NCBI RefSeq assembly: GCF_004681965.1
Contig: NZ_SMLL01000005.1
Span: forward strand, 372,001-436,000
Length of the DNA stretch: 64,000 bases
Source of the DNA: Ramlibacter rhizophilus
GTDB taxonomy: Bacteria > Pseudomonadota > Gammaproteobacteria > Burkholderiales > Burkholderiaceae_C
Direction of reading: 5' to 3'
The position numbers and the translations under genes are program-made. How positions within the stretch are numbered: the first letter of the stretch is position 1; each line of letters begins with the position of its first letter. Under the pieces are notes generated by a model that did not search any database, was not told the origin of the DNA, and worked only from the letters and a program-made list of their open reading frames with translations. Shown piece by piece: positions 1 through 64,000 of the stretch.

Positions 1-15
1 CTAGAGGGACACCCC

Positions 16-564
16 ATGGACATCGACTACCGCAGCGTCTTCGACCTCGCCCCGGTGGGGCTGTGCGTGTCGCGCAACCGGCACATCGTGGACTGCAACC
101 GGCAGCTGTGCGAGATGTTCGCAAGCGACCGCGAAGCCCTGATCGGGCAGTCCTTCCAGGTGCTGTACCCGAGCGTGGACGAATACGAGCGCCTGGGCGC
201 GCGCATGACGCCCATCCTCAATGCGCGCGGCCACTACGCCGACGACCGCATCATGATGCGCGCCGGCGGCGAGGTGTTCTGGTGCCACGTGACCGGGCGG
301 GCGCTCAACCGGGCGGCCCCGCACGAAGCGGGCATCTGGTCCTTCGAGGACCTGAGCGCGCAGCGCCCCGTGAAAGCCGAACTCACGGCCCGCGAGCGCG
401 AGGTCGCCGCCCGGCTGCTGGACGGCATGACCTCCAAGGAGATCGGCAAGACCCTGGCCATCAGCCATCGCACCGTGGAGATCTACCGCGCGCGCCTGAT
501 GCGCAAGTACAAGGCGAACACCACCGCCGACCTGGTGCACAAGCTCATGGCGGGGGCTGCGTAG
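16..564 (+). CDS. PAS domain-containing LuxR-family transcriptional regulator
   Basis: A 182-residue cytoplasmic regulator. Residues about 5-115 look like a PAS sensor fold, with the typical opening FDLAPVGLCVSRNRHIVDCN and a closing stretch ending in WSFEDLSAQR. Residues about 122-180 are a LuxR/FixJ helix-turn-helix: LTAREREVAARLLDGMTSKE followed by IGKTLAISHRTVEIYRARLM. There is no receiver domain, so the input is presumably a ligand or redox signal on the PAS fold; no haem or flavin residue is evident. AGAGGG just upstream serves as a ribosome-binding site for the ATG. It lies 71 nt before the trehalose-6-phosphate synthase on the same strand, which suggests but does not prove that it controls that gene. 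The ligand is unknown. Confidence 0.88.
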   Translation: MDIDYRSVFDLAPVGLCVSRNRHIVDCNRQLCEMFASDREALIGQSFQVLYPSVDEYERLGARMTPILNARGHYADDRIMMRAGGEVFWCHVTGRALNRAAPHEAGIWSFEDLSAQRPVKAELTAREREVAARLLDGMTSKEIGKTLAISHRTVEIYRARLMRKYKANTTADLVHKLMAGAA

Positions 565-570
565 CAGGGC

Positions 571-586
571 CTTTGCATAATGGCCG
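571..586 (+). promoter_or_regulatory. possible -10 element ahead of otsA
   Basis: The sequence TTTGCATAATGG at the 3' end of the regulator gene holds a CATAAT -10-like box at 576-581. The same GCATAATGG string occurs in the stronger promoter candidate at 53176-53181. No convincing -35 box is seen, so this is weak support for a separate otsA promoter. Confidence 0.25.
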
Positions 587-635
587 GTTCCCCATCCCAC
601 CCGCGCGCCAGCGGCCGCGGGCGAACCTGCACTTG

Positions 636-2885
636 ATGAAGACCCTCCGACTCCAGCTTCGATTCCTCCTCCCCCTGCTTCTCGCGCTCGCCGGCGCGGC
701 CTACCTCGCCTCGTCGCTGCTGGACCAGCTCACCATGCGCTGGTTCACCCGCGACCTGAACGTGCGCGGTGCCGCCATCGCGGCGGCACTGACCGACACC
801 GTCGGCGACGCCCTGAGCGAGCGGCGCCCGGCGCGGCTGCAGGCGCTGTTCGAACGCGCGACCAAGGACGAACGGCTGGTGGCCATGGCCGTGTGCGGGC
901 AGGACCGCAATCCCCTGCGGCGCAGCCCGTCCTTCCCGACCGACCTGAGCTGCCGTGACATCGAATCCGTCGCCGCACAGGAGGACCCGCGCGTGACCGT
1001 GGCGGGCGGTCCGGTGCACCTGGGCCTGCACGAGATCACGCTGGAGAACGGCCAGCGCGTGTCCATCGCGCTGATGCAGGACGTGCGCTTCGCCGAGCTG
1101 CGCAGCCAGAACACGCAGCGCTACCTGCTGGCGTTCATGGGCGGGCTGGGGCTGCTGGTGGCGCTCATCACCATGGTGGTGGCGCAACTGAGCTGGCGCG
1201 GCTGGATGGCCGGCGCGCGCTCGCTGCTGCGCGGCGACGGGCTGCTGCTGCCGCCCACCGGGACCGTGTCCACCACGGCGCCCGAACTGGAACCCCTGGC
1301 CCACGAGCTGCGCCACCGGCTGCGCGACCTGGAGGACGAGTTCCGCCGCGCTCAGGGCATGGAAACCTCCTGGAGCCCCGAGCGCCTGCGCAGCCTGCTG
1401 CAGACGCAGCTGCGCGGCGACCAGGTCATCGTGGTCTCCAACCGCGAGCCCTACATCCATGACCAAAGCCCCACGGGCGTGGTCGTGCGCCGGCCGGCCA
1501 GCGGTCTCGTGACGGCGGTGGAACCCGTGATGCGGGCCTGCTCGGGCACCTGGATCGCGCACGGCGGCGGCTCGGCCGATCGCGAGACCGTCGATGCCCA
1601 CGACCGCGTGGGCGTGCCGCCCGAACACCCCGACTACCAGCTGCGCCGCATCTGGCTGAGCGAGGAGGAAGAGCGCGGCTACTACTACGGCTTCGCCAAC
1701 GAGGGCCTGTGGCCGCTGTGCCACGTGGCCCACGTGCGGCCGGTGTTCCGCGAGTCAGACTGGCAGCAGTACAAGGCGGTGAACCAGCGCTTCGCCGACG
1801 CGGTGGTGGCCGAGGCGCGCAGCGAGGACCCGGTGGTGCTGGTCCAGGACTACCACTTCGCGCTGCTGCCCGCGATGATCCGCGAACGCCTGCCGCGGGC
1901 GACCATCCTCACCTTCTGGCACATCCCCTGGCCGAACCCCGAGTCCTTCGGCATCTGCCCCTGGCGACGCGAGATCCTCCAGGGCATGCTGGGCAGCACC
2001 ATCCTGGGCTTCCACACGCGCTTTCACTGCAAGAACTTCATGGAGACGGTGGACCGGCTGCTGGAGGCACGCATCGAGCCCGAGCACGCCACCGTCACCT
2101 TCGGCGGCGCCGAGACGCTGATCGAGAACTACCCCATCTCCATCGAATGGCCGACGCCCGAGACGGTGGCGCGCTGGGCGCCGGTCGCGCAATGCCGGCA
2201 GGCCGTCATCGATCGCCTGCAGCTGCCGCCCGACGCGCGCATCGGCGTGGGCGTGGACCGCTTCGACTACACCAAGGGCATCCTGGAGCGCTTCCATGCC
2301 GTCGAGCGCCTGCTGGAGAAGTACCCCGAATGGCGCGGCCGCTTCGTCTTCGTGCAGGTCGCCGCGCCCACCCGCAGCGACCTGGAGGAGTACCAGGCCT
2401 TCCAGGACCGCATCCAGCGCGTCACGCAGCGCATCAACCGCCGCTTCGGCCAGCCCGGCTACGAGCCGGTGCGGCTGCTGGCCACCCACCACGACCACGA
2501 TGCCGTCAACGAGCTGTTCCGCGCCGCCGACCTGTGCGCCGTGACCAGCCTGCACGACGGCATGAACCTGGTGTGCAAGGAGTTCGTCGCCGCGCGCGAC
2601 GACGAGCGCGGGGTGCTGCTCCTCAGCCGCTTCGCCGGTGCGGCCCGCGAGCTGCGCGAGGCGCTCATCGTCAACCCCTACCACGTGGAAGAGACCGCGG
2701 ACGCCATGCACCGCGCCCTCACCATGGCCGAGCCCGAGCAGCGCGAGCGCATGGCCAGCCTGCGCACCACCGTGCAGGAGAACAACGTCTACCGTTGGGC
2801 CGGACGCATGCTGGCGGATGCGGGACGGCTGCGGCTGCGGGACCGCATCCAGGCCAGGGTGGAGAGAGAAGGGTCCAGGGGCTAG
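636..2885 (+). CDS. otsA: membrane-anchored trehalose-6-phosphate synthase
   Basis: A 749-residue protein. Residues about 264-740 are a GT20 trehalose-6-phosphate synthase, which joins UDP-glucose and glucose-6-phosphate; the strand [13 protein letters not shown], the glycine-rich HGGGSADRE and the donor-site motif [10 protein letters not shown] are visible. Unlike the roughly 470-residue soluble E. coli OtsA, it has an extra N-terminus: a membrane segment at about 7-28, an extracytoplasmic stretch of about 130 residues with two cysteines, a second membrane segment at about 163-187, and a HAMP-like linker before the catalytic domain. That is the layout of a chemoreceptor or histidine kinase. 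No otsB phosphatase is adjacent. The start is the first ATG of the hydrophobic leader. Stress or desiccation protection is the likely role. Confidence 0.9.
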
Positions 2886-2892
2886 GGGCTGC

Positions 2893-3045
2893 AACCATCC
2901 GTTCACCCTGAGCTTTTATTCACCGCGGCCAAGGCCCCGGTGAACGGCATGCCGATCAAACACATCCGTTCGCCCTGAGCCTGTCGAAGGGCTCGCGTGG
3001 TCGTCTGGCGCAGGGCTTCGACAGGCTCAGCCCGAACGGTTGGGG
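2893..3045. repeat. dispersed hairpin repeat cluster, copy A
   Basis: Two repeat units fill most of the gap between otsA and the next gene. The main unit, 2966-3039, is an inverted repeat: one arm reads CCGTTCGCCCTGAGCCTGTC, the other GACAGGCTCAGCCCGAACGG, with the centre CTCGCGTGGTCGTCTGGCGC. A partial unit at about 2896-2935 joins CCGTTCACCCTGAGC to TTTATTCACCGCGG. Related copies occur at 44392-44520 and 63175-63432, where the main unit is in the opposite orientation. No gene is seen between 2886 and 3139. Confidence 0.9.
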
Positions 3046-3139
3046 GCCGATGGGGTCTGTGGCCTAGGGCAAACCGCCTCCCCTCTTCCCTGCGCCTTCC
3101 CCTAGCCTCCCGCTTCACGCCCCCAGCCCCTGCAGCACC

Positions 3140-3748
3140 ATGCCCCGCTACCCCCACCCCGACCTCAACGCCCTCCCCGAGGACATTCGCCAGCGCATCC
3201 TGGAGGTCCAGGAAAAGAGCGGCTTCATCCCCAACGTCTTCCTGGCCCTGGCGCGGCGGCCGGCGGAGTGGCGCGCCTTCTTCGCCTACCACGACGCCCT
3301 CATGCTCAAGGAAGACGGCAGCCTCAGCAAGGGCGACCGCGAGATGATCGTCACCGCCACCAGCGCGGCCAACCAGTGCCTGTACTGCGTGGTGGCGCAT
3401 GGCGCCATCCTGCGCATCTACGAGAAGAAACCCTTGGTGGCCGACCAGGTGGCGGTCAACTACCGCAAGGCCGACATCACGCCGCGCCAGCGCGCCATGC
3501 TCGACTTCGCACTGAAGGTCTGCGAGCGCTCGCACGAGATCGGGGACGCCGACTTCGAGGCCCTGCACGCCCACGGCTTCAGCGACGAGGATGCCTGGGA
3601 TATCGCCGCCATCACCGCCTTCTTCGGCCTGTCCAACCGCATGGCGAGCTTCTCGGACATGCAGCCCAACGCGGAGTTCTACCTGCTGGGCCGCGTTCCC
3701 AGAGCCAAGCCGGCTGCCGAGGCGGCACCCGGTCAGGGCGCGCCGTAA
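3140..3748 (+). CDS. peroxidase-related AhpD/carboxymuconolactone decarboxylase-like protein
   Basis: A 202-residue soluble protein of the AhpD-like superfamily. The redox motif CLYCVVAHG gives Cys80, Cys83 and His87, the CxxCxxxH signature of alkylhydroperoxidase D and of the uncharacterised peroxidase-related subgroup. The motif lies in the usual helical bundle (SKGDREMIVTATSAANQ before it). The length matches the peroxidase-related subgroup, longer than classical carboxymuconolactone decarboxylases. A thiol-based peroxide or reactive-species role is family-based inference; the substrate is unknown. The 3' end overlaps the convergent sugar dehydrogenase gene by 16 nt. Its promoter is not obvious and the upstream gap is filled by repeats. 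Confidence 0.85.
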   Translation: MPRYPHPDLNALPEDIRQRILEVQEKSGFIPNVFLALARRPAEWRAFFAYHDALMLKEDGSLSKGDREMIVTATSAANQCLYCVVAHGAILRIYEKKPLVADQVAVNYRKADITPRQRAMLDFALKVCERSHEIGDADFEALHAHGFSDEDAWDIAAITAFFGLSNRMASFSDMQPNAEFYLLGRVPRAKPAAEAAPGQGAP

Positions 3749-4968
3749 CGCAGCAGCTTGCCGCTGTCGGTGAGCAGGTAGAGGGCGCCGTCCGGTCCCT
3801 GCGCCACGTCACGCAGCCGCTCGCCGCGCGAAGCCAGCAGGCGCTCCTGGCCGACCACCCGGTTGCCCTCCAGCGTGAGCCGCCAGAGCGAGCGCCCTGC
3901 GAGCGAGGTGACGAAGAGGCTGCCGCGCCACTGTGGCACGGCGGCGGCGGTGTAGAAGGCGATGCCGGCCGGGGCGATGGAGGATTTCGGCCCTTCCGTC
4001 CAGGGGGCGCCGTCTTCGCGCTCCCAGCTCCAGACCGGCTCCTCCATGGCCGGAAGGCTCGCGGCGCCGGCGGGTTCGGTGGTGCCGTATTCGTAGCCGC
4101 GGCTCACGCGGGGCCAGCCGTAGTTGCGCCCGGCCAGCACGCGATTGATTTCGTCTCCACCGTCGGGGCCATGCTCGCTGATCCACAACTCCCCCGTGCC
4201 GGGGTGCAGCGCGGCACCCTGCGCGTTGCGGTGGCCCAGGCTCCACAAGCCGGGGATGGCGTCCGGATCGTCCCAGCCGGGGTTGCCTGCCGCCGCCTGG
4301 CCTTCGGTCGTGATGCGAACGATCTTCCCGGGGCCCGCGCCAGGGTCCTGCACCAGCGCGCGCTGGTCCGCGCGGTTGCGGTCGCCGGTCGTCACGAACA
4401 GGGCGCCGCTGCCGTCGAACACCAGGCGCGAGCCGTAATGCGAAGTCGCATCCACCTTGGGCTGCTGGCGCCAGATCACGGCCACCTCCTGCAGGCGCTG
4501 CGCGCCTTCGGGCCAGACGGCGCGCGCCACCGCAGTGCCGGTCAGCGCCGGCTGCTGCGCGTCGGGCTCGGAGAAGCTCAGGTAGACGCGGCGGTTGCGG
4601 GCGAAGTCCGGATCGAGCGCGATGCCGAGCAAGCCGCCCTGCCCGCGCGTGTCCACGGCGGGCGTGCCGGCGATGTCCTGCAAAGCCACGCCCGAAGCCG
4701 ACAGCAGCCTGAGTCCGCCTCCGCGTTCGGTCACCAGCAGGCGCCCGTCCGGAAGGAAGGCCAGCCCCCAGGGTCGATCCAGGGTGGTATCGAGCTCGCG
4801 CACCTGGACGCCGGCGGCGTCGGGTGCCGCCGCCACGGGAGGCGCGGCCGGCTCCGGTGCCGCGGCCGTCTGCCCACCGCCACCGCCACCACAGGCCGCG
4901 ACGGCCAGCACCCATGATGCGGCGGCGGCGCGTGGCGCCCAGCGGAGGACTTCACTTCGGAACAGCAT
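3733..4968 (-). CDS. PQQ-dependent sugar dehydrogenase (aldose dehydrogenase-like) lipoprotein
   Basis: A 411-residue exported protein. The N-terminus has a hydrophobic leader ending AVAACGGGGGG, a lipobox, so it should be a lipoprotein on the periplasmic side. The remainder is a six-bladed beta-propeller of the soluble glucose/aldose dehydrogenase family: TTLDRPWGLAFLPDGRLLVT, QGGLLGIALDPDF, SLGHRNAQGAALHPGTGELW, EHGPDGGDEINRV and NYGWPRVSRGYEYG are all family blades. Enzymes of this family oxidise aldose sugars with PQQ as cofactor; no PQQ-synthesis genes lie in the window. The gene is convergent with the peroxidase-like gene and overlaps its last 16 nt. Confidence 0.9.
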   Translation of the reverse strand: MLFRSEVLRWAPRAAAASWVLAVAACGGGGGGQTAAAPEPAAPPVAAAPDAAGVQVRELDTTLDRPWGLAFLPDGRLLVTERGGGLRLLSASGVALQDIAGTPAVDTRGQGGLLGIALDPDFARNRRVYLSFSEPDAQQPALTGTAVARAVWPEGAQRLQEVAVIWRQQPKVDATSHYGSRLVFDGSGALFVTTGDRNRADQRALVQDPGAGPGKIVRITTEGQAAAGNPGWDDPDAIPGLWSLGHRNAQGAALHPGTGELWISEHGPDGGDEINRVLAGRNYGWPRVSRGYEYGTTEPAGAASLPAMEEPVWSWEREDGAPWTEGPKSSIAPAGIAFYTAAAVPQWRGSLFVTSLAGRSLWRLTLEGNRVVGQERLLASRGERLRDVAQGPDGALYLLTDSGKLLRYGAP

Positions 4969-5057
4969 GGCCGAACCCTAGCGAGCGCCAGTCAGCGCCG
5001 GGGATCGCGGCCATCCGCATGCCGTGTCGGACGGCAGCGCTCGCGGAAGTCGGAGGG

Positions 5058-5477
5058 CTATCCGAGCTGCGCGCGCAACCAGTCGGGCAACGCGGCCGAC
5101 TTGCCGGCCGGGAAATCCACCCACACCGTCGTCGCGCCGCCACTGGCATAGACCACGCCGGGATCGTCCAGTCGCTCGATGGTCGCCCAGGTCTCGAAGC
5201 TGCTGCGGCCCGGGTCGCTCGCGTACATGCGCACGCGCAGATCGCCGGGGTATTCGAGCTGGCGGTGGAAGTTGCAGAAGGCGTTCACGATCACCGGGCC
5301 CTGCCCCTTCGGGTCCGGCGGTCCGCCCAGGGAGCGCAGCCACTCGATGCGGATGGTCTCCAGGTAGCGGAAGTACACCGTGTTGTTCACGTGCCCCATG
5401 GCGTCCATGTCGCCCCAGCGGATGGCCAGGGTCATCTCATGCACCAGCTTTTTCTTTTCGGGAATGTCGATCTTCAT
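5058..5477 (-). CDS. acyl-CoA thioesterase (4-hydroxybenzoyl-CoA thioesterase family, hotdog fold)
   Basis: A 139-residue single-domain hotdog protein. The motif WGDMDAMGHVNNTVYFRYLE is the YbgC/FadM-type active-site segment, with the Asp and the HVNN turn expected of this family, so it likely hydrolyses an acyl-CoA thioester in the cytoplasm. The chosen ATG at 5477 sits 8 nt after the stop of the upstream SDR gene and its leader KIDIPEKKKLVHEMT leads directly into the first strand. The tight SDR-thioesterase pair suggests a shared role in acyl-chain or polyketide-like metabolism; the true substrate cannot be read from sequence. Confidence 0.87.
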   Translation of the reverse strand: MKIDIPEKKKLVHEMTLAIRWGDMDAMGHVNNTVYFRYLETIRIEWLRSLGGPPDPKGQGPVIVNAFCNFHRQLEYPGDLRVRMYASDPGRSSFETWATIERLDDPGVVYASGGATTVWVDFPAGKSAALPDWLRAQLG

Positions 5478-5485
5478 GGAGGGGC

Positions 5486-6268
5486 TCAGAGCGCGAAGCC
5501 GTCGTCGGCCTGGATCACGGCGCCGTTGATGAAGTGGCTTTCGCTGCTGGCCAGCAGCACGATGAGCGCATCGAGGTCCTCGGGCTTGCCCACGCGCTTG
5601 CGCGGCAGCATCTGCACCAGCTTGCGGCCCTGCTCGGTATCCCAGTGCAGGTGGTTGATCTCGGTGTCGATGTAGCCCGGGCAGATGGCGTTCACGTTGA
5701 TCTCGTAGCGCCCCCACTCCTGCGCCATGGCCTTGGTCATGTGGATGACGGCGGCCTTGCTCATCGCGTACGGGCCGATCTGCGGCAGCGTCCGCAGGCC
5801 CGCGGTGGACGAGATGTTGATGATGCGTCCCCCGGTGAAGGTGCCGGGCGCCGCGCCGCGGGCCCGCGCGAGCATGCGGCGGGCAACCTCCTGGGCCGTG
5901 AAGAAGGCGCCCTTGACGTTGGTGTCGAAGACGTAGTCGAAGTCTTCCTCGGTGACGTCGGCCAGTCGCTGCGTGCTGCTCACGCCCGCGTTGTTGACCA
6001 GGATATCGATGGAGCCGACCTCGGTCTCCGCATGCGCCACGGCGGCGCGGATGCTGGTCAGGTCGGTTACGTCCAGGGGCAGCACGTGCGCGTCGCCGCC
6101 GTCGCCCTCGATGCGCGCGCGCAGGTCCTTGAGCTGGTCCACGCGGCGCGCCGCCAGCACCACGGCCGCGCCGGCGCAGGCCAGGGTGCGCGCGAACTGC
6201 GCCCCCAGGCCGCTGGACGCGCCGGTCACGAAGGCGACGCGGCCGGAAAGATCGATGCTGTAGCTCAC
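5486..6268 (-). CDS. SDR family NAD(P)-dependent oxidoreductase
   Basis: A 260-residue classical short-chain dehydrogenase. It has the cofactor motif TGASSGLG near residue 15, the structural NNAG near residue 92, the catalytic serine in NISSTAG and the catalytic pair in YAMSK. The start is a GTG at 6268, supported by AAAGGAG seven to eight nt upstream; no ATG fits better. It is the first gene of a two-gene unit with the thioesterase (8-nt gap) and is divergent from the ETF-QO gene. The family reduces or oxidises ketones and alcohols, often 3-oxoacyl substrates; the substrate here is unknown. Confidence 0.9.
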   Translation of the reverse strand: MSYSIDLSGRVAFVTGASSGLGAQFARTLACAGAAVVLAARRVDQLKDLRARIEGDGGDAHVLPLDVTDLTSIRAAVAHAETEVGSIDILVNNAGVSSTQRLADVTEEDFDYVFDTNVKGAFFTAQEVARRMLARARGAAPGTFTGGRIINISSTAGLRTLPQIGPYAMSKAAVIHMTKAMAQEWGRYEINVNAICPGYIDTEINHLHWDTEQGRKLVQMLPRKRVGKPEDLDALIVLLASSESHFINGAVIQADDGFAL

Positions 6269-6383
6269 CTGCTCATCTCCTTTGGCGGCCGCGGCCGGCC
6301 GAACACTGACGCATAGAATTCCGGGCAGCCGCGCGCACCCCCCGGGGTGCGCGAATCACGAAAAACATTATGAGCGAGACCCC

Positions 6384-8075
6384 ATGACGAACGACGAGAT
6401 CCTGGCCCAATTCGGACCCCGCGAGTCCATGGAGTACGACGTGGTGATCGTCGGCGGCGGACCGGCCGGCCTGTCCACCGCCATCCGCCTCAAGCAGCTG
6501 GCCGCCGAGGAAGACCGCGAGGTCTCCGTCGTGGTGCTGGAAAAAGGCTCCGAGCCCGGGGCGCACGTGCTCTCCGGCGCGATCATGGACCCGATCGCCA
6601 TCACCGAGCTGTTCCCGGACTGGAAGCAGCGCGGCGCGCCACTGAACCAGCCGGTCACCGAGGACATCTTCCTGTTCCTGGGCGAACGCGGCGCGGTGCG
6701 CACGCCCAACGTCATGCTGCCGCCCAACTTCGGCAACCACGGCAACTACATCGTGAGCCTGGCCAACGTGACGCGCTGGCTGGCGCAGCAGGCCGAAGCG
6801 CTGGGCGTGGAGATCTTCCCCGGCTTTCCCGCCGCCGAGGTCCTTTACAACGAGGACGGCTCGGTCAAGGGCGTGGCCACCGCCAACATGGGCATCGGCC
6901 GCGACGGCCAGCCCACCGAGGGCTTCCAGCTGGGCATGGAACTGCATGCCAAGTACACCATCTTCGCCGAGGGCTCGCGCGGCCACCTGGGCAAGCAGCT
7001 CATCGCCCACTACAAGCTCGACGAGGGGCGCGACCCGCAAAGCTACAGCATCGGCATCAAGGAAGTCTGGGAGATCGACCCGGCCCGCCACACGCCGGGC
7101 CTGGCCCTGCACAGCGCCGGCTGGCCGCTGGAGAGCAGCACCTACGGCGGCTCCTTCCTCTATCACATGGAAGGCAACCAGGTGGCGGTGGGCTTCGTGG
7201 TCGGCCTGGACTACGCCAACCCGTGGCTGTCGCCCTACGAGGAGTTCCAGCGCTTCAAGACGCACCCCAACATTCGCTGGTACTTCGACACGCCTGCCGG
7301 CGGCCGGCCGGCCAAGCGCCTGGGCTACGGCGCGCGGGCATTGACCGTGGGCGGGCTGCTGTCCCTGCCCAAGACCGTGTTCCCCGGCGGCGCCCTGGTG
7401 GGCTGCGATGCGGGCTACCTCAACGCCTCGCGCATCAAGGGCAGCCATGCGGCCATCAAGACCGGCATGCTGGCGGCCGAGGCGGCCTTCGCCGCGCTGG
7501 CCGAAGGGCGCCAGCACGACGAACTCACGGCCTACCCGGAGCTCTTCGAGCGCTCCTGGCTGCATGCCGAGCTGAACAAGGCGCGCAACTTCAAGCAGTG
7601 GTTCAAGAAGGGGCTGACCGTGGCCACGGTGATGACCGGCATCGAGCAGCTGCTGCTCAACGGCCGCATCCCCTGGACCCTGCACCGCGAGCGGCCGGAC
7701 CACACCTACCTCAAGCCGGCCGACCAGTGCAAGCCCATCGCCTATCCCAAGCCGGACGGCAAGCTCACCTTCGACAAGCTCTCCTCGGTGTTCATCTCCA
7801 ACACCAACCACTCCGAGGACCAGCCGCCGCACCTCACGCTCAAGGACGGCGCCGTTCCGGTGCAGGTGAACCTGTCGCTGTACGCCGGCCCGGAGCAGCG
7901 CTACTGCCCGGCTGGCGTTTACGAGTTCGTCAAGGACGAGGGCGGCCAGGACCGCCTGCAGATCAATGCCCAGAACTGCGTGCACTGCAAGACCTGCGAC
8001 ATCAAGGACCCGACGCAGAACATCGTCTGGGTCGTTCCCGAAGGCGGCGGCGGCCCGAACTACACCAACATGTAG
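6384..8075 (+). CDS. electron transfer flavoprotein-ubiquinone oxidoreductase
   Basis: A 563-residue iron-sulfur flavoprotein that passes electrons from electron-transfer flavoprotein to ubiquinone at the inner membrane, linking fatty-acid and amino-acid oxidation to respiration. The FAD-binding motif VVIVGGGPAGLSTAIRL lies near residue 16; GSHAAIKTGMLAAE is a conserved family segment. The C-terminal ferredoxin-like domain supplies the 4Fe-4S ligands Cys508, Cys532, Cys535 and Cys538. The start ATG at 6384 overlaps a five-codon reading frame (6370-6387). A TAGAAT -10-like box lies at 6314-6319. The gene is divergent from the SDR gene. Length is normal for bacterial ETF-QO. Confidence 0.96.
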   Translation: MTNDEILAQFGPRESMEYDVVIVGGGPAGLSTAIRLKQLAAEEDREVSVVVLEKGSEPGAHVLSGAIMDPIAITELFPDWKQRGAPLNQPVTEDIFLFLGERGAVRTPNVMLPPNFGNHGNYIVSLANVTRWLAQQAEALGVEIFPGFPAAEVLYNEDGSVKGVATANMGIGRDGQPTEGFQLGMELHAKYTIFAEGSRGHLGKQLIAHYKLDEGRDPQSYSIGIKEVWEIDPARHTPGLALHSAGWPLESSTYGGSFLYHMEGNQVAVGFVVGLDYANPWLSPYEEFQRFKTHPNIRWYFDTPAGGRPAKRLGYGARALTVGGLLSLPKTVFPGGALVGCDAGYLNASRIKGSHAAIKTGMLAAEAAFAALAEGRQHDELTAYPELFERSWLHAELNKARNFKQWFKKGLTVATVMTGIEQLLLNGRIPWTLHRERPDHTYLKPADQCKPIAYPKPDGKLTFDKLSSVFISNTNHSEDQPPHLTLKDGAVPVQVNLSLYAGPEQRYCPAGVYEFVKDEGGQDRLQINAQNCVHCKTCDIKDPTQNIVWVVPEGGGGPNYTNM

Positions 8076-8097
8076 GCACGGCCCCGCGCAGGCTCGC

Positions 8098-8103
8098 TAG
8101 AAT
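8098..8103 (+). promoter_or_regulatory. -10 box for the gcv riboswitch transcript
   Basis: TAGAAT lies 6 nt before the first base of the riboswitch P1 helix (8109), which would place transcription initiation almost exactly at the start of aptamer 1. No clear -35 box is seen. The box is 22 nt after the ETF-QO stop codon. Confidence 0.5.
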
Positions 8104-8108
8104 GCGGC

Positions 8109-8311
8109 GTCCGTCAGGAGAGCGCTGTCGCCCCAAGGCCTCAGCCACCGAAGGCGCAGGCTTGACTGCCGAACGCTCAGGTACAAGGGACTGACGGACA
8201 CGCCGGTGCAGCCGGCGTTTTCCCAGCTGGAGAGAGGTCCGCCTCGCGCGGACCCACCGAAGGAGCAAACCCCGCCAGGGGTGAATCTCTCAGGTAAAGC
8301 GGACAGCCGGG
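8109..8311 (+). promoter_or_regulatory. tandem glycine riboswitch
   Basis: Two glycine aptamers in the leader of gcvT. Aptamer 1 (8109-8199) is closed by a perfect 9-bp P1 helix, GTCCGTCAG with CTGACGGAC, and carries GGAGAGCGC, CACCGAAGGCGCA and CGCTCAGGTACAAGGGAC. Aptamer 2 (8222-8311) carries CTGGAGAGAGGTC, CACCGAAGGAGCAAA and TCTCTCAGGTAAAGCGGACA, with an imperfect P1 of CCCAGCTG with CAGCCGGG. The linker between them holds a 7-bp hairpin (8200-8218) followed by a short T run. Glycine binding normally raises gcv expression so that excess glycine is broken down. The expression platform is discussed under 8317-8368. Confidence 0.97.
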
Positions 8312-8316
8312 CTCCT

Positions 8317-8334
8317 CCATGGCCTCGGCCATGG
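8317..8334 (+). promoter_or_regulatory. expression-platform hairpin of the glycine riboswitch
   Basis: CCATGGCC (8317-8324) and GGCCATGG (8327-8334) form a perfect inverted repeat just after aptamer 2. The left arm can alternatively pair over 7 bp with GGCCATG at 8362-8368, which contains the gcvT start codon. This suggests control of translation start, not termination; there is no T run after the hairpin. Confidence 0.5.
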
Positions 8335-8365
8335 TTCGCAGCCTGGGTTCCAGAAAAGGAAGGCC

Positions 8366-9514
8366 ATGTCCGCCGCCCCACCGTCCACCGCCGAGCTTCG
8401 GCACACCCCGCTGCACGCGCTGCACCTCGAACTGGGCGCCCGCATGGTGCCCTTCGCCGGCTACCACATGCCCGTGCAGTACCCGGCCGGGCTCATGGCC
8501 GAGCACCACCACACCCGCCAGGCCGCTGGCCTCTTCGACGTCTCGCACATGGGCCAGCTGCTGGTGCGCGGCCCCGGGGCCGGCGCGGCGCTGGAGTCGC
8601 TCATGCCGGTGGACGTGATCGACCTGCCCGCGGGCAAGCAGCGCTACGGCCTGCTGCTGACCGACGAGGGCACGATCATCGACGACCTGATGTTCATCAA
8701 CCGCGGGACCGACTACTTCGTCGTGGTCAACGGCGCCTGCAAGGACGGCGACATCGCCCACCTGCAGGCGCGCATCGGCACCCGCTGCGAGATCGTGCCG
8801 CTGCCGGACCGCGCCCTGCTCGCGCTGCAGGGGCCGCAGGCCGCCGACGCGCTGGCGCGGCTGGTGCCCGGCGTGCTGGCGCTGGTCTTCATGACCGGCG
8901 GCGGCTTCGACTGGCAGGGCATCGGCCTGTTCATCACCCGCAGCGGCTACACCGGGGAAGACGGGTTCGAGATTTCCGTGCCCGCGGCGCATGCCGAGAC
9001 CCTGGCCCGCACGCTGCTGGTGCAGCCCGAGGTGCAGCCCGTCGGCCTGGGCGCGCGCAACTCGCTGCGCCTGGAAGCGGGCCTGTGCCTGTACGGCAAC
9101 GACATCGACACCAGCACCACGCCGGTCGAGGCAGGCCTGAACTGGGCGATCCAGAAGGTCCGCCGCGCGGGCGGCGCGCGCGCCGGCGGCTTCCCCGGCG
9201 CGGATCGCGTCCTGGGCCAGCTCCAGGGTACGGTGCCCGTCCAGCGCAAGCGCGTGGGCCTCGTTGCACTGGAGCGGGTGCCCGTGCGCGAGCACACCGA
9301 GCTGCAGGACGAAAGCGGCCGGCGCGTCGGCGAGGTGACCAGCGGCCTGCTCGCGCCGAGCCTGGACAAGCCCGTGGCCATGGCCTATGTCGAGACCGCG
9401 CACGCCGCCGCCGGAACCCGCCTGCGCGCGCTGGTGCGCGGCAAGCCCGTGCCGGTGGAGGTGTCCCCCATGCCTTTCGTCGCGAACCGCTACTGGCGCG
9501 GTCCGGCCGCCTGA
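8366..9514 (+). CDS. gcvT: glycine cleavage system aminomethyltransferase (T protein)
   Basis: A 382-residue cytoplasmic enzyme that moves the methylene group from the lipoyl arm of the H protein to tetrahydrofolate and releases ammonia. It begins with TPLHALHLELGARMVPFAGY, followed by HHHTRQAAGLFDVSHMGQL, both hallmarks of GcvT; VVVNGACKDGDIAHL contains the conserved folate-site Asp, and FITRSGYTGEDGFEI and GARNSLRLEAGLCLYGND follow. Length is usual for the family. The ribosome-binding site AAGGAAGG precedes the ATG. It is the first gene of gcvTHP and sits under the tandem glycine riboswitch. Confidence 0.97.
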   Translation: MSAAPPSTAELRHTPLHALHLELGARMVPFAGYHMPVQYPAGLMAEHHHTRQAAGLFDVSHMGQLLVRGPGAGAALESLMPVDVIDLPAGKQRYGLLLTDEGTIIDDLMFINRGTDYFVVVNGACKDGDIAHLQARIGTRCEIVPLPDRALLALQGPQAADALARLVPGVLALVFMTGGGFDWQGIGLFITRSGYTGEDGFEISVPAAHAETLARTLLVQPEVQPVGLGARNSLRLEAGLCLYGNDIDTSTTPVEAGLNWAIQKVRRAGGARAGGFPGADRVLGQLQGTVPVQRKRVGLVALERVPVREHTELQDESGRRVGEVTSGLLAPSLDKPVAMAYVETAHAAAGTRLRALVRGKPVPVEVSPMPFVANRYWRGPAA

Positions 9515-9538
9515 ACCCATTCATACCAAGGAGAACCC

Positions 9539-9913
9539 ATGAGCCTCAAGTACACCCAGGAACACGAGTGGATCCGCACCGAGGGCGATGGTCCCGCGAC
9601 GGTCGGCATCACGGCCCACGCGCAGGACGCGCTGGGCGACGTGGTCTTCGTCGATCTGCCCGAGGTCGGCCGCCGCTATGCCAAGGGCGAAGTCGCCGGC
9701 GTGGTGGAGTCCGTCAAGGCCGCCGCCGACGTGTACATGCCGCTGGAGGGCGAGGTCACCGAGGTCAACGAGGCCCTGCGTGCCGACCCCTCGCTCGCCA
9801 ACAGCGACCCCCTGGGCCAGGGCTGGTTCTTCAAGGTGCGCCTGGCCGCCCCCGGCGAGCTCGACGCGCTCATGGACGAGACCACCTACGGCGAATTCGC
9901 GAAGAACGCCTGA
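9539..9913 (+). CDS. gcvH: glycine cleavage system H protein (lipoyl carrier)
   Basis: A 124-residue lipoyl carrier that shuttles the aminomethyl intermediate between GcvP, GcvT and lipoamide dehydrogenase. The lipoylation site is Lys60 in [19 protein letters not shown]. The start of the protein, [14 protein letters not shown], is the classical GcvH opening. AAGGAG lies six nt before the ATG. It follows gcvT by 24 nt and precedes gcvP by 37 nt, in the usual T-H-P order. A lipoamide dehydrogenase is not encoded here and is presumably shared from elsewhere. Confidence 0.98.
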
Positions 9914-9950
9914 TCGACGCCACCCCCGCCCCGCCACGGAACGCCCTCAG

Positions 9951-12845
9951 ATGCTGATGCCCACCGCCCGCCCGCTCGGCGAACTGGAAAACGCCGCCGA
10001 ATTCATCCCGCGCCACATCGGCATCACCGCAGACGACGAGGCCAAGATGCTGTCGGTGGTCGGCGAGGCCTCCCGCCGCGCGCTGATCGAGGGGATCGTG
10101 CCGCGCGCCATCGCCCGCAACACCGACATGCGCCTGCCGCCGCCCGTGGGCGAAGCCGCGGCGCTCGCCGAGCTGCGCGCCATCGCCTCGCGCAACCGGG
10201 TCATGCGCAGCTTCATCGGCCAGGGCTACCACGGCACCATCACGCCGCCGGTCATCCTGCGCAACGTGCTGGAGAACCCGGCCTGGTACACCGCCTACAC
10301 GCCCTACCAGGCCGAGATCAGCCAGGGCCGCATGGAGGCGCTGGTGAACTTCCAGACCATGGTCTGCGACCTCACCGGCATGCCCATCGCGAACGCGTCC
10401 ATGCTCGACGAGGCCACCGCCGCGGCCGAAGCCATGACGCTGGCGCGCCGCAGCGTGCGCAGCAAGAGCGACGTCTTCGTGGTGGCCGGTGACTGCCACC
10501 CGCAGACGCTGGAGGTGATCCAGACCCGCGCGGCGCCGCTGGGCATCGAACTGCGCGTGGCCAACTCGGCCGCCGAATGGGCCGAGGCCCTGGCCGGCGA
10601 CTACTTCGCGGTGCTGGCCCAGTACCCCTCGACCAGCGGCCGCATCGACGACCTGCGCGCGGACGTGGTCACGGTGCATGCCAGGCAGGCGGCCTTCATC
10701 GTGGCGGCGGACCTGCTGGCCCTCACCCTGCTGGCGGCACCGGGTGAGTTCGGCGCCGACATCGTGGTGGGCACCACGCAGCGCTTCGGCATGCCCATGG
10801 GCGCGGGTGGCCCGCACGCGGCCTACATGGCCTGCCGCGACGAGTACAAGCGCTCGCTGCCCGGCCGCCTGGTGGGCGTGAGCGTGGACGCGCACGGCAA
10901 CCCGGCGTATCGCCTGGCGCTGCAGACGCGCGAGCAGCACATCCGCCGCGAGAAGGCCACCTCCAACATCTGCACGGCGCAGGTGCTGCCGGCAGTGGTG
11001 GCCAGCATGTACGCGGTCTACCACGGCCCCCAGGGGCTGCGGCGCATCGCGCAGCGCGTGGCCAGCTACACCGCCATCCTGGCGCGCGGGCTGGAGCAGC
11101 TGGGCTGGCAGCCGCGCAGCGAGGCCTTCTTCGACACCCTGTCCCTGCACACCGGCGAGCAGACCCAGGTGCTGCTGGCGCGCGGCCATGCGCTGGGGGC
11201 CAACCTGCGGGTGTACTTTGGCGAGTACCTGTGCATCTCGCTGGACGAGACCACCACCCGCGAGGACCTGGCGCTGCTGTGGTCCATCTTCGCCCGGCCC
11301 GGCCAGGATCTGCCGGAGGTGGCGGACTTCGAACGCGGCCTGGAGCCGGCGATCCCGCCGCAGCTGCGCCGCACGAGCGCCTTCCTGACCCACCCGGTCT
11401 TCAACACGCACCACAGCGAGACCGGCATGCTGCGCTACATCCGCAGCCTGTCCGACAAGGACCTGGCGCTGGACCGCACCATGATCCCGCTGGGCAGCTG
11501 CACCATGAAGCTCAATGCCACCAGCGAGATGATCCCCATCACCTGGCCGGAATTCGCCCAGGTGCATCCCTTCGCGCCGGCCGACCAGCTGCAGGGCTAT
11601 GCCGAGCTGGACGCGCAGCTGCGCGCCTGGCTGTGCGAGGCCACGGGCTACGCCGGCATCAGCCTGCAGCCCAACGCCGGCTCGCAGGGGGAGTACGCGG
11701 GCCTGCTGGCGATCAAGGCCTGGCATGAAAGCCGCGGCGAAGGCCATCGCAAGGTCTGCCTCATCCCCTCCTCCGCGCACGGCACCAACCCGGCCAGCGC
11801 GCAGATGGTGGGCATGCAGGTGGTGGTGACCGCCTGCGACGCGGCCGGCAACGTGGACCTGGCGGACCTGGAGGCCAAGTGCCGCCAGCATGCCGAGCGC
11901 CTGGCCGCGGTGATGATCACCTACCCCAGCACGCACGGCGTCTTCGAGACGCAGGTCAAGGACTTGTGCGCCATGGTGCACCGCTACGGTGGCCGGGTGT
12001 ACGTGGACGGCGCCAACATGAACGCGCTGGTGGGCGTGGCCGCGCCCGGCGAGTTCGGCGGCGACGTGAGCCACCTGAACCTGCACAAGACCTTCTGCAT
12101 TCCCCACGGCGGCGGCGGCCCGGGCGTGGGGCCGGTGTGCGTGGTCGAGGACCTGGTGCCCTTCCTGCCGGGGCATGCGAGCAGCGGCATGACCGGGCGC
12201 GCGGTGGGCGCCGTCTCGGCCGCGCCGCTGGGCAACGCGGCCGTCCTGCCCATCAGCTGGATGTACTGCCGCATGATGGGCGCCGAGGGCCTGCGCCAGG
12301 CCACCGAGGTGGCCATCCTCTCGGCCAACTACATCAGCACCCGCCTGAAGGACCACTACCCCACGCTCTATGCCAGCCCCAACGGCCATGTGGCGCACGA
12401 GTGCATCCTGGACCTGCGGCCCATCAAGGAGCGCTGCGGCATCACGGCCGAGGACGTGGCCAAGCGGCTGATCGACTACGGCTTCCACGCGCCCACGCTC
12501 AGCTTCCCGGTGCCCGGCACCCTGATGGTGGAGCCCACCGAGAGCGAGACGCTGGACGAGCTGGAGCGCTTCATCGAGGCCATGGTCGCCATCCGGGGCG
12601 AGATCCGCCGCGTGGAGTCGGGCGAGTGGCCCCAGGACGATAACCCGCTCAAGCACGCACCGCACACGGCCGCGAGCCTGCTGCGCCAGGAGTGGACCCA
12701 CCCCTACCCGCGCGAGACCGGCGCGGCCGTGCTGGACGCGCGCCGGCACGCCAAGTACTGGCCGCCCGTGGGCCGGGTGGACAACGCCTGGGGCGACCGC
12801 AACCTCTTCTGTTCCTGCCTGCCCATCCAGCAGGACGAGCACTGA
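9951..12845 (+). CDS. gcvP: glycine dehydrogenase, decarboxylating (P protein)
   Basis: A 964-residue pyridoxal-phosphate enzyme that decarboxylates glycine and loads the aminomethyl group on GcvH. It is the single-chain (fused N and C halves) form usual in proteobacteria. The PLP lysine is Lys713 in [18 protein letters not shown], followed by the glycine-rich loop. FIPRHIG near residue 17, [18 protein letters not shown] and the second-half [20 protein letters not shown] are family marks. The ATG at 9951 is used here; a second ATG two codons on (9957) is equally possible. Length is normal. It is the last gene of gcvTHP. Confidence 0.97.
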
Positions 12846-12881
12846 AGACTGTCTTGCGGCGCGGGCACGGCTCAGGGCATC

Positions 12882-13352
12882 ATGGCGGCGTGGTCGGGCA
12901 GCCTGAAGCCGCCCCCAGCGCTTGCCTCCAACGTGCCCGTCACCGCTTTCATCGTCGAAGACAGCCTGGCCATCCGCGAGGGATTGTCCGGCGCGCTGTC
13001 CGAGATGGCCGGCATCGAGACCACCGGCACGGCGGCGAGCGAAGGTGAAGCCCTGCGCTGGCTGGACGAGGCGGGACAGCCCTGGGACCTGGCCATCGTG
13101 GACCTCATCCTCGAAGGCCAGGGCAGCGGTCTGGGCGTGCTGCGGGCCCTGCGCACGCGACAGCCCGATCAGAAGGTGGTGGTCCTCACCGCCACGGCCA
13201 GCAAGGCGGTGCGCGAGCAGTGCATGGCGCTCGGCAGCGACGAGGTCTTCGACAAGTCCATGGAGTCGGATGCACTGATCGCCTGGTGTGCGGCCTTCGC
13301 CGATGGCCGCCGGGACGGTGCGAGCGGTTCCCGGGAAGCCGGCGAGCGCTGA
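12882..13352 (+). CDS. stand-alone response regulator receiver
   Basis: A 156-residue protein with one receiver domain and no output domain. The acidic pair Glu26-Asp27 (FIVEDSLAIREGL), the phospho-acceptor Asp74 (LAIVDLILEGQGSG), the switch Thr103 (VVLTATAS) and Lys125 (VFDKSME) are all canonical. The true start may lie some 15-20 residues further in, because the first 20 residues (Pro/Ala-rich) precede the fold; no other start has better ribosome-binding support. It is 36 nt after gcvP and converges on the GAF histidine kinase of the KaiC cassette, so it is a natural candidate substrate for that kinase. Partner assignment is inference. Confidence 0.85.
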   Translation: MAAWSGSLKPPPALASNVPVTAFIVEDSLAIREGLSGALSEMAGIETTGTAASEGEALRWLDEAGQPWDLAIVDLILEGQGSGLGVLRALRTRQPDQKVVVLTATASKAVREQCMALGSDEVFDKSMESDALIAWCAAFADGRRDGASGSREAGER

Positions 13353-13370
13353 TTGCAGCAGGCGCTGCAA
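13353..13370. terminator. hairpin between convergent receiver and kinase genes
   Basis: TTGCAGC, loop AGGC, GCTGCAA: a perfect 7-bp stem directly after the receiver stop codon and 21 nt before the kinase stop codon. There is no T run on either strand, so termination is possible but not certain. Confidence 0.35.
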
Positions 13371-13391
13371 CGTCTCTGTTGCGACGATCGA

Positions 13392-14543
13392 CTAGACGCG
13401 GCGCGGCAACTCCACGCGCACCGCCGTGCCGGCACCTTCGGCCGAGGTCACGCTCACCTTGCCGCCGTGGGCCTCGACGATGTGCTTGACGATGTACAGG
13501 CCGAGCCCGACGCTGCGGTTGAGATTGGTGAGCTCGGCCGAAGCCCGCCGCATGGGCTCGAACAGGTGCGGCAGCACCTCCGCCGGGATGGCCGGGCCGT
13601 CGTTCTCCATCACCAGCGCGACGATGTCGGCCGCGGTGCCGTCCGTCGTGATGCGAATCGTCGACTGCTTCGGGCTGTAGGCAATGGCGTTCGAAAGCAG
13701 GTTTCCGATGACCTGGGCGAGGCGGTCGGGGTCCCATTGGCCCTGCGCGTTGCCGCTGTGGTGCAGCGAGAAGGTGCGTTCGGGATGGGCAATCTCGACC
13801 TCTTCGACCACCTGGCGAACGATGCCATGCAAGTCCGTCGCCTTGCGCCCGATCGGTATGCCGCTGCCAAGCCGCGCCTGCGTGAAGTCGAGCAGGTCCC
13901 GGATCATGTCCGAGGCGCGCCGCCCGGCGGTCTGGATGCGTGTGATCAGCTTGTTGACTGCGGCCGGCTCGAGCTGCTCCCAGCGCGCCAGGACGCTCGA
14001 CGCCAGCATGATCACCGCAACGGGGTTGCGCAGGTCATGGCTGACGATGCCGATGAGCCGTTCGCGGAATTCGGCGGTCTCGTCCAGGCGCGACTTCTCC
14101 AGCGCAACCGCTGCCTGGTCGGCCAGCGCCGAGAGCAGCCATTCGTCGTCGTCCTCGTCGCTCGTGCCCTCGGTGGTGGGCTTGGCGACGGCGAGCAAAC
14201 CGGTCACGTCGCCCCCCGCAACCAGCGGCACACCCAGGAAACGCTCGTTCGGTCCCTTGACGAGCAGGGCTTCCAGGCGGGCGATGAGGGTCTCCTGCAG
14301 CGGCTCGTGGAAGGTGTCCAGCATCGCGTCGTCCAGCCCGAAGGACGCCTGCACCGACAGCAGCCCCTGGTCGTCGGTCAGCATGAGGACCGAGCGATGC
14401 GACTCCAGCAGCTCAGCGGCCCGGCGGACGGTCAGGTCGAGGACCTCGCCCAGCGAGACGGCATAGGTCAGCGCGCGGCTGATCTCCGTGAGCTTGCGCA
14501 GTTGCTGGGCCCGCTTGTCCACCTGGAAGGAGCCGAGCGCCAT
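13392..14543 (-). CDS. GAF domain sensor histidine kinase of the KaiC cassette
   Basis: A 383-residue soluble kinase. Residues about 25-155 resemble a GAF domain (LTEISRALTYAVSLGEVLDL through FLGVPLVAGGDVTGLLAVAK). The H box is FRERLIGIVSHDLRNPVAV with His169; the N box is IGNLLSNAIAYSP, and GLGLYIVKHIVEAHGG is the G2 box. No membrane segment is present, so it senses a cytoplasmic cue or a partner. The ATG at 14543 lies one nt after the kaiC stop, so the longer reading to 14612 was rejected. It is the third gene of a receiver-kaiC-kinase unit. The phosphoryl acceptor may be the convergent canonical receiver at 12882-13352. Confidence 0.9.
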   Translation of the reverse strand: MALGSFQVDKRAQQLRKLTEISRALTYAVSLGEVLDLTVRRAAELLESHRSVLMLTDDQGLLSVQASFGLDDAMLDTFHEPLQETLIARLEALLVKGPNERFLGVPLVAGGDVTGLLAVAKPTTEGTSDEDDDEWLLSALADQAAVALEKSRLDETAEFRERLIGIVSHDLRNPVAVIMLASSVLARWEQLEPAAVNKLITRIQTAGRRASDMIRDLLDFTQARLGSGIPIGRKATDLHGIVRQVVEEVEIAHPERTFSLHHSGNAQGQWDPDRLAQVIGNLLSNAIAYSPKQSTIRITTDGTAADIVALVMENDGPAIPAEVLPHLFEPMRRASAELTNLNRSVGLGLYIVKHIVEAHGGKVSVTSAEGAGTAVRVELPRRV

Positions 14544-14544
14544 G

Positions 14545-15957
14545 TCATCCCACCTCGATCCCGTTGGCGGTGATGGCCAGGTCGTGCTCGTCCATGTCAT
14601 GGGCGATGCCACGGGCCTTCACCACGCGCAGCGTCCGCTGCGCGCGGCGGCCTTCGAACTGGATGCTCAGCAGCAGGACGTTGTCGGCCAGGGCGCTCAT
14701 GCGCGTCTCGGTGAACATGTCCTTGCCGATGGTCTCGTAGGTGAACACGCTGGAGACGCCCTCCACCGCGAAATGCTGCGCCAATGCATACAGGTAGCTG
14801 TGCAGGCGGTGCGGGTCGGTGGTCGTCATCATCAAGTCGCCGACCGCGTCGACCACGAGGCGCCTGATACCCGACGCCTTCACCGTGCGGTAGATCGTCG
14901 CGACGATGCTGTCGATCTGCAGTTCCACCGGCGAGACGTAGTAGAAGTGCAGGCCCTGCGCCTGGGCCTGCTTCGCATCCAGCCCGAATGCCGACAGCTG
15001 GACCTCCAGCTGGGTCGGGTTCTCCTCGAAGGACACGTACATGCAGGGCTCGTTGCGCCGAACGCCTTCGATGACGAACTGCATGGCCAGCGTCGTCTTG
15101 CCCGCGCCCGTCTGGCCCAGCACGAAGGTCGAGCGCCCGCGCCGCAGGCCGCCGTCCAGCAGCTTGTCCAGGCCGTCGATGCCCGTGGGCACGCGCTCGG
15201 TCAGCAGGTCATAGGCGGGTGGACGTGCGGGGCTGACGAGCCGGGGGAACACCACCAGCCCATCATCCGAGATGCGGAAGCCATGCAGGCCTTCCATGTA
15301 CGCACTGCCGCGCAGCTTCAGCACGCGCAGGTAACGCTCGTCGCGCGAACCGAGCTTGTTGCGCGCCAGCTCGACCATGCTGTCGGCCACCGCGAACTCG
15401 GGGTAGGTGGAAATCTGGTCGGCGCTGTACTCGCCAACCAGGAAGGCGGTGGTCTCGTAGGCCGTCAGCAGGCCCGCCACCTCGTACAGCATCTTGCGCA
15501 TCTGCGGCACCGAGGTCGACAGGTCGTGGATGGCCTTGAACGAGTCGATGACGATGATCTGGGGGCGCATCTCGGTGATGGCCTGCGCGATGATGTCGAC
15601 GAGCGCACCCACCCCTTGCTCTGCAAGCTGCTCGCCGATCGAGCTGTACTGGATGACGGTGCCGAGCTTGCTCTCGTCGTAGAAGCGGAACTGCTGTAGG
15701 TAGCGCACGACCTTGTCCACCGGCTCGGACAGCGTGGTGAAGAACAGGATGGGGCGGCCACCCTCCTGGGCGTTGGCGAACATCAGCCGTTCGGCCAGGA
15801 TGGTCTTGCCGCTGCCCGGCTCGCCCATCAGGATGTTGATGGAGTGGGCGGGGAAGCCGCCACTCAGCACGGTGTCGAGCTCCGGGTTGCCGGTGCTCAG
15901 GCGGTCGAGCGTCTTCGTTTCAGGTGGTTCTACACCTGCTGCAGGGAAGGAGCTCAT
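14545..15957 (-). CDS. kaiC: KaiC-like double-RecA ATPase
   Basis: A 470-residue protein with two KaiC/RecA domains. Domain I has Walker A GEPGSGKT (45-52) and Walker B IIVID (134-138); domain II has Walker A GQTGAGKT (281-288) and Walker B LVVDA (367-371). The catalytic glutamate pair is intact in domain II (Glu311-Glu312 in YVSFEENP) but is Ser77-Glu78 in domain I. In the domain II segment TETRMSALAD, Ser421 aligns with phospho-Ser431 of cyanobacterial KaiC and Ala422 with phospho-Thr432. No kaiA or kaiB is in the window. Its start overlaps the upstream receiver stop by 4 nt (ATGA), and the kinase follows after 1 nt. A timing or signalling switch role is inference. Confidence 0.93.
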   Translation of the reverse strand: MSSFPAAGVEPPETKTLDRLSTGNPELDTVLSGGFPAHSINILMGEPGSGKTILAERLMFANAQEGGRPILFFTTLSEPVDKVVRYLQQFRFYDESKLGTVIQYSSIGEQLAEQGVGALVDIIAQAITEMRPQIIVIDSFKAIHDLSTSVPQMRKMLYEVAGLLTAYETTAFLVGEYSADQISTYPEFAVADSMVELARNKLGSRDERYLRVLKLRGSAYMEGLHGFRISDDGLVVFPRLVSPARPPAYDLLTERVPTGIDGLDKLLDGGLRRGRSTFVLGQTGAGKTTLAMQFVIEGVRRNEPCMYVSFEENPTQLEVQLSAFGLDAKQAQAQGLHFYYVSPVELQIDSIVATIYRTVKASGIRRLVVDAVGDLMMTTTDPHRLHSYLYALAQHFAVEGVSSVFTYETIGKDMFTETRMSALADNVLLLSIQFEGRRAQRTLRVVKARGIAHDMDEHDLAITANGIEVG

Positions 15958-16553
15958 GGGGAGGTGGCCTTTCGACGGTTGGCTTCGATGAGCGACTGCA
16001 CGGTGGTGATCAACCGTTGTTCGGCCAAAGGTTTCATGAGGAATGCGTCAGCGCCCGCTTCGGCGGCGCGGCTGCTGGCGGCAAGAATGCTGAACACGAG
16101 GACCGCGACCTGCTTGGTGCGCTCGTCCTGCTTGAGCTGGCGGCACAGCGCCAGCCCGTCCAGCTTGGGCACCAGGACTTCGGTGATGAGGACATCGGGG
16201 AGCTGCTCGCGGGCTTGGGCAAGGGCGTCGCGGCCGTCGGCAGCGAATGCGACCTGGAAGCCGGCCTGCTGCAGGAAATAGGCCTCCAGTTGCCGCACGT
16301 GGGGATCCCGCTCGACAACCAGGACCAGCAGTTGGGTGCCGCGCACCGCCGGCTCCGCAGCAAAGGCCGCGCCTGCCTGGGCGGGCAGCGGAGGGGGATC
16401 AGCGGTCAGTTCGTTGTCCAATGGGGTCCAAAAGAGGCTGGATCCTTTCAGGAGACGAGCGCTTGTCGATCGAGGCGACGCGGCCGGCCAACGCGGATCG
16501 ACGCTGTCCGGCGCTCGACGGGGCAGGCCATGGTACCCCAGGCCACCCTGCAA
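15954..16553 (-). CDS. degenerate receiver-domain protein of the KaiC cassette
   Basis: Residues about 70-190 form a response-regulator receiver, but key positions are changed: the phospho-acceptor Asp is Glu125 (VLITEVLVPKLDG), and the acidic pair is replaced in LVLVVERDPHVRQL by Glu-Arg. The switch position is serine (VLVFSILAAS) and the lysine is kept (FLMKPL). A glutamate at the acceptor site cannot take the normal acyl-phosphate and may mimic a locked state. The first 60 or so residues are Pro/Ala-rich with no recognised fold, and the start at 16553 is uncertain. The 4-nt ATGA overlap with kaiC implies coupled translation. Confidence 0.78.
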   Translation of the reverse strand: MQGGLGYHGLPRRAPDSVDPRWPAASPRSTSARLLKGSSLFWTPLDNELTADPPPLPAQAGAAFAAEPAVRGTQLLVLVVERDPHVRQLEAYFLQQAGFQVAFAADGRDALAQAREQLPDVLITEVLVPKLDGLALCRQLKQDERTKQVAVLVFSILAASSRAAEAGADAFLMKPLAEQRLITTVQSLIEANRRKATSP

Positions 16554-16667
16554 AACCGGACCGTTGCATCCGCAGGAGTCGCACGACCTCGGGCCGAGCG
16601 AGCTTTGGCACTCGTCGTGACGACCAATCGCTTCACAGACCGGGCCGGGTGCCAGTGTTCCCGGAAC

Positions 16668-17321
16668 TCAGGTCGGCGCCGCCGCGATCTGCCGCAAGGC
16701 TGCCTCGAATACCTCGGGCGGCTGGCCGCCTTGCAGCAGGTGTCGCCCATTCACGATGACCGAGGGCACCGCCCGGATGCCATGGGCCGCGTAGAAGGCC
16801 TGCTGCCTGCGCACCTCGTCGGCAAACTCCCCGTTTGCCAAAACTTCGGCTGCGCGCGCCGCGTCCAGGCCGGCGCGCTCGGCCTCGCGCAGCAGGACCG
16901 CGGGATCCGACGGGTTCTCACCCTGGCCGAAATAAGCCTCGAGCAGGCCGCGCTTGAGGCTGCGCTGCGCTTGCAGGCTGAGCTCGCCGGCCCAGTGCAG
17001 CAGCCGGTGGGCGTCGAACGTGTTCCAGGTACGCCCGCGCCCCTGCTCGCGGAAGTCGAAGCCGACGGCCGCCGCCCGTTCGCGCAGCGAACGCCAGGCA
17101 GCCGACTGCTGCTCGGGCGTGGAGCCGTACTTGCGCGCCAGGTGCTCGGTGATGTCCTCGCCTTCGGGCGGCATGTCCGGGTTGAGCTGGAAGGGCTGGA
17201 AGCGCACCTCGGCTTCCACTTCGCCCTCCAGCCGCCGCAGCGCGGCCTCCAGCGAGCCCAGCCCCACGGCACACCAGGGGCACACGACGTCGGAGACGAA
17301 ATCGATGGTCAGTCTTTGCAT
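16668..17321 (-). CDS. DsbA family oxidoreductase (FrnE-like)
   Basis: A 217-residue thioredoxin-fold protein without a signal peptide. The redox motif CPWC is at Cys14-Cys17 (SDVVCPWCAVG); the long helical insert (LARKYGSTPEQQSAAWRSL, TWNTFDAHRLLHWAGE) and the C-terminal GIRAVPSVIVNGRHLLQGGQ with the cis-Pro loop are typical of the FrnE/2-hydroxychromene-carboxylate-isomerase-like branch. A cytoplasmic disulfide or polyketide-linked oxidoreductase role is family inference. The ATG at 17321 is chosen because the fold begins at once (MQRLTIDFVSD); a longer reading upstream is unsupported. It is 114 nt from the KaiC-cassette receiver; that gap holds no recognisable gene. Confidence 0.92.
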   Translation of the reverse strand: MQRLTIDFVSDVVCPWCAVGLGSLEAALRRLEGEVEAEVRFQPFQLNPDMPPEGEDITEHLARKYGSTPEQQSAAWRSLRERAAAVGFDFREQGRGRTWNTFDAHRLLHWAGELSLQAQRSLKRGLLEAYFGQGENPSDPAVLLREAERAGLDAARAAEVLANGEFADEVRRQQAFYAAHGIRAVPSVIVNGRHLLQGGQPPEVFEAALRQIAAAPT

Positions 17322-17418
17322 CGGCGCATGGTAGCGGCGACGCCAGGAGCGTTCACGTGGAGCCAGAGGACCGGCCGGACGGCGGGACGCCGGAAGGCGC
17401 GAACGGCCAGCGCATCGC

Positions 17419-17817
17419 TCACTCGCGTCGATGCGGATTTCCGACGTGCAGCACGCCTTTGCGCCTGGGGTTCGCATTGGCCGCGGCCTCGCCCGGCTGG
17501 CGGCACTCCATGACGTGCCGCCCCCGCCCGGGCGGCGTCACGCTCAGGCTGCGGGCACTGCGCTCCGCGGCGATGCTGCGGCCCAGGCCGCTCACGAACT
17601 CCTCTCGTGCAGGACCCTGCGCCCGCACCCGGAATTCCACCGGCACGCCCGGCTCCACCACGACCTCGCGCGGGTCGATGAAGTTGGGACCGCAGACGAT
17701 GTTCACCACCTGCACGCCGCGCGCGTCGGGAACCGCATACCAGGCCTCGGTGCCGATCTCCTGGGCCGAAGCCGCGACGGCGCCCGCAAGGGACAGAAGA
17801 AGAAGGAGCGGACGCAT
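17419..17817 (-). CDS. small secreted protein, possibly cupredoxin-like
   Basis: A 132-residue protein with a clear signal peptide (MRPLLLLLSLAGAVAASAQ). The mature part has the beta-strand pattern of a cupredoxin fold (VVNIVCGPNFIDPREVVVEP, GVPVEFRVRAQGPAREEFV, then GRGRHVMECRQPGE). Two cysteines are present, but the His-Cys-His-Met copper ligand set is not visible, so a copper role is doubtful. It lies 23 nt after the stop of the giant secreted repeat protein on the same strand, suggesting co-export or co-expression. Function unknown. Confidence 0.72.
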   Translation of the reverse strand: MRPLLLLLSLAGAVAASAQEIGTEAWYAVPDARGVQVVNIVCGPNFIDPREVVVEPGVPVEFRVRAQGPAREEFVSGLGRSIAAERSARSLSVTPPGRGRHVMECRQPGEAAANANPRRKGVLHVGNPHRRE

Positions 17818-17840
17818 CGGCGTCCTTCGAGCCAGGCGCG

Positions 17841-20786
17841 TCAACACGTGTAGGGCTCCCAGTAGTAGGTGCTGATGGTGGGTACGTAGCCGGGATTGGC
17901 GAACCTGGCCCGGTACAGGCCACCTTGGTAGCTCACGATGGACCCTGCCGGGTAGTTCTGGTAGCGGACCCACTGCGGGTAGGTGCACGAGGGAGCGGGT
18001 GCGGGTGCAGGTGCAGGTGCAGGTGCAGGTGCAGGTGCGGGTGCTGGCGCAGGCGCAGGCGCAGGCGCAGGCGCAGGTGCAGGTGCAGGTGCAGGTGCAG
18101 GTGCAGGTGCAGGTGCAGGTGCAGGCGCAGGCGCAGGTGCGGGTGCGGGTGCGGGTGCGGGTGCCGGTGCGGGTGCCGGTGCCGGTGCTGGTGCCGCGCA
18201 GTCGATCCGCGTCCAGTACGAAGGCGTCCACTCCGGCGGGCTGTTGATGTTCCACACGGTCGAGGAAATCGGCAGCGCTTCGTAGGCAAGCCCCAGCCGC
18301 ATGACACGCGCCCCACCCAAGTACCGCGTGGACGAACTCCAGCTGGCGAAGTTGCAGCTCGGTGCGGGAGCTGGTGCCGGTGCCGGTGCCGGCGCAGGCG
18401 CAGGCGCAGGCGCGGGTGCTGGCGCGGGTGCAGGTGCAGGTGCAGGTGCAGGTGCTGGCGCCGGCGCCGGCGCAGGCGCAGGCGCTGGTGCCGGTGCCGG
18501 TGCCGGTGCAGGTGCTGGCGCTGGCGCTGGCGCTGGCGCTGGCGCAGGCGCAGGCGCTGGCGCAGGCGCTGGTGCTGGTGCTGGCGCGGGTGCTGGTGCT
18601 GGTGCTGGTGCTGGTGCTGGTGCTGGTGCAGGTGCGGGTGCGGGTGCGGGTGCGGGTGCTGGCGCTGGTGTCGGTGCTGGTGCCGGCGCAGGCGCGGGCG
18701 CAGGCGCGGGCGCAGGCGCTGGTGTCGGCGCAGGCGCGGGTGCGGGTGCCGGAGCAGGCGCCGCGCAACTGATGCGCGTCCAGTACGACGGCGTCCATTC
18801 CGGCGGGCTGTTGACGTTCCAGACCGTGGAGGAAACAGGCAGCGCCTCGTAGGCCTCACCGAGCCGCAGCACACGATCACCACTGAGGTAGCGCGTCGAG
18901 GCATTCCAGCTTGCATAACTGCAGGATGGTGCTGGTGCTGGTGCTGGTGCTGGTGCTGGTGCTGGTGCTGGTGCTGGTGCCGGTGCCGGTGCAGGCGCGG
19001 GCGCTGGCGCGGGCGCTGGCGCTGGCGCTGGCGCTGGCGCTGGCGCAGGCGCAGGCGCAGGTGCAGGTGCGGGCGTCACCACTGTTGCCGACACCTCGCC
19101 GCTGCGGCCACTTTCCGTGGATCCGTTGCTTGCCGTGACCTGGTAGTACCAGGTGCCCGGTGCAAGGCCGGTGTCGCTGAAGCTGGGCGAGGTGATGCCC
19201 GTGCGGTACGGCGTGTCGCCCATCTGCCCGGGCGACGTGCCCCGGAAAATATTGAAGGAGGTCGCGCCCGTCGGCGCCGTCCAGCTCAGGTCCACGCGAT
19301 CGGCCGCGGCCAGGGCCGTGAGCCCCGTGGGCGCCAGCAGCGCCGCGCTCGCGAAGCGGGCCAGCACGTTGCGCGTGGTCTGCTTGACGGCCTCGTTTTC
19401 CAGGTTGCGCCAGCCGTAGTTGTCCAGGCCCCAGTTCCACTGCATGGTGCCGGTGGCGAACACGATCGAGCCGCTGGCCGTCGTGTAGGTGGTCATGTGC
19501 GAGCTGCCCCAGGGGTCGGGCGAGTCGGCCAGGCGCCGCAGCCCCGGCGGCGAGAAGCCGTTGTCGAAGATGGCGTCGGTCTCGTAGCCCAGCAGGCCGC
19601 CGAAGCGCGTGCCGAGCGCCACGCCCGTGTTGGCAAAGCTCCAGTGCCCGGGATCGGACACCACCATGTCGCCGTTGAAGGGGTCGCCGTGGTACATCAC
19701 GCCGACCAGCTCGTTCTCGGGCCGTGCAATGGGGTCGTTCACGCCGAAGACCGGCCCCAGGTCGCGGTACCGCGCGGTGATGTAGCGGTCGTTGCTGCGG
19801 TCGGCATCCAGCGCCAGCGGGTCCTGGCTCTGGGCCGCTTCCTTGTAGGCCACGATGGTGCGGTCGGCCTGGCCCGAGGCGCTCGGCTCCAGGCGGATCT
19901 GCCAGTAGGTCTGGTTGGCCGAGAAGAAGCCCAGGTGCACGCCCTGGGCTTGCGCCTGGTGCACCCCGGCCTTCATTTCGTAAGTCCAGTACTCGTCGTG
20001 CCCGGCGATGAGGAGCGCGCGATGGCGCGTCAGGCGCGCGGCGTCGCGGTGCAGGTCCAGGTTGGTGATGTAGCTGAGGTCGTAGCCCTCGCGTTCCAAA
20101 AAGCGCAGGAAGTAGATCTCCCAGTTCAGGAACTTGCCCGTGCCGGCATCGGCCCAGCCCTGGCGCTTGTACGGACGGTTGAAGGACAGCTTGCGCGCGG
20201 GTGCGCCGCCGCTGTTGTAGGGGTAGAGCGACTTGCCGCCCCAGTTGTTGTAGGCCTGGTGCGTGGTGACGGCGCTCTGGAAGGTGAAGGGCGCGCGCGA
20301 GTCGTCGTCGCGCACCACGAACATGATGTAGCTCTGCGAGCCCGTGCTCGGCGTGAGCTTGGCCAGGTAGACGCCGGTGGGCCAGTCCCCGGTGGCCGGA
20401 ATGGTCAGGCGGTATGACTCCGCCCATGCCGCATCGACCATGCCGGTCACCGGGTCCGGCGCGGGGACCGGCTGGCGCGTACCCGGCAGGGTCACCGTAT
20501 GCACCCGGCGCGCGCCCGCCCCGCCATACCAGCCCATCCGGTAGATGGTCATGGTGTAGCTGGGCGCAGCGCTGCTCACGAAAAAGCGGATGGTCTCGCC
20601 GCGGTTGACGCTGGTGTGGGAGGCGTAGCCCTCCACCGTGGGGTTGTCCGCGAGCGCCGTGAGCGGCCAGTCGCTATGGCCGGGCTTGGCGTTCTCGAGC
20701 TGAATGACGTTCTGCTGGGCCAGCACCGCCAGCGAACAGGCGAACACGGCGGCACCGAAGCTGATCCTGATCGTGCTGGCGAGCAA
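17841..20786 (-). CDS. large secreted protein: N,N-dimethylformamidase-like domain, FN3, Ala-Pro linkers and three C-terminal modules
   Basis: A 981-residue exported protein. A TTG at 20786, eight nt after AGGAAAGG, gives a good signal peptide ending AVLAQQ; a TTG seven codons upstream also exists. Residues about 40-480 resemble the large subunit of N,N-dimethylformamidase (RMGWYGGAGARRV, THQAYNNWGGKSLYPYN, GHDEYWTYEMK). Residues about 485-570 look like fibronectin type III. Three Ala-Pro linkers follow (about 571-620, 675-809 and 864-932), separating three Cys-bounded modules. Modules 1 and 2 are near copies (both contain SPPEWTPSYWTRI) and module 3 is divergent (STYYWEPYTC); they resemble CBM5/12-type carbohydrate-binding units. 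A cell-surface or polymer-bound hydrolase is the best guess; the substrate is unknown. Confidence 0.85.
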   Translation of the reverse strand: MLASTIRISFGAAVFACSLAVLAQQNVIQLENAKPGHSDWPLTALADNPTVEGYASHTSVNRGETIRFFVSSAAPSYTMTIYRMGWYGGAGARRVHTVTLPGTRQPVPAPDPVTGMVDAAWAESYRLTIPATGDWPTGVYLAKLTPSTGSQSYIMFVVRDDDSRAPFTFQSAVTTHQAYNNWGGKSLYPYNSGGAPARKLSFNRPYKRQGWADAGTGKFLNWEIYFLRFLEREGYDLSYITNLDLHRDAARLTRHRALLIAGHDEYWTYEMKAGVHQAQAQGVHLGFFSANQTYWQIRLEPSASGQADRTIVAYKEAAQSQDPLALDADRSNDRYITARYRDLGPVFGVNDPIARPENELVGVMYHGDPFNGDMVVSDPGHWSFANTGVALGTRFGGLLGYETDAIFDNGFSPPGLRRLADSPDPWGSSHMTTYTTASGSIVFATGTMQWNWGLDNYGWRNLENEAVKQTTRNVLARFASAALLAPTGLTALAAADRVDLSWTAPTGATSFNIFRGTSPGQMGDTPYRTGITSPSFSDTGLAPGTWYYQVTASNGSTESGRSGEVSATVVTPAPAPAPAPAPAPAPAPAPAPAPAPAPAPAPAPAPAPAPAPAPAPAPAPSCSYASWNASTRYLSGDRVLRLGEAYEALPVSSTVWNVNSPPEWTPSYWTRISCAAPAPAPAPAPAPTPAPAPAPAPAPAPAPAPTPAPAPAPAPAPAPAPAPAPAPAPAPAPAPAPAPAPAPAPAPAPAPAPAPAPAPAPAPAPAPAPAPAPAPAPAPAPAPAPAPAPAPAPAPAPAPAPAPAPAPAPSCNFASWSSSTRYLGGARVMRLGLAYEALPISSTVWNINSPPEWTPSYWTRIDCAAPAPAPAPAPAPAPAPAPAPAPAPAPAPAPAPAPAPAPAPAPAPAPAPAPAPAPAPAPAPAPAPAPAPSCTYPQWVRYQNYPAGSIVSYQGGLYRARFANPGYVPTISTYYWEPYTC
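17991..18196. repeat. hexanucleotide repeat encoding Ala-Pro linker 3
   Basis: Tandem GGTGCA, GGCGCA, GGTGCG and GGTGCC units, read on the minus strand as alternating Ala and Pro codons for about 68 residues. Loss or gain of whole hexamers keeps the frame, so linker length may vary between strains. Confidence 0.95.
18360..18763. repeat. hexanucleotide repeat encoding Ala-Pro linker 2
   Basis: The longest block, about 400 bp (135 residues), with patches of one hexamer type (runs of GGTGCT near 18590-18630, runs of GGCGCT near 18515-18540). Two Thr codons replace Ala, near 18669 and 18723. The patchy order suggests slipped-strand or unequal-recombination expansions. Assembly errors are a risk here. 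Confidence 0.95.
18927..19075. repeat. hexanucleotide repeat encoding Ala-Pro linker 1
   Basis: About 150 bp (50 residues) of GGTGCT, then GGCGCG/GGCGCT, then GGCGCA units. It joins the FN3-like region to the first C-terminal module. Confidence 0.95.
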
Positions 20787-21040
20787 GCGGGGAGCCTTTC
20801 CTCGCAAGCCGAGCGGGCAACTCCACCTCGACCATCAGCTTGCCGGGCTCATTGTGCAAAGCGGTTCACACTCTGAGGCGCGGCTGTACACGCAGAGACT
20901 TACGTTACGTTTTCTGTAACGGTTGCTCGGCCGTTGCGATGCAGTTTGAGGAAGTCGCGCGCCTTGCGTCGGCCGGCCGTGGAGGGGGTGGCGGGAGCCT
21001 GCCCGGGCATCTCAGGTCATTGAAATCACAAAGTCCTGTT
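20787..21040. promoter_or_regulatory. intergenic region with operator-like palindrome
   Basis: This gap between the secreted-protein start and the SDR stop has no convincing gene. It holds CGTTAC (20903-20908), seven bases, then GTAACG (20916-20921), a perfect 6-bp palindrome inside a local AT-rich patch about 120 nt upstream of the secreted-protein start. It could be a regulator binding site; the regulator is unknown. A hairpin reading is also possible. Confidence 0.35.
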
Positions 21041-22060
21041 TCAGCTCGCACCCACCGAGCCCGTGACCGGCAGCACGATGCCCGTGATGTAGCTGGCGCA
21101 GACCGGCGAGGCGAGGAAGACATAGGCGGGCGACAGTTCCTCCGGCTGCGCGGGCCGCTTCATGTCGCTGCCCTTACCGAACTCCGCGACCTTCTCGGCG
21201 GGCCGGTCCGCCACGTTCAGCGGCGTCCAGACCGGGCCCGGGGCGACGCAGTTCACGCGGATGCCCTTGTCCAGCAGGTTGCTCGCCAGGGACATGGTGA
21301 AGGCGTGGATGGCGCCCTTGGTGGCCGAGTAGTCCAAAAGCTGTCCGCTGCCGCGCAGCCCCACCACCGAGCCGGTGTTGATGATGGACGCGCCGGCCTT
21401 CAGGTGCGGCACGGCGGCGCGGGCCATGTGGAAGTAGCCGAAGATGTTGGTCTTCATGGTCTCTTCCAGCCGTTCGTCGGTGATGTCCTCCAAGCTGTCC
21501 GCGTGCTCCTGGAAGGCCGCGTTGTTCACCAGGATGTCGAGCTTGCCGAACGCCTTGAGGGTTTGCTCGACCGATTTCTTGCAGAAGACCGAGTCCTTCA
21601 CGTCCCCTGCGATCAGCAGGCATCGCCGGCCTTCCTTTTCCACGCAGCGGCGCGTTTCCTCGGCGTCCTCGTGCGAGCTGAGGTAGACGATGGCAACGTC
21701 GGCGCCCTCGCGCGCATAGAGCACCGCCACGGCGCGGCCGATGCCGGAATCGCCCCCCGTGATGAGCGCCGCCATGCCTTCGAGCTTGCCGCTGCCGCGG
21801 TAATCCGGCGCGTCAAAGCGCGGCTTGAGCTCCATGTCGGCTTCAAGGCCCGGCTTGGGCTGGTGCTGGGCCGGCAGGTCCTCGGGCTGGCGCCGCGCGC
21901 CCGCCTGCACGGCCTTCTGGCCGGAGGCGCCCTGCCCTTCGGACGTCTTTCTCTCCTTGTCCTTGCGGTCCTGCTCGCGTTGCAGCTCGCGCTGGTGCTC
22001 GGCCGCCTGCGAGGGATCGGCCTGTCGCGTCGCGTCGCGCGCGCCGGGTTTGTCCTTCAT
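21041..22060 (-). CDS. SDR family oxidoreductase with long charged N-terminus (YghA-like)
   Basis: A 339-residue protein. Residues 1 to about 90 are highly charged and low-complexity (EHQRELQREQDRKDKERK), followed by the YghA-like lead-in MELKPRFDAPDYRGSGKLEG. The Rossmann domain has TGGDSGIGRAVAVLYAREGA, the NNAA motif, the catalytic serine in INTGSVVGL and the YSATKGA pair. AAGGAG lies eight nt before the ATG. The subgroup includes stress-associated aldehyde/alcohol and sugar dehydrogenases; the substrate is unknown. The charged extension is common in stress-type relatives from soil bacteria and may be disordered. Confidence 0.9.
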   Translation of the reverse strand: MKDKPGARDATRQADPSQAAEHQRELQREQDRKDKERKTSEGQGASGQKAVQAGARRQPEDLPAQHQPKPGLEADMELKPRFDAPDYRGSGKLEGMAALITGGDSGIGRAVAVLYAREGADVAIVYLSSHEDAEETRRCVEKEGRRCLLIAGDVKDSVFCKKSVEQTLKAFGKLDILVNNAAFQEHADSLEDITDERLEETMKTNIFGYFHMARAAVPHLKAGASIINTGSVVGLRGSGQLLDYSATKGAIHAFTMSLASNLLDKGIRVNCVAPGPVWTPLNVADRPAEKVAEFGKGSDMKRPAQPEELSPAYVFLASPVCASYITGIVLPVTGSVGAS

Positions 22061-22192
22061 GTGCTCACTCCTTGGGAGGCGGCGCAGCCGCAGGGCCGCC
22101 CCCGCCTGGCACTGCGCCGCCGATGGAGCACTATGGCCATGCGGCGGCACGCGCCGTGTAGAGCGCACCTGCGCGCCGCTGTGGGAACGGGA

Positions 22193-22657
22193 CTACAGGG
22201 GCGACAGGGGTTCGCCCTTGGCCTTCATCTTGGCCGCGATGTACTCGCCGTGCGTGACGTGCAGCAGGCTGGCAATGCGCGCCATGATGTGGTTCTCGTG
22301 CGCGCCGAGGTGGCCGTCCGCATAGGCCACCCGCCACATGTACTCGACGATGCGGATCTTCTCCTCGGTCTCCAGGCGTTCGTTGAGGACCGAGGTGAAC
22401 TGGTGGAAGTCCGAGGAGGAGCGCGCATGCTCGTGCGCGAGCTCGACCAGGCGCTCGCCTTCATCCTCGGCCAGCGGGAAGGTCTGGCGCAGTGCGTGCA
22501 GCACGGCCTCTCGCTCGCTCTCGCCGAAGCCCTCGTCGGCGCGCATGACCTCCACCAGCAGCACCGCCGTGGCCAGTTGCAGGGAGTGCTCGCGGTCGCC
22601 GGGGTCCTTCTGCGGCGCGGCGATCGAATCGAAGAGGTCCTTCAGGGTTCGCAGCAT
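22193..22657 (-). CDS. TerB-family protein
   Basis: A 154-residue, all-helical acidic protein of the TerB/DjlA-N superfamily. Two acidic loops are recognisable: VEVMRADEGFGESEREAVLH and WRVAYADGHLGAHENHIMAR, where conserved Asp/Glu residues may bind a metal. TerB proteins are linked to tellurite resistance and to membrane-associated stress complexes. The gene starts 9 nt after the stop of the hybrid histidine kinase, so the two are probably co-transcribed, at the end of a leftward series that begins with the ATP-grasp gene. The specific role is unknown. Confidence 0.85.
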   Translation of the reverse strand: MLRTLKDLFDSIAAPQKDPGDREHSLQLATAVLLVEVMRADEGFGESEREAVLHALRQTFPLAEDEGERLVELAHEHARSSSDFHQFTSVLNERLETEEKIRIVEYMWRVAYADGHLGAHENHIMARIASLLHVTHGEYIAAKMKAKGEPLSPL

Positions 22658-22666
22658 GCGGCCATG

Positions 22667-24727
22667 CTAGCGCGATGCGAGCGCCAGCAGGTGCGCCGGG
22701 TCCACCGGCTTGGTCCAGTGCTGGTCGAAGCCGGCCTCGGCGGCGTCTTCCTTGTCCTGCTGCTGCCCCCAGCCGGTCAGGGCGATGAGCAGGGGCTGGC
22801 GCACCCCCTCGAGCTTGCGAATGCGCCGCGCGGCCTCGTAGCCGCTGAAGTCGGGCAGGCCGATGTCCAGCAGCACGACGTCGGGTCGGAAGCTCTCCGT
22901 GCGCTCGACCGCGCCCTGCCCGTCGTGCGCGACCTGCACCTCGTTGCCGGCCAGCACCAGCAGGTCCGCCAGCGAACTGGCCGCGTCGAGGTTGTCGTCC
23001 ACCACCAGGATGCGCCGCGCGGTGGCCACGGCGGGCGGCCTGGCCTCGGTCTCCTCCACCGTGTCCGGCACGTCGCCGGGCTTCAGGCGCGGCAGGCAGA
23101 CGGAGAACTCGCTGCCCTGGTCCAGCCCGGCGCTGCGGGCCTCCACGCGGCCGCCATGCAGGCGCACCAGGCCCTGCACCAGCGACAGGCCGATCCCGAG
23201 GCCGCCCTGGCGCCGGTCCTCCGACTGCTCCACCTGCGTGAAGAGGCCGAAGACGCGGCCCAGCATGTCCGGGGCGATGCCGATGCCCGTGTCCCGCACG
23301 CGCACCACGACCTCGTCGTCCTGCACGTCCACCAGCAGCTCGATGTGGCCGCCGCGCCGGGTGTACTTGGCGGCATTGATCAGCAGGTTGGAAAAAATCT
23401 GCGAGAGCCGGCCCGGGTCGCCCAGGATCTCGGCCGGCTCGTCCGGGAACACGAGGCTGAGCTTGTGGTGCAGCGCTTCGATGTGCGGCCGCGCGATCTC
23501 CACCGCTGCATTGATCACCCGCACCAGGCTGGTGCGCTCACGCCGCAGCTCCAGCTTGTTGGCGGCGATGCGCGAAACGTCGAGCAGGTCGTCCACCAGG
23601 CGCGAAAGCTGCGCGACCTGCCGCTCGATCATTCCGCTGACCTGCTCGACACGCGAGCGGTCGCCAGAGACGCGCTTGATGATCGACAAACCGTTCCAGA
23701 TCGGCGCCAGCGGATTGCGCAGCTCGTGGGCCAGCGTGGCCATGAACACGTCCTTGGCCCGGTCCGCGTCGCGCAGGGCCCGCAGCAGTCGGGCGTTCTC
23801 GATCGCGACCGCGGCGCGACGCGCCAGGTCCACGGCCAGCGCCAGGTCGTCCTGGTTGTAGCGCCGGCCCGATTCGGCCGTGGCGAAGCTCAGGATGCCG
23901 AAGGGCTGCCCGTGCGCGACCAGCGGCGCCATGATGTAGGAATGGAACCCGAGCTCGCGCACGGCCGCCTGCCGCCCGGGGTCGGGAACGAAGCGCTGCA
24001 GGGTGTCCTGCGTGAGCTCCTCCACCAGCCGGGCGCGACCGCTTCGCAGCACGTCCCACACGCCGCCGGTGGTGCGGGGATCGGGGGGGTACTGCGCCTG
24101 CAGCTCCTGGGCCCGCGCGAGGCGCTCGCGGTCCTGGTGGGCCATGGCCACGCGGCGCAGCGCATTGCCCTCCTCGAGCAGGTCCACGGTGCACCAGTCG
24201 GCAAAGCCCGGCACCGCGAGGTGGGCGATCTTGTCCAGCGTGGCCTGCAGGTCGTCCAGGTCGGCCAGCTCGTCGCTGGCCCGCGCCAGGAACTCCATGT
24301 CGGCCGCCATCTGGCGCCGCGCCATGTCCTCGCGCCGCTGGTGCGTGCGGTCGCGCACGACCTTCACATAACCCGGGGCGAGCCCCGGCGCGGCGGCCAG
24401 GCACATCAGCTCACCCGACGCCCAGAACCGGTCCCCACTCTTGCGCACGTGCCAGCGCTCGTCGTTCGCGCGGCCGTGGACGCGGGCGGCTTCGCACTCC
24501 TGCTCGAAGATTCGCGCCGCCACGTCTTCGGCCGTGAACAGGCGCTGCATCGGCTGCCCGAGCATCTCGGCCTCGGTCCAGCCGAAGAGGCGCCGCGCGC
24601 CTTCGCTCCAGGTGAGGATGGTCCCCGCGTCGTCACAGCTGACGATGGCGTAGTCGAACGCGCTGTCGACCATCCGCCGGTAGGCATCGGCGGCCTGCAC
24701 CGTGGGCGTGGGAGAGGACGCGGACAT
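22667..24727 (-). CDS. hybrid sensor histidine kinase (PAS-GAF-HisKA-HATPase-receiver)
   Basis: A 686-residue soluble hybrid kinase. A PAS domain spans about residues 10-130 (FDYAIVSCDDAGTILTWSEG), a GAF domain about 155-310, the dimerisation helix carries His334 in MATLAHELRNPLAPIWNGL, the ATPase domain has NLLINAAKYT and GGLGIGLSLVQGLVRLHGG, and the C-terminal receiver has Asp621 (PDVVLLDIGLPDFSG) and Lys in HWTKPVDP. No membrane span is seen. The ATG at 24727 directly precedes the PAS fold; a longer upstream frame is a shadow. It lies between the alpha-E gene (139-nt gap) and the TerB-like gene (9-nt gap). The signal is unknown. Confidence 0.93.
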   Translation of the reverse strand: MSASSPTPTVQAADAYRRMVDSAFDYAIVSCDDAGTILTWSEGARRLFGWTEAEMLGQPMQRLFTAEDVAARIFEQECEAARVHGRANDERWHVRKSGDRFWASGELMCLAAAPGLAPGYVKVVRDRTHQRREDMARRQMAADMEFLARASDELADLDDLQATLDKIAHLAVPGFADWCTVDLLEEGNALRRVAMAHQDRERLARAQELQAQYPPDPRTTGGVWDVLRSGRARLVEELTQDTLQRFVPDPGRQAAVRELGFHSYIMAPLVAHGQPFGILSFATAESGRRYNQDDLALAVDLARRAAVAIENARLLRALRDADRAKDVFMATLAHELRNPLAPIWNGLSIIKRVSGDRSRVEQVSGMIERQVAQLSRLVDDLLDVSRIAANKLELRRERTSLVRVINAAVEIARPHIEALHHKLSLVFPDEPAEILGDPGRLSQIFSNLLINAAKYTRRGGHIELLVDVQDDEVVVRVRDTGIGIAPDMLGRVFGLFTQVEQSEDRRQGGLGIGLSLVQGLVRLHGGRVEARSAGLDQGSEFSVCLPRLKPGDVPDTVEETEARPPAVATARRILVVDDNLDAASSLADLLVLAGNEVQVAHDGQGAVERTESFRPDVVLLDIGLPDFSGYEAARRIRKLEGVRQPLLIALTGWGQQQDKEDAAEAGFDQHWTKPVDPAHLLALASR

Positions 24728-24866
24728 GACTCCTCGAGGTGGAACGACCCGCAGGCCGAAGCCAGAGCGTAACGACAAACGCCCGGCTTCGTGTGGACTT
24801 GATCGCGGTACCCGGGTTTCGCCCGATGCGCGTCTTCGCTCCAGATTGCAGAGCGTTAACTGCTCT

Positions 24867-25826
24867 TCAGTTTCCAGCCGGCACGAGGAAGTCGCGGCTG
24901 ATCCGTCCGCCCAGCTCGTTGACGCGGTCCAGGAACTGCGTGAGGAAAGCGTGCAGGCCGGTGGCCAGGATCTCGTCGATGGCGCCGTACTGCAGCTCGG
25001 CGCGCAGGCGCCCGGCGCGGCGCTGGGTTTCCGCCGACTGGTCATTGGCCACCACGGCCAGGTTGGCCACCACTTCGTTGAGGCTGGCGTGCAGGGACCG
25101 GGGCATGTCGGCGCGCAGGATGAGGAACTCGGCCACGCGCTCGGGCTTGATCACGTCACGGTACACCTTGCGGTAGATCTCGAAGCCGGAGACGCTGCGC
25201 AGGATGGCGCTCCAGTGGTAGAAGTCGTACTCCTGGTCCTGCTGGGTGGCCGTGCCGAAGAAGTCGCTGTGCACGGCGTGGAACTTCACGTCCAGCAGGC
25301 GGGCGGTGTTGTCGGCCCGCTCCAGGAAGGTACCCAGGCGCATGAAGTGCAGGGACTCGTCCATCAGCATGGTGCCCACGGTGACGCCGCGCGACAGGTG
25401 CGAGCGGAACTTGACCCACTCGAAGAACTGGCCGGGGTCGCGCTCGAACTCGCCGACGGCGAGCATGCGATTGACCTCCAGCCAGGTCTGGTTCTGGGTC
25501 TCCCAGGTCTCGGTGGTGAGCGTGCCGCGCACGGCCCGCGCGTTCTCGCGCGCGGCGCGCAGGCACGAGACGATGGACGAGGGGTTGTCCGGGTCCTTGA
25601 CCATGAACTCCATGACGGCCTGCGGCGTGATCTCGCCATGGCGCATGGTGTAGGCCGGCAGCAGCTCGCTGATGGACAGCAGCCCCTGCCACCCCAGCTG
25701 TGCCACCGCGGCCGACTGCGGCAGCAACGAGGTCTGGTAGCTCACGTCGAGCATGCGGGCGGTGTTCTCGGCCCGCTCGGTGTAGCGGGACATCCAGAAC
25801 AGGTGGTCGGCGGTGCGTGAAAGCAT
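24867..25826 (-). CDS. alpha-E domain protein (DUF403)
   Basis: A 319-residue all-helical protein starting LSRTADHLFWMSRYTERAEN, the diagnostic opening of the alpha-E family, followed by AENTARMLDV and ERADNTARLLDVKFHAV, an internal echo of the same helix. Family genes almost always neighbour a circularly permuted ATP-grasp gene, as here (16-nt gap), and often a transglutaminase and a proteasome-like protease, both absent from this window. The pair is predicted to make or modify a peptide-like product; this is comparative-genomics inference. The ATG at 25826 is the only sensible start. Confidence 0.93.
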   Translation of the reverse strand: MLSRTADHLFWMSRYTERAENTARMLDVSYQTSLLPQSAAVAQLGWQGLLSISELLPAYTMRHGEITPQAVMEFMVKDPDNPSSIVSCLRAARENARAVRGTLTTETWETQNQTWLEVNRMLAVGEFERDPGQFFEWVKFRSHLSRGVTVGTMLMDESLHFMRLGTFLERADNTARLLDVKFHAVHSDFFGTATQQDQEYDFYHWSAILRSVSGFEIYRKVYRDVIKPERVAEFLILRADMPRSLHASLNEVVANLAVVANDQSAETQRRAGRLRAELQYGAIDEILATGLHAFLTQFLDRVNELGGRISRDFLVPAGN

Positions 25827-25842
25827 GGTGTCGTCCTTGTCG

Positions 25843-27309
25843 TCACGCCTCGAGGATCCAGGTGTCCTTGGTGCCCCCGCCCTGCGAGGAGTTGACCACC
25901 AGCGAACCCTCCTTGAGCGCCACGCGCGTGAGCCCGCCGGGCACCATCTGCACCTGGCTGCCGGTCAGCACGAAGGGGCGCAGGTCGATGTGGCGCGGCG
26001 CGATGCCGGCGTCCACGTACGTGGGACAGGTGGACAGGCTGAGGGTGGGCTGCGCGATGTAGCCGGCCGGGTGCGCCTGGACCGCGCGTCGGAAGTCCTC
26101 GATTTCCTCCCGGCTCGACGCCGGGCCCACCAGCATGCCGTAGCCGCCGGCGCCATGAACCTGCTTGACCACCAGCTCGGACAGGTGGGAGAGGATGTAG
26201 TCCAGCTGGTCGGGCTCGCGGCCCACGTACGTGGGCACGTTCTTGAGGATCGGCTTTTCACCCAGGTAGAACTCGATCATGCGCGGCACATAGGGGTAGA
26301 TGGACTTGTCGTCCGCCACGCCCGCGCCCACGGCATTGGAGATGGTCACGTTGCCGGCCGCGAAGGCGTCCAGCAGGCCCGGGCAGCCGAGGGTGGAGTC
26401 GGGCCTGAACACCGCCGGGTCGAGGAAGTCGTCGTCCACGCGGCGGTAGATCACGTCGACCCGGCGCGGACCGCGCGTGGTGCGCATGTAGACGAAGCGG
26501 TCCTTGACGAAGAGGTCCTGCCCCTCCACCAGTTCCACGCCCATCTGCTGGGCGAGGAAGGCATGCTCGAAGTAGGCGCTGTTGTACATGCCGGGCGTGA
26601 GCACCACCACCGTGGGATCGGCCGCGCCGGGCTGGGCCGAGGCGCGCAGGGTCTCCAGCAGCAGGTCCGGGTAGTGCATGACCGGCGCGATGCGGTACTG
26701 GCTGAACAGGTCCGGGAAGAGGCGCATCATCATGCGCCGGTCCTCCAGCATGTAGCTCACGCCGCTGGGCACGCGCAGGTTGTCCTCCAGCACGTAGTAC
26801 TCGCCCTCCCCCTGCTCGTTCGGCGCGCGCACGATGTCGATGCCGGCGATGTGCGAGTACACGCGGTGGGGCGTGTAGATGCCCATCATTTCCTTGCGGA
26901 ACTGCGCATTGCCCAGGACCTGCTCGGCGGGGATGACCCCGGCCTTGAGGATTTCCTGCTCGTGATAGACGTCGTGCAGGAAGCGGTTGAGTGCCGTGAC
27001 GCGCTGCACCAGGCCCTGCTCCAGGGTGCGCCACTCGTGCGCCGGGATGATGCGCGGGATGAGGTCGAAGGGGATGAGCCGCTCGGTGCCGGCGCCGTCC
27101 TCGTCCTTGGCGCCGTAGACCGCGAAGGTGATGCCCACCCGGCGGAAGATCAGCTCGGCTTCCACGCGGCGGGCCCGCATGGCCTCTTCGCTCTGGCGGG
27201 CCAGCCAGCGGGCATAGCTTCCGTAGTGCGGCCGCACGGCGGCCGGATCACACTGCAGCGGTCCCGTGCCCTCGGGCGGGCGGGCCAGCATCTCGTCGAA
27301 GGTTCTCAT
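25843..27309 (-). CDS. circularly permuted ATP-grasp type 2 protein (DUF404/DUF407)
   Basis: A 488-residue predicted peptide or amide ligase. Family landmarks are FRRVGITFAVYG near the N-terminus, RIIPAHEWRTLEQGLVQR, VLEDNLRVPSGVSYMLEDR, VVVLTPGMYNSAYFEHAFLA, the FVKDRFVYMRTTRGPRRVDV segment and LVVKQVHGAGGYGMLVGP, in which Lys and the glycine-rich loop would contact ATP. The start is MRTFDEML at 27309, with GAGGAG seven to eight nt upstream. It begins a leftward set with alpha-E, a hybrid kinase and a TerB-like gene. The substrates are unknown. Confidence 0.93.
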   Translation of the reverse strand: MRTFDEMLARPPEGTGPLQCDPAAVRPHYGSYARWLARQSEEAMRARRVEAELIFRRVGITFAVYGAKDEDGAGTERLIPFDLIPRIIPAHEWRTLEQGLVQRVTALNRFLHDVYHEQEILKAGVIPAEQVLGNAQFRKEMMGIYTPHRVYSHIAGIDIVRAPNEQGEGEYYVLEDNLRVPSGVSYMLEDRRMMMRLFPDLFSQYRIAPVMHYPDLLLETLRASAQPGAADPTVVVLTPGMYNSAYFEHAFLAQQMGVELVEGQDLFVKDRFVYMRTTRGPRRVDVIYRRVDDDFLDPAVFRPDSTLGCPGLLDAFAAGNVTISNAVGAGVADDKSIYPYVPRMIEFYLGEKPILKNVPTYVGREPDQLDYILSHLSELVVKQVHGAGGYGMLVGPASSREEIEDFRRAVQAHPAGYIAQPTLSLSTCPTYVDAGIAPRHIDLRPFVLTGSQVQMVPGGLTRVALKEGSLVVNSSQGGGTKDTWILEA

Positions 27310-27381
27310 TCGCAGCTCCTCGGGGCAGCATAGCAATATCCGGGCCGCCCGAGCCCTGCGGACTTCCCGAAAACGCGCTGC

Positions 27382-29769
27382 TCATCCGGGCGATTCAGCG
27401 GGAACGTGATGCCAGTAGCGTCGGCGGCGCTCGCGCTCGCAGTCGATGCGGTCGGGCGCAGCGGAGGACCAGGTCGCGCCGCCGCACTCGACCGTGGAGC
27501 GCAGCTCGACGCCGGCCTCGCGCAAGCGTTGCAGCACGCCCGGCGCCGGATGGCCGAAGCGGTTGCGCCAGCCCGCCTGCACCAGTGCGAGTCGCGGCCG
27601 CACCGCCTCGATGAAGACCGCGCTCGACGAGGTCTGGCTGCCGTGGTGAGGGACCAGCAGGAAGTCCGCCTGCAAGGGCGCCGGCTTGTCGGGCGAGCGC
27701 GACTGCGCGGCGCGGGCCAGCAACTGGCGCTCCTGCGCCAGTTCGATGTCCCCGGTCAGCAGGGCCGAGCGCCCGCCCGCGGTGACGATCAGCACGCAGC
27801 TGAGGGCATTCGGCCGTTGGCGGCCGGCCTCGTAGTCGGCGGCCGCGGGGTGGAGGAACTCGAACTCCACCCCATCCCACTGCCAGCGCTGTCCGGCTTC
27901 GCAGCGCGTCGGTCGGCGCAGCGCCGCCACCGGATGGTCCGCTTCGATGGACGACCACAGCCGAGCCCCGGGCTGCGCCGCGAGCACCGCCGGTGCGCCG
28001 CCGATGTGGTCCACGTCGCGGTGGCTCACCACGACGATGTCCAGCCGCTCGCCCAGCGCCTGCAACAGCGGCACCAGCACGCGCGAGCCCGCCTCGCTCT
28101 CCGGACCCCAGCGCGGCCCGGTGTCGTAGAGCAGCGCATGGCGGGCCGTTCGCACCAGCACCGCGCTGCCCTGGCCCACGTCGGCGGCCAGCAGCTCGAA
28201 GGTGCCCGGCGGCGGTCGCGGGGACTGCCACAGCAGCACGGGCAGCAGCAGCGGCAGGCCCAGCACGCGCAGCGCGGGCGGCAGCGGCAGGACCAGCAGC
28301 AAGGCCCCGCCAGCGGCGAAGGCCGCCAGCAACAGCGGCGGCGTGGCGGCCTGCCACACCGCGCCGGGCACCTCGGCCAGCGCGCGCAGCACCCAGCCCA
28401 GGCCCTCGACCGCAACGGCGGCCAAGTCCCACAGCGGCGGCACGAGCACACCCGCCAGGCCGAGCGGCGTCACCACCAGGGTCACCCAAGGCACCGCCAG
28501 CAGGTTGGCCGGCAGGCCGATGAGCGAGACCTGCCCGAAGAGCAGCAGCGTCAGGGGTGCCAGAGCCACCGTCACGACCGCCTGCTCGCGCAGCAGCCCG
28601 AGCAGGCGCCCGCCCGGCTCCGCACCACGGGCGAACAGCACGCCGACGGCGGCGAAGCTGAGCCAGAAGCCGGGCTGCACCAGTGCCCAGGGGTCCACCA
28701 GCACGACCGCGGCCATGGCCAGCAGCCACACCAGCGGCCAGGGCCACTGCCGCCCGGACAGCCGCAGCAGGCTCACGGCCAGCAGCATCCAGACCGTGCG
28801 CTGCGCCGGCACGCCCCAGCCGCTGAAAACCGCATAGGCCGCCGCCAGCAGCACCCCGCCCAGCAGCCCGGCGTGCTGCGCCGGCACGGCCAGGCACAGC
28901 CGGGAGCTGCAGCGCCACAGCCGTCCGAGGGCGGCCGTGGCCAGCCAGGCGAAGAGGGTGATGTGCAGGCCTGAGATGCTCACCAGGTGCGACACGCCCG
29001 TGGCGCGGAAGACGTCCCAGTCGGCCCGCAGGATGGCGCGCTGGTCCCCCACCACGAGCGCGGCCACGATCCCGGCCGACGCGGGGTCGGCGATACGGGC
29101 AAGGATCGCGTCGCGCACCGACTGCCGCGCGCGCTCGATCCCCGGACCGCCCGCATCGAGCCGCTCTCCGGTGCCCACGACATAGCCGGTCGCACGCACG
29201 CCCTGCTCCCACAAGGACAGCTCGTGGTCGAAGCCGTGCGGATTGAGTTGTCCATGCGGCGCACGCAGCCGCACCGACAGGCGCCAGCGCTCGCCGGCGC
29301 GCAGGACGGGCAAGGGGGCCGCTGCCCCGCGGTCCGGCCACGCGTACCAGCCCAGCAGGAATGGCCCCTGCAGTTCCACCGCCCGGCCCGCACGCGCGGA
29401 CGCATCGGGCTCGAAGAGGAAGCGCAACCCGCCCTCGACGCGCTGCGGCATCGCGGCGACGCGGCCCTGCACGAGCACCGTGCGGCCCTCCAGGCCAGCC
29501 GGCAACGCGCCGCGGGCGTAGTGCGTGGCTCGCAGTCCCGTCAGCGTGAAGCTGGCCGACGCGACTACGAGCAGCAGCGCGGCACGCCCCGCCCAGGTGG
29601 CGCGCGGACGCCGCGACGATGCCATCAGGATGGCCACCACGGCCGACGCTGCAAGCGCGGCCCACCACGCCCATGCAGGCGCGAGCTGCGCCTGCTGCAA
29701 CTGGCAGGCCGCCCCGATCGGAACGCCCGCCAGCATCCAGGCCAGCCCGCGGCCCCTGCCTGTGCCCAT
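27382..29769 (-). CDS. comEC: DNA internalization competence protein ComEC/Rec2
   Basis: A 795-residue inner-membrane protein that forms the channel for single-stranded DNA uptake in natural transformation. N-terminal membrane segments and an OB-like region (ARGALPAGLEGRTVLVQGRV) are followed by the Competence domain (VVGDQRAILRADWDVFRATG, SHLVSISGLHITLFAWLA) and a C-terminal metallo-beta-lactamase-like domain with VVSHRDVDHIGGAP and LVPHHGSQTSSS. GGGGAG lies eight nt before the ATG at 29769. It is divergent from the multi-PAS kinase. Presence of comEC suggests competence, though pilus genes are not in view. Confidence 0.95.
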   Translation of the reverse strand: MGTGRGRGLAWMLAGVPIGAACQLQQAQLAPAWAWWAALAASAVVAILMASSRRPRATWAGRAALLLVVASASFTLTGLRATHYARGALPAGLEGRTVLVQGRVAAMPQRVEGGLRFLFEPDASARAGRAVELQGPFLLGWYAWPDRGAAAPLPVLRAGERWRLSVRLRAPHGQLNPHGFDHELSLWEQGVRATGYVVGTGERLDAGGPGIERARQSVRDAILARIADPASAGIVAALVVGDQRAILRADWDVFRATGVSHLVSISGLHITLFAWLATAALGRLWRCSSRLCLAVPAQHAGLLGGVLLAAAYAVFSGWGVPAQRTVWMLLAVSLLRLSGRQWPWPLVWLLAMAAVVLVDPWALVQPGFWLSFAAVGVLFARGAEPGGRLLGLLREQAVVTVALAPLTLLLFGQVSLIGLPANLLAVPWVTLVVTPLGLAGVLVPPLWDLAAVAVEGLGWVLRALAEVPGAVWQAATPPLLLAAFAAGGALLLVLPLPPALRVLGLPLLLPVLLWQSPRPPPGTFELLAADVGQGSAVLVRTARHALLYDTGPRWGPESEAGSRVLVPLLQALGERLDIVVVSHRDVDHIGGAPAVLAAQPGARLWSSIEADHPVAALRRPTRCEAGQRWQWDGVEFEFLHPAAADYEAGRQRPNALSCVLIVTAGGRSALLTGDIELAQERQLLARAAQSRSPDKPAPLQADFLLVPHHGSQTSSSAVFIEAVRPRLALVQAGWRNRFGHPAPGVLQRLREAGVELRSTVECGGATWSSAAPDRIDCERERRRRYWHHVPAESPG

Positions 29770-29854
29770 GTGAGATCTCCCCGTGGTGAGTCGCCCGCCC
29801 GCGCATTCCGTGCGAATCGCACGCAAAAGGAGCGGCAAGCGGCCTTCAAGAGTT

Positions 29855-29883
29855 TTTATACTTTTTAACTCAGTCAAGTCTAA
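29855..29883 (-). promoter_or_regulatory. predicted comEC promoter
   Basis: On the minus strand, TTAGAC (29883-29878), 17 nt, then TATAAA (29860-29855), inside the most AT-rich patch of this area. It would start a transcript roughly 80 nt before the comEC ATG. The same patch also offers TATACT (29857-29862) on the plus strand for the divergent kinase gene. Confidence 0.45.
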
Positions 29884-29896
29884 AGAACTCTTTCCC

Positions 29897-32677
29897 ATGT
29901 CCGCTTTCCCAGGAACGTTCACGAGCCCGGCCCGGCCCGCCACCAGGCGCCCGCCGGCGCGCCTGCAGGTCATCGCCGCGGGCAGTCGCCACGACGATCG
30001 CGAGTGGCTGTGCGAGCTGCTGGAGATCGGCATGACGGGCGACTTCGCAGTCCAGCCGGTCGTCTCCGGGGAAATGGCGCTGGCCGCGGTGCGGGCGCTG
30101 GCCGGCCGGCCCGGCGTGCTCCTGGCCGCGAGCGTGGACGACATGGCGGCCCAGGCGCTGCTCGCGCGCCTGGGCGCAGGGGCCGGCCTGCCGCCCTGTC
30201 CGGTGGTGGTGGTCACCGAAGGCACCGGGCGCCAGCAGGGATCGGCACTGCTGCGTGCCGGCGCGCAGGACTACATCGGCCAGGCCTGGCTGAGCCCGCA
30301 TGGACTGGCGCGGGCGATCGACAACGCGCAGGTACGCTGGTCCCACGAGCGGCAGTTGCGCGAGCACGAGGCGCACCTGCAGCGCAGCGAGGCTTTCCTG
30401 CGCGGCATCCTGGATTCACTGCCGCAGCAGGTCCTGGTACTGGACGACCAGGGCCGCATCGAGGCCGTCAACGATTCGTTCCTGCGTTGCGCCGGCACGC
30501 ACCCTGCGGGCCTGGCCACCGCCCGGCCGGGCGCCGACTACCTCGCGCTGTGCCGGCAGGCCGCCGAGGCGGGTGACGATCCGGGCGCTGTGGCCGTGCT
30601 GGAGGGCCTGGAGAAGCTGCTCGATCGCCAGCTGCCCGAATGCCTGCTGGAGTACCGCTGGCAGGGCCATGGGCCGCAGCCATGGCTGATGATGCACGCG
30701 CGGCGGCCCTACCACGGGCGCGGCCTGATCGTGAGCTGGGTCGACATCAGCGCCCGCAAGCAGGCCGAAGAGCAGCTGCGGCAGGCCCAGCGCCTGATGC
30801 AGACCATCATCGACGGGGCCGGCGCACTGGTCTTCGCCAAGGACCTGGAGGGCCGTTACCTGATGACCAACCAGGCGTGGCAGGCGCACTTCGGGATCGA
30901 CGAGGACCGTGCGCGCGGCATCACCGACGACGCCGTGTTCGACCCGGAGATGGCGCGGGCGGTGCGGGCCAGCGATCGGCAGGTGCTGGCCCATGGTCGC
31001 CGAATCGTGGTGGAGGAATGCGGGGGGCCGCGGGACGCCCCCACGCGCTGGTTGTCCAGCAAGTTCCCGCTGGTGGATGGCTCGGGCCACACCTATGCGG
31101 TCTGCGGCGTCTCGATCGAGATCACGCCCCTGCGCCAGGCCCAGGCCGCCCTGCAGGCGCGCGAGCGCGAGCTGCAGGCCGTGGCCGACAACACGCCGGA
31201 CGTGCTGCTGCGCTTCGACCGGCAGATGCGGCATCGCTTCGCGAACACGGCCATCGAGCGCCTCACCGGCCACGCTCCCGCGCAGTTCCTCGGCCGCACG
31301 GCCCGCGAGATCGGCCTGCCGACCGGCGTGTGCCGGCGCTGGGAGGTCGCTGTCGAGGAGGCGTTCCGCGGCGGGCTGGTCCAGCGCGTGAACTTCGATG
31401 TGGATGCGCCCACCGGGCGCCGTCACCTGCAGGGCCGCTTCGTGCCCGAGTTCGACGCGGCCGGCCAGGTGGCGCAGGTGCTGGCCGTCCTGCACGACGA
31501 AACCGAGCGGCGGCGCGCCGAGCGCAGCCTGCGCCGCCGCACGCGCCTTCTGGTGCGATTGGCCGAAGCCTCGCGCCTGGTCCATCGCAGCCTCTCGGCG
31601 GAGGACATCGCCCGGGTGCTCACGGAACAGGCCCGGCGGATCATCGGCGCGGGCCGTGCAGAAACCTGGCTGGCTGGCGACTTCCTCCAGGGCCAGTCCC
31701 TGCACGTGGTCTCGACGGCCCAGGCAGCCGTCCGCCAGGGCGCCACGCCGACGCAGGCGCACCCGCACGCCCACCGCACCCTGGCCGTGAAGCACACCGG
31801 CCATGCGGGCCAGCTGCTCGGACGGATGCAGCTGTCCGATCCGCGGGACGGCGCCTTCGCCCGCGAGGACAAGGCCGTGCTGGTGCAGTTGGCCGCAATC
31901 GCATCCTCGGGCTTCGAGAACGCCAGCCTCTACGCGTCGCTGCGCGAGGCTGACCGGCGCAAGGACCACTTCATCGCCACCCTGGCCCACGAACTGCGCA
32001 ACCCGCTCGCCCCCATCCGCAACGGCCTGGAAATCCTGCGTCGCACCGGCAAGCTGGTCGGATCGCCGGCCCGCACGCGCGACATGATGGAGCGCCAGCT
32101 CTCGCACCTCATCCGGCTTGTGGACGACCTGCTGGACGTCTCGCGCATCAGCCGCGGCAAGATCGAGCTGCGGCGCGAGACGCTGGTGCTGCAGCAAGTG
32201 ATCGACAGCGCCCTGGAGGCCTGCCGCCCGGCCCTCGATCGAAGCGGCCACGTCCTGGTCCTGCGGCTGCCGAACGAGCCGATCCGCGTCAACGGTGACT
32301 TCACCCGGCTGGCGCAGGTGGCCATCAACCTGCTGAACAACGCGGGCAAGCACACGCCCGAGGGCGGCCGCATCCTGCTGGAAGCGGGACAGGATGCGCA
32401 GGGCGCCTGGATGCGGATCTCCGACAACGGCTGCGGCATCCCCGCGGACATGCTGCCGCGCGTGTTCGACCTCTTCATCCAGGCCGACGACGCGCTGGCA
32501 CGGGCGCAGGGTGGACTGGGCATCGGCCTGTCGCTGGTGCGCCAGCTCGTGGAGTTGCACGGCGGCCGCGTGAGCGCAGAGAGCGACGGCCCCGGCCTGG
32601 GTAGCCGCTTCACCGTCCACCTGCCGCGCGTCGAGCCGGGCGCGCCGGGCCGCAATCCGGGGTTCGCCAGCGGGTGA
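29897..32677 (+). CDS. multi-PAS sensor histidine kinase with N-terminal pseudo-receiver
   Basis: A 926-residue soluble kinase. Residues about 25-150 resemble a receiver (LQVIAAGSRHDDREWLCELL through AGAQDYIGQAWLSPHGLARA) but lack the phospho-acceptor Asp (PGVLLAASVDDM). Three PAS-like domains follow (about 160-285, 290-415 and 420-540), then a GAF domain (about 555-680), His698 in IATLAHELRNPLAPIRNGLE, and the ATPase with INLLNNAGKHTPEGG and GGLGIGLSLVRQLVELHGG. There is no C-terminal receiver. Its kinase core closely resembles that of the hybrid kinase at 22667-24727, so the two are probably paralogues. The start MSAFPG has only a weak ribosome-binding site. The signal is unknown. Confidence 0.91.
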   Translation: MSAFPGTFTSPARPATRRPPARLQVIAAGSRHDDREWLCELLEIGMTGDFAVQPVVSGEMALAAVRALAGRPGVLLAASVDDMAAQALLARLGAGAGLPPCPVVVVTEGTGRQQGSALLRAGAQDYIGQAWLSPHGLARAIDNAQVRWSHERQLREHEAHLQRSEAFLRGILDSLPQQVLVLDDQGRIEAVNDSFLRCAGTHPAGLATARPGADYLALCRQAAEAGDDPGAVAVLEGLEKLLDRQLPECLLEYRWQGHGPQPWLMMHARRPYHGRGLIVSWVDISARKQAEEQLRQAQRLMQTIIDGAGALVFAKDLEGRYLMTNQAWQAHFGIDEDRARGITDDAVFDPEMARAVRASDRQVLAHGRRIVVEECGGPRDAPTRWLSSKFPLVDGSGHTYAVCGVSIEITPLRQAQAALQARERELQAVADNTPDVLLRFDRQMRHRFANTAIERLTGHAPAQFLGRTAREIGLPTGVCRRWEVAVEEAFRGGLVQRVNFDVDAPTGRRHLQGRFVPEFDAAGQVAQVLAVLHDETERRRAERSLRRRTRLLVRLAEASRLVHRSLSAEDIARVLTEQARRIIGAGRAETWLAGDFLQGQSLHVVSTAQAAVRQGATPTQAHPHAHRTLAVKHTGHAGQLLGRMQLSDPRDGAFAREDKAVLVQLAAIASSGFENASLYASLREADRRKDHFIATLAHELRNPLAPIRNGLEILRRTGKLVGSPARTRDMMERQLSHLIRLVDDLLDVSRISRGKIELRRETLVLQQVIDSALEACRPALDRSGHVLVLRLPNEPIRVNGDFTRLAQVAINLLNNAGKHTPEGGRILLEAGQDAQGAWMRISDNGCGIPADMLPRVFDLFIQADDALARAQGGLGIGLSLVRQLVELHGGRVSAESDGPGLGSRFTVHLPRVEPGAPGRNPGFASG

Positions 32678-32719
32678 GCCTTGGCAGCCGTCCTACGCTG
32701 AGCCATCGCGCGGGCTGCG

Positions 32720-33991
32720 ATGCTCGGGGTCGTGCTGGTTGCGCTTTCCATCCTCGTCACCATCCTGATCGCGCTCGTCGTGGTCAACCTGAGCGTGGGC
32801 GAGCGCCGCGTGGAGCAGGAGGTCGAGCACCTCTACAGCCTGGACGATCCGCAGTTCTTCCGCTCCATGGGGCTGCTGCTCGGTCCGGAGATCACGCACG
32901 GCAACCGCATCAAGGAGCTGGTCAACGGCGACCAGATCTTCCCCGAAATGCTCGAAGCCATTCGCGGCGCGCAGCGGACGGTGCTCTTCGAGACCTTCAT
33001 CTACTGGTCGGGCGACATCGGCACGCAGCTCGCGCAGGCCATGGCCGAGCGGGCGCGCGCCGGCGTGAAGGTGCATGTGCTGCTCGACTGGTTGGGCAGC
33101 CTCCGGGTCGATCCCGAGGTGCCCAAGCTTCTGAGCGAAGCAGGCGTCGAAGTGCGCCTGTTCCATCCACTGCACTGGTACCACCTCGGACGCATGAACA
33201 ACCGCACCCACCGCAAGCTGCTGATCGTGGACGGCCGCATCGGCTTCACGGGCGGCGTCGGCATCGCGCCGCAGTGGACCGGCAACGCCCAGGACCCGGA
33301 GCACTGGCGCGACTCGCATTTCCGGGTCGAGGGACCGGTCGTCGCGCAGATGCAAAGCGTGATGTTGTCCAACTGGAGCAAGACCACCGGCTGCATCCTG
33401 CACGGCGAGGACTACTTCCCCGCGCTCGAGCCCGTGGGGGACCAGCCCGCGCAGATGTTCGCCAGCTCCCCCAGCGGCGGCAGCGAGAGCATGACGCTGA
33501 TGGTTCACCTGGCCATCACGGCCGCGGTGCGCACGATCGACATCGGCAGCGCCTACTTCGTCCCCGATGCCATCAGCTGCAAGGCCATCTGCGCCGCCCT
33601 CAAGCGCGGCGTGCGCGTGCGCGTGATCACGCCCGGCAAGCACACGGACGAGGCCACGGTACGGCGCGCCTCGCGCGGCCTGTGGGGTGACCTGCTCGAA
33701 CACGGCCTGGAGATGTACGAGTACCAGCCCACCATGTTCCATGTGAAGGTGATGATCGTGGACGGCATCCTCACCTCGGTCGGCTCGACCAACTTCGACC
33801 CGCGCTCCCTGCACCTGAACGACGAGGCCAACCTGAACGTGTACGACCGCGAGTTCGCCGCGCGCATGACCGCCCTTTTCGAGGCCGACCTGCGGCTGTG
33901 CCACCGCATCACGCTGGCCGAGTGGCAGCACCGCCCGGTGCGCGAGAAGGTCCACGAACGTCTGGCGACGCTGCTCGCGCCGGTGCTGTAA
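32720..33991 (+). CDS. phospholipase D-family cardiolipin synthase
   Basis: A 423-residue membrane-anchored enzyme. One N-terminal membrane segment (about 3-25) precedes two HKD motifs: THRKLLIVDGRIGFTGG and FHVKVMIVDGILTSVGSTN, which together form the phosphatidyl-transfer site. Family members join phosphatidylglycerol or related lipids to make cardiolipin. The length is closest to the shorter ClsB-like group. It lies 13 nt before tamA on the same strand; with tamAB this is an envelope-biogenesis unit. The ATG at 32720 begins the hydrophobic leader. Confidence 0.92.
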   Translation: MLGVVLVALSILVTILIALVVVNLSVGERRVEQEVEHLYSLDDPQFFRSMGLLLGPEITHGNRIKELVNGDQIFPEMLEAIRGAQRTVLFETFIYWSGDIGTQLAQAMAERARAGVKVHVLLDWLGSLRVDPEVPKLLSEAGVEVRLFHPLHWYHLGRMNNRTHRKLLIVDGRIGFTGGVGIAPQWTGNAQDPEHWRDSHFRVEGPVVAQMQSVMLSNWSKTTGCILHGEDYFPALEPVGDQPAQMFASSPSGGSESMTLMVHLAITAAVRTIDIGSAYFVPDAISCKAICAALKRGVRVRVITPGKHTDEATVRRASRGLWGDLLEHGLEMYEYQPTMFHVKVMIVDGILTSVGSTNFDPRSLHLNDEANLNVYDREFAARMTALFEADLRLCHRITLAEWQHRPVREKVHERLATLLAPVL

Positions 33992-34004
33992 GGGGCGCGG
34001 ATCG

Positions 34005-35888
34005 ATGCAGTACCGTGTCCCGGGTCCTTCCGCGAGCGCCGCGCTGCGCCTGCTCGCGGCGCCGCTGCTGGCCGCCCTTCTCCTGATGCCCCTGCGGCTC
34101 GCCGCCCAGGCCGCCCCCGCGCCGGCCGACCCGGCCGCCGCCCCGTCCGCAGCCAATGCGGTCGAAGACGAGCGCGAGGCCAAGGCCTTCGACCTGGAGG
34201 TGCGCGCACCGGACGAGCTGAAGGAGCTGCTCGAAAAGCACCTGAGCCTGCAGCGCTTCCGGGACGTGCCCGACCTGGAGGACGCCGAGATCGAGCGCCT
34301 CGTGGCCGTGGCCGAGACCGAAGTGCGCCAGCTCGTGGCCACGCAGGGCTACTTCGCACCCGTGGTGGAGATCCGCATCGAGCGCGAGCGCCAGCCCACG
34401 CGCGTCGTGGTGGTGGTGCAGCCGCGCGAGGCCGCACAGGTGGAGGCGGTGGAGATCGGATTCGAAGGCGCCGTGGCGCAAAGCAGCGACCCGACCGCCG
34501 TCGCCCAGCGCGAGACCATCCGCGACGAGTGGGCGCTGCCGCCCGGCGAGCGCTTCACGCAGGAAGCATGGAGCGAGGCGAAGGAGCAGGCGCTGCAGGT
34601 CCTGCTGGCCAAGCGCTACCCGCTGGCGAAGATCAGCTACAGCCTGGCTGCCGTGAACGCCGGCGCCTCGCGCGCACGCCTGGGCCTGCGCCTGGACTCC
34701 GGGCCGCTCGTGCGCCTGGGCGAGCCGGTGGTGATCGGCGCCGAGCGCTACCCGAAGGTCATTGCCGAGCGCATCGCGCGGCTGGCGGTGGGCAGCGTCT
34801 ATGACCGCCAGGACATCTTCGACGCGCAGCTGCGCCTGACCGGCAGCGGCTACTACGACACCGCCTTCATCTTCGTCGATTCGGCCCAGAACCCGGAGGC
34901 GGCACCGGTGCAGATCAACGTGCGCGAGGCCGACCAGCACAAGTGGGTGCTCGGCGTCGGCCTGACCACGGACCTGGGGCCGCACGCCTCGGTCGAGTAC
35001 CGCAACAACGCCTGGCCCACGTCCTACTGGCTGACCAAGGCGCGGCTGCAGATCGAGAAGAAGGCCCCCGTGGCGGAGGTGGAGCTGCTGTCCATTCCGG
35101 GTGAGGACGGCTGGCGCTGGGGCGGCCTCGCCCGCGCCTCGCGCCTGCTGGACGACGACGGCCTGGAGACCCGGGCGCTGCGCCTGCGGGGCGGCCGCAG
35201 CCGGCTGAGCGACAACATCGAGCGCGAGATGTACCTGCAGCTCGACCGCGCGAGCGTGCGCGACACCACCGGCCTTCCCAGCGTGGAGCGCGGCGACGGC
35301 AGCGCCATCACGGCCAACTACAACGTCACCTGGCGCTACTTCGACAGTCCCACCCTGCCCACCCGCGGCTGGGGCGTGGGCGTGGAGCTGGGGGCGGGCT
35401 ACACGCTCACCGGCGAGCGCAGTCCGTTCCAGCGCACCGTGCTGCGCGGAGCCCGCTACGTGCCGCTGGAATCCTCGCGCCTGCTGCTGCGCGCCGAGAC
35501 CGGCGCCGTATTCGCCGCCGACGAGGCCGAGATCCCGTCCACCTCGCTGTTTCGCACCGGTGGCGACACCACCGTGCGCGGCTACGGCTATCGCGAGATC
35601 GGGGTCACCCGCGCCAACGGCGTCGATGCCCCGGGGCGCTATCTGGTGGTGGGCAGCATCGAGTGGATGCGGCCGATCCGGCGCAACGACCAGCCGACCA
35701 ACCTGGAGCACACGCTCTTCATCGACGCCGGCGCCGTGGCCGACGAGCCCGGCCAGCTCGATCCCAAGCTGGGCATCGGCACCGGCGTGCGCTACCTCAG
35801 CCCCATCGGTGCGCTGCAGGCCAGCATCGCCTACGGCGTCGATGCCCGGCGGCTGCGGCTGCACCTGTCGGTGGGAGTGGTGTTTTGA
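34005..35888 (+). CDS. tamA: outer-membrane translocation and assembly module protein TamA
   Basis: A 627-residue Omp85-family protein. A signal peptide (hydrophobic to about residue 35) is followed by an Ala/Pro-rich spacer, POTRA-like domains up to about residue 270 (LVATQGYFAPVVEIRIERER, GSVYDRQDIFDAQLRLTGSG) and a 16-strand barrel with VRGYGYREIG near the C-terminus, the conserved L6-type motif, ending in a terminal strand LRLHLSVGVVF. TamA works with TamB in autotransporter insertion and lipid transport to the outer membrane. The stop overlaps the TTG start of tamB (TTGA). Confidence 0.94.
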   Translation: MQYRVPGPSASAALRLLAAPLLAALLLMPLRLAAQAAPAPADPAAAPSAANAVEDEREAKAFDLEVRAPDELKELLEKHLSLQRFRDVPDLEDAEIERLVAVAETEVRQLVATQGYFAPVVEIRIERERQPTRVVVVVQPREAAQVEAVEIGFEGAVAQSSDPTAVAQRETIRDEWALPPGERFTQEAWSEAKEQALQVLLAKRYPLAKISYSLAAVNAGASRARLGLRLDSGPLVRLGEPVVIGAERYPKVIAERIARLAVGSVYDRQDIFDAQLRLTGSGYYDTAFIFVDSAQNPEAAPVQINVREADQHKWVLGVGLTTDLGPHASVEYRNNAWPTSYWLTKARLQIEKKAPVAEVELLSIPGEDGWRWGGLARASRLLDDDGLETRALRLRGGRSRLSDNIEREMYLQLDRASVRDTTGLPSVERGDGSAITANYNVTWRYFDSPTLPTRGWGVGVELGAGYTLTGERSPFQRTVLRGARYVPLESSRLLLRAETGAVFAADEAEIPSTSLFRTGGDTTVRGYGYREIGVTRANGVDAPGRYLVVGSIEWMRPIRRNDQPTNLEHTLFIDAGAVADEPGQLDPKLGIGTGVRYLSPIGALQASIAYGVDARRLRLHLSVGVVF

Positions 35889-38800
35889 GTACCCGCAGCC
35901 TCCCACGGCGGACGGTGCGGGCGCTGGCCTTCGTGCTGCTGGGCCTGCTCGCACTGCTGCTGGTGGCGGCCGCCTCCCTGTGGTGGTGGAGCGGCACGCA
36001 AGGCTCGCTCGACTGGGCGCTGCGGCGCTTCGGCGAGCCGGCCGGCCTGCGGGTGCAGGGGGCCACCGGCTCGCTGCGCGAAGGCCTGCTGGCCCAGGAG
36101 CTGCGCTGGGAAAGCGACGGGCTGCAGGTGCAGGCGCGCGGCGTGGACCTGGCCTGGGACCCGCGCGCCCTGCTCGGCCGCCAGCTGCGCGTGGACCGGC
36201 TGCGGGCCGAGTCCCTGGACATCGTGGACGAGCGGCCGGCGCAGGCCGGGCCGAACGCCCCGCCCGAGTCCCTCGAGTTGCCCTTCCCCGTGGCCCTGGA
36301 GGAGTTCGCCGTCGGCCGCTTGCGCTGGCTGGGCACCACGCCGGTCGAGGCGCGCCAGCTCACCGGCAAGTACCGCTACGACGGCTCGCAGCACCGGCTG
36401 GAGATCGGCAACGTGGAACTCGACCAGGGCCGTCTCCAGGGCGAGCTGACCCTGGGCGACCGTGCCCCCTTGCCCCTGCAGGCTGCCTTCAAGGGCGAAC
36501 TGCGCGCGCCCGTGCCGGGCCGCGCGCAGCCGCTGCCGCTGCGCTTCGAGGCGCGCGCCCAGGGACCGCTCACGCAGCTCGCCGTGAGTGCCCAGCTGCG
36601 CGGCGACCCACAGGCCTTCGCCGCGGGCCGTGTCCCGTCGGCCGACGTGCAGGCCGTGGTGGCTCCCTGGGCCGAGGCGCCGGTGAAGGAAGCGCAGGCG
36701 CAGGTGGAGAACCTGGACCTGGCCATCCTGCAGCCTGGCCTGCCCCAGTCCGACCTGGCCGGCCGGCTGCAGCTCACGCCCCAGGCCGAAGGCACGCTGG
36801 CCCTGCAGGCGCAGCTGTCCAACCGCCTGCCCGGTCCCTATGACCGGGGCCGGCTTCCCTTCTCGCAAATCGACGCCAGGGGCGACTGGCGCCCCGGCGG
36901 GGCGGCCGTCGTCGAGCAGTTCCGCGCCCAGGTGGGCGCGGGCAGCGCCGAGGGCCAGGGCCGCTGGGATCCGGAGAAGGGCTTCGAGCTCAACGCGCAG
37001 GTGCGTGCGCTCGACCCCTCCCTCGTCTATTCCGAGATGGGCTCGGAGCCGCTGACCGGTGGCGTGAACGTCCGCGGACAGGGCGAGGACTTCGAACTGG
37101 ACATCGACCTGCAGTCGCCGGGCGCCGCGCCGGCGCAGCGTCGCTCGGTCGCTCCGGCCCCGCGGGCGCGCCTCGCGGGCGCGATGACGCTGCCCGCGCT
37201 CACCTGGGTTTCGGCGCCCACGGCGCCGGCGCGGCCCGCGGCCGCGGCGCCGTCCCCACCCGGCGCAGCGTCACCGACCGCTCCCGCCAGCGCGGCCCCG
37301 CCTGCGGCCTCCACGGCGCCGGCCGCACCCGCCGCTGAAGCACCGCAGCAGGAGTTCCGGGACCTGCTCGAGGCGCTCAAGCTGCGCCGCCTGATCGGCA
37401 AGGCGCGCTGGTCCAAGGGCGAACTCATCCTGCCCGACGTGGACGTGCAGACGCAGGACGCGCGACTGCGCGGCAGCCTGCGCGTGAACCCGCGCGAACG
37501 CTCCGGCCAGGGCAAGCTCCAGCTCCAGGCGCCCGGCATGAACGCCCGCATCGACGGCAGCATCGCCGCGCGCAGCGGCCAGGGCACGCTGGACCTGCAG
37601 GCCGGCGATCTGGCGCGGGCCCTGCGCTGGATCCGCACCCTCCCGCGCATTCCGCAGGAGCTGATCCCGCCCTTGCAGGGCCGCGCCGATGTCGACCTGC
37701 AGTGGCAAGGCGGCTGGGAGAACCCCAGCGTGCAGGTGGACGTGAAGGCGCCGCAGCTGCGCTTCGATGCCTCGGCCGCGACGAACTTTCGCAGCGACTG
37801 GCGCGAGCTCCTGCAGGCCCTTCAGGTGCGCGCGCTGGACGCCAGGGCACGCTGGTCGGACGGCCAGCTGAGCGTCTCCGGGCTGGACCTGCGCACGGCC
37901 GACGCGCGGCTGCGGGGCACGCTGCAGGCGCAGCCCGGCGCGCCCTCTGGCGAAGGGCGGCTGCGACTGGAGGCGCCCGGCCTGGCCGTGCTGTTCGACG
38001 GCAAGCTGGCCGCGCGCAGCGGGGGCGGAACCCTGGAGGTGCGCGCCAGCGAACTCGCCCGCGCCACCCGCTGGATCCAGAGCCTGCCGCGCGTGCCGCA
38101 GGACCTGATTCCACCCCTGGAGGGCACGGCCCGCCTGGACCTGGACTGGCGCGGGGGCTGGGAAGACCCCCAACTACAGGCCCAGCTGCGGGCGCCGCAG
38201 CTGCGACTGCCACCGGCCGCGGGCGAGGAAGGCGGGCAGCCGCTCGTTCTGCGCGACCTCGCGCTGGACCTCGACGGCGACCTCGACGACGCGCAGGTCG
38301 CCCTGGAAGCGACGGCCGTGATGCAGGACCTGCGCGCGCGCGTGCAGGTGGAGGCAGACGTGCAGCGCAGCGCAGACGCCTGGCGCCTGCAACTGGAGGC
38401 TCTGCGGCTGGCCGCCAGCGGCATCGGCGGCGTGCCGGGCGACTGGCGCCTGGCCCTGCAGGAGCCCGTCAGCGTCCTCTGGCAGCCCGGGGGCGTCCTG
38501 CAGCTGTCACCCGGCAGCGCGACGCTGCAGCCGCCCGGACAAGGCACGCAGCCTGCCCGCATCGCCTGGGAGGCCACGCAGTGGGAGCCGGGCAATCTGC
38601 GGACGGCCGGCCGCATCCAGGGCGTGCCGCTGGAGTGGGTCTCCCTCTTCACCGGGGGCGAGCTGCTGGGCGGGCAACTGGCCGGCGACCTGCGCTTCGA
38701 CGGCCGCTGGCAGCTTCGCACCGGCGGCGACACCCTGGACCTGCAGGCCAGCGTGGAGCGCAGCGCGGGCGACCTCTTCGTGCTGGCCGAGGGTGCGAAC

Positions 38801-40270
38801 GGCGAAACGCTGCGCCTGCCCGCCGGCATCCGCGAGGCGCAGCTCACGTTGCGCGGTGACGGCCAGCGCCTGGTCGCCGGGCTGCAGTTCGACAGCGAAC
38901 GCGCCGGGAGCATCCAGGGGCAGGTCTCCACCCCGCTGGCGCGCGGCGGGCCGCTCGGCTGGGAGCTGACCGAACCGGCGCCGCTGTCCGGGCAGTTGCG
39001 CGCCTCGCTGCCGCGCCTGCGGGCCTGGTCCCTGCTCGCGCCGCCCGGCTGGCGCGTGCGCGGCTCGATGCAGGCGCAGGTGGACGTGGGCGGAACGATC
39101 GACGAACCGCGCCTGGACGGCACCGTGACGGCGCAGGACCTGGCGGTGCGCTCGATCACCGAAGGCATCGCCTTGCAGGACGGGCGCCTGCGCGCGCGAC
39201 TGGAGGGCCAGCGGCTGGTCATCGAGGAACTGCTGTTCCGCGGCCCAGGCGCCAATGGCGGCACCCTCACCGCAACGGGCAGCGCCGGCCTGGGGCCGTC
39301 CGGCTTCGAGTTGCGGCTGGACGCGGACCTGGACCAGCTGCGCGCCAGCGTGCGCAACGACCGGCAGCTCACGGTCTCGGGCGATGCCCGCGCGGTCGTC
39401 GGGCCGCAAGGCGTAGAGGTCACGGGCGACCTGCGGGTGGACCGGGCCCTGATCGTGCTGCCCGACGAAACGGCGCCCCAGCTGAGCGAGGACGTGGTCG
39501 TGACCAACCTGCCGCCGGGCGTGGTGCTGCGGCCCGAGGCCCGGGCGGCCGGCGGCGGCCTGCCCCTGCGGCTGGACCTTGCCATCGACCTGGGCCAGGA
39601 CTTCCAGGTCCGCGGACGCGGCATCGATGCCGGGCTGCGCGGCCAACTCCAGGTGAGCGGGACGGATATCGCCGAGCCGCAGGTCAACGGTGAAGTCCGC
39701 ATCGTGCGGGGCGAATTCGCCGCCTACGGCCAGCGGCTGAACATCGAACGCGGCATCCTGCGCTTCAACGGGCCGGCCACCAACCCGGCGCTGGACATCC
39801 TGGCCGTGCGGCCGCGCATGGAGCCGGCCGTCGGCGTGCAGGTCACCGGCCGCGCCGAGGCGCCGGACATCCGCCTCTATTCGGCTGCCCCGATGTCCGA
39901 GGCGGAAAAGCTGTCCATGCTGGTGCTGGGCCGCTCGTCCAGCACGGGCGGTGCCGAGGCGGCGCTGCTGCAGCGGGCGGCGCTGGCCCTGCTCACCAGC
40001 CGCGGCGGCGGGACCGGCGGCGGGGCGGGCGGCATCGCCGGCCTCATCGGACTGGACGAGCTGTCGGTGCGGCGCAGCGACGAGTCGGGTGCCGCCCTGG
40101 CCATCGGCAAGCAGATCGGCGAGAAGCTCTACGCCTCCTTCGAGCGCAGCCTCTCGGGGGCGCTGGGCACGCTCTACGTCTTCTACGACATCACCAGCCG
40201 CCTCACGCTGCGGGCCGAGACCGGCGGGCGCACGGCCGTGGACCTGATCTACCGCTTCAGCTACAACTGA
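35885..40270 (+). CDS. tamB: translocation and assembly module protein TamB
   Basis: A 1461-residue inner-membrane-anchored periplasm-spanning protein. A membrane helix at about 10-34 is followed by repeated beta-taco (AsmA-like/DUF490) segments; the C-terminal DUF490 region has MSEAEKLSMLVLGRSS and ends in LRAETGGRTAVDLIYRFSYN. The start is a TTG overlapping the tamA stop, with GGGAG upstream; no ATG fits. Two oddities: a Pro/Ala-rich insert at about residues 438-488 and, right after it, a 136-residue tandem duplication (residues 493-628 and 641-776). The length is somewhat above the E. coli protein, partly explained by these. Confidence 0.95.
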   Translation: MSTRSLPRRTVRALAFVLLGLLALLLVAAASLWWWSGTQGSLDWALRRFGEPAGLRVQGATGSLREGLLAQELRWESDGLQVQARGVDLAWDPRALLGRQLRVDRLRAESLDIVDERPAQAGPNAPPESLELPFPVALEEFAVGRLRWLGTTPVEARQLTGKYRYDGSQHRLEIGNVELDQGRLQGELTLGDRAPLPLQAAFKGELRAPVPGRAQPLPLRFEARAQGPLTQLAVSAQLRGDPQAFAAGRVPSADVQAVVAPWAEAPVKEAQAQVENLDLAILQPGLPQSDLAGRLQLTPQAEGTLALQAQLSNRLPGPYDRGRLPFSQIDARGDWRPGGAAVVEQFRAQVGAGSAEGQGRWDPEKGFELNAQVRALDPSLVYSEMGSEPLTGGVNVRGQGEDFELDIDLQSPGAAPAQRRSVAPAPRARLAGAMTLPALTWVSAPTAPARPAAAAPSPPGAASPTAPASAAPPAASTAPAAPAAEAPQQEFRDLLEALKLRRLIGKARWSKGELILPDVDVQTQDARLRGSLRVNPRERSGQGKLQLQAPGMNARIDGSIAARSGQGTLDLQAGDLARALRWIRTLPRIPQELIPPLQGRADVDLQWQGGWENPSVQVDVKAPQLRFDASAATNFRSDWRELLQALQVRALDARARWSDGQLSVSGLDLRTADARLRGTLQAQPGAPSGEGRLRLEAPGLAVLFDGKLAARSGGGTLEVRASELARATRWIQSLPRVPQDLIPPLEGTARLDLDWRGGWEDPQLQAQLRAPQLRLPPAAGEEGGQPLVLRDLALDLDGDLDDAQVALEATAVMQDLRARVQVEADVQRSADAWRLQLEALRLAASGIGGVPGDWRLALQEPVSVLWQPGGVLQLSPGSATLQPPGQGTQPARIAWEATQWEPGNLRTAGRIQGVPLEWVSLFTGGELLGGQLAGDLRFDGRWQLRTGGDTLDLQASVERSAGDLFVLAEGANGETLRLPAGIREAQLTLRGDGQRLVAGLQFDSERAGSIQGQVSTPLARGGPLGWELTEPAPLSGQLRASLPRLRAWSLLAPPGWRVRGSMQAQVDVGGTIDEPRLDGTVTAQDLAVRSITEGIALQDGRLRARLEGQRLVIEELLFRGPGANGGTLTATGSAGLGPSGFELRLDADLDQLRASVRNDRQLTVSGDARAVVGPQGVEVTGDLRVDRALIVLPDETAPQLSEDVVVTNLPPGVVLRPEARAAGGGLPLRLDLAIDLGQDFQVRGRGIDAGLRGQLQVSGTDIAEPQVNGEVRIVRGEFAAYGQRLNIERGILRFNGPATNPALDILAVRPRMEPAVGVQVTGRAEAPDIRLYSAAPMSEAEKLSMLVLGRSSSTGGAEAALLQRAALALLTSRGGGTGGGAGGIAGLIGLDELSVRRSDESGAALAIGKQIGEKLYASFERSLSGALGTLYVFYDITSRLTLRAETGGRTAVDLIYRFSYN
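37361..38212 (+). repeat. 136-residue tandem duplication inside tamB
   Basis: Copy 1 (37361-37768) and copy 2 (37805-38212) align without gaps over 136 residues; hand count gives 74 identities (about 54%). Shared strings include DARLRG, ELIPPL/DLIPPL, GGWE and APQLR. The period is 148 residues, consistent with duplication of a beta-rich unit that lengthens the lipid groove. Confidence 0.9.
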
Positions 40271-40288
40271 AAGCCGCTGGCTTCCGAG

Positions 40289-40319
40289 GGGCCGGACGCG
40301 CTCTGGTAAGGTCCGGCCC
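40289..40319. terminator. hairpin after tamB
   Basis: GGGCCGGAC (40289-40297), 13-nt loop, GTCCGGCCC (40311-40319): a perfect 9-bp stem 18 nt after the tamB stop and 25 nt before the next gene. No T run follows, so it may be a mRNA-end stabiliser, an attenuator, or a weak terminator. Confidence 0.4.
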
Positions 40320-40343
40320 GTTCATTCCACGTTCTGTCATGCC

Positions 40344-40952
40344 ATGAGCCTGAAGCTGAAGTTCTTCGCGGCCGCCCTGTCGGCCACCCTGCTGGCCGCC
40401 TGCGGCGACAAGCCTGCCACCACCTCCGCCGCGCCCGCCGGCCCCACCGGCACGCAATCGGCCACGCAGGCGCCCTCCCCGGCCGCCATCGCCGCCGAAG
40501 CCAAGGGCTTCACCGTCGGCTCCGAGATGAACGTGCGGCGCGTCTTCGTCTTCTTCGACCCGCAGTGCCCGCACTGCGCGGCCTTGTGGCAGGCGGCCAA
40601 GCCCCTGCGCTCGCAGGCGCGCTTCATCTGGATCCCGGTGGGGCTCATGAACCCGAACAGCACCCTGCAGGGCGCGACCCTCCTGGCCGCCAGCGACCCG
40701 GTGGAGGCCATGGACCGCCACGAGGCGTCCATCCTCGCCAAGCAGGGCGGCATCGCGCCGGCCGCGGACATCGAGGCACAGAAGCAGGCCGTGGCCGCCA
40801 ACACCGCGCTCATGAACCGCTATGGTTTCGCGAGCGTGCCCACCATCGTGGCCAACCACGCCGTGACCGGCGAGGTGGTGGTCAAGGAGGGCAGCATGCC
40901 CACGTCGGTCCTGGCCAACGCGCTGGGGCTGCAGGTGCCGGCCGGGAACTGA
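40344..40952 (+). CDS. DsbC/DsbG-like thioredoxin-fold lipoprotein
   Basis: A 202-residue exported protein. The signal peptide ends in the lipobox LLAACGDKP, predicting a periplasmic lipoprotein; a Thr/Ala/Pro linker follows, then a thioredoxin fold with the redox motif CPHC at Cys75-Cys78 (VFFDPQCPHCAALW) and the cis-Pro loop in GFASVPTIVANH. It lacks the N-terminal dimerisation domain of DsbC/DsbG, so it is the short type seen in Burkholderiales. The likely role is thiol-disulfide exchange in the periplasm; the partner is unknown. Its stop codon lies inside the left end of the long palindrome 40951-41071. Confidence 0.88.
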   Translation: MSLKLKFFAAALSATLLAACGDKPATTSAAPAGPTGTQSATQAPSPAAIAAEAKGFTVGSEMNVRRVFVFFDPQCPHCAALWQAAKPLRSQARFIWIPVGLMNPNSTLQGATLLAASDPVEAMDRHEASILAKQGGIAPAADIEAQKQAVAANTALMNRYGFASVPTIVANHAVTGEVVVKEGSMPTSVLANALGLQVPAGN

Positions 40953-41071
40953 AGGTGTGAATGAATCTACTGCGCGCCCCGATCTGGCGCCTGCGCTTCT
41001 CGCCGTACCCAGGTACGGCTGCGATGCTCCGCGCCACCTCGGGCCGCTCGCTACGATTCCTTCACACCTTC
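40951..41071. repeat. 121-bp imperfect palindrome between convergent genes
   Basis: The ends GAAGGTGTGAA (40951-40961) and TTCACACCTTC (41061-41071) are exact inverted copies, the centre is GCCGTAC, CCAG, GTACGGC, and the arms in between match imperfectly over most of their length. It would fold into one long hairpin on either strand. The left end covers the last two bases of the DsbG-like stop; the right arm encodes the last residues (EGVKES) of the convergent membrane protein. It probably acts as a two-way terminator and looks like a mobile repeat. Confidence 0.85.
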
Positions 41072-41395
41072 AGGCTCACGCGCCTCCACGTCAGTGACGC
41101 CGAGGCGCCGGTTCGGGACATGGCTGCGGTTCGCGTCGGCGCGCGGCGTGCGGCTCGCCGGAGCCGCCTTCTCGGCGGCCGCCCGGTAGAAGCGCCCGAA
41201 ACCCGCGCGCGGGTCCATGCGCATGGCGAAGGGCACGATGGGCCGGCCGGTCAGGCGCGCCCAGCCGGCGTACAGCCCCCAGCCGGCCAGAAGCACCAGG
41301 CCGGCAAAGGCCAGGCTCAGGGCCACGACCAGGCCGACGGCCAGCAGGACGAGGCTGGTCAGGAGACGGAGGAGCCGCCCGAGGAAATCATTCAT
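41051..41395 (-). CDS. small membrane protein of unknown function
   Basis: A 114-residue protein. Residues about 10-46 are strongly hydrophobic (LLTSLVLLAVGLVVALSLAF then AGLVLLAGWGLYAGW), enough for one long or two short membrane helices. A basic, Pro-rich tail follows (FAMRMDPRAGFGRFYRAAAE), with no recognised domain. The last residues and the stop are supplied by the long palindrome 40951-41071, implying that the element inserted at or replaced the original 3' end. It follows clpB on the same strand after a 102-nt gap containing two hairpins. Function unknown. Confidence 0.65.
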   Translation of the reverse strand: MNDFLGRLLRLLTSLVLLAVGLVVALSLAFAGLVLLAGWGLYAGWARLTGRPIVPFAMRMDPRAGFGRFYRAAAEKAAPASRTPRADANRSHVPNRRLGVTDVEAREPEGVKES

Positions 41396-41418
41396 TCGAG
41401 TGCGTCGTTGATGGAGAA

Positions 41419-41469
41419 GACGGGCTGAACCCCGTCGTCAATGGACAAGGCGGGGACCGCGTCCCCGCC
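41419..41469 (-). terminator. double hairpin after clpB
   Basis: Two stems lie in the 102-nt gap after clpB: GACGGG/CCCGTC (41419-41436) and a perfect 9-bp GGCGGGGAC/GTCCCCGCC with a 3-nt loop (41449-41469). Neither has a T run; the second, very stable stem is the likelier end of the clpB transcript. Confidence 0.45.
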
Positions 41470-41497
41470 CCGTGTGACAGCCCTCGCGCCCGATAGT

Positions 41498-44119
<2,622 letters not shown>

Positions 44120-44147
44120 GTTGTCCAACGCTCCTGGTTGCACCGCA

Positions 44148-44176
44148 GCTTTAGGCCCGACCCCGCGATTTCAAGG
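44148..44176 (-). promoter_or_regulatory. predicted heat-shock (sigma-32-type) promoter of clpB
   Basis: On the minus strand, CCCTTGAAAT (CTTGAA at 44175-44170) matches the sigma-32 -35 consensus; 14 nt later CCTAAAG (44155-44149) is a partial match to the -10. It is about 30-50 nt before the clpB start, as expected for a heat-shock disaggregase gene. Confidence 0.55.
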
Positions 44177-44391
44177 GTCATCCGGCCCGCATCAGCGTAC
44201 TGCGGCCGCGCCGCGATGCGCCGGCGCCGCATCGCAGGAGTCGCGCCGCTGCGTCAAATGAAGGCAAATGCCCCAGCTGAGGTCGCCGCCTGGCTGCGGG
44301 TATCCTCGGCGACTCGCGGTCCCATCCACTCCGTTCGAGCAGACGAGGGCTCAACAAACAGCGGACCCTCAAGCCCGTCTCGGCCCACAAA

Positions 44392-44520
44392 CCGTTCGGG
44401 CTGAGGCTGTCGAAGCCCTGCGCCAGAGGACCACGCGAGCCCTTCGACAAGCTCAGGACAGGACCTTCGACAAGCTCAGGACAGGCCCTTCGACAGGCTC
44501 AGGGCGAACGGATGTGTTTG
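44392..44520. repeat. dispersed hairpin repeat cluster, copy B
   Basis: The unit starts ACCGTTCGGGCTGAGGCTGT, has the centre TGCGCCAGAGGACCACGCGA, and then carries the right arm three times (CCTTCGACAAGCTCAGGACA twice, then CCTTCGACAGGCTCAGGGCG), ending in GAACGGATGTGTTTGATCGG. This triple arm is unlike copies A and C. The rest of the 435-nt gap 44120-44554 holds the clpB promoter and no recognisable gene. Confidence 0.9.
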
Positions 44521-44554
44521 ATCGGCCGCCGTCAGACACCTACCTTCTTCAACA

Positions 44555-45529
44555 ATGCCTTCTTCTCCCTCTTCCACCCGCCGCCACCTGCTCGCCGCAC
44601 TCGCGCTCTCACCCCTGGCCTGCGCCTTCGCACAGTCGGCCTCGCCCATCCGCCTGCTGGTGGGCTTCCCGCCCGGCGGCGGCAGCGACGCCATCGCCCG
44701 CACCCTGGCAGACAAGCTCAAGGACGTGCTCGGCGCACCGGTGGTGGTGGAGAACCGCGCCGGCGCGGGCGGCCAGATCGCCGCCCAGGCCCTGAAGGCC
44801 GCGCCGGCCGACGGCCGCACCTTCTTCCTGAGCCACGACCACACCGTCGCCATCCTGCCGCTGGTGACGCGCAACCCCGGCTTCGCGCCCGCGACGGATT
44901 TCGTGCCGGTGGCCGGCTTCGCCACCTTCGCCAACGCGCTGGCCGTCTCGAGCGGCACCCCGGCGCGCAGCGTGGACGAGTACGTGAAGGCGGTGCGCAG
45001 CACGGGCGGCAAGGACACGATCGGCGTGCCGGCACCGGGCTCCATCCCCGAGTTCCTGGTGGACATGATCGGCCGGAAATACCAGCTCGACCTGCAGGCC
45101 GCGCCCTACCGCGGAAGCGCTCCCATGATGGCCGACATGCTGGGCAACCAGATCAAGGCCGGCATCGGTTCCATCCCCGACTTCATCGAGAACCACCGCG
45201 CCGGCAAGCTGCGCATCGTGGCCGTGATCGGCGACAAGCGGCAGCCCCTGCTGCCCGAGGTGCCCACCTTCGCGGAACTGGGCTTTTCCAACCTGGACGA
45301 CCTGCCGTATTACGGCGTCTTCGCGCCGGCCGGAACGCCGGCCGCCGAACTGGACCGCTTCGGCCAGGCGCTGCAGAAGGTGGTGGCGATGCCCGAGGTG
45401 CGCGAGCGTCTCACGGCCATGGGCCTGAACGTGGGCTACCAGCCGCAGGCCGCGTTCGCCGGCACGGTGCGCCGGTACGGCCAGACCTGGGAGCGCATCA
45501 TCCGGTCCAGCGGCTTCGAGCCCAAGTGA
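44555..45529 (+). CDS. tripartite tricarboxylate transporter (Bug-type) substrate-binding protein
   Basis: A 324-residue periplasmic receptor. The N-terminus RRHLLAALALSPLACAFAQ is a signal peptide with a twin arginine, possibly Tat-dependent. The mature part begins PIRLLVGFPPGGGSDAIART, the Bug-family opening loop that binds carboxylate ligands, and continues with VVVENRAGAGGQIAAQALKA and PYRGSAPMMADMLGNQIKAG. Betaproteobacteria carry many such receptors without membrane partners, as here; the ligand is probably an organic acid but cannot be named. It is convergent with moaE (4-nt gap). The ribosome-binding site is weak. Confidence 0.93.
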   Translation: MPSSPSSTRRHLLAALALSPLACAFAQSASPIRLLVGFPPGGGSDAIARTLADKLKDVLGAPVVVENRAGAGGQIAAQALKAAPADGRTFFLSHDHTVAILPLVTRNPGFAPATDFVPVAGFATFANALAVSSGTPARSVDEYVKAVRSTGGKDTIGVPAPGSIPEFLVDMIGRKYQLDLQAAPYRGSAPMMADMLGNQIKAGIGSIPDFIENHRAGKLRIVAVIGDKRQPLLPEVPTFAELGFSNLDDLPYYGVFAPAGTPAAELDRFGQALQKVVAMPEVRERLTAMGLNVGYQPQAAFAGTVRRYGQTWERIIRSSGFEPK

Positions 45530-45533
45530 GCAT

Positions 45534-46013
45534 TCAGCCGGCGTTGGTACCGGCGATTCCCCACCGGGCGAGCGCCGCGTCGTCGCTCACCCGGGCATCG
45601 ACCCAGCGCTCACCCTCGGGCGTGCGCTCCTTCTTCCAGAACGGCGCCTGGGTCTTGAGGTAGTCCATCAGGAACTCGCAGGCCTGGAAGCTCTGGCCGC
45701 GGTGCGCCGAGGTGACGGCCACCAGCACGATCTGGTCCTGCGGCTGCAGCGGCCCCACGCGGTGGATGACGCGCACGGCGCGGATGTCGAAGCGGCGCAG
45801 GGCCTCGTCGATCATGGCCTCGATGGACGCCTCGGTCATGCCGGGGTAGTGCTCCAGCTCCATGGCGCTCACGGCGCTGCCCTCGCTGCGGTCCCGCACG
45901 GTGCCCACGAAACTGCACACGGCGCCCACCCCTGCGTCGCCCGCGCGCAGGGCCGCCACTTCGGCGCCGAGGTCGAAGTCCCCGGCCTGGATGCGAACGC
46001 GCGCGGACGCCAT
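45534..46013 (-). CDS. moaE: molybdopterin synthase catalytic subunit
   Basis: A 159-residue protein that, with MoaD, adds two sulfurs to precursor Z to form molybdopterin. Family segments are AVCSFVGTVRDRSEG, MELEHYPGMTEASIE, RVIHRVGPLQPQDQIVLVAV, SAHRGQSFQACEFLMDYLK and the catalytic-lysine stretch APFWKKE. The ATG at 46013 is preferred over that at 46019 because AAGGGG then has a 6-nt spacing. It is the last gene of the leftward run beginning with alaA and starts 11 nt after moaD. Confidence 0.96.
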   Translation of the reverse strand: MASARVRIQAGDFDLGAEVAALRAGDAGVGAVCSFVGTVRDRSEGSAVSAMELEHYPGMTEASIEAMIDEALRRFDIRAVRVIHRVGPLQPQDQIVLVAVTSAHRGQSFQACEFLMDYLKTQAPFWKKERTPEGERWVDARVSDDAALARWGIAGTNAG

Positions 46014-46024
46014 GGCCATCCCCT

Positions 46025-46276
46025 TCAGCCCCCGGTGACCGGGGGGAAGAACGCGACCTCGGCCCCCTCGCGAAGGGCCGTGGTTTCATCGGCCATGACC
46101 TGGTCGATGGCCATGCGCAGGGCCCGCTCGCGTGAGAGCGCTTCGGCATGGCGCCCGCCACGGTCGATCAACTGCTCGCGCAGCGCGCCGAGCGTGGTGG
46201 CCTCGGTGTCGATGGTTTCCGAGGCGGTGCCGATGGCCTCGCGAACCGAGGCGAAGTAACGCAGCGAGAGCTTCAT
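46025..46276 (-). CDS. moaD: molybdopterin synthase sulfur carrier subunit
   Basis: An 83-residue ubiquitin-like sulfur carrier. The C-terminus PPVTGG is the required double glycine that is adenylated and thiocarboxylated; the opening MKLSLRYFASVREAIG and EVAFFPPVTGG match MoaD. Its ATG overlaps the moeA stop by 4 nt (ATGA), which suggests translational coupling. Confidence 0.96.
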   Translation of the reverse strand: MKLSLRYFASVREAIGTASETIDTEATTLGALREQLIDRGGRHAEALSRERALRMAIDQVMADETTALREGAEVAFFPPVTGG

Positions 46277-47529
46277 GACAGCAGTTGCGCAAGGTCGAGG
46301 AAAGGCACCGCTTCGCCGCGCTGGATGGTGCGGCCGGCCGCGACATCGACCAGCCCGTCGCACCAGGCCGCCGAGGTGAGCACGCCCGAGCTCTGGTTGG
46401 GGAACAAGGCGAGTCCGCCTTCGCCGTCGCGCCGCACGCGCAGGAACTCGCGCCGCTTGTCCGCGCGCGGCCAGTCGAAGTGGGCGGGCAGCGCGCTGGC
46501 CACCGGTGCCAGCTGCGTGGCGCCCTGGAGCTTGAGCAGGAAGGGCCGTACCAGCAGCAGGAAGGTGACGAAGCTGGACACCGGGTTGCCCGGCAGGCCG
46601 ATGAAGTGGCACTCGCCGTCCGCTTGCCTGCCGACGACACCGTAGGCGAAGGGCTTGCCCGGCTTCATGGCGATCTGCCACAGGTCCAGCCGGCCGAGCT
46701 GCTGCACGGCCGGCTTGATGTGGTCTTCCTCCCCCACGGAGACGCCGCCGCTGGTGAGGATCAGGTCGTGCGAACCCGCGGCCGAGCGCAAGGCCTCCAG
46801 CGTGGCCTCGCGCCGGTCGGGCACGATGCCCAGGTCCGAGACCTCGCAGCCCAGGCGCAGCAGCAGGCTGCGCAGGAAGAAACGGTTGGAGTTGTAGATG
46901 GCCCCGGGCGGCATGCGCTCGGGCGGCAGCTCGCCGGGCATGACCAGCTCGTCGCCGGTGGAGAACAGGGCCACGCGAGGACGCTGCGCCACCTCCAGCC
47001 GCGCCATGCCGATGCCGGCGGCCAGGCCCAGGGCCGCGGGGCCGAGGCGCTCACCGGCGCGCAGGATGGTGGCGCCCCGCGTGACGTCCTCGCCGCTGCG
47101 GCGGATCCAGGCGCCGGCCGGGGCCGGCTTGAGGATGCGGACCTGGCCTTCTTCCTGCGCCGGCGCGGTGTCTTCCTGCATGACGACGGCGTCGGCGCCC
47201 TGCGGCACCGGCGCGCCGGTGAAGATGCGCGCCACGCTGCCGGGCGCGAGCGGCGCGGCCGCCGCGCCCGCGGGGATGCGTTGGCTCACCGGCAGCGCCG
47301 CGCCCTGCTCGAGGGCCCGCGCCACCTCGGCGCTGCGCACCGCGTAGCCGTCCATGGCGCTGTTGTCCTGCGGCGGCACCTGCAGGGCCGAGACCAGGTC
47401 CTGCGCGAGCACGCGCCCGTCGGCGTCGAAGGTGGAGACGGTCTCGCGGCCCGCGAGCGGCCGCGCGTGCGCCAGCAGCTCGGCCAGCGCATCGTCCAAA
47501 GGCCGCAGGGTGGGACGCGCCGCATTCAT
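46273..47529 (-). CDS. moeA: molybdopterin molybdenumtransferase
   Basis: A 418-residue cytoplasmic enzyme that inserts molybdate into adenylated molybdopterin. Family motifs are QDNSAMDGYAVRS near residue 55, ARIFTGAPVPQGADAVVMQE near residue 100, FSTGDELV, the MPT-binding TSGGVSVGEEDH near residue 265, and GLPGNPVSS. The ATG at 47529 overlaps the mobB stop by 4 nt; the longer upstream frame is unsupported. Length is normal. It lies between mobB and moaD in the run. Confidence 0.96.
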   Translation of the reverse strand: MNAARPTLRPLDDALAELLAHARPLAGRETVSTFDADGRVLAQDLVSALQVPPQDNSAMDGYAVRSAEVARALEQGAALPVSQRIPAGAAAAPLAPGSVARIFTGAPVPQGADAVVMQEDTAPAQEEGQVRILKPAPAGAWIRRSGEDVTRGATILRAGERLGPAALGLAAGIGMARLEVAQRPRVALFSTGDELVMPGELPPERMPPGAIYNSNRFFLRSLLLRLGCEVSDLGIVPDRREATLEALRSAAGSHDLILTSGGVSVGEEDHIKPAVQQLGRLDLWQIAMKPGKPFAYGVVGRQADGECHFIGLPGNPVSSFVTFLLLVRPFLLKLQGATQLAPVASALPAHFDWPRADKRREFLRVRRDGEGGLALFPNQSSGVLTSAAWCDGLVDVAAGRTIQRGEAVPFLDLAQLLS

Positions 47530-48059
47530 GCGTAGATCTCCGGGCGATAGTCGAATCGCTCGCCATTGTCGGTCAGCCACTGGGCGACCGCGTCGGGGTC
47601 GTTGAGGTCCAGCACGGGCCGCAGGGTCGCCTCGGGCAGATTCGCCGGCTCGTCCGTGGCGATGGCGACGATGAAGTCGTCATCCATGTAGCGCGCCGGC
47701 TTGCCCGCGGATGCCCGCCAGACCTCGACCTTGAGCAGGTTGCTCTCCTTGAAGCCCTCGACCAGCACCCAGTCCACGCCCTCCCACAGCTCGGCGACGA
47801 GGTGGTGCACCGACAGCCGCGCGGGCTGCTCGAACTCGCGGATCAGGGCCAGGCGCCGCTCGGACGCGACCACCACCTCGAAGGCGCCGGCCTCGCGGTG
47901 GCGATAGGTGTCCTTGCCCGGATGGTCGATGTCGAAGGCATGGTGCGCATGCTTGACCACCGATACGCGCAGCCCGCGCAGCCTGAGCGCAGGAATGAGG
48001 CGCTCGACCAGCGTCGTCTTGCCCGAGCCGGAGTAGCCGGCGAAACCCACTACCTTCAT
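47526..48059 (-). CDS. mobB: molybdopterin-guanine dinucleotide biosynthesis protein B
   Basis: A 177-residue P-loop GTPase that assists the GMP transfer step of molybdenum-cofactor maturation. Walker A is GYSGSGKTT at about residues 8-16; VVKHAHHAFDIDHPGKDTYR and DWVLVEGFK are MobB segments. The partner MobA is not in the window. It follows thrC after 25 nt, which places cofactor genes directly behind threonine synthesis in what is probably one transcript. Confidence 0.95.
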   Translation of the reverse strand: MKVVGFAGYSGSGKTTLVERLIPALRLRGLRVSVVKHAHHAFDIDHPGKDTYRHREAGAFEVVVASERRLALIREFEQPARLSVHHLVAELWEGVDWVLVEGFKESNLLKVEVWRASAGKPARYMDDDFIVAIATDEPANLPEATLRPVLDLNDPDAVAQWLTDNGERFDYRPEIYA

Positions 48060-48084
48060 GTCGTCCTGCCGTTTCGTGCCGCGC

Positions 48085-49493
48085 TCACGCGCAATGCGCC
48101 GCGATGTAGTCCTTGACCCTGCCCACGTCGGCCGGCAGCACCGTCACGCGGCGCGGCAGCAGCTCGATGCCCTCGAAGCGCGCCGGCCGCTCGGGCTCGC
48201 GCCGCAGCGCTTCGACGATGGTGGCGGCGAACTTGATGGGAAGCGCCGTCTCCAGCACGATCATGGGCACGCCGGGCTGGCGGTGCTCGCGCGCGACCTT
48301 CAGGCCGTCGGCCGTGTGCGTGTCGATCATCCGGTGATGCTTCTCGTACACCTCGCGGATGGTGGCCAGGCGGTCGGCATGCGTGCTGCGGCCGCTGCGG
48401 AACCCGAAGCGATCGCGGGCGAGCGGCAGCTCGGCGGACAGGTCGAAGCGCCCTTGCTGCTGCAGGGCCGCTGCGAACAGCGCGCGCACGCGCTCGCCGT
48501 CACGCCCCAGCAGGTCGAAGACGAAGCGCTCGAAGTTGCTGGCCTTGGAGATGTCCATGCTGGGGCTGGAGGTCTCGTACGTGTCGGCGGCGCCGCGCAC
48601 GCGGTAGATGCCGGTGCGGAAGAACTCGTCGAGGACGTCGTTCTCGTTGGTGGCGACCACCAGCGTCTCGATGGGCAGGCCCATCATGCGCGCGACGTGC
48701 CCGGCGCAGACATTGCCGAAGTTGCCCGAAGGCACGGCGAAGCTCACGCGTTCGCCCTCGCCGCGCGTGGCCTGGAACCAGCCGGCGAAGTAGTACACCA
48801 CCTGGGCCACGAGGCGCGCCCAGTTGATGGAGTTGACCGTTCCAATGCGCAAGCGCCGCTTGAACTCCAGGTCATTGGAGACGGCCTTGACGATGTCCTG
48901 GCAGTCGTCGAAGACGCCTTCGATGGCCAGGTTGTGGATGTTCTCGTCCTGCAGGCTGAACATCTGCGCCTGCTGGAAGGGGCTCATGCGCCCATGCGGC
49001 GAGGTCATGAAGACCCGCACGCCCTTCTTGCCCCGCATGGCGTACTCGGCGGCGCTGCCCGTGTCGCCCGAGGTGGCGCCCAGGATGTTGAGCTCCTCGC
49101 CGCGACGCGCCAGCTCGTACTCGAACAGGTGGCCCAGCAGCTGCATGGCCATGTCCTTGAAGGCCAGCGTGGGGCCGTTGGACAGGGCCTGGAGGTACAG
49201 GCCGTCCGCCAGCGCCGCCACCGGCGCGATCTCGCGCGTGCCGAAGACCTCTTGCGTGTAGGTCTTGCGGCAGATGGCGCGCAGGTCCTCGGCCGGGATG
49301 TCGTCGATGTAGAGCGAGAGGATCTCGAAGGCGAGGTCCGCATAGGGCAGGCCGCGCCAGCGCGCGAGCGTGGCCGCATCGACCTGCGGGTAGTGCTCGG
49401 GCAGGTAGAGGCCGCCGTCGGGCGCCAGGCCTTCGAGCAGAATCTCGCTGAAGCGCTTGCGATCCGGATGGCCGCGGGTGGACAGGTAGCGCA

Positions 49494-49494
<1 letters not shown>
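48085..49494 (-). CDS. thrC: threonine synthase
   Basis: A 469-residue PLP enzyme that turns O-phosphohomoserine into threonine. The PLP lysine is Lys113 in GPTLAFKDMAMQLLG; the opening MRYLSTRG, LGATSGDTGSAAEYAMRGK and VPSGNFGNVCAGHVA are typical of the longer, fungal/proteobacterial-type threonine synthase. The ATG overlaps the hom stop by one nt (TGATG). It works directly after homoserine dehydrogenase; homoserine kinase is not present here and must be elsewhere. Confidence 0.97.
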
Positions 49495-50800
<1,306 letters not shown>

Positions 50801-50804
<4 letters not shown>

Positions 50805-52027
50805 GAGGAGTGACGCTTGCGGTAGGTTTCGAGGAACTTCGCGATGCGGCCGATGGCCTCGCGAAGGTCGTCTTCATGGGGAAGGAAGACCATGCGGAAG
50901 TGGTCGGGCCGCGGCCAGTTGAAGCCGGTGCCCTGCACCAGCATCACGCGCGTTTCCTGCAGCAGCTGCAGAAAGAACTGCCGGTCGTCCTGGACCGGAT
51001 AGACCTGCGGGTCCAGGCGCGGGAACATGTACAGCGCCGCGCGCGGCTTGACGCAGCTGACGCCGGGAATGGCCGTGAGCATCTCGTAGGCCACGTCGCG
51101 CTGGCGGCGCAGGCGCCCGCCGGGCCCGACCAGCTCATGGATGCTCTGGTAGCCGCCCAGCGCCGTCTGGATGGCCCACTGCCCCGGCACATTGGCGCAC
51201 AGGCGCATGTTGGTGAGCATGTTCAGGCCTTCGATGTAGTCGGCCGCGGGCTTCCTGTCGCCCGAGACCACCATCCAGCCGGCCCGGTAGCCGCAGGACC
51301 GGTAGCTCTTGGACAGCGAGTTGAAGGTCAGCGTGAGCACGTCTTCCGACAGGCTGGCGATGGCCGTGTGCTGCGCGTCCTCGTAGAGCACCTTGTCGTA
51401 GACCTCGTCGGCCAGGATCACCAGGCCATGCTCGCGCGCGACGGCGACGATCTCGCGCAGCAGTTCGGGCGAGTACAGCGCGCCCGTGGGGTTGTTGGGG
51501 TTGATGACCACGATGCCCTTGGTGCGCGGCGTGATCTTGCGGCGGATGTCCGCCACGTCGGGCATCCATTCGTTGGCCTCGTCGCACAGGTAGTGCACGG
51601 GCGTGCCGCCGGACAGCGTGGTGGCTGCGGTCCACAGCGGGTAGTCGGGCGTGGGGATGAGCAGCTCGTCGCCGTCGTCGAGCAGCGCGTTGGTGGCCAT
51701 GGCGATGAGTTCGCTCGCGCCATTGCCGAGGTACACATCGTCCAGCGTGACGCCCTTGATGCCTTGTTGCTGCGTGTAATGCATCACCGCCTTGCGGGCG
51801 GCGAAAATGCCCTTGCTGTCCGAGTAACCTGCCGAGTTGGGCAGGTTGCGGGCCATGTCCTGCTGGATCTCCTCGGGTGCGTCGAAGCCGAAGGCGGCGA
51901 GGTTGCCGATGTTGAGCTTGATGATCTTCTGGCCCTCGTCCTCCATGCGCCGGGCGGCGTCCATGATGGGCCCGCGGATATCGTAGAGAACGTTGGCCAG
52001 CTTGGCCGATTTCTGGATGGTCTTCAA
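50801..52027 (-). CDS. alaA: glutamate-pyruvate aminotransferase (AlaA-like)
   Basis: A 408-residue class I aminotransferase. The opening KTIQKSAKLANVLYDIRGPI and LNIGNLAAFGFDAPEEI match AlaA; the PLP lysine is Lys240 in FNSLSKSYRSCGYRAGWM; NPNNPTGALYS contains the cofactor-binding Asn. It should make alanine from pyruvate and glutamate. It heads the leftward run alaA-hom-thrC-mobB-moeA-moaD-moaE and is divergent from the Mth938-like gene, with a 60-nt AT-richer intergenic stretch (52028-52087) that must hold both promoters. Confidence 0.93.
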
Positions 52028-52087
52028 AGGGCCTCCGGCAAGGCGTCTCGCGGTGAAAACCTACAATTTGACCATAGTTGAACCACC

Positions 52088-52465
52088 ATGAAACTGCAGC
52101 CCGACCGCTCCAGCGCACCGACCATCACGGGTCATGGACCCGGCTGGGTGGCCGTGGACGGACAGCGCATCGAACACAGCGTCATCGTGGGCTCGCAGGG
52201 CGAGCGCATCGACTGGCCCGCGGCTGCGTGGGAAGCCCTGCAGCCCACGCACTTCGAGACCCTGGCCGCCCTGGACGTGGAGGTGGTGATCTTCGGCAGC
52301 GGATCACGCATCCGCTTCCCGCGGCCGGCGTGGCTCGCGCCGCTGGTCGCGCGACGCATCGGCGTGGAGACCATGGACACGGCCGCGGCCTGCCGCACCT
52401 ACAACATCCTGGCCCAGGAAGGTCGTCGCGTGGCCGCCGCGCTGGTGGTCGAAACACCGGCCTGA
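52088..52465 (+). CDS. Mth938-like domain protein
   Basis: A 125-residue protein of the Mth938/NDUFAF3-like family (DUF498). Typical segments are the glycine-aromatic loop ITGHGPGWVAVDGQRIEHSV, the strand VEVVIFGSGSRIRFP, and IGVETMDTAAACRTYNILAQ followed by EGRRVAAALVVE. Mitochondrial relatives help assemble complex I; the bacterial role is unsettled. It is divergent from alaA and 143 nt upstream of the peroxiredoxin gene. No catalytic residues are expected. Confidence 0.9.
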   Translation: MKLQPDRSSAPTITGHGPGWVAVDGQRIEHSVIVGSQGERIDWPAAAWEALQPTHFETLAALDVEVVIFGSGSRIRFPRPAWLAPLVARRIGVETMDTAAACRTYNILAQEGRRVAAALVVETPA

Positions 52466-52532
52466 AGCACGCGCACAACCGGCGGTGGGGGCCGCGCACG
52501 GACCCTGCGCCCCGGCCAGAGATGTAAATCGG

Positions 52533-52539
52533 TTAAAAT
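52533..52539 (+). promoter_or_regulatory. -10-like box ahead of the peroxiredoxin gene
   Basis: TTAAAAT in an AT-rich pocket about 70 nt upstream of the peroxiredoxin ATG. No good -35 box at 16-18 nt is evident. Confidence 0.4.
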
Positions 52540-52608
52540 CGACGACCCACGCCACGGCTACGCCTTGGCGCCGCCACGAGAAAACCCTGTCACGCGAGAT
52601 ACAAGTCC

Positions 52609-53085
52609 ATGGCGATCGTTGTCAACAAACCCATTCCAGAATTTGAAGCGAACGCCACCGGTGGGCTCAAGGTGTCCAACACCTCGCACCTGGGCCAGAT
52701 TCTGGTGCTGTATTTCTACCCCAAGGACAACACGCCCGGCTGCACCACCGAGGCCATGCAATTTCGCGACAAGTACAAGGACTTCGTCAAGGCCGGCGCC
52801 ACGGTCTTCGGCGTCTCGCGCGACAACATGAAGTCGCACGACGACTTCAAGGCCAAGCTCGAGCTGCCTTTCGAACTCATCGCCGACACCGAAGAGAAAA
52901 TGTGCCACATGTTCGGCGTGGTCAAGAACAAGATCATGTACGGCAAGAAGGTCAAGGGCATCGAGCGCAGCACCTTCCTCATCGGTGCCGACGGCATCCT
53001 CAAGCAGGAGTGGCGCGGCCTCAAGGTGCCCGGCCACGTGGACGAGGTGCTCAAGGCCGTCAAGCTCCTCAAGAAGGCTGCCTGA
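52609..53085 (+). CDS. bcp: thiol peroxidase, PrxQ/BCP-type peroxiredoxin
   Basis: A 158-residue cytoplasmic peroxiredoxin that reduces hydroperoxides. The peroxidatic Cys45 is in NTPGCTTEAMQF. The usual BCP resolving Cys five residues later is Met50 here; the only other cysteine is Cys99 (TEEKMCHMFG), so it is a 1-Cys type or resolves through another thiol. VFGVSRDNMKSHDDFKAKL and IERSTFLIGADGIL are family segments. The length is standard. A possible small-RNA transcription unit lies between it and the PhoH gene. Confidence 0.93.
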   Translation: MAIVVNKPIPEFEANATGGLKVSNTSHLGQILVLYFYPKDNTPGCTTEAMQFRDKYKDFVKAGATVFGVSRDNMKSHDDFKAKLELPFELIADTEEKMCHMFGVVKNKIMYGKKVKGIERSTFLIGADGILKQEWRGLKVPGHVDEVLKAVKLLKKAA

Positions 53086-53153
53086 GCTTCACCTGCCCGG
53101 CGCGCCTCGCTTCACCGATTCGAGGCGCTGCCACAACAGCGGTTCACCCGTCA

Positions 53154-53181
53154 TTGCCACGCCCCCTCGGGCATGCATAAT
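53154..53181 (+). promoter_or_regulatory. predicted sigma-70 promoter upstream of PhoH
   Basis: TTGCCA (53154-53159), 16 nt, CATAAT (53176-53181). This is one of the better sigma-70 matches in the window. It would start transcription near 53188, about 45 nt before a strong terminator. Confidence 0.55.
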
Positions 53182-53187
53182 GGTCCG

Positions 53188-53266
53188 CATGCTGTTGTCC
53201 CTGACGCGCCGCGTCACCGCTGCAAGCTCCGCAAAAGCCGCCCGGTTCTCGGGGCGGCTTTTTTCT
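53188..53266 (+). ncRNA. candidate small RNA or phoH leader attenuator
   Basis: A promoter-like pair and an intrinsic terminator bracket about 75-80 nt with no plausible coding frame of its own (a frame starting at 53190 runs through into the shadow of the PhoH gene). This could be a free small RNA or a leader whose terminator attenuates the downstream PIN-PhoH gene. No known RNA family is recognised. Nothing but sequence layout supports it. Confidence 0.35.
53232..53266. terminator. strong rho-independent terminator
   Basis: AAAAGCCGCCC, loop GGTTCTCG, GGGCGGCTTTTTTC: an 11-bp stem and a T run on the plus strand, with an A run that also serves the minus strand. It is 146 nt after the peroxiredoxin stop and 38 nt before the PhoH start. 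Confidence 0.85.
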
Positions 53267-53303
53267 TTTCCGCAGTCCACTCCATCCGGGAACACCCTCG
53301 CCT

Positions 53304-55022
53304 ATGCCGCTGCCCGCCGCCCCCACCAAACGCGCCGCCCTGCTTCCGTCCGATGCCTACGAGGCACCGGCCCGGACCTCGTCCAAGGCGGCTCGAAAAC
53401 CGGCGGCGGCCGGGGCGCTGGAGGCGCCTGAGCGGCCCCAGGCCGTGGTCTTCGATCCGCGGCCCGGCAGCGGCGGCGGCGATGCGCACGCGGAGTCCCT
53501 GCTGGAAGTCGAGGTGGACGACGAGGACATCGTCGTCATCGACGCCCCCGAGCCGGCGCCGGTGGAGACCGCGCGCCGCCGCCCTGCCGCCGCAAGCGAA
53601 GGCCGGCCGCGCAAGCCCAAGGCCAAGGCGACTGCCGCGGCCAAGCTCTTCGTGCTCGACACCAACGTGCTGATGCACGACCCGATGTGCCTGTTCCGCT
53701 TCGAGGAACACGACATCTTCCTGCCCATGATCGTGCTGGAGGAACTGGACAGCCACAAGAAGGGCACCACGGAGGTGGCGCGCAACGCACGGCAGGCGAG
53801 CCGCTCGCTGGACGCACTGGCCGGCTCCAACGGCGCCGACATCGCCGCCGGCATCCAGCTGGATGCGACCGGCCACCGCGAAGCGGGCGGGTGCCTGTTC
53901 TTCCAGACCCAGGCGCTGGCCATCACCACGCCGCAGAACCTGCCGCAGGGCAAGGCCGACAACCAGATCCTGGGCGTGGTGCAGGCGCTGCGCGACCAGC
54001 ATGCGCCCCGCGAGGTGGTGCTGGTGTCCAAGGACATCAACATGCGCGTGAAAGCCCGCGCGCTGGGCCTGGCGACCGAGGACTACCGCAACGACAAGAC
54101 CATCGACGACCTGGAGCTGCTGTACTCCGGCGCCCTGGCCCTGCCGCCGGACTTCTGGGCCAAGCACGGCAAGACGGTGGAGAGCTGGCAGAGCGGGCTG
54201 CACACCTTCTACCGGATCAGCGGGCCGATCGTCCCGAGTTTGCTGATCAACCAGTTCGTGTACTTCGAGGCGCCCGGCGAACCCAGCCTCTATGCCCGCG
54301 TGACCGAGATCCGCGGCCGCACCGCCGTGCTCAAGACCTTGAAGGACTACGGCCACCTCAAGCACGCCGTGTGGGGCGTGACCACGCGCAACCGCGAGCA
54401 GAACTTCGCCATGAACCTGCTCATGGACCCGGAGATCGACTTCGTGACGCTCACCGGCACCGCCGGCACCGGCAAGACGCTGATGGCCTTGGCCTCGGGC
54501 CTCACGCAGGTGCTGGACGAGCGGCGCTACACCGAGATCATCGTCACCCGCGCCACGGTGAGCGTGGGCGAGGACATCGGCTTCCTGCCCGGCACCGAGG
54601 AAGAGAAGATGGGCCCCTGGATGGGTGCGCTGGACGACAACCTCGAAGTGCTGGCCAAGACCGAGACCAGCGCCGGCGAGTGGGGACGTGCCGCCACCAA
54701 CGAGCTCATCCGCAGCCGCATCAAGGTCAAGAGCATGAATTTCATGCGCGGACGGACCTTCCTCAACAAGTACGTGATCGTCGACGAGGCGCAGAACCTC
54801 ACGCCCAAGCAGATGAAGACCCTGATCACCCGCGCCGGCCCGGGCACCAAGATCATCTGCATGGGCAACCTCGCGCAGATCGACACGCCCTACCTCACCG
54901 AAGGCTCTTCGGGCCTGACCTTCGCCGTGGACAAGTTCAAGGGCTGGCCGCACGGCGGGCACATCACGCTGGCGCGGGGCGAACGCTCGCGGCTGGCGGA
55001 CTTCGCGTCCGAAGCCCTGTAG
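53304..55022 (+). CDS. PIN-PhoH fusion protein (PhoH2-like)
   Basis: A 572-residue protein. The first ~110 residues are low-complexity and acidic/basic (no fold). A PIN nuclease domain follows: Asp119 in KLFVLDTNVLMHDP, VLEELDSHKKG and KDINMRVKARALGLATEDYR. The C-terminal PhoH ATPase has Walker A GTAGTGKT (Lys391), TRATVSVGEDIGFLPG, and Walker B KYVIVDEAQNLTPKQMK. PIN-PhoH (PhoH2) proteins are RNA helicase/ribonucleases in actinobacteria; the same role here is inference. The ATG at 53304 has a weak ribosome-binding site. Confidence 0.94.
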   Translation: MPLPAAPTKRAALLPSDAYEAPARTSSKAARKPAAAGALEAPERPQAVVFDPRPGSGGGDAHAESLLEVEVDDEDIVVIDAPEPAPVETARRRPAAASEGRPRKPKAKATAAAKLFVLDTNVLMHDPMCLFRFEEHDIFLPMIVLEELDSHKKGTTEVARNARQASRSLDALAGSNGADIAAGIQLDATGHREAGGCLFFQTQALAITTPQNLPQGKADNQILGVVQALRDQHAPREVVLVSKDINMRVKARALGLATEDYRNDKTIDDLELLYSGALALPPDFWAKHGKTVESWQSGLHTFYRISGPIVPSLLINQFVYFEAPGEPSLYARVTEIRGRTAVLKTLKDYGHLKHAVWGVTTRNREQNFAMNLLMDPEIDFVTLTGTAGTGKTLMALASGLTQVLDERRYTEIIVTRATVSVGEDIGFLPGTEEEKMGPWMGALDDNLEVLAKTETSAGEWGRAATNELIRSRIKVKSMNFMRGRTFLNKYVIVDEAQNLTPKQMKTLITRAGPGTKIICMGNLAQIDTPYLTEGSSGLTFAVDKFKGWPHGGHITLARGERSRLADFASEAL

Positions 55023-55142
55023 GACGGTCGCGCCCGACGCCCGGCTTGAGGTTCATCAAGCCAGGGCCGACGGATCACGGCAGACTTCGGGGATACCGCG
55101 GCCCCGCCGGTGGCGGGTTCGCATTGCAGCCGAGGAGTACCC

Positions 55143-57869
55143 GTGACCGAGCGGCCTTCCACGCCCGACTGGCACACGCTCGACGCGCCGCAAGTCGGTG
55201 AGCACCTGAAGTCGCCGCCGGGCGGTCTGAGCCATGAGCAAGCGCAGCGTCGTCTCGCGCAGCACGGCGCCAATGCCCTCCCCGAGCCGCCGCGACGCAG
55301 CGCGCTGCGTCGCTTCCTGGGCCAGTTCCACAACGTCCTGCTGTACCTGATCCTGGCCGCGGCCGGCATCACGGCCTTCCTGGGACACACGGTGGACACG
55401 GCCGTGCTGCTCGCCGCCGCCCTGGTCAACGCGCTCATCGGCTTCTTCCAGGAAGGCAAGGCCGAGGCCGCGCTGGAGGGCATCCGCCGGATGCTCTCGC
55501 CGCACGCGACGGTCGTGCGCGAAGGCCATCGGCAGGAGGTGCCCGCCGCATCGCTGGTGCCCGGCGACCGGGTGGTGATCGCCAGCGGCGACCGCGTGCC
55601 GGCCGACCTGCGGCTGGTGAACGCCCTGCAGCTGCGCGTGGACGAGTCGGCGCTGACCGGTGAATCCGTGCCCGTTGACAAGAGCACGGAGCCGGTGGCG
55701 ACCGATGCGCCCCTGGGCGACCGCGAGGGCATGGCCTATTCGGGCACGCTGGTGGTCCAGGGCCAAGGGGAAGGCGTGGTGGTCGCCACCGGCACGGCCA
55801 CCGAGTTGGGCGGCATCAACCGCCTGCTGACGCAGGTGGAGCGGGCACGCACGCCGATGCTGCAGCAGATCGACCGCTTCGGCCGCTTGCTTGCGGCGGC
55901 CATCCTCGGCGTGTCCGCGCTCACCTTCCTCCTGGGTACGCTGTGGCGCGGACAACCCGCCGCCGAGATGTTCATGATGGTCGTGGCGCTGGCGGCGGCC
56001 GCCATTCCGGAAAGCCTGCCCGCCATCCTCACCGTGACGCTGGCCCTGGGCGTGCAGCGCATGGCGCGCCACCGGGCGATCCTGCGCCACCTGCCGGCGG
56101 TCGAAACCCTGGGGTCCGTGACCGTGATCTGCTCGGACAAGACCGGCACCCTCACCCGCAACGAGATGACGGTGCAGCGCGTGGCCTGGGCCGGCGGCGC
56201 GGCGCGGGTCGAGGGCGTGGGCTACGAGCCGCAGGGGACCTTCTGCATCGGCGACCACGCGGTGGACCCCGGCGCGCATCCGGCGCTGCGGCTGTGCGTG
56301 GAAGTCGGCGTGCTGTGCAACGATGCGCGCATGCGCGCGGGCGACGGCGGCCGCCGCGTCGAGGGCGATCCGACCGATGGCGCCTTGCTGGTGCTCGGCG
56401 AGAAGGCGAACTGGTCCCGCGAGCAGGGCAAGCAGGATTGGCCGCGCGAGAAGGTCATCCCCTTCGAGTCGGAGCGCCGCTTCATGGCCACGCAGCACCG
56501 CGCCGCTGGCGGCGAGGCGAGGATCTGCGTCAAGGGGGCCCCGGAGCGCGTGCTGGACCTGTGCCGCGCGCAATGGACGGACGCGGGCGAAGCCCCACTG
56601 GACGTGGACGGCTGGCGCCGCATCGCCACCGACATGGCGAGCCAGGGCCTGCGCGTGCTGGCGCTGGCGCTGCGAAGCGGCGAGCTGCCCGGCGGTCGCT
56701 TCGACGGCGACGCGCTGGAAGGCGAGCTGCTGATGCTCGGGCTGGTGGGCCTCATCGACCCGCCGCGCGCCGAGGCGCGGGCGGCCGTGGCCGAGTGCCG
56801 CAGCGCCGGCATGCAGGTCAAGATGATCACCGGCGACCACGCCGAGACGGCACGCGCCATCGGTGCGCAGCTCGGCATCGGCAGCGGCAAGCCCGCGCTC
56901 ACCGGCGCCGAGCTGTCGCTCATGGACGACGCGGAGCTGCGGCGCGTGGTGCAGGACGTGGACGTGTTCGCCCGCACCAGCCCCGAACACAAGCTGCGCC
57001 TGGTGCGGGCGCTGCAGGCCGGCGGCGAGGTGGTGGCCATGACGGGCGACGGCGTCAACGACGCGCCGGCGCTCAAGCAGGCCGACATCGGCACGGCCAT
57101 GGGCCACAAGGGCACCGAAGCCGCCAAGGAGGCCGCCGCCATGGTGCTGGCCGACGACAACTTCGCCACCATCGTGCTGGCGGTGCGCGAAGGCCGCGCG
57201 GTCTACGACAACATCCGCAAGTTCATCCTCTTCATCCTGCCGACCAACGGCGGCGAGGCGCTGATCGTCATCTCCGCCATCCTGTTCGAGCTCACGCTGC
57301 CGCTCACCGCGGCCCAGGTGCTGTGGATCAACATGGTGACTTCCGCGGCGCTGGGCCTGGCCCTGGCCTTCGAGCCGCCCGAGCCCGGCATCATGGCGCG
57401 TCGGCCGCGCCCGCCTGGCGAATCGCTGCTGACGGGCCTGTTCGCCTGGCGCGTCGTGATGGTGTCGGTGCTGATGATGGTGGCCGCCCTCGGCCTGTTC
57501 CTGTGGGAGCTGGAGCGCGGCACGGGCGTGGAGACGGCACGCACGATGGCCGTGAACACCATCGTGGCTGCCGAGATGTTCTACCTCCTGAACAGCCGCT
57601 ACGTCCTGGCGCCGGTGCTCACGCGCGAGGGACTGACCGGCAATCCGTATGTGCTGCTGTCGATCGCGGCCTGCGTGCCCTTGCAGCTCCTGTTCACGTA
57701 CACGCCGCAGATGAACGAGTGGTTCGGAACGGCGCCGCTCTCGGTGGGCGAGTGGCTGCGGGTGGTGGGCGCAGGACTCTTCGTGTTCCTGGCCGCGGAG
57801 GGCGAGAAGGCCCTGGTGCGGCGCCTGCGCGGGCCGCTCGCGGCGCGCCTGCGCGAGCGCGCCGCCTGA
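55143..57869 (+). CDS. P-type cation-transporting ATPase (P2-type, Ca2+/Mg2+-like)
   Basis: A 908-residue membrane pump. The actuator motif is ALTGESVPVDKST, the phosphorylated Asp332 is in CSDKTGTLTRNEM, and TGDGVNDAPALKQADIG is the hinge. Transmembrane segment M4 carries IPESLPAILTVTLALG, the calcium/heavy-cation type ion-site variant of the PEGLP motif, and a C-terminal block of about six helices follows. The start is GTG at 55143 with AGGAG five to six nt upstream; a longer ATG reading lacks support. The ion is not fixed by sequence: calcium, or possibly magnesium or sodium. It converges on dnaB with a 6-nt gap. Confidence 0.93.
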   Translation: MTERPSTPDWHTLDAPQVGEHLKSPPGGLSHEQAQRRLAQHGANALPEPPRRSALRRFLGQFHNVLLYLILAAAGITAFLGHTVDTAVLLAAALVNALIGFFQEGKAEAALEGIRRMLSPHATVVREGHRQEVPAASLVPGDRVVIASGDRVPADLRLVNALQLRVDESALTGESVPVDKSTEPVATDAPLGDREGMAYSGTLVVQGQGEGVVVATGTATELGGINRLLTQVERARTPMLQQIDRFGRLLAAAILGVSALTFLLGTLWRGQPAAEMFMMVVALAAAAIPESLPAILTVTLALGVQRMARHRAILRHLPAVETLGSVTVICSDKTGTLTRNEMTVQRVAWAGGAARVEGVGYEPQGTFCIGDHAVDPGAHPALRLCVEVGVLCNDARMRAGDGGRRVEGDPTDGALLVLGEKANWSREQGKQDWPREKVIPFESERRFMATQHRAAGGEARICVKGAPERVLDLCRAQWTDAGEAPLDVDGWRRIATDMASQGLRVLALALRSGELPGGRFDGDALEGELLMLGLVGLIDPPRAEARAAVAECRSAGMQVKMITGDHAETARAIGAQLGIGSGKPALTGAELSLMDDAELRRVVQDVDVFARTSPEHKLRLVRALQAGGEVVAMTGDGVNDAPALKQADIGTAMGHKGTEAAKEAAAMVLADDNFATIVLAVREGRAVYDNIRKFILFILPTNGGEALIVISAILFELTLPLTAAQVLWINMVTSAALGLALAFEPPEPGIMARRPRPPGESLLTGLFAWRVVMVSVLMMVAALGLFLWELERGTGVETARTMAVNTIVAAEMFYLLNSRYVLAPVLTREGLTGNPYVLLSIAACVPLQLLFTYTPQMNEWFGTAPLSVGEWLRVVGAGLFVFLAAEGEKALVRRLRGPLAARLRERAA

Positions 57870-57875
57870 GGCGGA

Positions 57876-59282
57876 TCAGAAGTCGTCGCTGCCCGAGGCG
57901 AGCGACTCGAACTTCGTGAGCTGGCGCAGGAAGGCCAGCTTCACCGTGCCGGTGGGGCCGTTTCGCTGCTTGCTGATGATGACTTCGGCGACGCCCGGCT
58001 CCTTGGAGTCCTTGTTGTAGTAGTCGTCGCGGTAGATGAACATGATGACGTCGGCATCCTGCTCGATGGCGCCGGACTCGCGCAGGTCGCTCATCATGGG
58101 CCGCTTGTCGGTGCGCGACTCCACGCCGCGGGACAGCTGCGACAGCGCGATCACGGGGCAGCCCAGCTCCTTGGCCAGCATCTTGAGGCCGCGCGAGATT
58201 TCACCGACGGCGGTGGCGCGGTTCTCGTCGCTCATGCCGGTGGACACGCTCATGAGCTGCAGGTAGTCGATGACGATCAGCCCCAGCTTGCCGCCGCACT
58301 GGCGCGCCAGGCGCCGGGCGTTGGCGCGCAGTTCGCTGACGGTGAGGCCGGGCGTCTCGTCGATGTGCAGCGACACGTTGCGCAGCTTCTCGATGGCCTC
58401 GGTCAGGCGCGGCCACTCCTCGTCGTTCAGCTTGCCCGTGCGCAGATGCCCCTGGTCGATGCGTCCGATGGAACCCACGATACGGATGGCCAGCTGCGCG
58501 GCGCCCATTTCCATGGAGAACACCGCCACCGGCAGCTCCTCGTTCATGGCCACGTGCTCGGCGATGTTGATCGCGAAGGAGGTCTTTCCCATGGACGGCC
58601 GCGCGGCCAGGATGATCAGGTCGCCGGCCTGCAGGCCCGAGGTCATGCGGTCCAGGTCGTAGAAGCCGGAGGGCACGCCCGTGATGTCGCTGGGGTTGTC
58701 GGCCATCTCCTGGACCCGGTCCAGCAGGTCCACCACCAGCGCCCCCATGTCGTGGAAGCCCTGCTTGTTGCGCGAGCCCTCCTCGCCGATGTGGAAGATC
58801 TTCTGCTCGGCCTCGTCCAGGATCTTGTCCACGGCCTTGCCCTGCGGGTTGAAGGCCGCGGTGGCGATCTCGTCCGAGGCGGTGACCAGCTTGCGCAGGA
58901 TGGCGCGCTCGCGAACGATCTCGGCGTAGCGCCGGATGTTGGCGGCGCTCGGCACGTACTGCGCAAGCGAATTGAGGTAGGCCAGGCCGCCGACCTCCTC
59001 GGCCTTGCCCAGGCTCTGGAGGTGCTCGAACACCGTGATCACGTCGGCCGGCTTGGTGGCGTTCACCAGGTCGGCCACGGCCTTGAAGATCAGGCGGTGC
59101 TCGTAGCGGTAGAAATCGTTGTCGGACAGCAGGTCGCCCATGCGGTCCCAGGCGCCGTTATCGAGCAACAGTCCACCCAGGACGCTGGATTCGGCTTCGA
59201 TGGAGTGCGGCGGCACCCTCAGTTTCGCGACTTCGCGGTCGCGCGGGAAGTCGTCTTCGACGCTTGTCAGTACTGCAGACAT
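57876..59282 (-). CDS. dnaB: replicative DNA helicase
   Basis: A 468-residue hexameric helicase that unwinds DNA at the replication fork. The N-terminal domain begins VPPHSIEAESSVLGGLLLDN; the RecA-like motor has Walker A ARPSMGKTSFAINIAEHVA (Lys233), Walker B LGLIVIDYLQLMS, and the arginine-finger region SDLRESGAIEQDADVIMFIY. There is no intein. The ATG at 59282 is chosen over an upstream TTG. It follows the ribosomal operon on the same strand but with two plus-strand genes in between, a variation on the usual rplI-dnaB adjacency. Confidence 0.98.
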   Translation of the reverse strand: MSAVLTSVEDDFPRDREVAKLRVPPHSIEAESSVLGGLLLDNGAWDRMGDLLSDNDFYRYEHRLIFKAVADLVNATKPADVITVFEHLQSLGKAEEVGGLAYLNSLAQYVPSAANIRRYAEIVRERAILRKLVTASDEIATAAFNPQGKAVDKILDEAEQKIFHIGEEGSRNKQGFHDMGALVVDLLDRVQEMADNPSDITGVPSGFYDLDRMTSGLQAGDLIILAARPSMGKTSFAINIAEHVAMNEELPVAVFSMEMGAAQLAIRIVGSIGRIDQGHLRTGKLNDEEWPRLTEAIEKLRNVSLHIDETPGLTVSELRANARRLARQCGGKLGLIVIDYLQLMSVSTGMSDENRATAVGEISRGLKMLAKELGCPVIALSQLSRGVESRTDKRPMMSDLRESGAIEQDADVIMFIYRDDYYNKDSKEPGVAEVIISKQRNGPTGTVKLAFLRQLTKFESLASGSDDF

Positions 59283-59474
59283 GGAGGTTCTTTCGGGCGC
59301 CAATGGTAGAGGGGATGAGCCCGCCGGTCACTGGACAAGCCTGTGGAAAACAGGTGGTCAATCGGGGCACAACCGCCCGGAAGCTGTGGGCAGCTCCTGC
59401 GCTGGCCCGAAGCCGTGACATTCGTGGCAGACTGCCCGGCGGCCGCCGGCGGCACCGGCGAGGAGAGACCCGTG

Positions 59475-59954
59475 ATGCATCCGAAGAACACCCTGTGCCT
59501 TTGGTACGACGGCGGCGCCCTGGAAGCGGCGCAGTTCTATGCCCGCACCTTTGCGGACAGCGAGGTCCGCGCCGTGCACCGCGCGCCGGCCGACTATCCC
59601 GCCGGCAAGGAAGGCGACGTCCTCACCGTCGAATTCACCGTCCTGGGCATTCCCTGCCTGGGCCTGAACGGCGGTCCGGCTTTTCCGCAGACCGAGGCCT
59701 TCTCCTTCCAGGTCGCCACCGACGACCAGGACGAGACCGACCGCCTGTGGAACGCCATCGTGGGCAACGGCGGCCAGGAAAGCGCCTGCGGCTGGTGCAA
59801 GGACCGGTGGGGCGTGTCCTGGCAGATCACGCCGCGCGTCCTCACCCAGGCCATTGCCGACCCGGACCGCGCGGCCGCGCGGCGGGCCTTCGAGGCCATG
59901 ATGCAGATGACGAAGATCGACGTCGCGGCGATCGAGGCAGCGTGGCGCGGGTGA
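59475..59954 (+). CDS. VOC/PhnB-like protein
   Basis: A 159-residue protein of the vicinal-oxygen-chelate superfamily, PhnB-like branch. The opening KNTLCLWYDGGALEAAQFYA, the strands DVLTVEFTVLGIPCLGLNGG and EAFSFQVATDDQDETDRLWN, and the C-terminal GWCKDRWGVSWQITPRVLTQ are diagnostic. Members resemble glyoxalases and fosfomycin-resistance proteins but most have no assigned reaction. The start could be GTG 59472 or ATG 59475; GGAGAG is upstream. The serine hydrolase begins 4 nt after its stop. Confidence 0.9.
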   Translation: MHPKNTLCLWYDGGALEAAQFYARTFADSEVRAVHRAPADYPAGKEGDVLTVEFTVLGIPCLGLNGGPAFPQTEAFSFQVATDDQDETDRLWNAIVGNGGQESACGWCKDRWGVSWQITPRVLTQAIADPDRAAARRAFEAMMQMTKIDVAAIEAAWRG

Positions 59955-59958
59955 TCGC

Positions 59959-60984
59959 GTGACACCTCCTCCTTCCTTCGTGCGGCGCGCCCTCGTCATC
60001 GCAGCCACCGGCGCGGCCGGCCTGGGGTGGCGCGCGAGCGCCTTCGCGCAGATACGCCCTCCCCTGGCCGCTGATCGCGCCGCGGACGAAGGCGCCTTCG
60101 CCGACGTGCTGGCGGAATTGGGCTCGCGCTGGTCCGACGTGGAGAGCATGTACGTGGCCGTGCAGGGGCGCAGCGTCTTCGAGTTCTACCGCGACGCCGA
60201 ACCCGAGCGGCTGCGCAACGTGCAATCGGTCGAAAAAAGTGCGCTGTCCGCGCTGGTGGGCGTCGCACTGCGGCAAGGCCTGGTCGCCAGCCTCGACCAG
60301 CCGGTGCTCGCGCTGGTGCCCGAGTGGGCCGGCGTGAACGAGGATCCCCGCGTGCAGGCGATCACCGTGCGCCACCTGCTCACCATGACGCCGGGCTTCG
60401 ACCTGGGATCGGCCACCGCCATCAGCGGGAAGATGCCGCCGCAGCGCGGGTGGGCTCGTGCGCTCGCCGCCGCCCCGGGTGAACGCTTCGCCTATGACAA
60501 CGCGGTGGTGGGAATGCTCGTCGGCCTGCTCGAGCGGGTCTCGGGAATGGCTTTGCCGGAGTTCGCGCGCCGCGAGCTGGTGCAGCCCCTGGGCATGGCG
60601 GAGCCCCGCTACGGACAGCTGCACCTGCGCACCCGGGACATGGCGGCGCTCGGACAGCTGCTCCTCCAGCAGGGACGCTGGGGCGAGCGGCAGATCCTCG
60701 CGGCCGACTACGTCGCCGATGCCACGCGACCCCAGAACCGGGGCGGTCCGCCCGCAGCCATGCCGTACGGCTATCTCTGGTGGATCATCCCCGGCGAAGC
60801 GCCGCGGCGCACCTTCCTTGCCAGCGGCTACGCAGGCCAGATGATCTGGGTGCACCCACCGCTGGAACTGGTGGTGGCGGCGACCTCCACCATCTCGGCC
60901 GCGAGCCAGCAGCGCGGACACGCGCTGCAGATGCTCAGGGGCGGCGTGGTCGCGGCGGCGCAAAGCCGCTTCGTGCGTGGATGA
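59959..60984 (+). CDS. serine hydrolase (class C beta-lactamase/esterase family)
   Basis: A 341-residue exported hydrolase. A twin-arginine-like leader (FVRRALVIAATGAAG) ends at SAFAQ. The catalytic SxxK is Ser90-Lys93 (QSVEKSALSALVG) and the YxN motif is Tyr179-Asn181 (FAYDNAVVGM). Members include esterases, D-aminopeptidases and penicillin-binding-like enzymes; a true beta-lactamase activity is not implied. The start is GTG at 59959, 4 nt after the VOC gene, so the two are probably translated from one transcript. It converges on the ribosomal operon. Confidence 0.9.
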   Translation: MTPPPSFVRRALVIAATGAAGLGWRASAFAQIRPPLAADRAADEGAFADVLAELGSRWSDVESMYVAVQGRSVFEFYRDAEPERLRNVQSVEKSALSALVGVALRQGLVASLDQPVLALVPEWAGVNEDPRVQAITVRHLLTMTPGFDLGSATAISGKMPPQRGWARALAAAPGERFAYDNAVVGMLVGLLERVSGMALPEFARRELVQPLGMAEPRYGQLHLRTRDMAALGQLLLQQGRWGERQILAADYVADATRPQNRGGPPAAMPYGYLWWIIPGEAPRRTFLASGYAGQMIWVHPPLELVVAATSTISAASQQRGHALQMLRGGVVAAAQSRFVRG

Positions 60985-60998
60985 AAGCAGGCGCCCAG

Positions 60999-61023
60999 AA
61001 AAAAAGCCGCCCGAAGGCGGCTT
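60999..61023 (-). terminator. rho-independent terminator of rpsF-priB-rpsR-rplI
   Basis: Read on the minus strand: AAGCCGCC, loop TTCG, GGCGGC followed by seven Ts. The stable tetraloop and T run begin about 18 nt after the rplI stop codon. Confidence 0.9.
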
Positions 61024-61041
61024 GTGCAGCGTCAAGCGGCT

Positions 61042-61494
61042 TCAGGCCGTTTCGCCGTACACGGTGACGTTGATCTCCACCACCACGTCGGTGTGCAGGG
61101 CCACGCTCACGTTGCTGTCGCCCACATGCTTGATGGGACCATTGGGCATGCGAACCTGCGACTTGGCGACGGGATAACCCATCTTGCCGAGTTCCTCGGC
61201 GATGTCCTGGTTGGTCACCGAGCCGAACAGGCGGCCGTCGACGCCGGCCTTCTGGGTCAGCTTCACGGTGCTGCCGGACAGCTTCTCACCCTGGGACTGC
61301 GACTCCGCCAGCTTGGCGGCGGCAGCCTTCTCCAGCTCCACGCGGCGGGCTTCGAACTCCGCCTTGTTGGCTTCCGTGGCGCGACGGGCGCGGCCGGTGG
61401 GGATCAGGAAGTTGCGCGCGTAACCGTCCTTGACCTTGACGATCTCACCCAGGTTGCCCAGGTTGAGGACCTTGTCGAGAAGAATGACTTGCAT
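61042..61494 (-). CDS. rplI: 50S ribosomal protein L9
   Basis: A 150-residue ribosomal protein with the classical start [20 protein letters not shown] and the loop [20 protein letters not shown], then a long central helix and the globular C-terminal domain that binds 23S rRNA. It ends the rpsF-priB-rpsR-rplI operon, 13 nt after rpsR. The longer upstream frame is unsupported. Confidence 0.99.
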
Positions 61495-61507
61495 GGTCTG
61501 GCGCTCC

Positions 61508-61789
61508 TCAGATGCGGTGCTGGTCGGTGTAGGGCACCAGGGCCAGGAAGCGGGCACGCTTGATGGCGGTGTTGAGCTGGCGCTGGTAGATGGCGCGCGT
61601 GCCGGTCAGGCGGGCCGGGATGATCTTGCCGTTCTCGGCAACGAAATCACGCAGGGTGTCGACGTCCTTGTAGTCGATCTCTTCGACACCGGCGACCGTG
61701 AAGCGGCAGAAGCGCTTGCGCTTGAACAGCAGCGACTGGGTGTTGCGCTTCGGACGCTTGTCCTTGTTGAACTTCTTGAACGTGGCCAT
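61508..61789 (-). CDS. rpsR: 30S ribosomal protein S18
   Basis: A 93-residue ribosomal protein. The core [20 protein letters not shown] and [20 protein letters not shown] is the S18 signature; it binds S6 and 16S rRNA in the platform. The start [16 protein letters not shown] is preferred over an in-frame extension that runs back through priB. It begins 20 nt after the priB stop. Confidence 0.99.
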
Positions 61790-61809
61790 GTGGGACCTCT
61801 CTCGAAAAA

Positions 61810-62100
61810 CTAGTCTTGAATCTGGAACTGCTGGATGTGGAGCACGGGGTGCTTGCCGTTGCGCGGGTTGGCGAGAAAGCCGGCGAATCGCCACTGGCTT
61901 CCCACCGCCTGCCGGGCCAGGGTTTCGGCATCGGTGCCGAACGCCACGGCCTTGAGGGCCACCTTCACCTGCCGGGTGGTTCCGGCTTCCCGGACCTCGG
62001 ACTCATGTTCGAGCCTCAGGTCCAGGGCCGGGAGTCCGGCCGGTGTGTATCGCAGCACGAAGGCTTCGGCGATACGGGCACTCAGGACAAGCTGGTTCAC
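61810..62100 (-). CDS. priB: primosomal replication protein N
   Basis: A 96-residue single-stranded-DNA-binding protein that helps restart replication forks with PriA. It has the OB-fold segments [34 protein letters not shown] and [20 protein letters not shown]. The start is a GTG at 62100, 23 nt after the rpsF stop; no in-frame ATG is available. Its place between rpsF and rpsR is standard. Confidence 0.95.
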
Positions 62101-62123
62101 GCGTGCGGCGCAGCCCTCGCGGC

Positions 62124-62498
62124 TCAGGCCTGCTGCTGCTGGAACTCCGCCTGCTGCGCCTTGCGGGCTTCCTCGCGCTCCACGGTCTTCATCATGGAGG
62201 ACGGGCCCGTGTCGGCCTTCTTGCGCACGACGGTGAGGTGGCGCAGCACGGCGTCGTTGAAGCGGAAGGCGTGCTCCAGCTCGTTCATCACGGCCTGGTC
62301 GGCCTCGATGTTCACGCACAGGTAGTGCGCCTTGGCGAGCTTGTTGATCTGGTAGGCCAGCTGGCGGCGGCCCCAGTCTTCCACGCGGTGGATCTTGCCG
62401 CCGCCGGCGGTGATCATGCCCTTGTAGCGCTCCAGCATGGCCGGAACCTGTTCACTCTGATCCGGATGGATCAGCAAGACGATCTCGTAATGACGCAT
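62124..62498 (-). CDS. rpsF: 30S ribosomal protein S6
   Basis: A 124-residue ribosomal protein, partner of S18. The opening [20 protein letters not shown], the segment [20 protein letters not shown], and the variable Gln/Glu-rich tail ([10 protein letters not shown]) are typical. AAGGAG precedes the ATG. It is the first gene of the operon; its leader in other bacteria can bind the S6:S18 pair for autoregulation, and the leader here (62499-62608) has GC-rich stems, but the specific motif was not confirmed. Confidence 0.99.
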
Positions 62499-62610
62499 GT
62501 TTTCTCCTTGTGGATGAAGCCACCCACCTTCCGGACTGGCGCCCGGGCGTCGAGGACTTCCCGGGCATGCGGCCCCGAAATCCAGGTGGTGTGGCAAGGC
62601 AAAGCCGGCG

Positions 62611-62641
62611 ATTGTAGCAGTCCGGTCCGCACGTCCTTCAA
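62611..62641 (-). promoter_or_regulatory. predicted promoter of the rpsF operon
   Basis: On the minus strand TTGAAG (62641-62636), 19 nt, TACAAT (62616-62611). This is about 110 nt upstream of the rpsF ATG. The spacer is longer than optimal; the leader between promoter and gene holds two CCCGGG-based stems. Confidence 0.5.
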
Positions 62642-62729
62642 GCCGCCGGGAAAGCCGCGCACCGAGGCCGCGGTACCGACCTACGCCGGTGCAGGGCTTT
62701 GTAGCTTGGAGCCGCAGCGGCCGGGGCGC

Positions 62730-63155
62730 ATGATGACCGGCATCATGAAGATCCTGCCCGAAAAAGCGCTTGACACCCGCCTGGCCGAAGGGGTCGCGCG
62801 GCACGGTTTCCGCAAGTGGTATGAGCGCCAGCTGCTGTCCAGCCATGGGCACATGCTGCTGGCGCTCCTGAGCTTTTTCGCCATGCTGGCCAGCGTGGAA
62901 GCCTTCGCCGGCGGCAGCGGCGGCGAGCGCCTGCTCGACGCCCTGATGGGCCTGGCCTGCGGCGCCATCGCACTGTGGGCCCTGCGCCGTTACCTCTACC
63001 TGCTGATGCGGGCCGAGGCGCTGGCGCACCAGGCCAACTGCGCGGAGTGCGGCGAGTACGGCCGCTTCCAGGTGACCGGGGAAGATCGCCGCGCCCGCAT
63101 GACCCAGGTGCGCTGCCGCCGCTGCGACCATCCCTGGGTCATCGCCGACGACTGA
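62730..63155 (+). CDS. membrane protein with C-terminal zinc-ribbon-like motif
   Basis: A protein of 141 residues from ATG 62730 (62733 or 62745, [10 protein letters not shown], are alternatives). Residues about 44-65 and 72-98 are membrane helices ([40 protein letters not shown]). The C-terminal tail has two CxxC knuckles, [11 protein letters not shown] and [10 protein letters not shown], 22 residues apart: a probable cytoplasmic zinc ribbon. No family name was recognised; function unknown. It is divergent from rpsF and is followed by the third repeat cluster. Confidence 0.8.
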
Positions 63156-63174
63156 CCGGGTAAGCGGCCCCCAA

Positions 63175-63432
63175 CCGTTCGGGCTGAGCCTGTCGAAGCC
63201 CCTGCGCCAGACGACCACGCGAGCCCTTCGACAGGCTCTCAACAAGCAGCGAATCCACGGACTCCGTCGGGTCGCACCGTTCGGGCTGAGCTTGTCGAAG
63301 CCCATCGCGCGAGACTCACCACGCGAGCCCTTCGACAGGCTCAGGGCGAACGGATGTGATCGGGGATGTCTGTCACCGCGGCTGCGGCCGCGGTGAATAA
63401 ACGCTCAGGGCGAACGGATGTGTTTGGTCGGG
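63175..63432. repeat. dispersed hairpin repeat cluster, copy C
   Basis: Three units fill most of the 300-nt gap between the membrane-protein gene and ppsA. C1 (63175-63238) is nearly the reverse complement of copy A, including GCCAGACGACCACGCGAG. C2 (63277-63353) has both arms. C3 (about 63374-63432) has the CCGCGGTGAATAAA element joined to CTCAGGGCGAACGGATGTGT, the mirror of the minor unit in copy A. No gene is seen in 63156-63455. Confidence 0.9.
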
Positions 63433-63455
63433 CGACCCCTGTCACCCTGTAGAGG

Positions 63456-64000
63456 TCAGCCCGCGAGCTTCTGCCAGGTCTCGATCACGCTGTCCGGGTT
63501 CAACGAGATGGACGAGATGCCCTGCTGCGCGAGCCACTGGGCGAAGTCGGCATGGTCGCTGGGCCCCTGGCCGCAGATCCCCACGTACTTGCCTTGCTTG
63601 AGGCAGGCCTCGATGGCCCGCTGCAGCAGGGCCTTGACGGCCGGGTCGCGCTCGTCGAAATCGACGGCCAGCAGCTCCAGTCCGGAATCGCGGTCCAGCC
63701 CCAGCGTGAGCTGGGTGAGGTCGTTGGAGCCGATGGAGAAGCCGTCGAAGTATTGCAGGAACTCGTCGGCCAGGATCGCGTTGCTCGGCACCTCGCACAT
63801 CATGATGAGCTTCAGGTCCTCCTTGCCGCGTTCCAGGCCGAACTTGCCCAGGAGCGTCGTGACCCGCTCGGCCTGCCCCAGCGTGCGAACGAAGGGCACC
63901 ATCACCTGCACATTGGTCAGGCCCATTTCGCTGCGCACGCGGCGCAGGGCCTCGCACTCCATGGCGAAGGCCTCGCCGAACTCCGCGCTGAGGTAGCGCG
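63456..64000 (-). CDS. ppsA: phosphoenolpyruvate synthase, C-terminal part (runs off the window)
   Basis: The visible 181 residues are the PEP/pyruvate-binding TIM barrel of PpsA, which makes phosphoenolpyruvate from pyruvate and ATP. Landmarks are [55 protein letters not shown] and [14 protein letters not shown], which contains the catalytic-site Cys. The reading frame is open at 64000 ([11 protein letters not shown] precedes the internal Met), so the gene is truncated by the window, not broken. The stop is at 63456, just after the repeat cluster. Confidence 0.95.

Follow-up and report, generated by a model that had tools for sequence, protein, structure and literature searches.

What does a double-domain KaiC do in a genome in which no KaiA or KaiB can be detected? 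The question is raised by a three-gene cassette in a 64,000-nucleotide stretch of the Ramlibacter rhizophilus genome, here called the window. The initial annotation saw in it a KaiC-driven switch that is read out by two-component proteins instead of a clock, and it included a canonical receiver that faces the cassette. The features are as follows.

12882..13352, plus strand: canonical single receiver (PF00072), part of the host backbone and outside the cassette, with orthologues in same-genus regions that lack KaiC
13353..16667, no strand: putative inserted segment from the facing receiver to a DsbA-like gene, from same-genus region comparison
13392..14543, minus strand: GAF histidine kinase of 383 aa (GAF, HisKA, HATPase_c)
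14545..15957, minus strand: double-domain KaiC-like ATPase of 470 aa, with two PF06745 stretches and matches to solved KaiC chains
15954..16421, minus strand: degenerate (pseudo-)receiver (PF00072), with a sure stop and an uncertain start, TTG 16421 being a guess

The description of three packed leftward genes with a 4-nt overlap and a 1-nt gap holds in coordinates and domains. The receiver frame ends at 15954, its last 4 nt shared with the start of KaiC, and the kinase opens with an ATG at 14543, 1 nt past the KaiC stop that ends at 14545. Chance open reading frames are ruled out by the Pfam matches of the cassette frames. A terminator-like hairpin (13353–13370) lies at the convergence point of the cassette and the facing receiver; its evidence is weak, with two terminator-like sites seen in the region versus 2.0 expected from shuffles. 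A sigma-70-like promoter was not found in the region.

The window KaiC has the domain content of a double-domain KaiC. PF06745 matches in two stretches (259 bits in all, E 3.2e-77), both P-loops are present (GEPGSGKT and GQTGAGKT), and solved KaiC chains match with E values down to 8e-48. In the alignment to these chains, T416, S421 and A422 occupy the positions of Thr426, Ser431 and Thr432 in the S. elongatus numbering. This upholds the earlier reading that the serine is kept as Ser421 and that Thr432 is replaced by Ala422, and the adjacent phosphorylatable pair of clock KaiC is thus reduced to S421-A422. The catalytic pair is E311-E312 in CII and S77-E78 in CI. With S-E instead of a glutamate pair, ATPase activity of the CI domain is uncertain. 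The protein ends at aligned residue 475 of the 518-aa solved KaiC. The C-terminal tail, where the A-loop of KaiC sits, is absent, and the window KaiC lacks the A-loop and KaiA site found in the tail of clock KaiC.

The genome, which is 99.99% complete, contains no clock partner that the profiles can detect. Searches with KaiA (PF07688) and KaiB (PF07689) give 0 matches each at E<=1e-3, and S. elongatus, used as control, is positive in both. The lack of a visible kaiA or kaiB first noted for the cassette holds for the whole genome at this threshold, also for a kaiB elsewhere. A clock KaiC has KaiB in its genome, and KaiA as well in the KaiABC type; neither was matched here. These absences bear on a single-site timer or hourglass, in which Ser421 would be slowly phosphorylated and dephosphorylated with the pseudo-receiver in a KaiA-like role. 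T416 and S421 are kept, and work cited in PMC11832031 finds a single site at Ser431 enough for a temperature-compensated period. However, the lack of KaiA and KaiB matches, the S-E pair in CI and the missing tail after aligned residue 475 of 518 make such a timer very unlikely.

The two partners of KaiC differ in what they retain. The degenerate receiver is matched by PF00072 above the Pfam cut-off, with 75.7 bits over residues 77–185 of its mechanical ORF. This ORF opens at TTG 16553, and ahead of the receiver domain there is no in-frame ATG, the only in-frame starts being TTG 16553, TTG 16421 and GTG 16346. Its acidic pair reads E-R and its phospho-Asp position is Glu; the Lys remains, and the Thr/Ser position still carries Ser. 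As judged from these residues, it is a pseudo-receiver, with receiver homology and no phosphotransfer residues, and the prediction is that it should work without being phosphorylated. In the kinase, GAF (residues 54–171 of the mechanical ORF), HisKA and HATPase_c all exceed the Pfam cut-off. Its H, N, F and G2 boxes (SHDLRNP, NLLSNA, LFEP and VGLGLYI) class it, on sequence, as a HisKA kinase. A profile search for a hidden KaiB or SasA-type N-terminus gave none at E<=1e-3. The G1 box is NDGPA, with Asn where most of 19 compared kinases carry Asp. Asn is also found at this G1 position in a kinase of another locus of the same genome (L009).

The facing receiver is canonical, as annotated at first, with a PF00072 match above the cut-off and its active-site residues kept. 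Its membership in the unit is not borne out. Of 20 gcvP regions from the genus, 16 contain an orthologue (49–63% identity, tblastn), and none of these has a KaiC match. We therefore rejected a four-gene unit, the facing receiver being genus backbone. A four-gene pathway could still be imagined in which the window kinase phosphorylates this receiver and KaiC sets the flux. It would fit the short distance to the cassette, the convergent layout, the intact active site and the observation that in a few relatives (L110, L122, L125) a kinase 31% identical to the window kinase adjoins the receiver orthologue. The 16 regions without KaiC indicate, however, that the receiver either predates the cassette or is independent of it, and we regard this pathway as unlikely.

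In 13 of the 20 same-genus regions, the matches to the facing receiver and to the DsbA-like gene, the next conserved gene, are 38–721 nt apart with no KaiC match. Because this interval is nearly empty in relatives, the cassette looks inserted between conserved host genes. No clear repeat pair flanks it; only short or imperfect repeats occur at its edges. The near-empty site is also what one would find if the cassette had been recently inserted and were decaying without a present role. The G+C content of KaiC (0.654) and of the degenerate receiver (0.659) lies below the 0.70 of the window, and the receiver has lost its active site. Against decay, none of the three frames is interrupted, they lie close together, their third-position G+C is 0.81–0.91, and the core boxes of the kinase are present, which leaves decay a rather improbable explanation.

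We compared the neighbourhood with that of 54 other KaiC genes. The directly downstream gene is a kinase in 27 and a receiver in 18 of them, and a kinase, hybrid kinase or receiver in 45, as counted with one profile for the kinase core and another for receivers, both built partly from loci later counted, the two window receivers being left out of the receiver profile; some of the 54 loci are closely related to one another. All 18 downstream receivers keep the acidic pair and the phospho-Asp, in contrast to Glu-Arg and Glu in the degenerate receiver of the cassette. The neighbourhood as a whole does not recur among the 54 loci. A receiver directly upstream of KaiC occurs in 0/54, no second example of the exact receiver-KaiC-kinase order exists in these loci, and its parts are found apart or in the order kinase-KaiC-receiver (6/54, or 6 of the 18 with a downstream receiver).

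The window KaiC also stands apart in sequence. Its best identity is at most 36% in all searches made, which covered relatives, the family, the order, the phylum and one further class; plasmids gave 34.7% at most and viral contigs no match. A scan of genome contigs returned only Thermoplasmatota and other euryarchaeal or archaeal records, with best segments of 22–31%. Since the large genome searches scored the best four or fewer candidates per genome, the genome-by-genome bacterial searches covered the phylum of the window itself and the contig scan relied on exact short peptides, an orthologue may exist outside the genomes searched. In a midpoint-rooted tree, the window KaiC forms a long branch of 1.45 substitutions per site beside a betaproteobacterial cassette clade, at a node without a printed support value.

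A kaiC beside two-component genes without kaiA or kaiB is already known in the genus, and the window cassette is an unusual variant. The 2011 genome paper on Ramlibacter tataouinensis (PMC3164672) describes kaiC adjoining kinases or receivers without kaiA or kaiB, and kaiC genes with one or no phosphosite. Closest by description is the third ("black") kaiC-context group, which includes Rta_35460 and has no kaiA or kaiB, at most one phosphosite and receivers, kinases or GGDEF/EAL proteins near a less conserved kaiC arrangement (PMC3164672). The window cassette agrees with it in its S-A pair and its adjacent receiver and kinase. Locus L142, probably Rta_35460, has the same S-A pair, but its genes run kinase-KaiC-receiver, its receiver is canonical, and its KaiC is identical to the window KaiC at only about a quarter of the aligned positions. 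The second group (Rta_04330/Rta_04340) shares the kinase directly downstream of kaiC and a genome without kaiB; it differs by description in S-Y, T-Y or S-F type sites and a KaiB/SasA-like kinase N-terminus (Nt_HK), where the window cassette has S-A and GAF (PMC3164672).

More distant systems share single traits. With cyanobacterial KaiABC and proteobacterial KaiBC the window KaiC shares the double-domain fold, by sequence, but not a KaiA or KaiB match, the second of two phosphosites, the C-terminal tail or the CI glutamate pair. The KaiA pseudo-receiver domain and KaiA3 are likewise receiver-like KaiC partners, the former without phospho-Asp (PMC11372060). The degenerate receiver of the cassette, unlike the KaiA domain, stands alone in a genome without a KaiA match. 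KaiA3 functions together with KaiB3 and has retained the Asp in most of its homologues (PMC11372060). Myxobacterial KaiC homologues, as described in PMC11832031, are 470–514 aa long in M. xanthus and M. macrosporus. A single phosphosite is common among them, the B-loop is missing, and few of the genomes have kaiB; they keep homology to the A-loop, which lies in a stretch missing from the window KaiC. Archaeal KaiC-like signalling hubs and KaiC-REC fusions also tie KaiC-type ATPases to two-component parts; the fusions occur in six genera of Methanosarcinaceae (PMC5847659), and the cassette has separate genes in a bacterium.

We favour a non-oscillating KaiC-based signalling switch that gates the co-encoded kinase, with the pseudo-receiver as protein partner, at a probability of roughly 0.57. 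A putative KaiC hexamer would shift its ATP-dependent state with nucleotide load, possibly also through single-site phosphorylation at Ser421, and contact with it would raise or lower the activity of the GAF kinase. The pseudo-receiver would serve as a protein partner or adaptor; it would accept no phosphate and would be fixed in one state by its Glu or switched by a ligand. The kinase would then phosphorylate a canonical receiver encoded elsewhere. Gene anatomy, domains, residue losses, the lack of KaiA and KaiB matches and the place between conserved host genes are observed; assembly, contact, signalling direction and output are inferred. The switch reading is supported by the tight packing, the kinase H, N, F and G2 boxes, both P-loops, the lack of KaiA and KaiB matches, the signalling gene downstream of KaiC in 45/54 loci and the co-transcription of kaiC and its kinase in Rta_04330/Rta_04340, a different cassette type (PMC3164672). 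It is weakened by the CI S-E pair, the kinase G1 Asn and the single example of its gene order. PMC5520375 argues that outside cyanobacteria KaiC is unlikely to stimulate a kinase in the SasA manner, so that the KaiC-kinase contact would need another route. Of the initial proposal, the switch with two-component readout stands as more likely than a known clock, given the missing partners and the single phosphosite, and the facing receiver drops out. In a bolder version, the Glu-locked pseudo-receiver, standing alone, would take for this KaiC the role that KaiA, which itself carries a pseudo-receiver, has for clock KaiC. The result would be an energy-sensing switch of three proteins, feeding a histidine kinase without KaiB, A-loop tail or two-site phosphocycle; we consider this version unlikely.

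The genome also holds two further double-domain KaiC genes, so that one bacterium contains the layouts pseudo-receiver-KaiC-kinase, kinase-KaiC-receiver and KaiC-receiver. With three layouts and no KaiB match, it is well suited for asking whether KaiC simply gates two-component kinases.

Three leftward genes form the cassette, and their tight packing, as described in the initial annotation, agrees in coordinates, spacing and Pfam domains: KaiC and the receiver overlap by 4 nt, and KaiC and the kinase lie 1 nt apart. The cassette and the receiver facing it are as follows.

13392-14543, minus strand: histidine kinase, 383 aa, with GAF, HisKA and HATPase_c above the curated Pfam cut-offs
14545-15957, minus strand: KaiC, 470 aa, with two PF06745 stretches above the curated Pfam cut-offs
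frame end 15954, minus strand: degenerate receiver, PF00072 above the curated Pfam cut-off
12882-13352, plus strand: facing receiver, canonical

The start of the degenerate receiver is uncertain, with TTG 16553, TTG 16421 and GTG 16346 as candidates and no in-frame ATG before the domain.

The facing receiver had been counted as the fourth member of this unit, which is one gene too many. Matches to a gcvP fragment occur in 57 of 60 genus genomes, window genome included, and the downstream regions of 20 others were compared. An orthologue of the facing receiver is found in 16 of these 20 regions and a KaiC match at E<=1e-6 in none; the facing receiver is host backbone. In 13 regions the receiver match is followed by a convergent DsbA-like match at a distance of 38-721 nt, with unannotated gaps in which small genes may lie. 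The window has 3.3 kb between these two genes, an interval occupied by the three-gene cassette. Elsewhere the receiver occurs with no DsbA-like match within the stretch (L119, L121) or is inverted with the DsbA-like match further off (L122), the DsbA-like match occurs without the receiver (L112), or both are missing (L106, L123); one region (L117) is shortened by a contig end. The near-empty site in relatives, together with the lower G+C of KaiC (0.654) and the cassette receiver (0.659) compared to the window (0.70), points to insertion of the cassette between the facing receiver and the DsbA-like gene. The alternative to insertion would be repeated loss of the cassette in the other genomes. 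Many of the 20 regions contain weak kinase or receiver matches (25-35%), several of which coincide with the homologue of the stretch at 22.7-24.3 kb in the window, and in L110, L122 and L125 a kinase adjoins the facing receiver. The distance from gcvP to the receiver varies from ~0.1 to 4.8 kb across species (L106-L125), which suggests a second variable spot adjoining the cassette site.

Among other genomes, the strongest match to this KaiC by E-value (1.8e-78, order-level sample) has 34% identity. Matches were found in 12 of 60 other genomes of the relatives search at 1e-60 (31-35% identity, same genus throughout), in 15 of 398 others of the order-level sample at E<=1e-66 (32-36%) and in 1 of 397 others of the phylum sample at 1e-68, while the family sample at 1e-75 (0/398 others) and a second class of the phylum at 1e-70 (0/385) gave none. 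Plasmids contributed 31 matched records with identity up to 34.7%, of which 14 were fetched. The window KaiC scores below the cut-off of every NCBIfam family shown, the best being NF006799 (circadian clock protein KaiC) with 227 bits vs 408. What stays unusual is this orphan lineage, preceded by a phosphate-blind receiver and located where the cassette was apparently inserted.

The initial doubt about a clock was right. In the window genome (4.59 Mb, 12 contigs, 99.99% complete), neither KaiB (PF07689) nor KaiA (PF07688) is matched at E<=1e-3, with S. elongatus positive in both controls. Alignment with solved KaiC places T416, S421 and A422 at the positions of Thr426, Ser431 and Thr432 (S. elongatus numbering) and bears out the proposed retention of Ser431 and replacement of Thr432 by Ala. 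The catalytic pairs are S77-E78 in CI and E311-E312 in CII, the latter kept. The last residue of the protein aligns to 475 of a 518-aa solved KaiC, and the protein thus lacks the C-terminal tail, which in cyanobacterial KaiC is the site of the A-loop and of KaiA binding. Two further double-domain KaiC genes lie on contig C7 of the same genome.

C7:108413-109780: KaiC of locus L010, kinase directly upstream and receiver downstream
C7:537451-538824: KaiC of locus L009, receiver downstream

At L010:5985-13862 (minus strand), a signalling cluster holds a receiver, KaiC, kinase, receiver-kinase, CheB and a hybrid kinase with three receivers. Two double-domain KaiC genes are also found in another genome of the genus (G855), and two kaiC genes are mentioned for R. 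tataouinensis in a section of PMC3164672. A true kaiC-kaiB pair, absent from the window genome, is present in the genus: in G023:C16, KaiB (PF07689, 84 bits) follows a KaiC whose C-terminal tail is long (L126, 466-2232, minus strand).

Gene neighbours and phosphosites were compared for 54 distinct KaiC (window genome 2, relatives search 14, phylum sample 1, plasmids 14, order-level sample 15, others 8), a non-random set including some close relatives and made up of matches to the window KaiC or, in nine selected genomes, to PF06745. Directly downstream of kaiC stands a kinase in 19, a kinase with receiver in 8, a lone receiver in 18 and none of these in 9; the last include an HWE kinase (L062), a GGDEF-EAL protein (L155, L164) and kaiB (L126). 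Directly upstream, one conserved gene family accounts for 30, a kinase or hybrid kinase for 6 and neither for 18. The neighbourhood of the window does not recur: a receiver directly upstream is found in 0/54, and kinase-KaiC-receiver, its mirror order, in six (L010, L063, L073, L074, L141, L142). All 18 lone downstream receivers keep the acidic pair and phospho-Asp; the cassette receiver has E-R and Glu at these positions and cannot accept phosphate in the usual way. Phosphosite pairs are A-F in 23, S-S in 9, S-A as in the window KaiC in 6, S-Y in 5, S-F in 4 and other in 7, less sure in several rows because an insertion precedes these columns.

The intact kinase core, both P-loops in KaiC, the overlapping genes and the recurrent pairing of KaiC with kinases or receivers together support a KaiC-gated kinase. 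KaiC would gate the co-encoded kinase, and contact, direction of signalling and output are what we infer. Known receiver-like partners of KaiC are the KaiA pseudo-receiver domain and KaiA3 (parts of PMC11372060). A simple SasA route is disfavoured because KaiC stimulation of SasA homologues is considered very unlikely outside cyanobacteria in a passage of PMC5520375.

KaiC beside two-component genes without kaiA or kaiB is a kind already in print. Sections of PMC3164672 distinguish three context groups with kaiC adjoining kinases or receivers, the third with one phosphosite or none apart from few named exceptions; its Fig. S6 legend includes S-A, and KaiC without two sites is regarded as probably unable to sustain a cyclic timer. 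For myxobacteria, excerpts of PMC11832031 give a KaiC length of 470-514 aa for two species, a single phosphosite in about 60, both in nine and none in fifty, kaiB in few genomes only, and KaiC without B-loop and with A-loop homology; for Pseudomonas KaiC they also cite roles in stress and in biofilms, with no circadian evidence. KaiC-REC fusions and archaeal KaiC hubs appear in parts of PMC5847659. Among papers listed by searches of an open-access library, no title or abstract opening gave a description of a pseudo-receiver-KaiC-kinase operon.

The upstream gene of the 30 loci, ~140 codons long and both plasmid-borne and chromosomal, is a candidate for an unknown KaiC partner. Examples among others, all on the plus strand, are:

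L015:1037-1492
L152:1022-1459
L164:1052-1489
L062:3532-3948
L065:3552-3986

Of seven members compared with Pfam, six matched nothing at E<=0.01 and the seventh gave a weak match below the cut-off. By eye, the gene after kaiC in L153 resembles the GGDEF-EAL gene of L155 and L164, and in this clade the targets of KaiC may include cyclic di-GMP turnover besides kinases.
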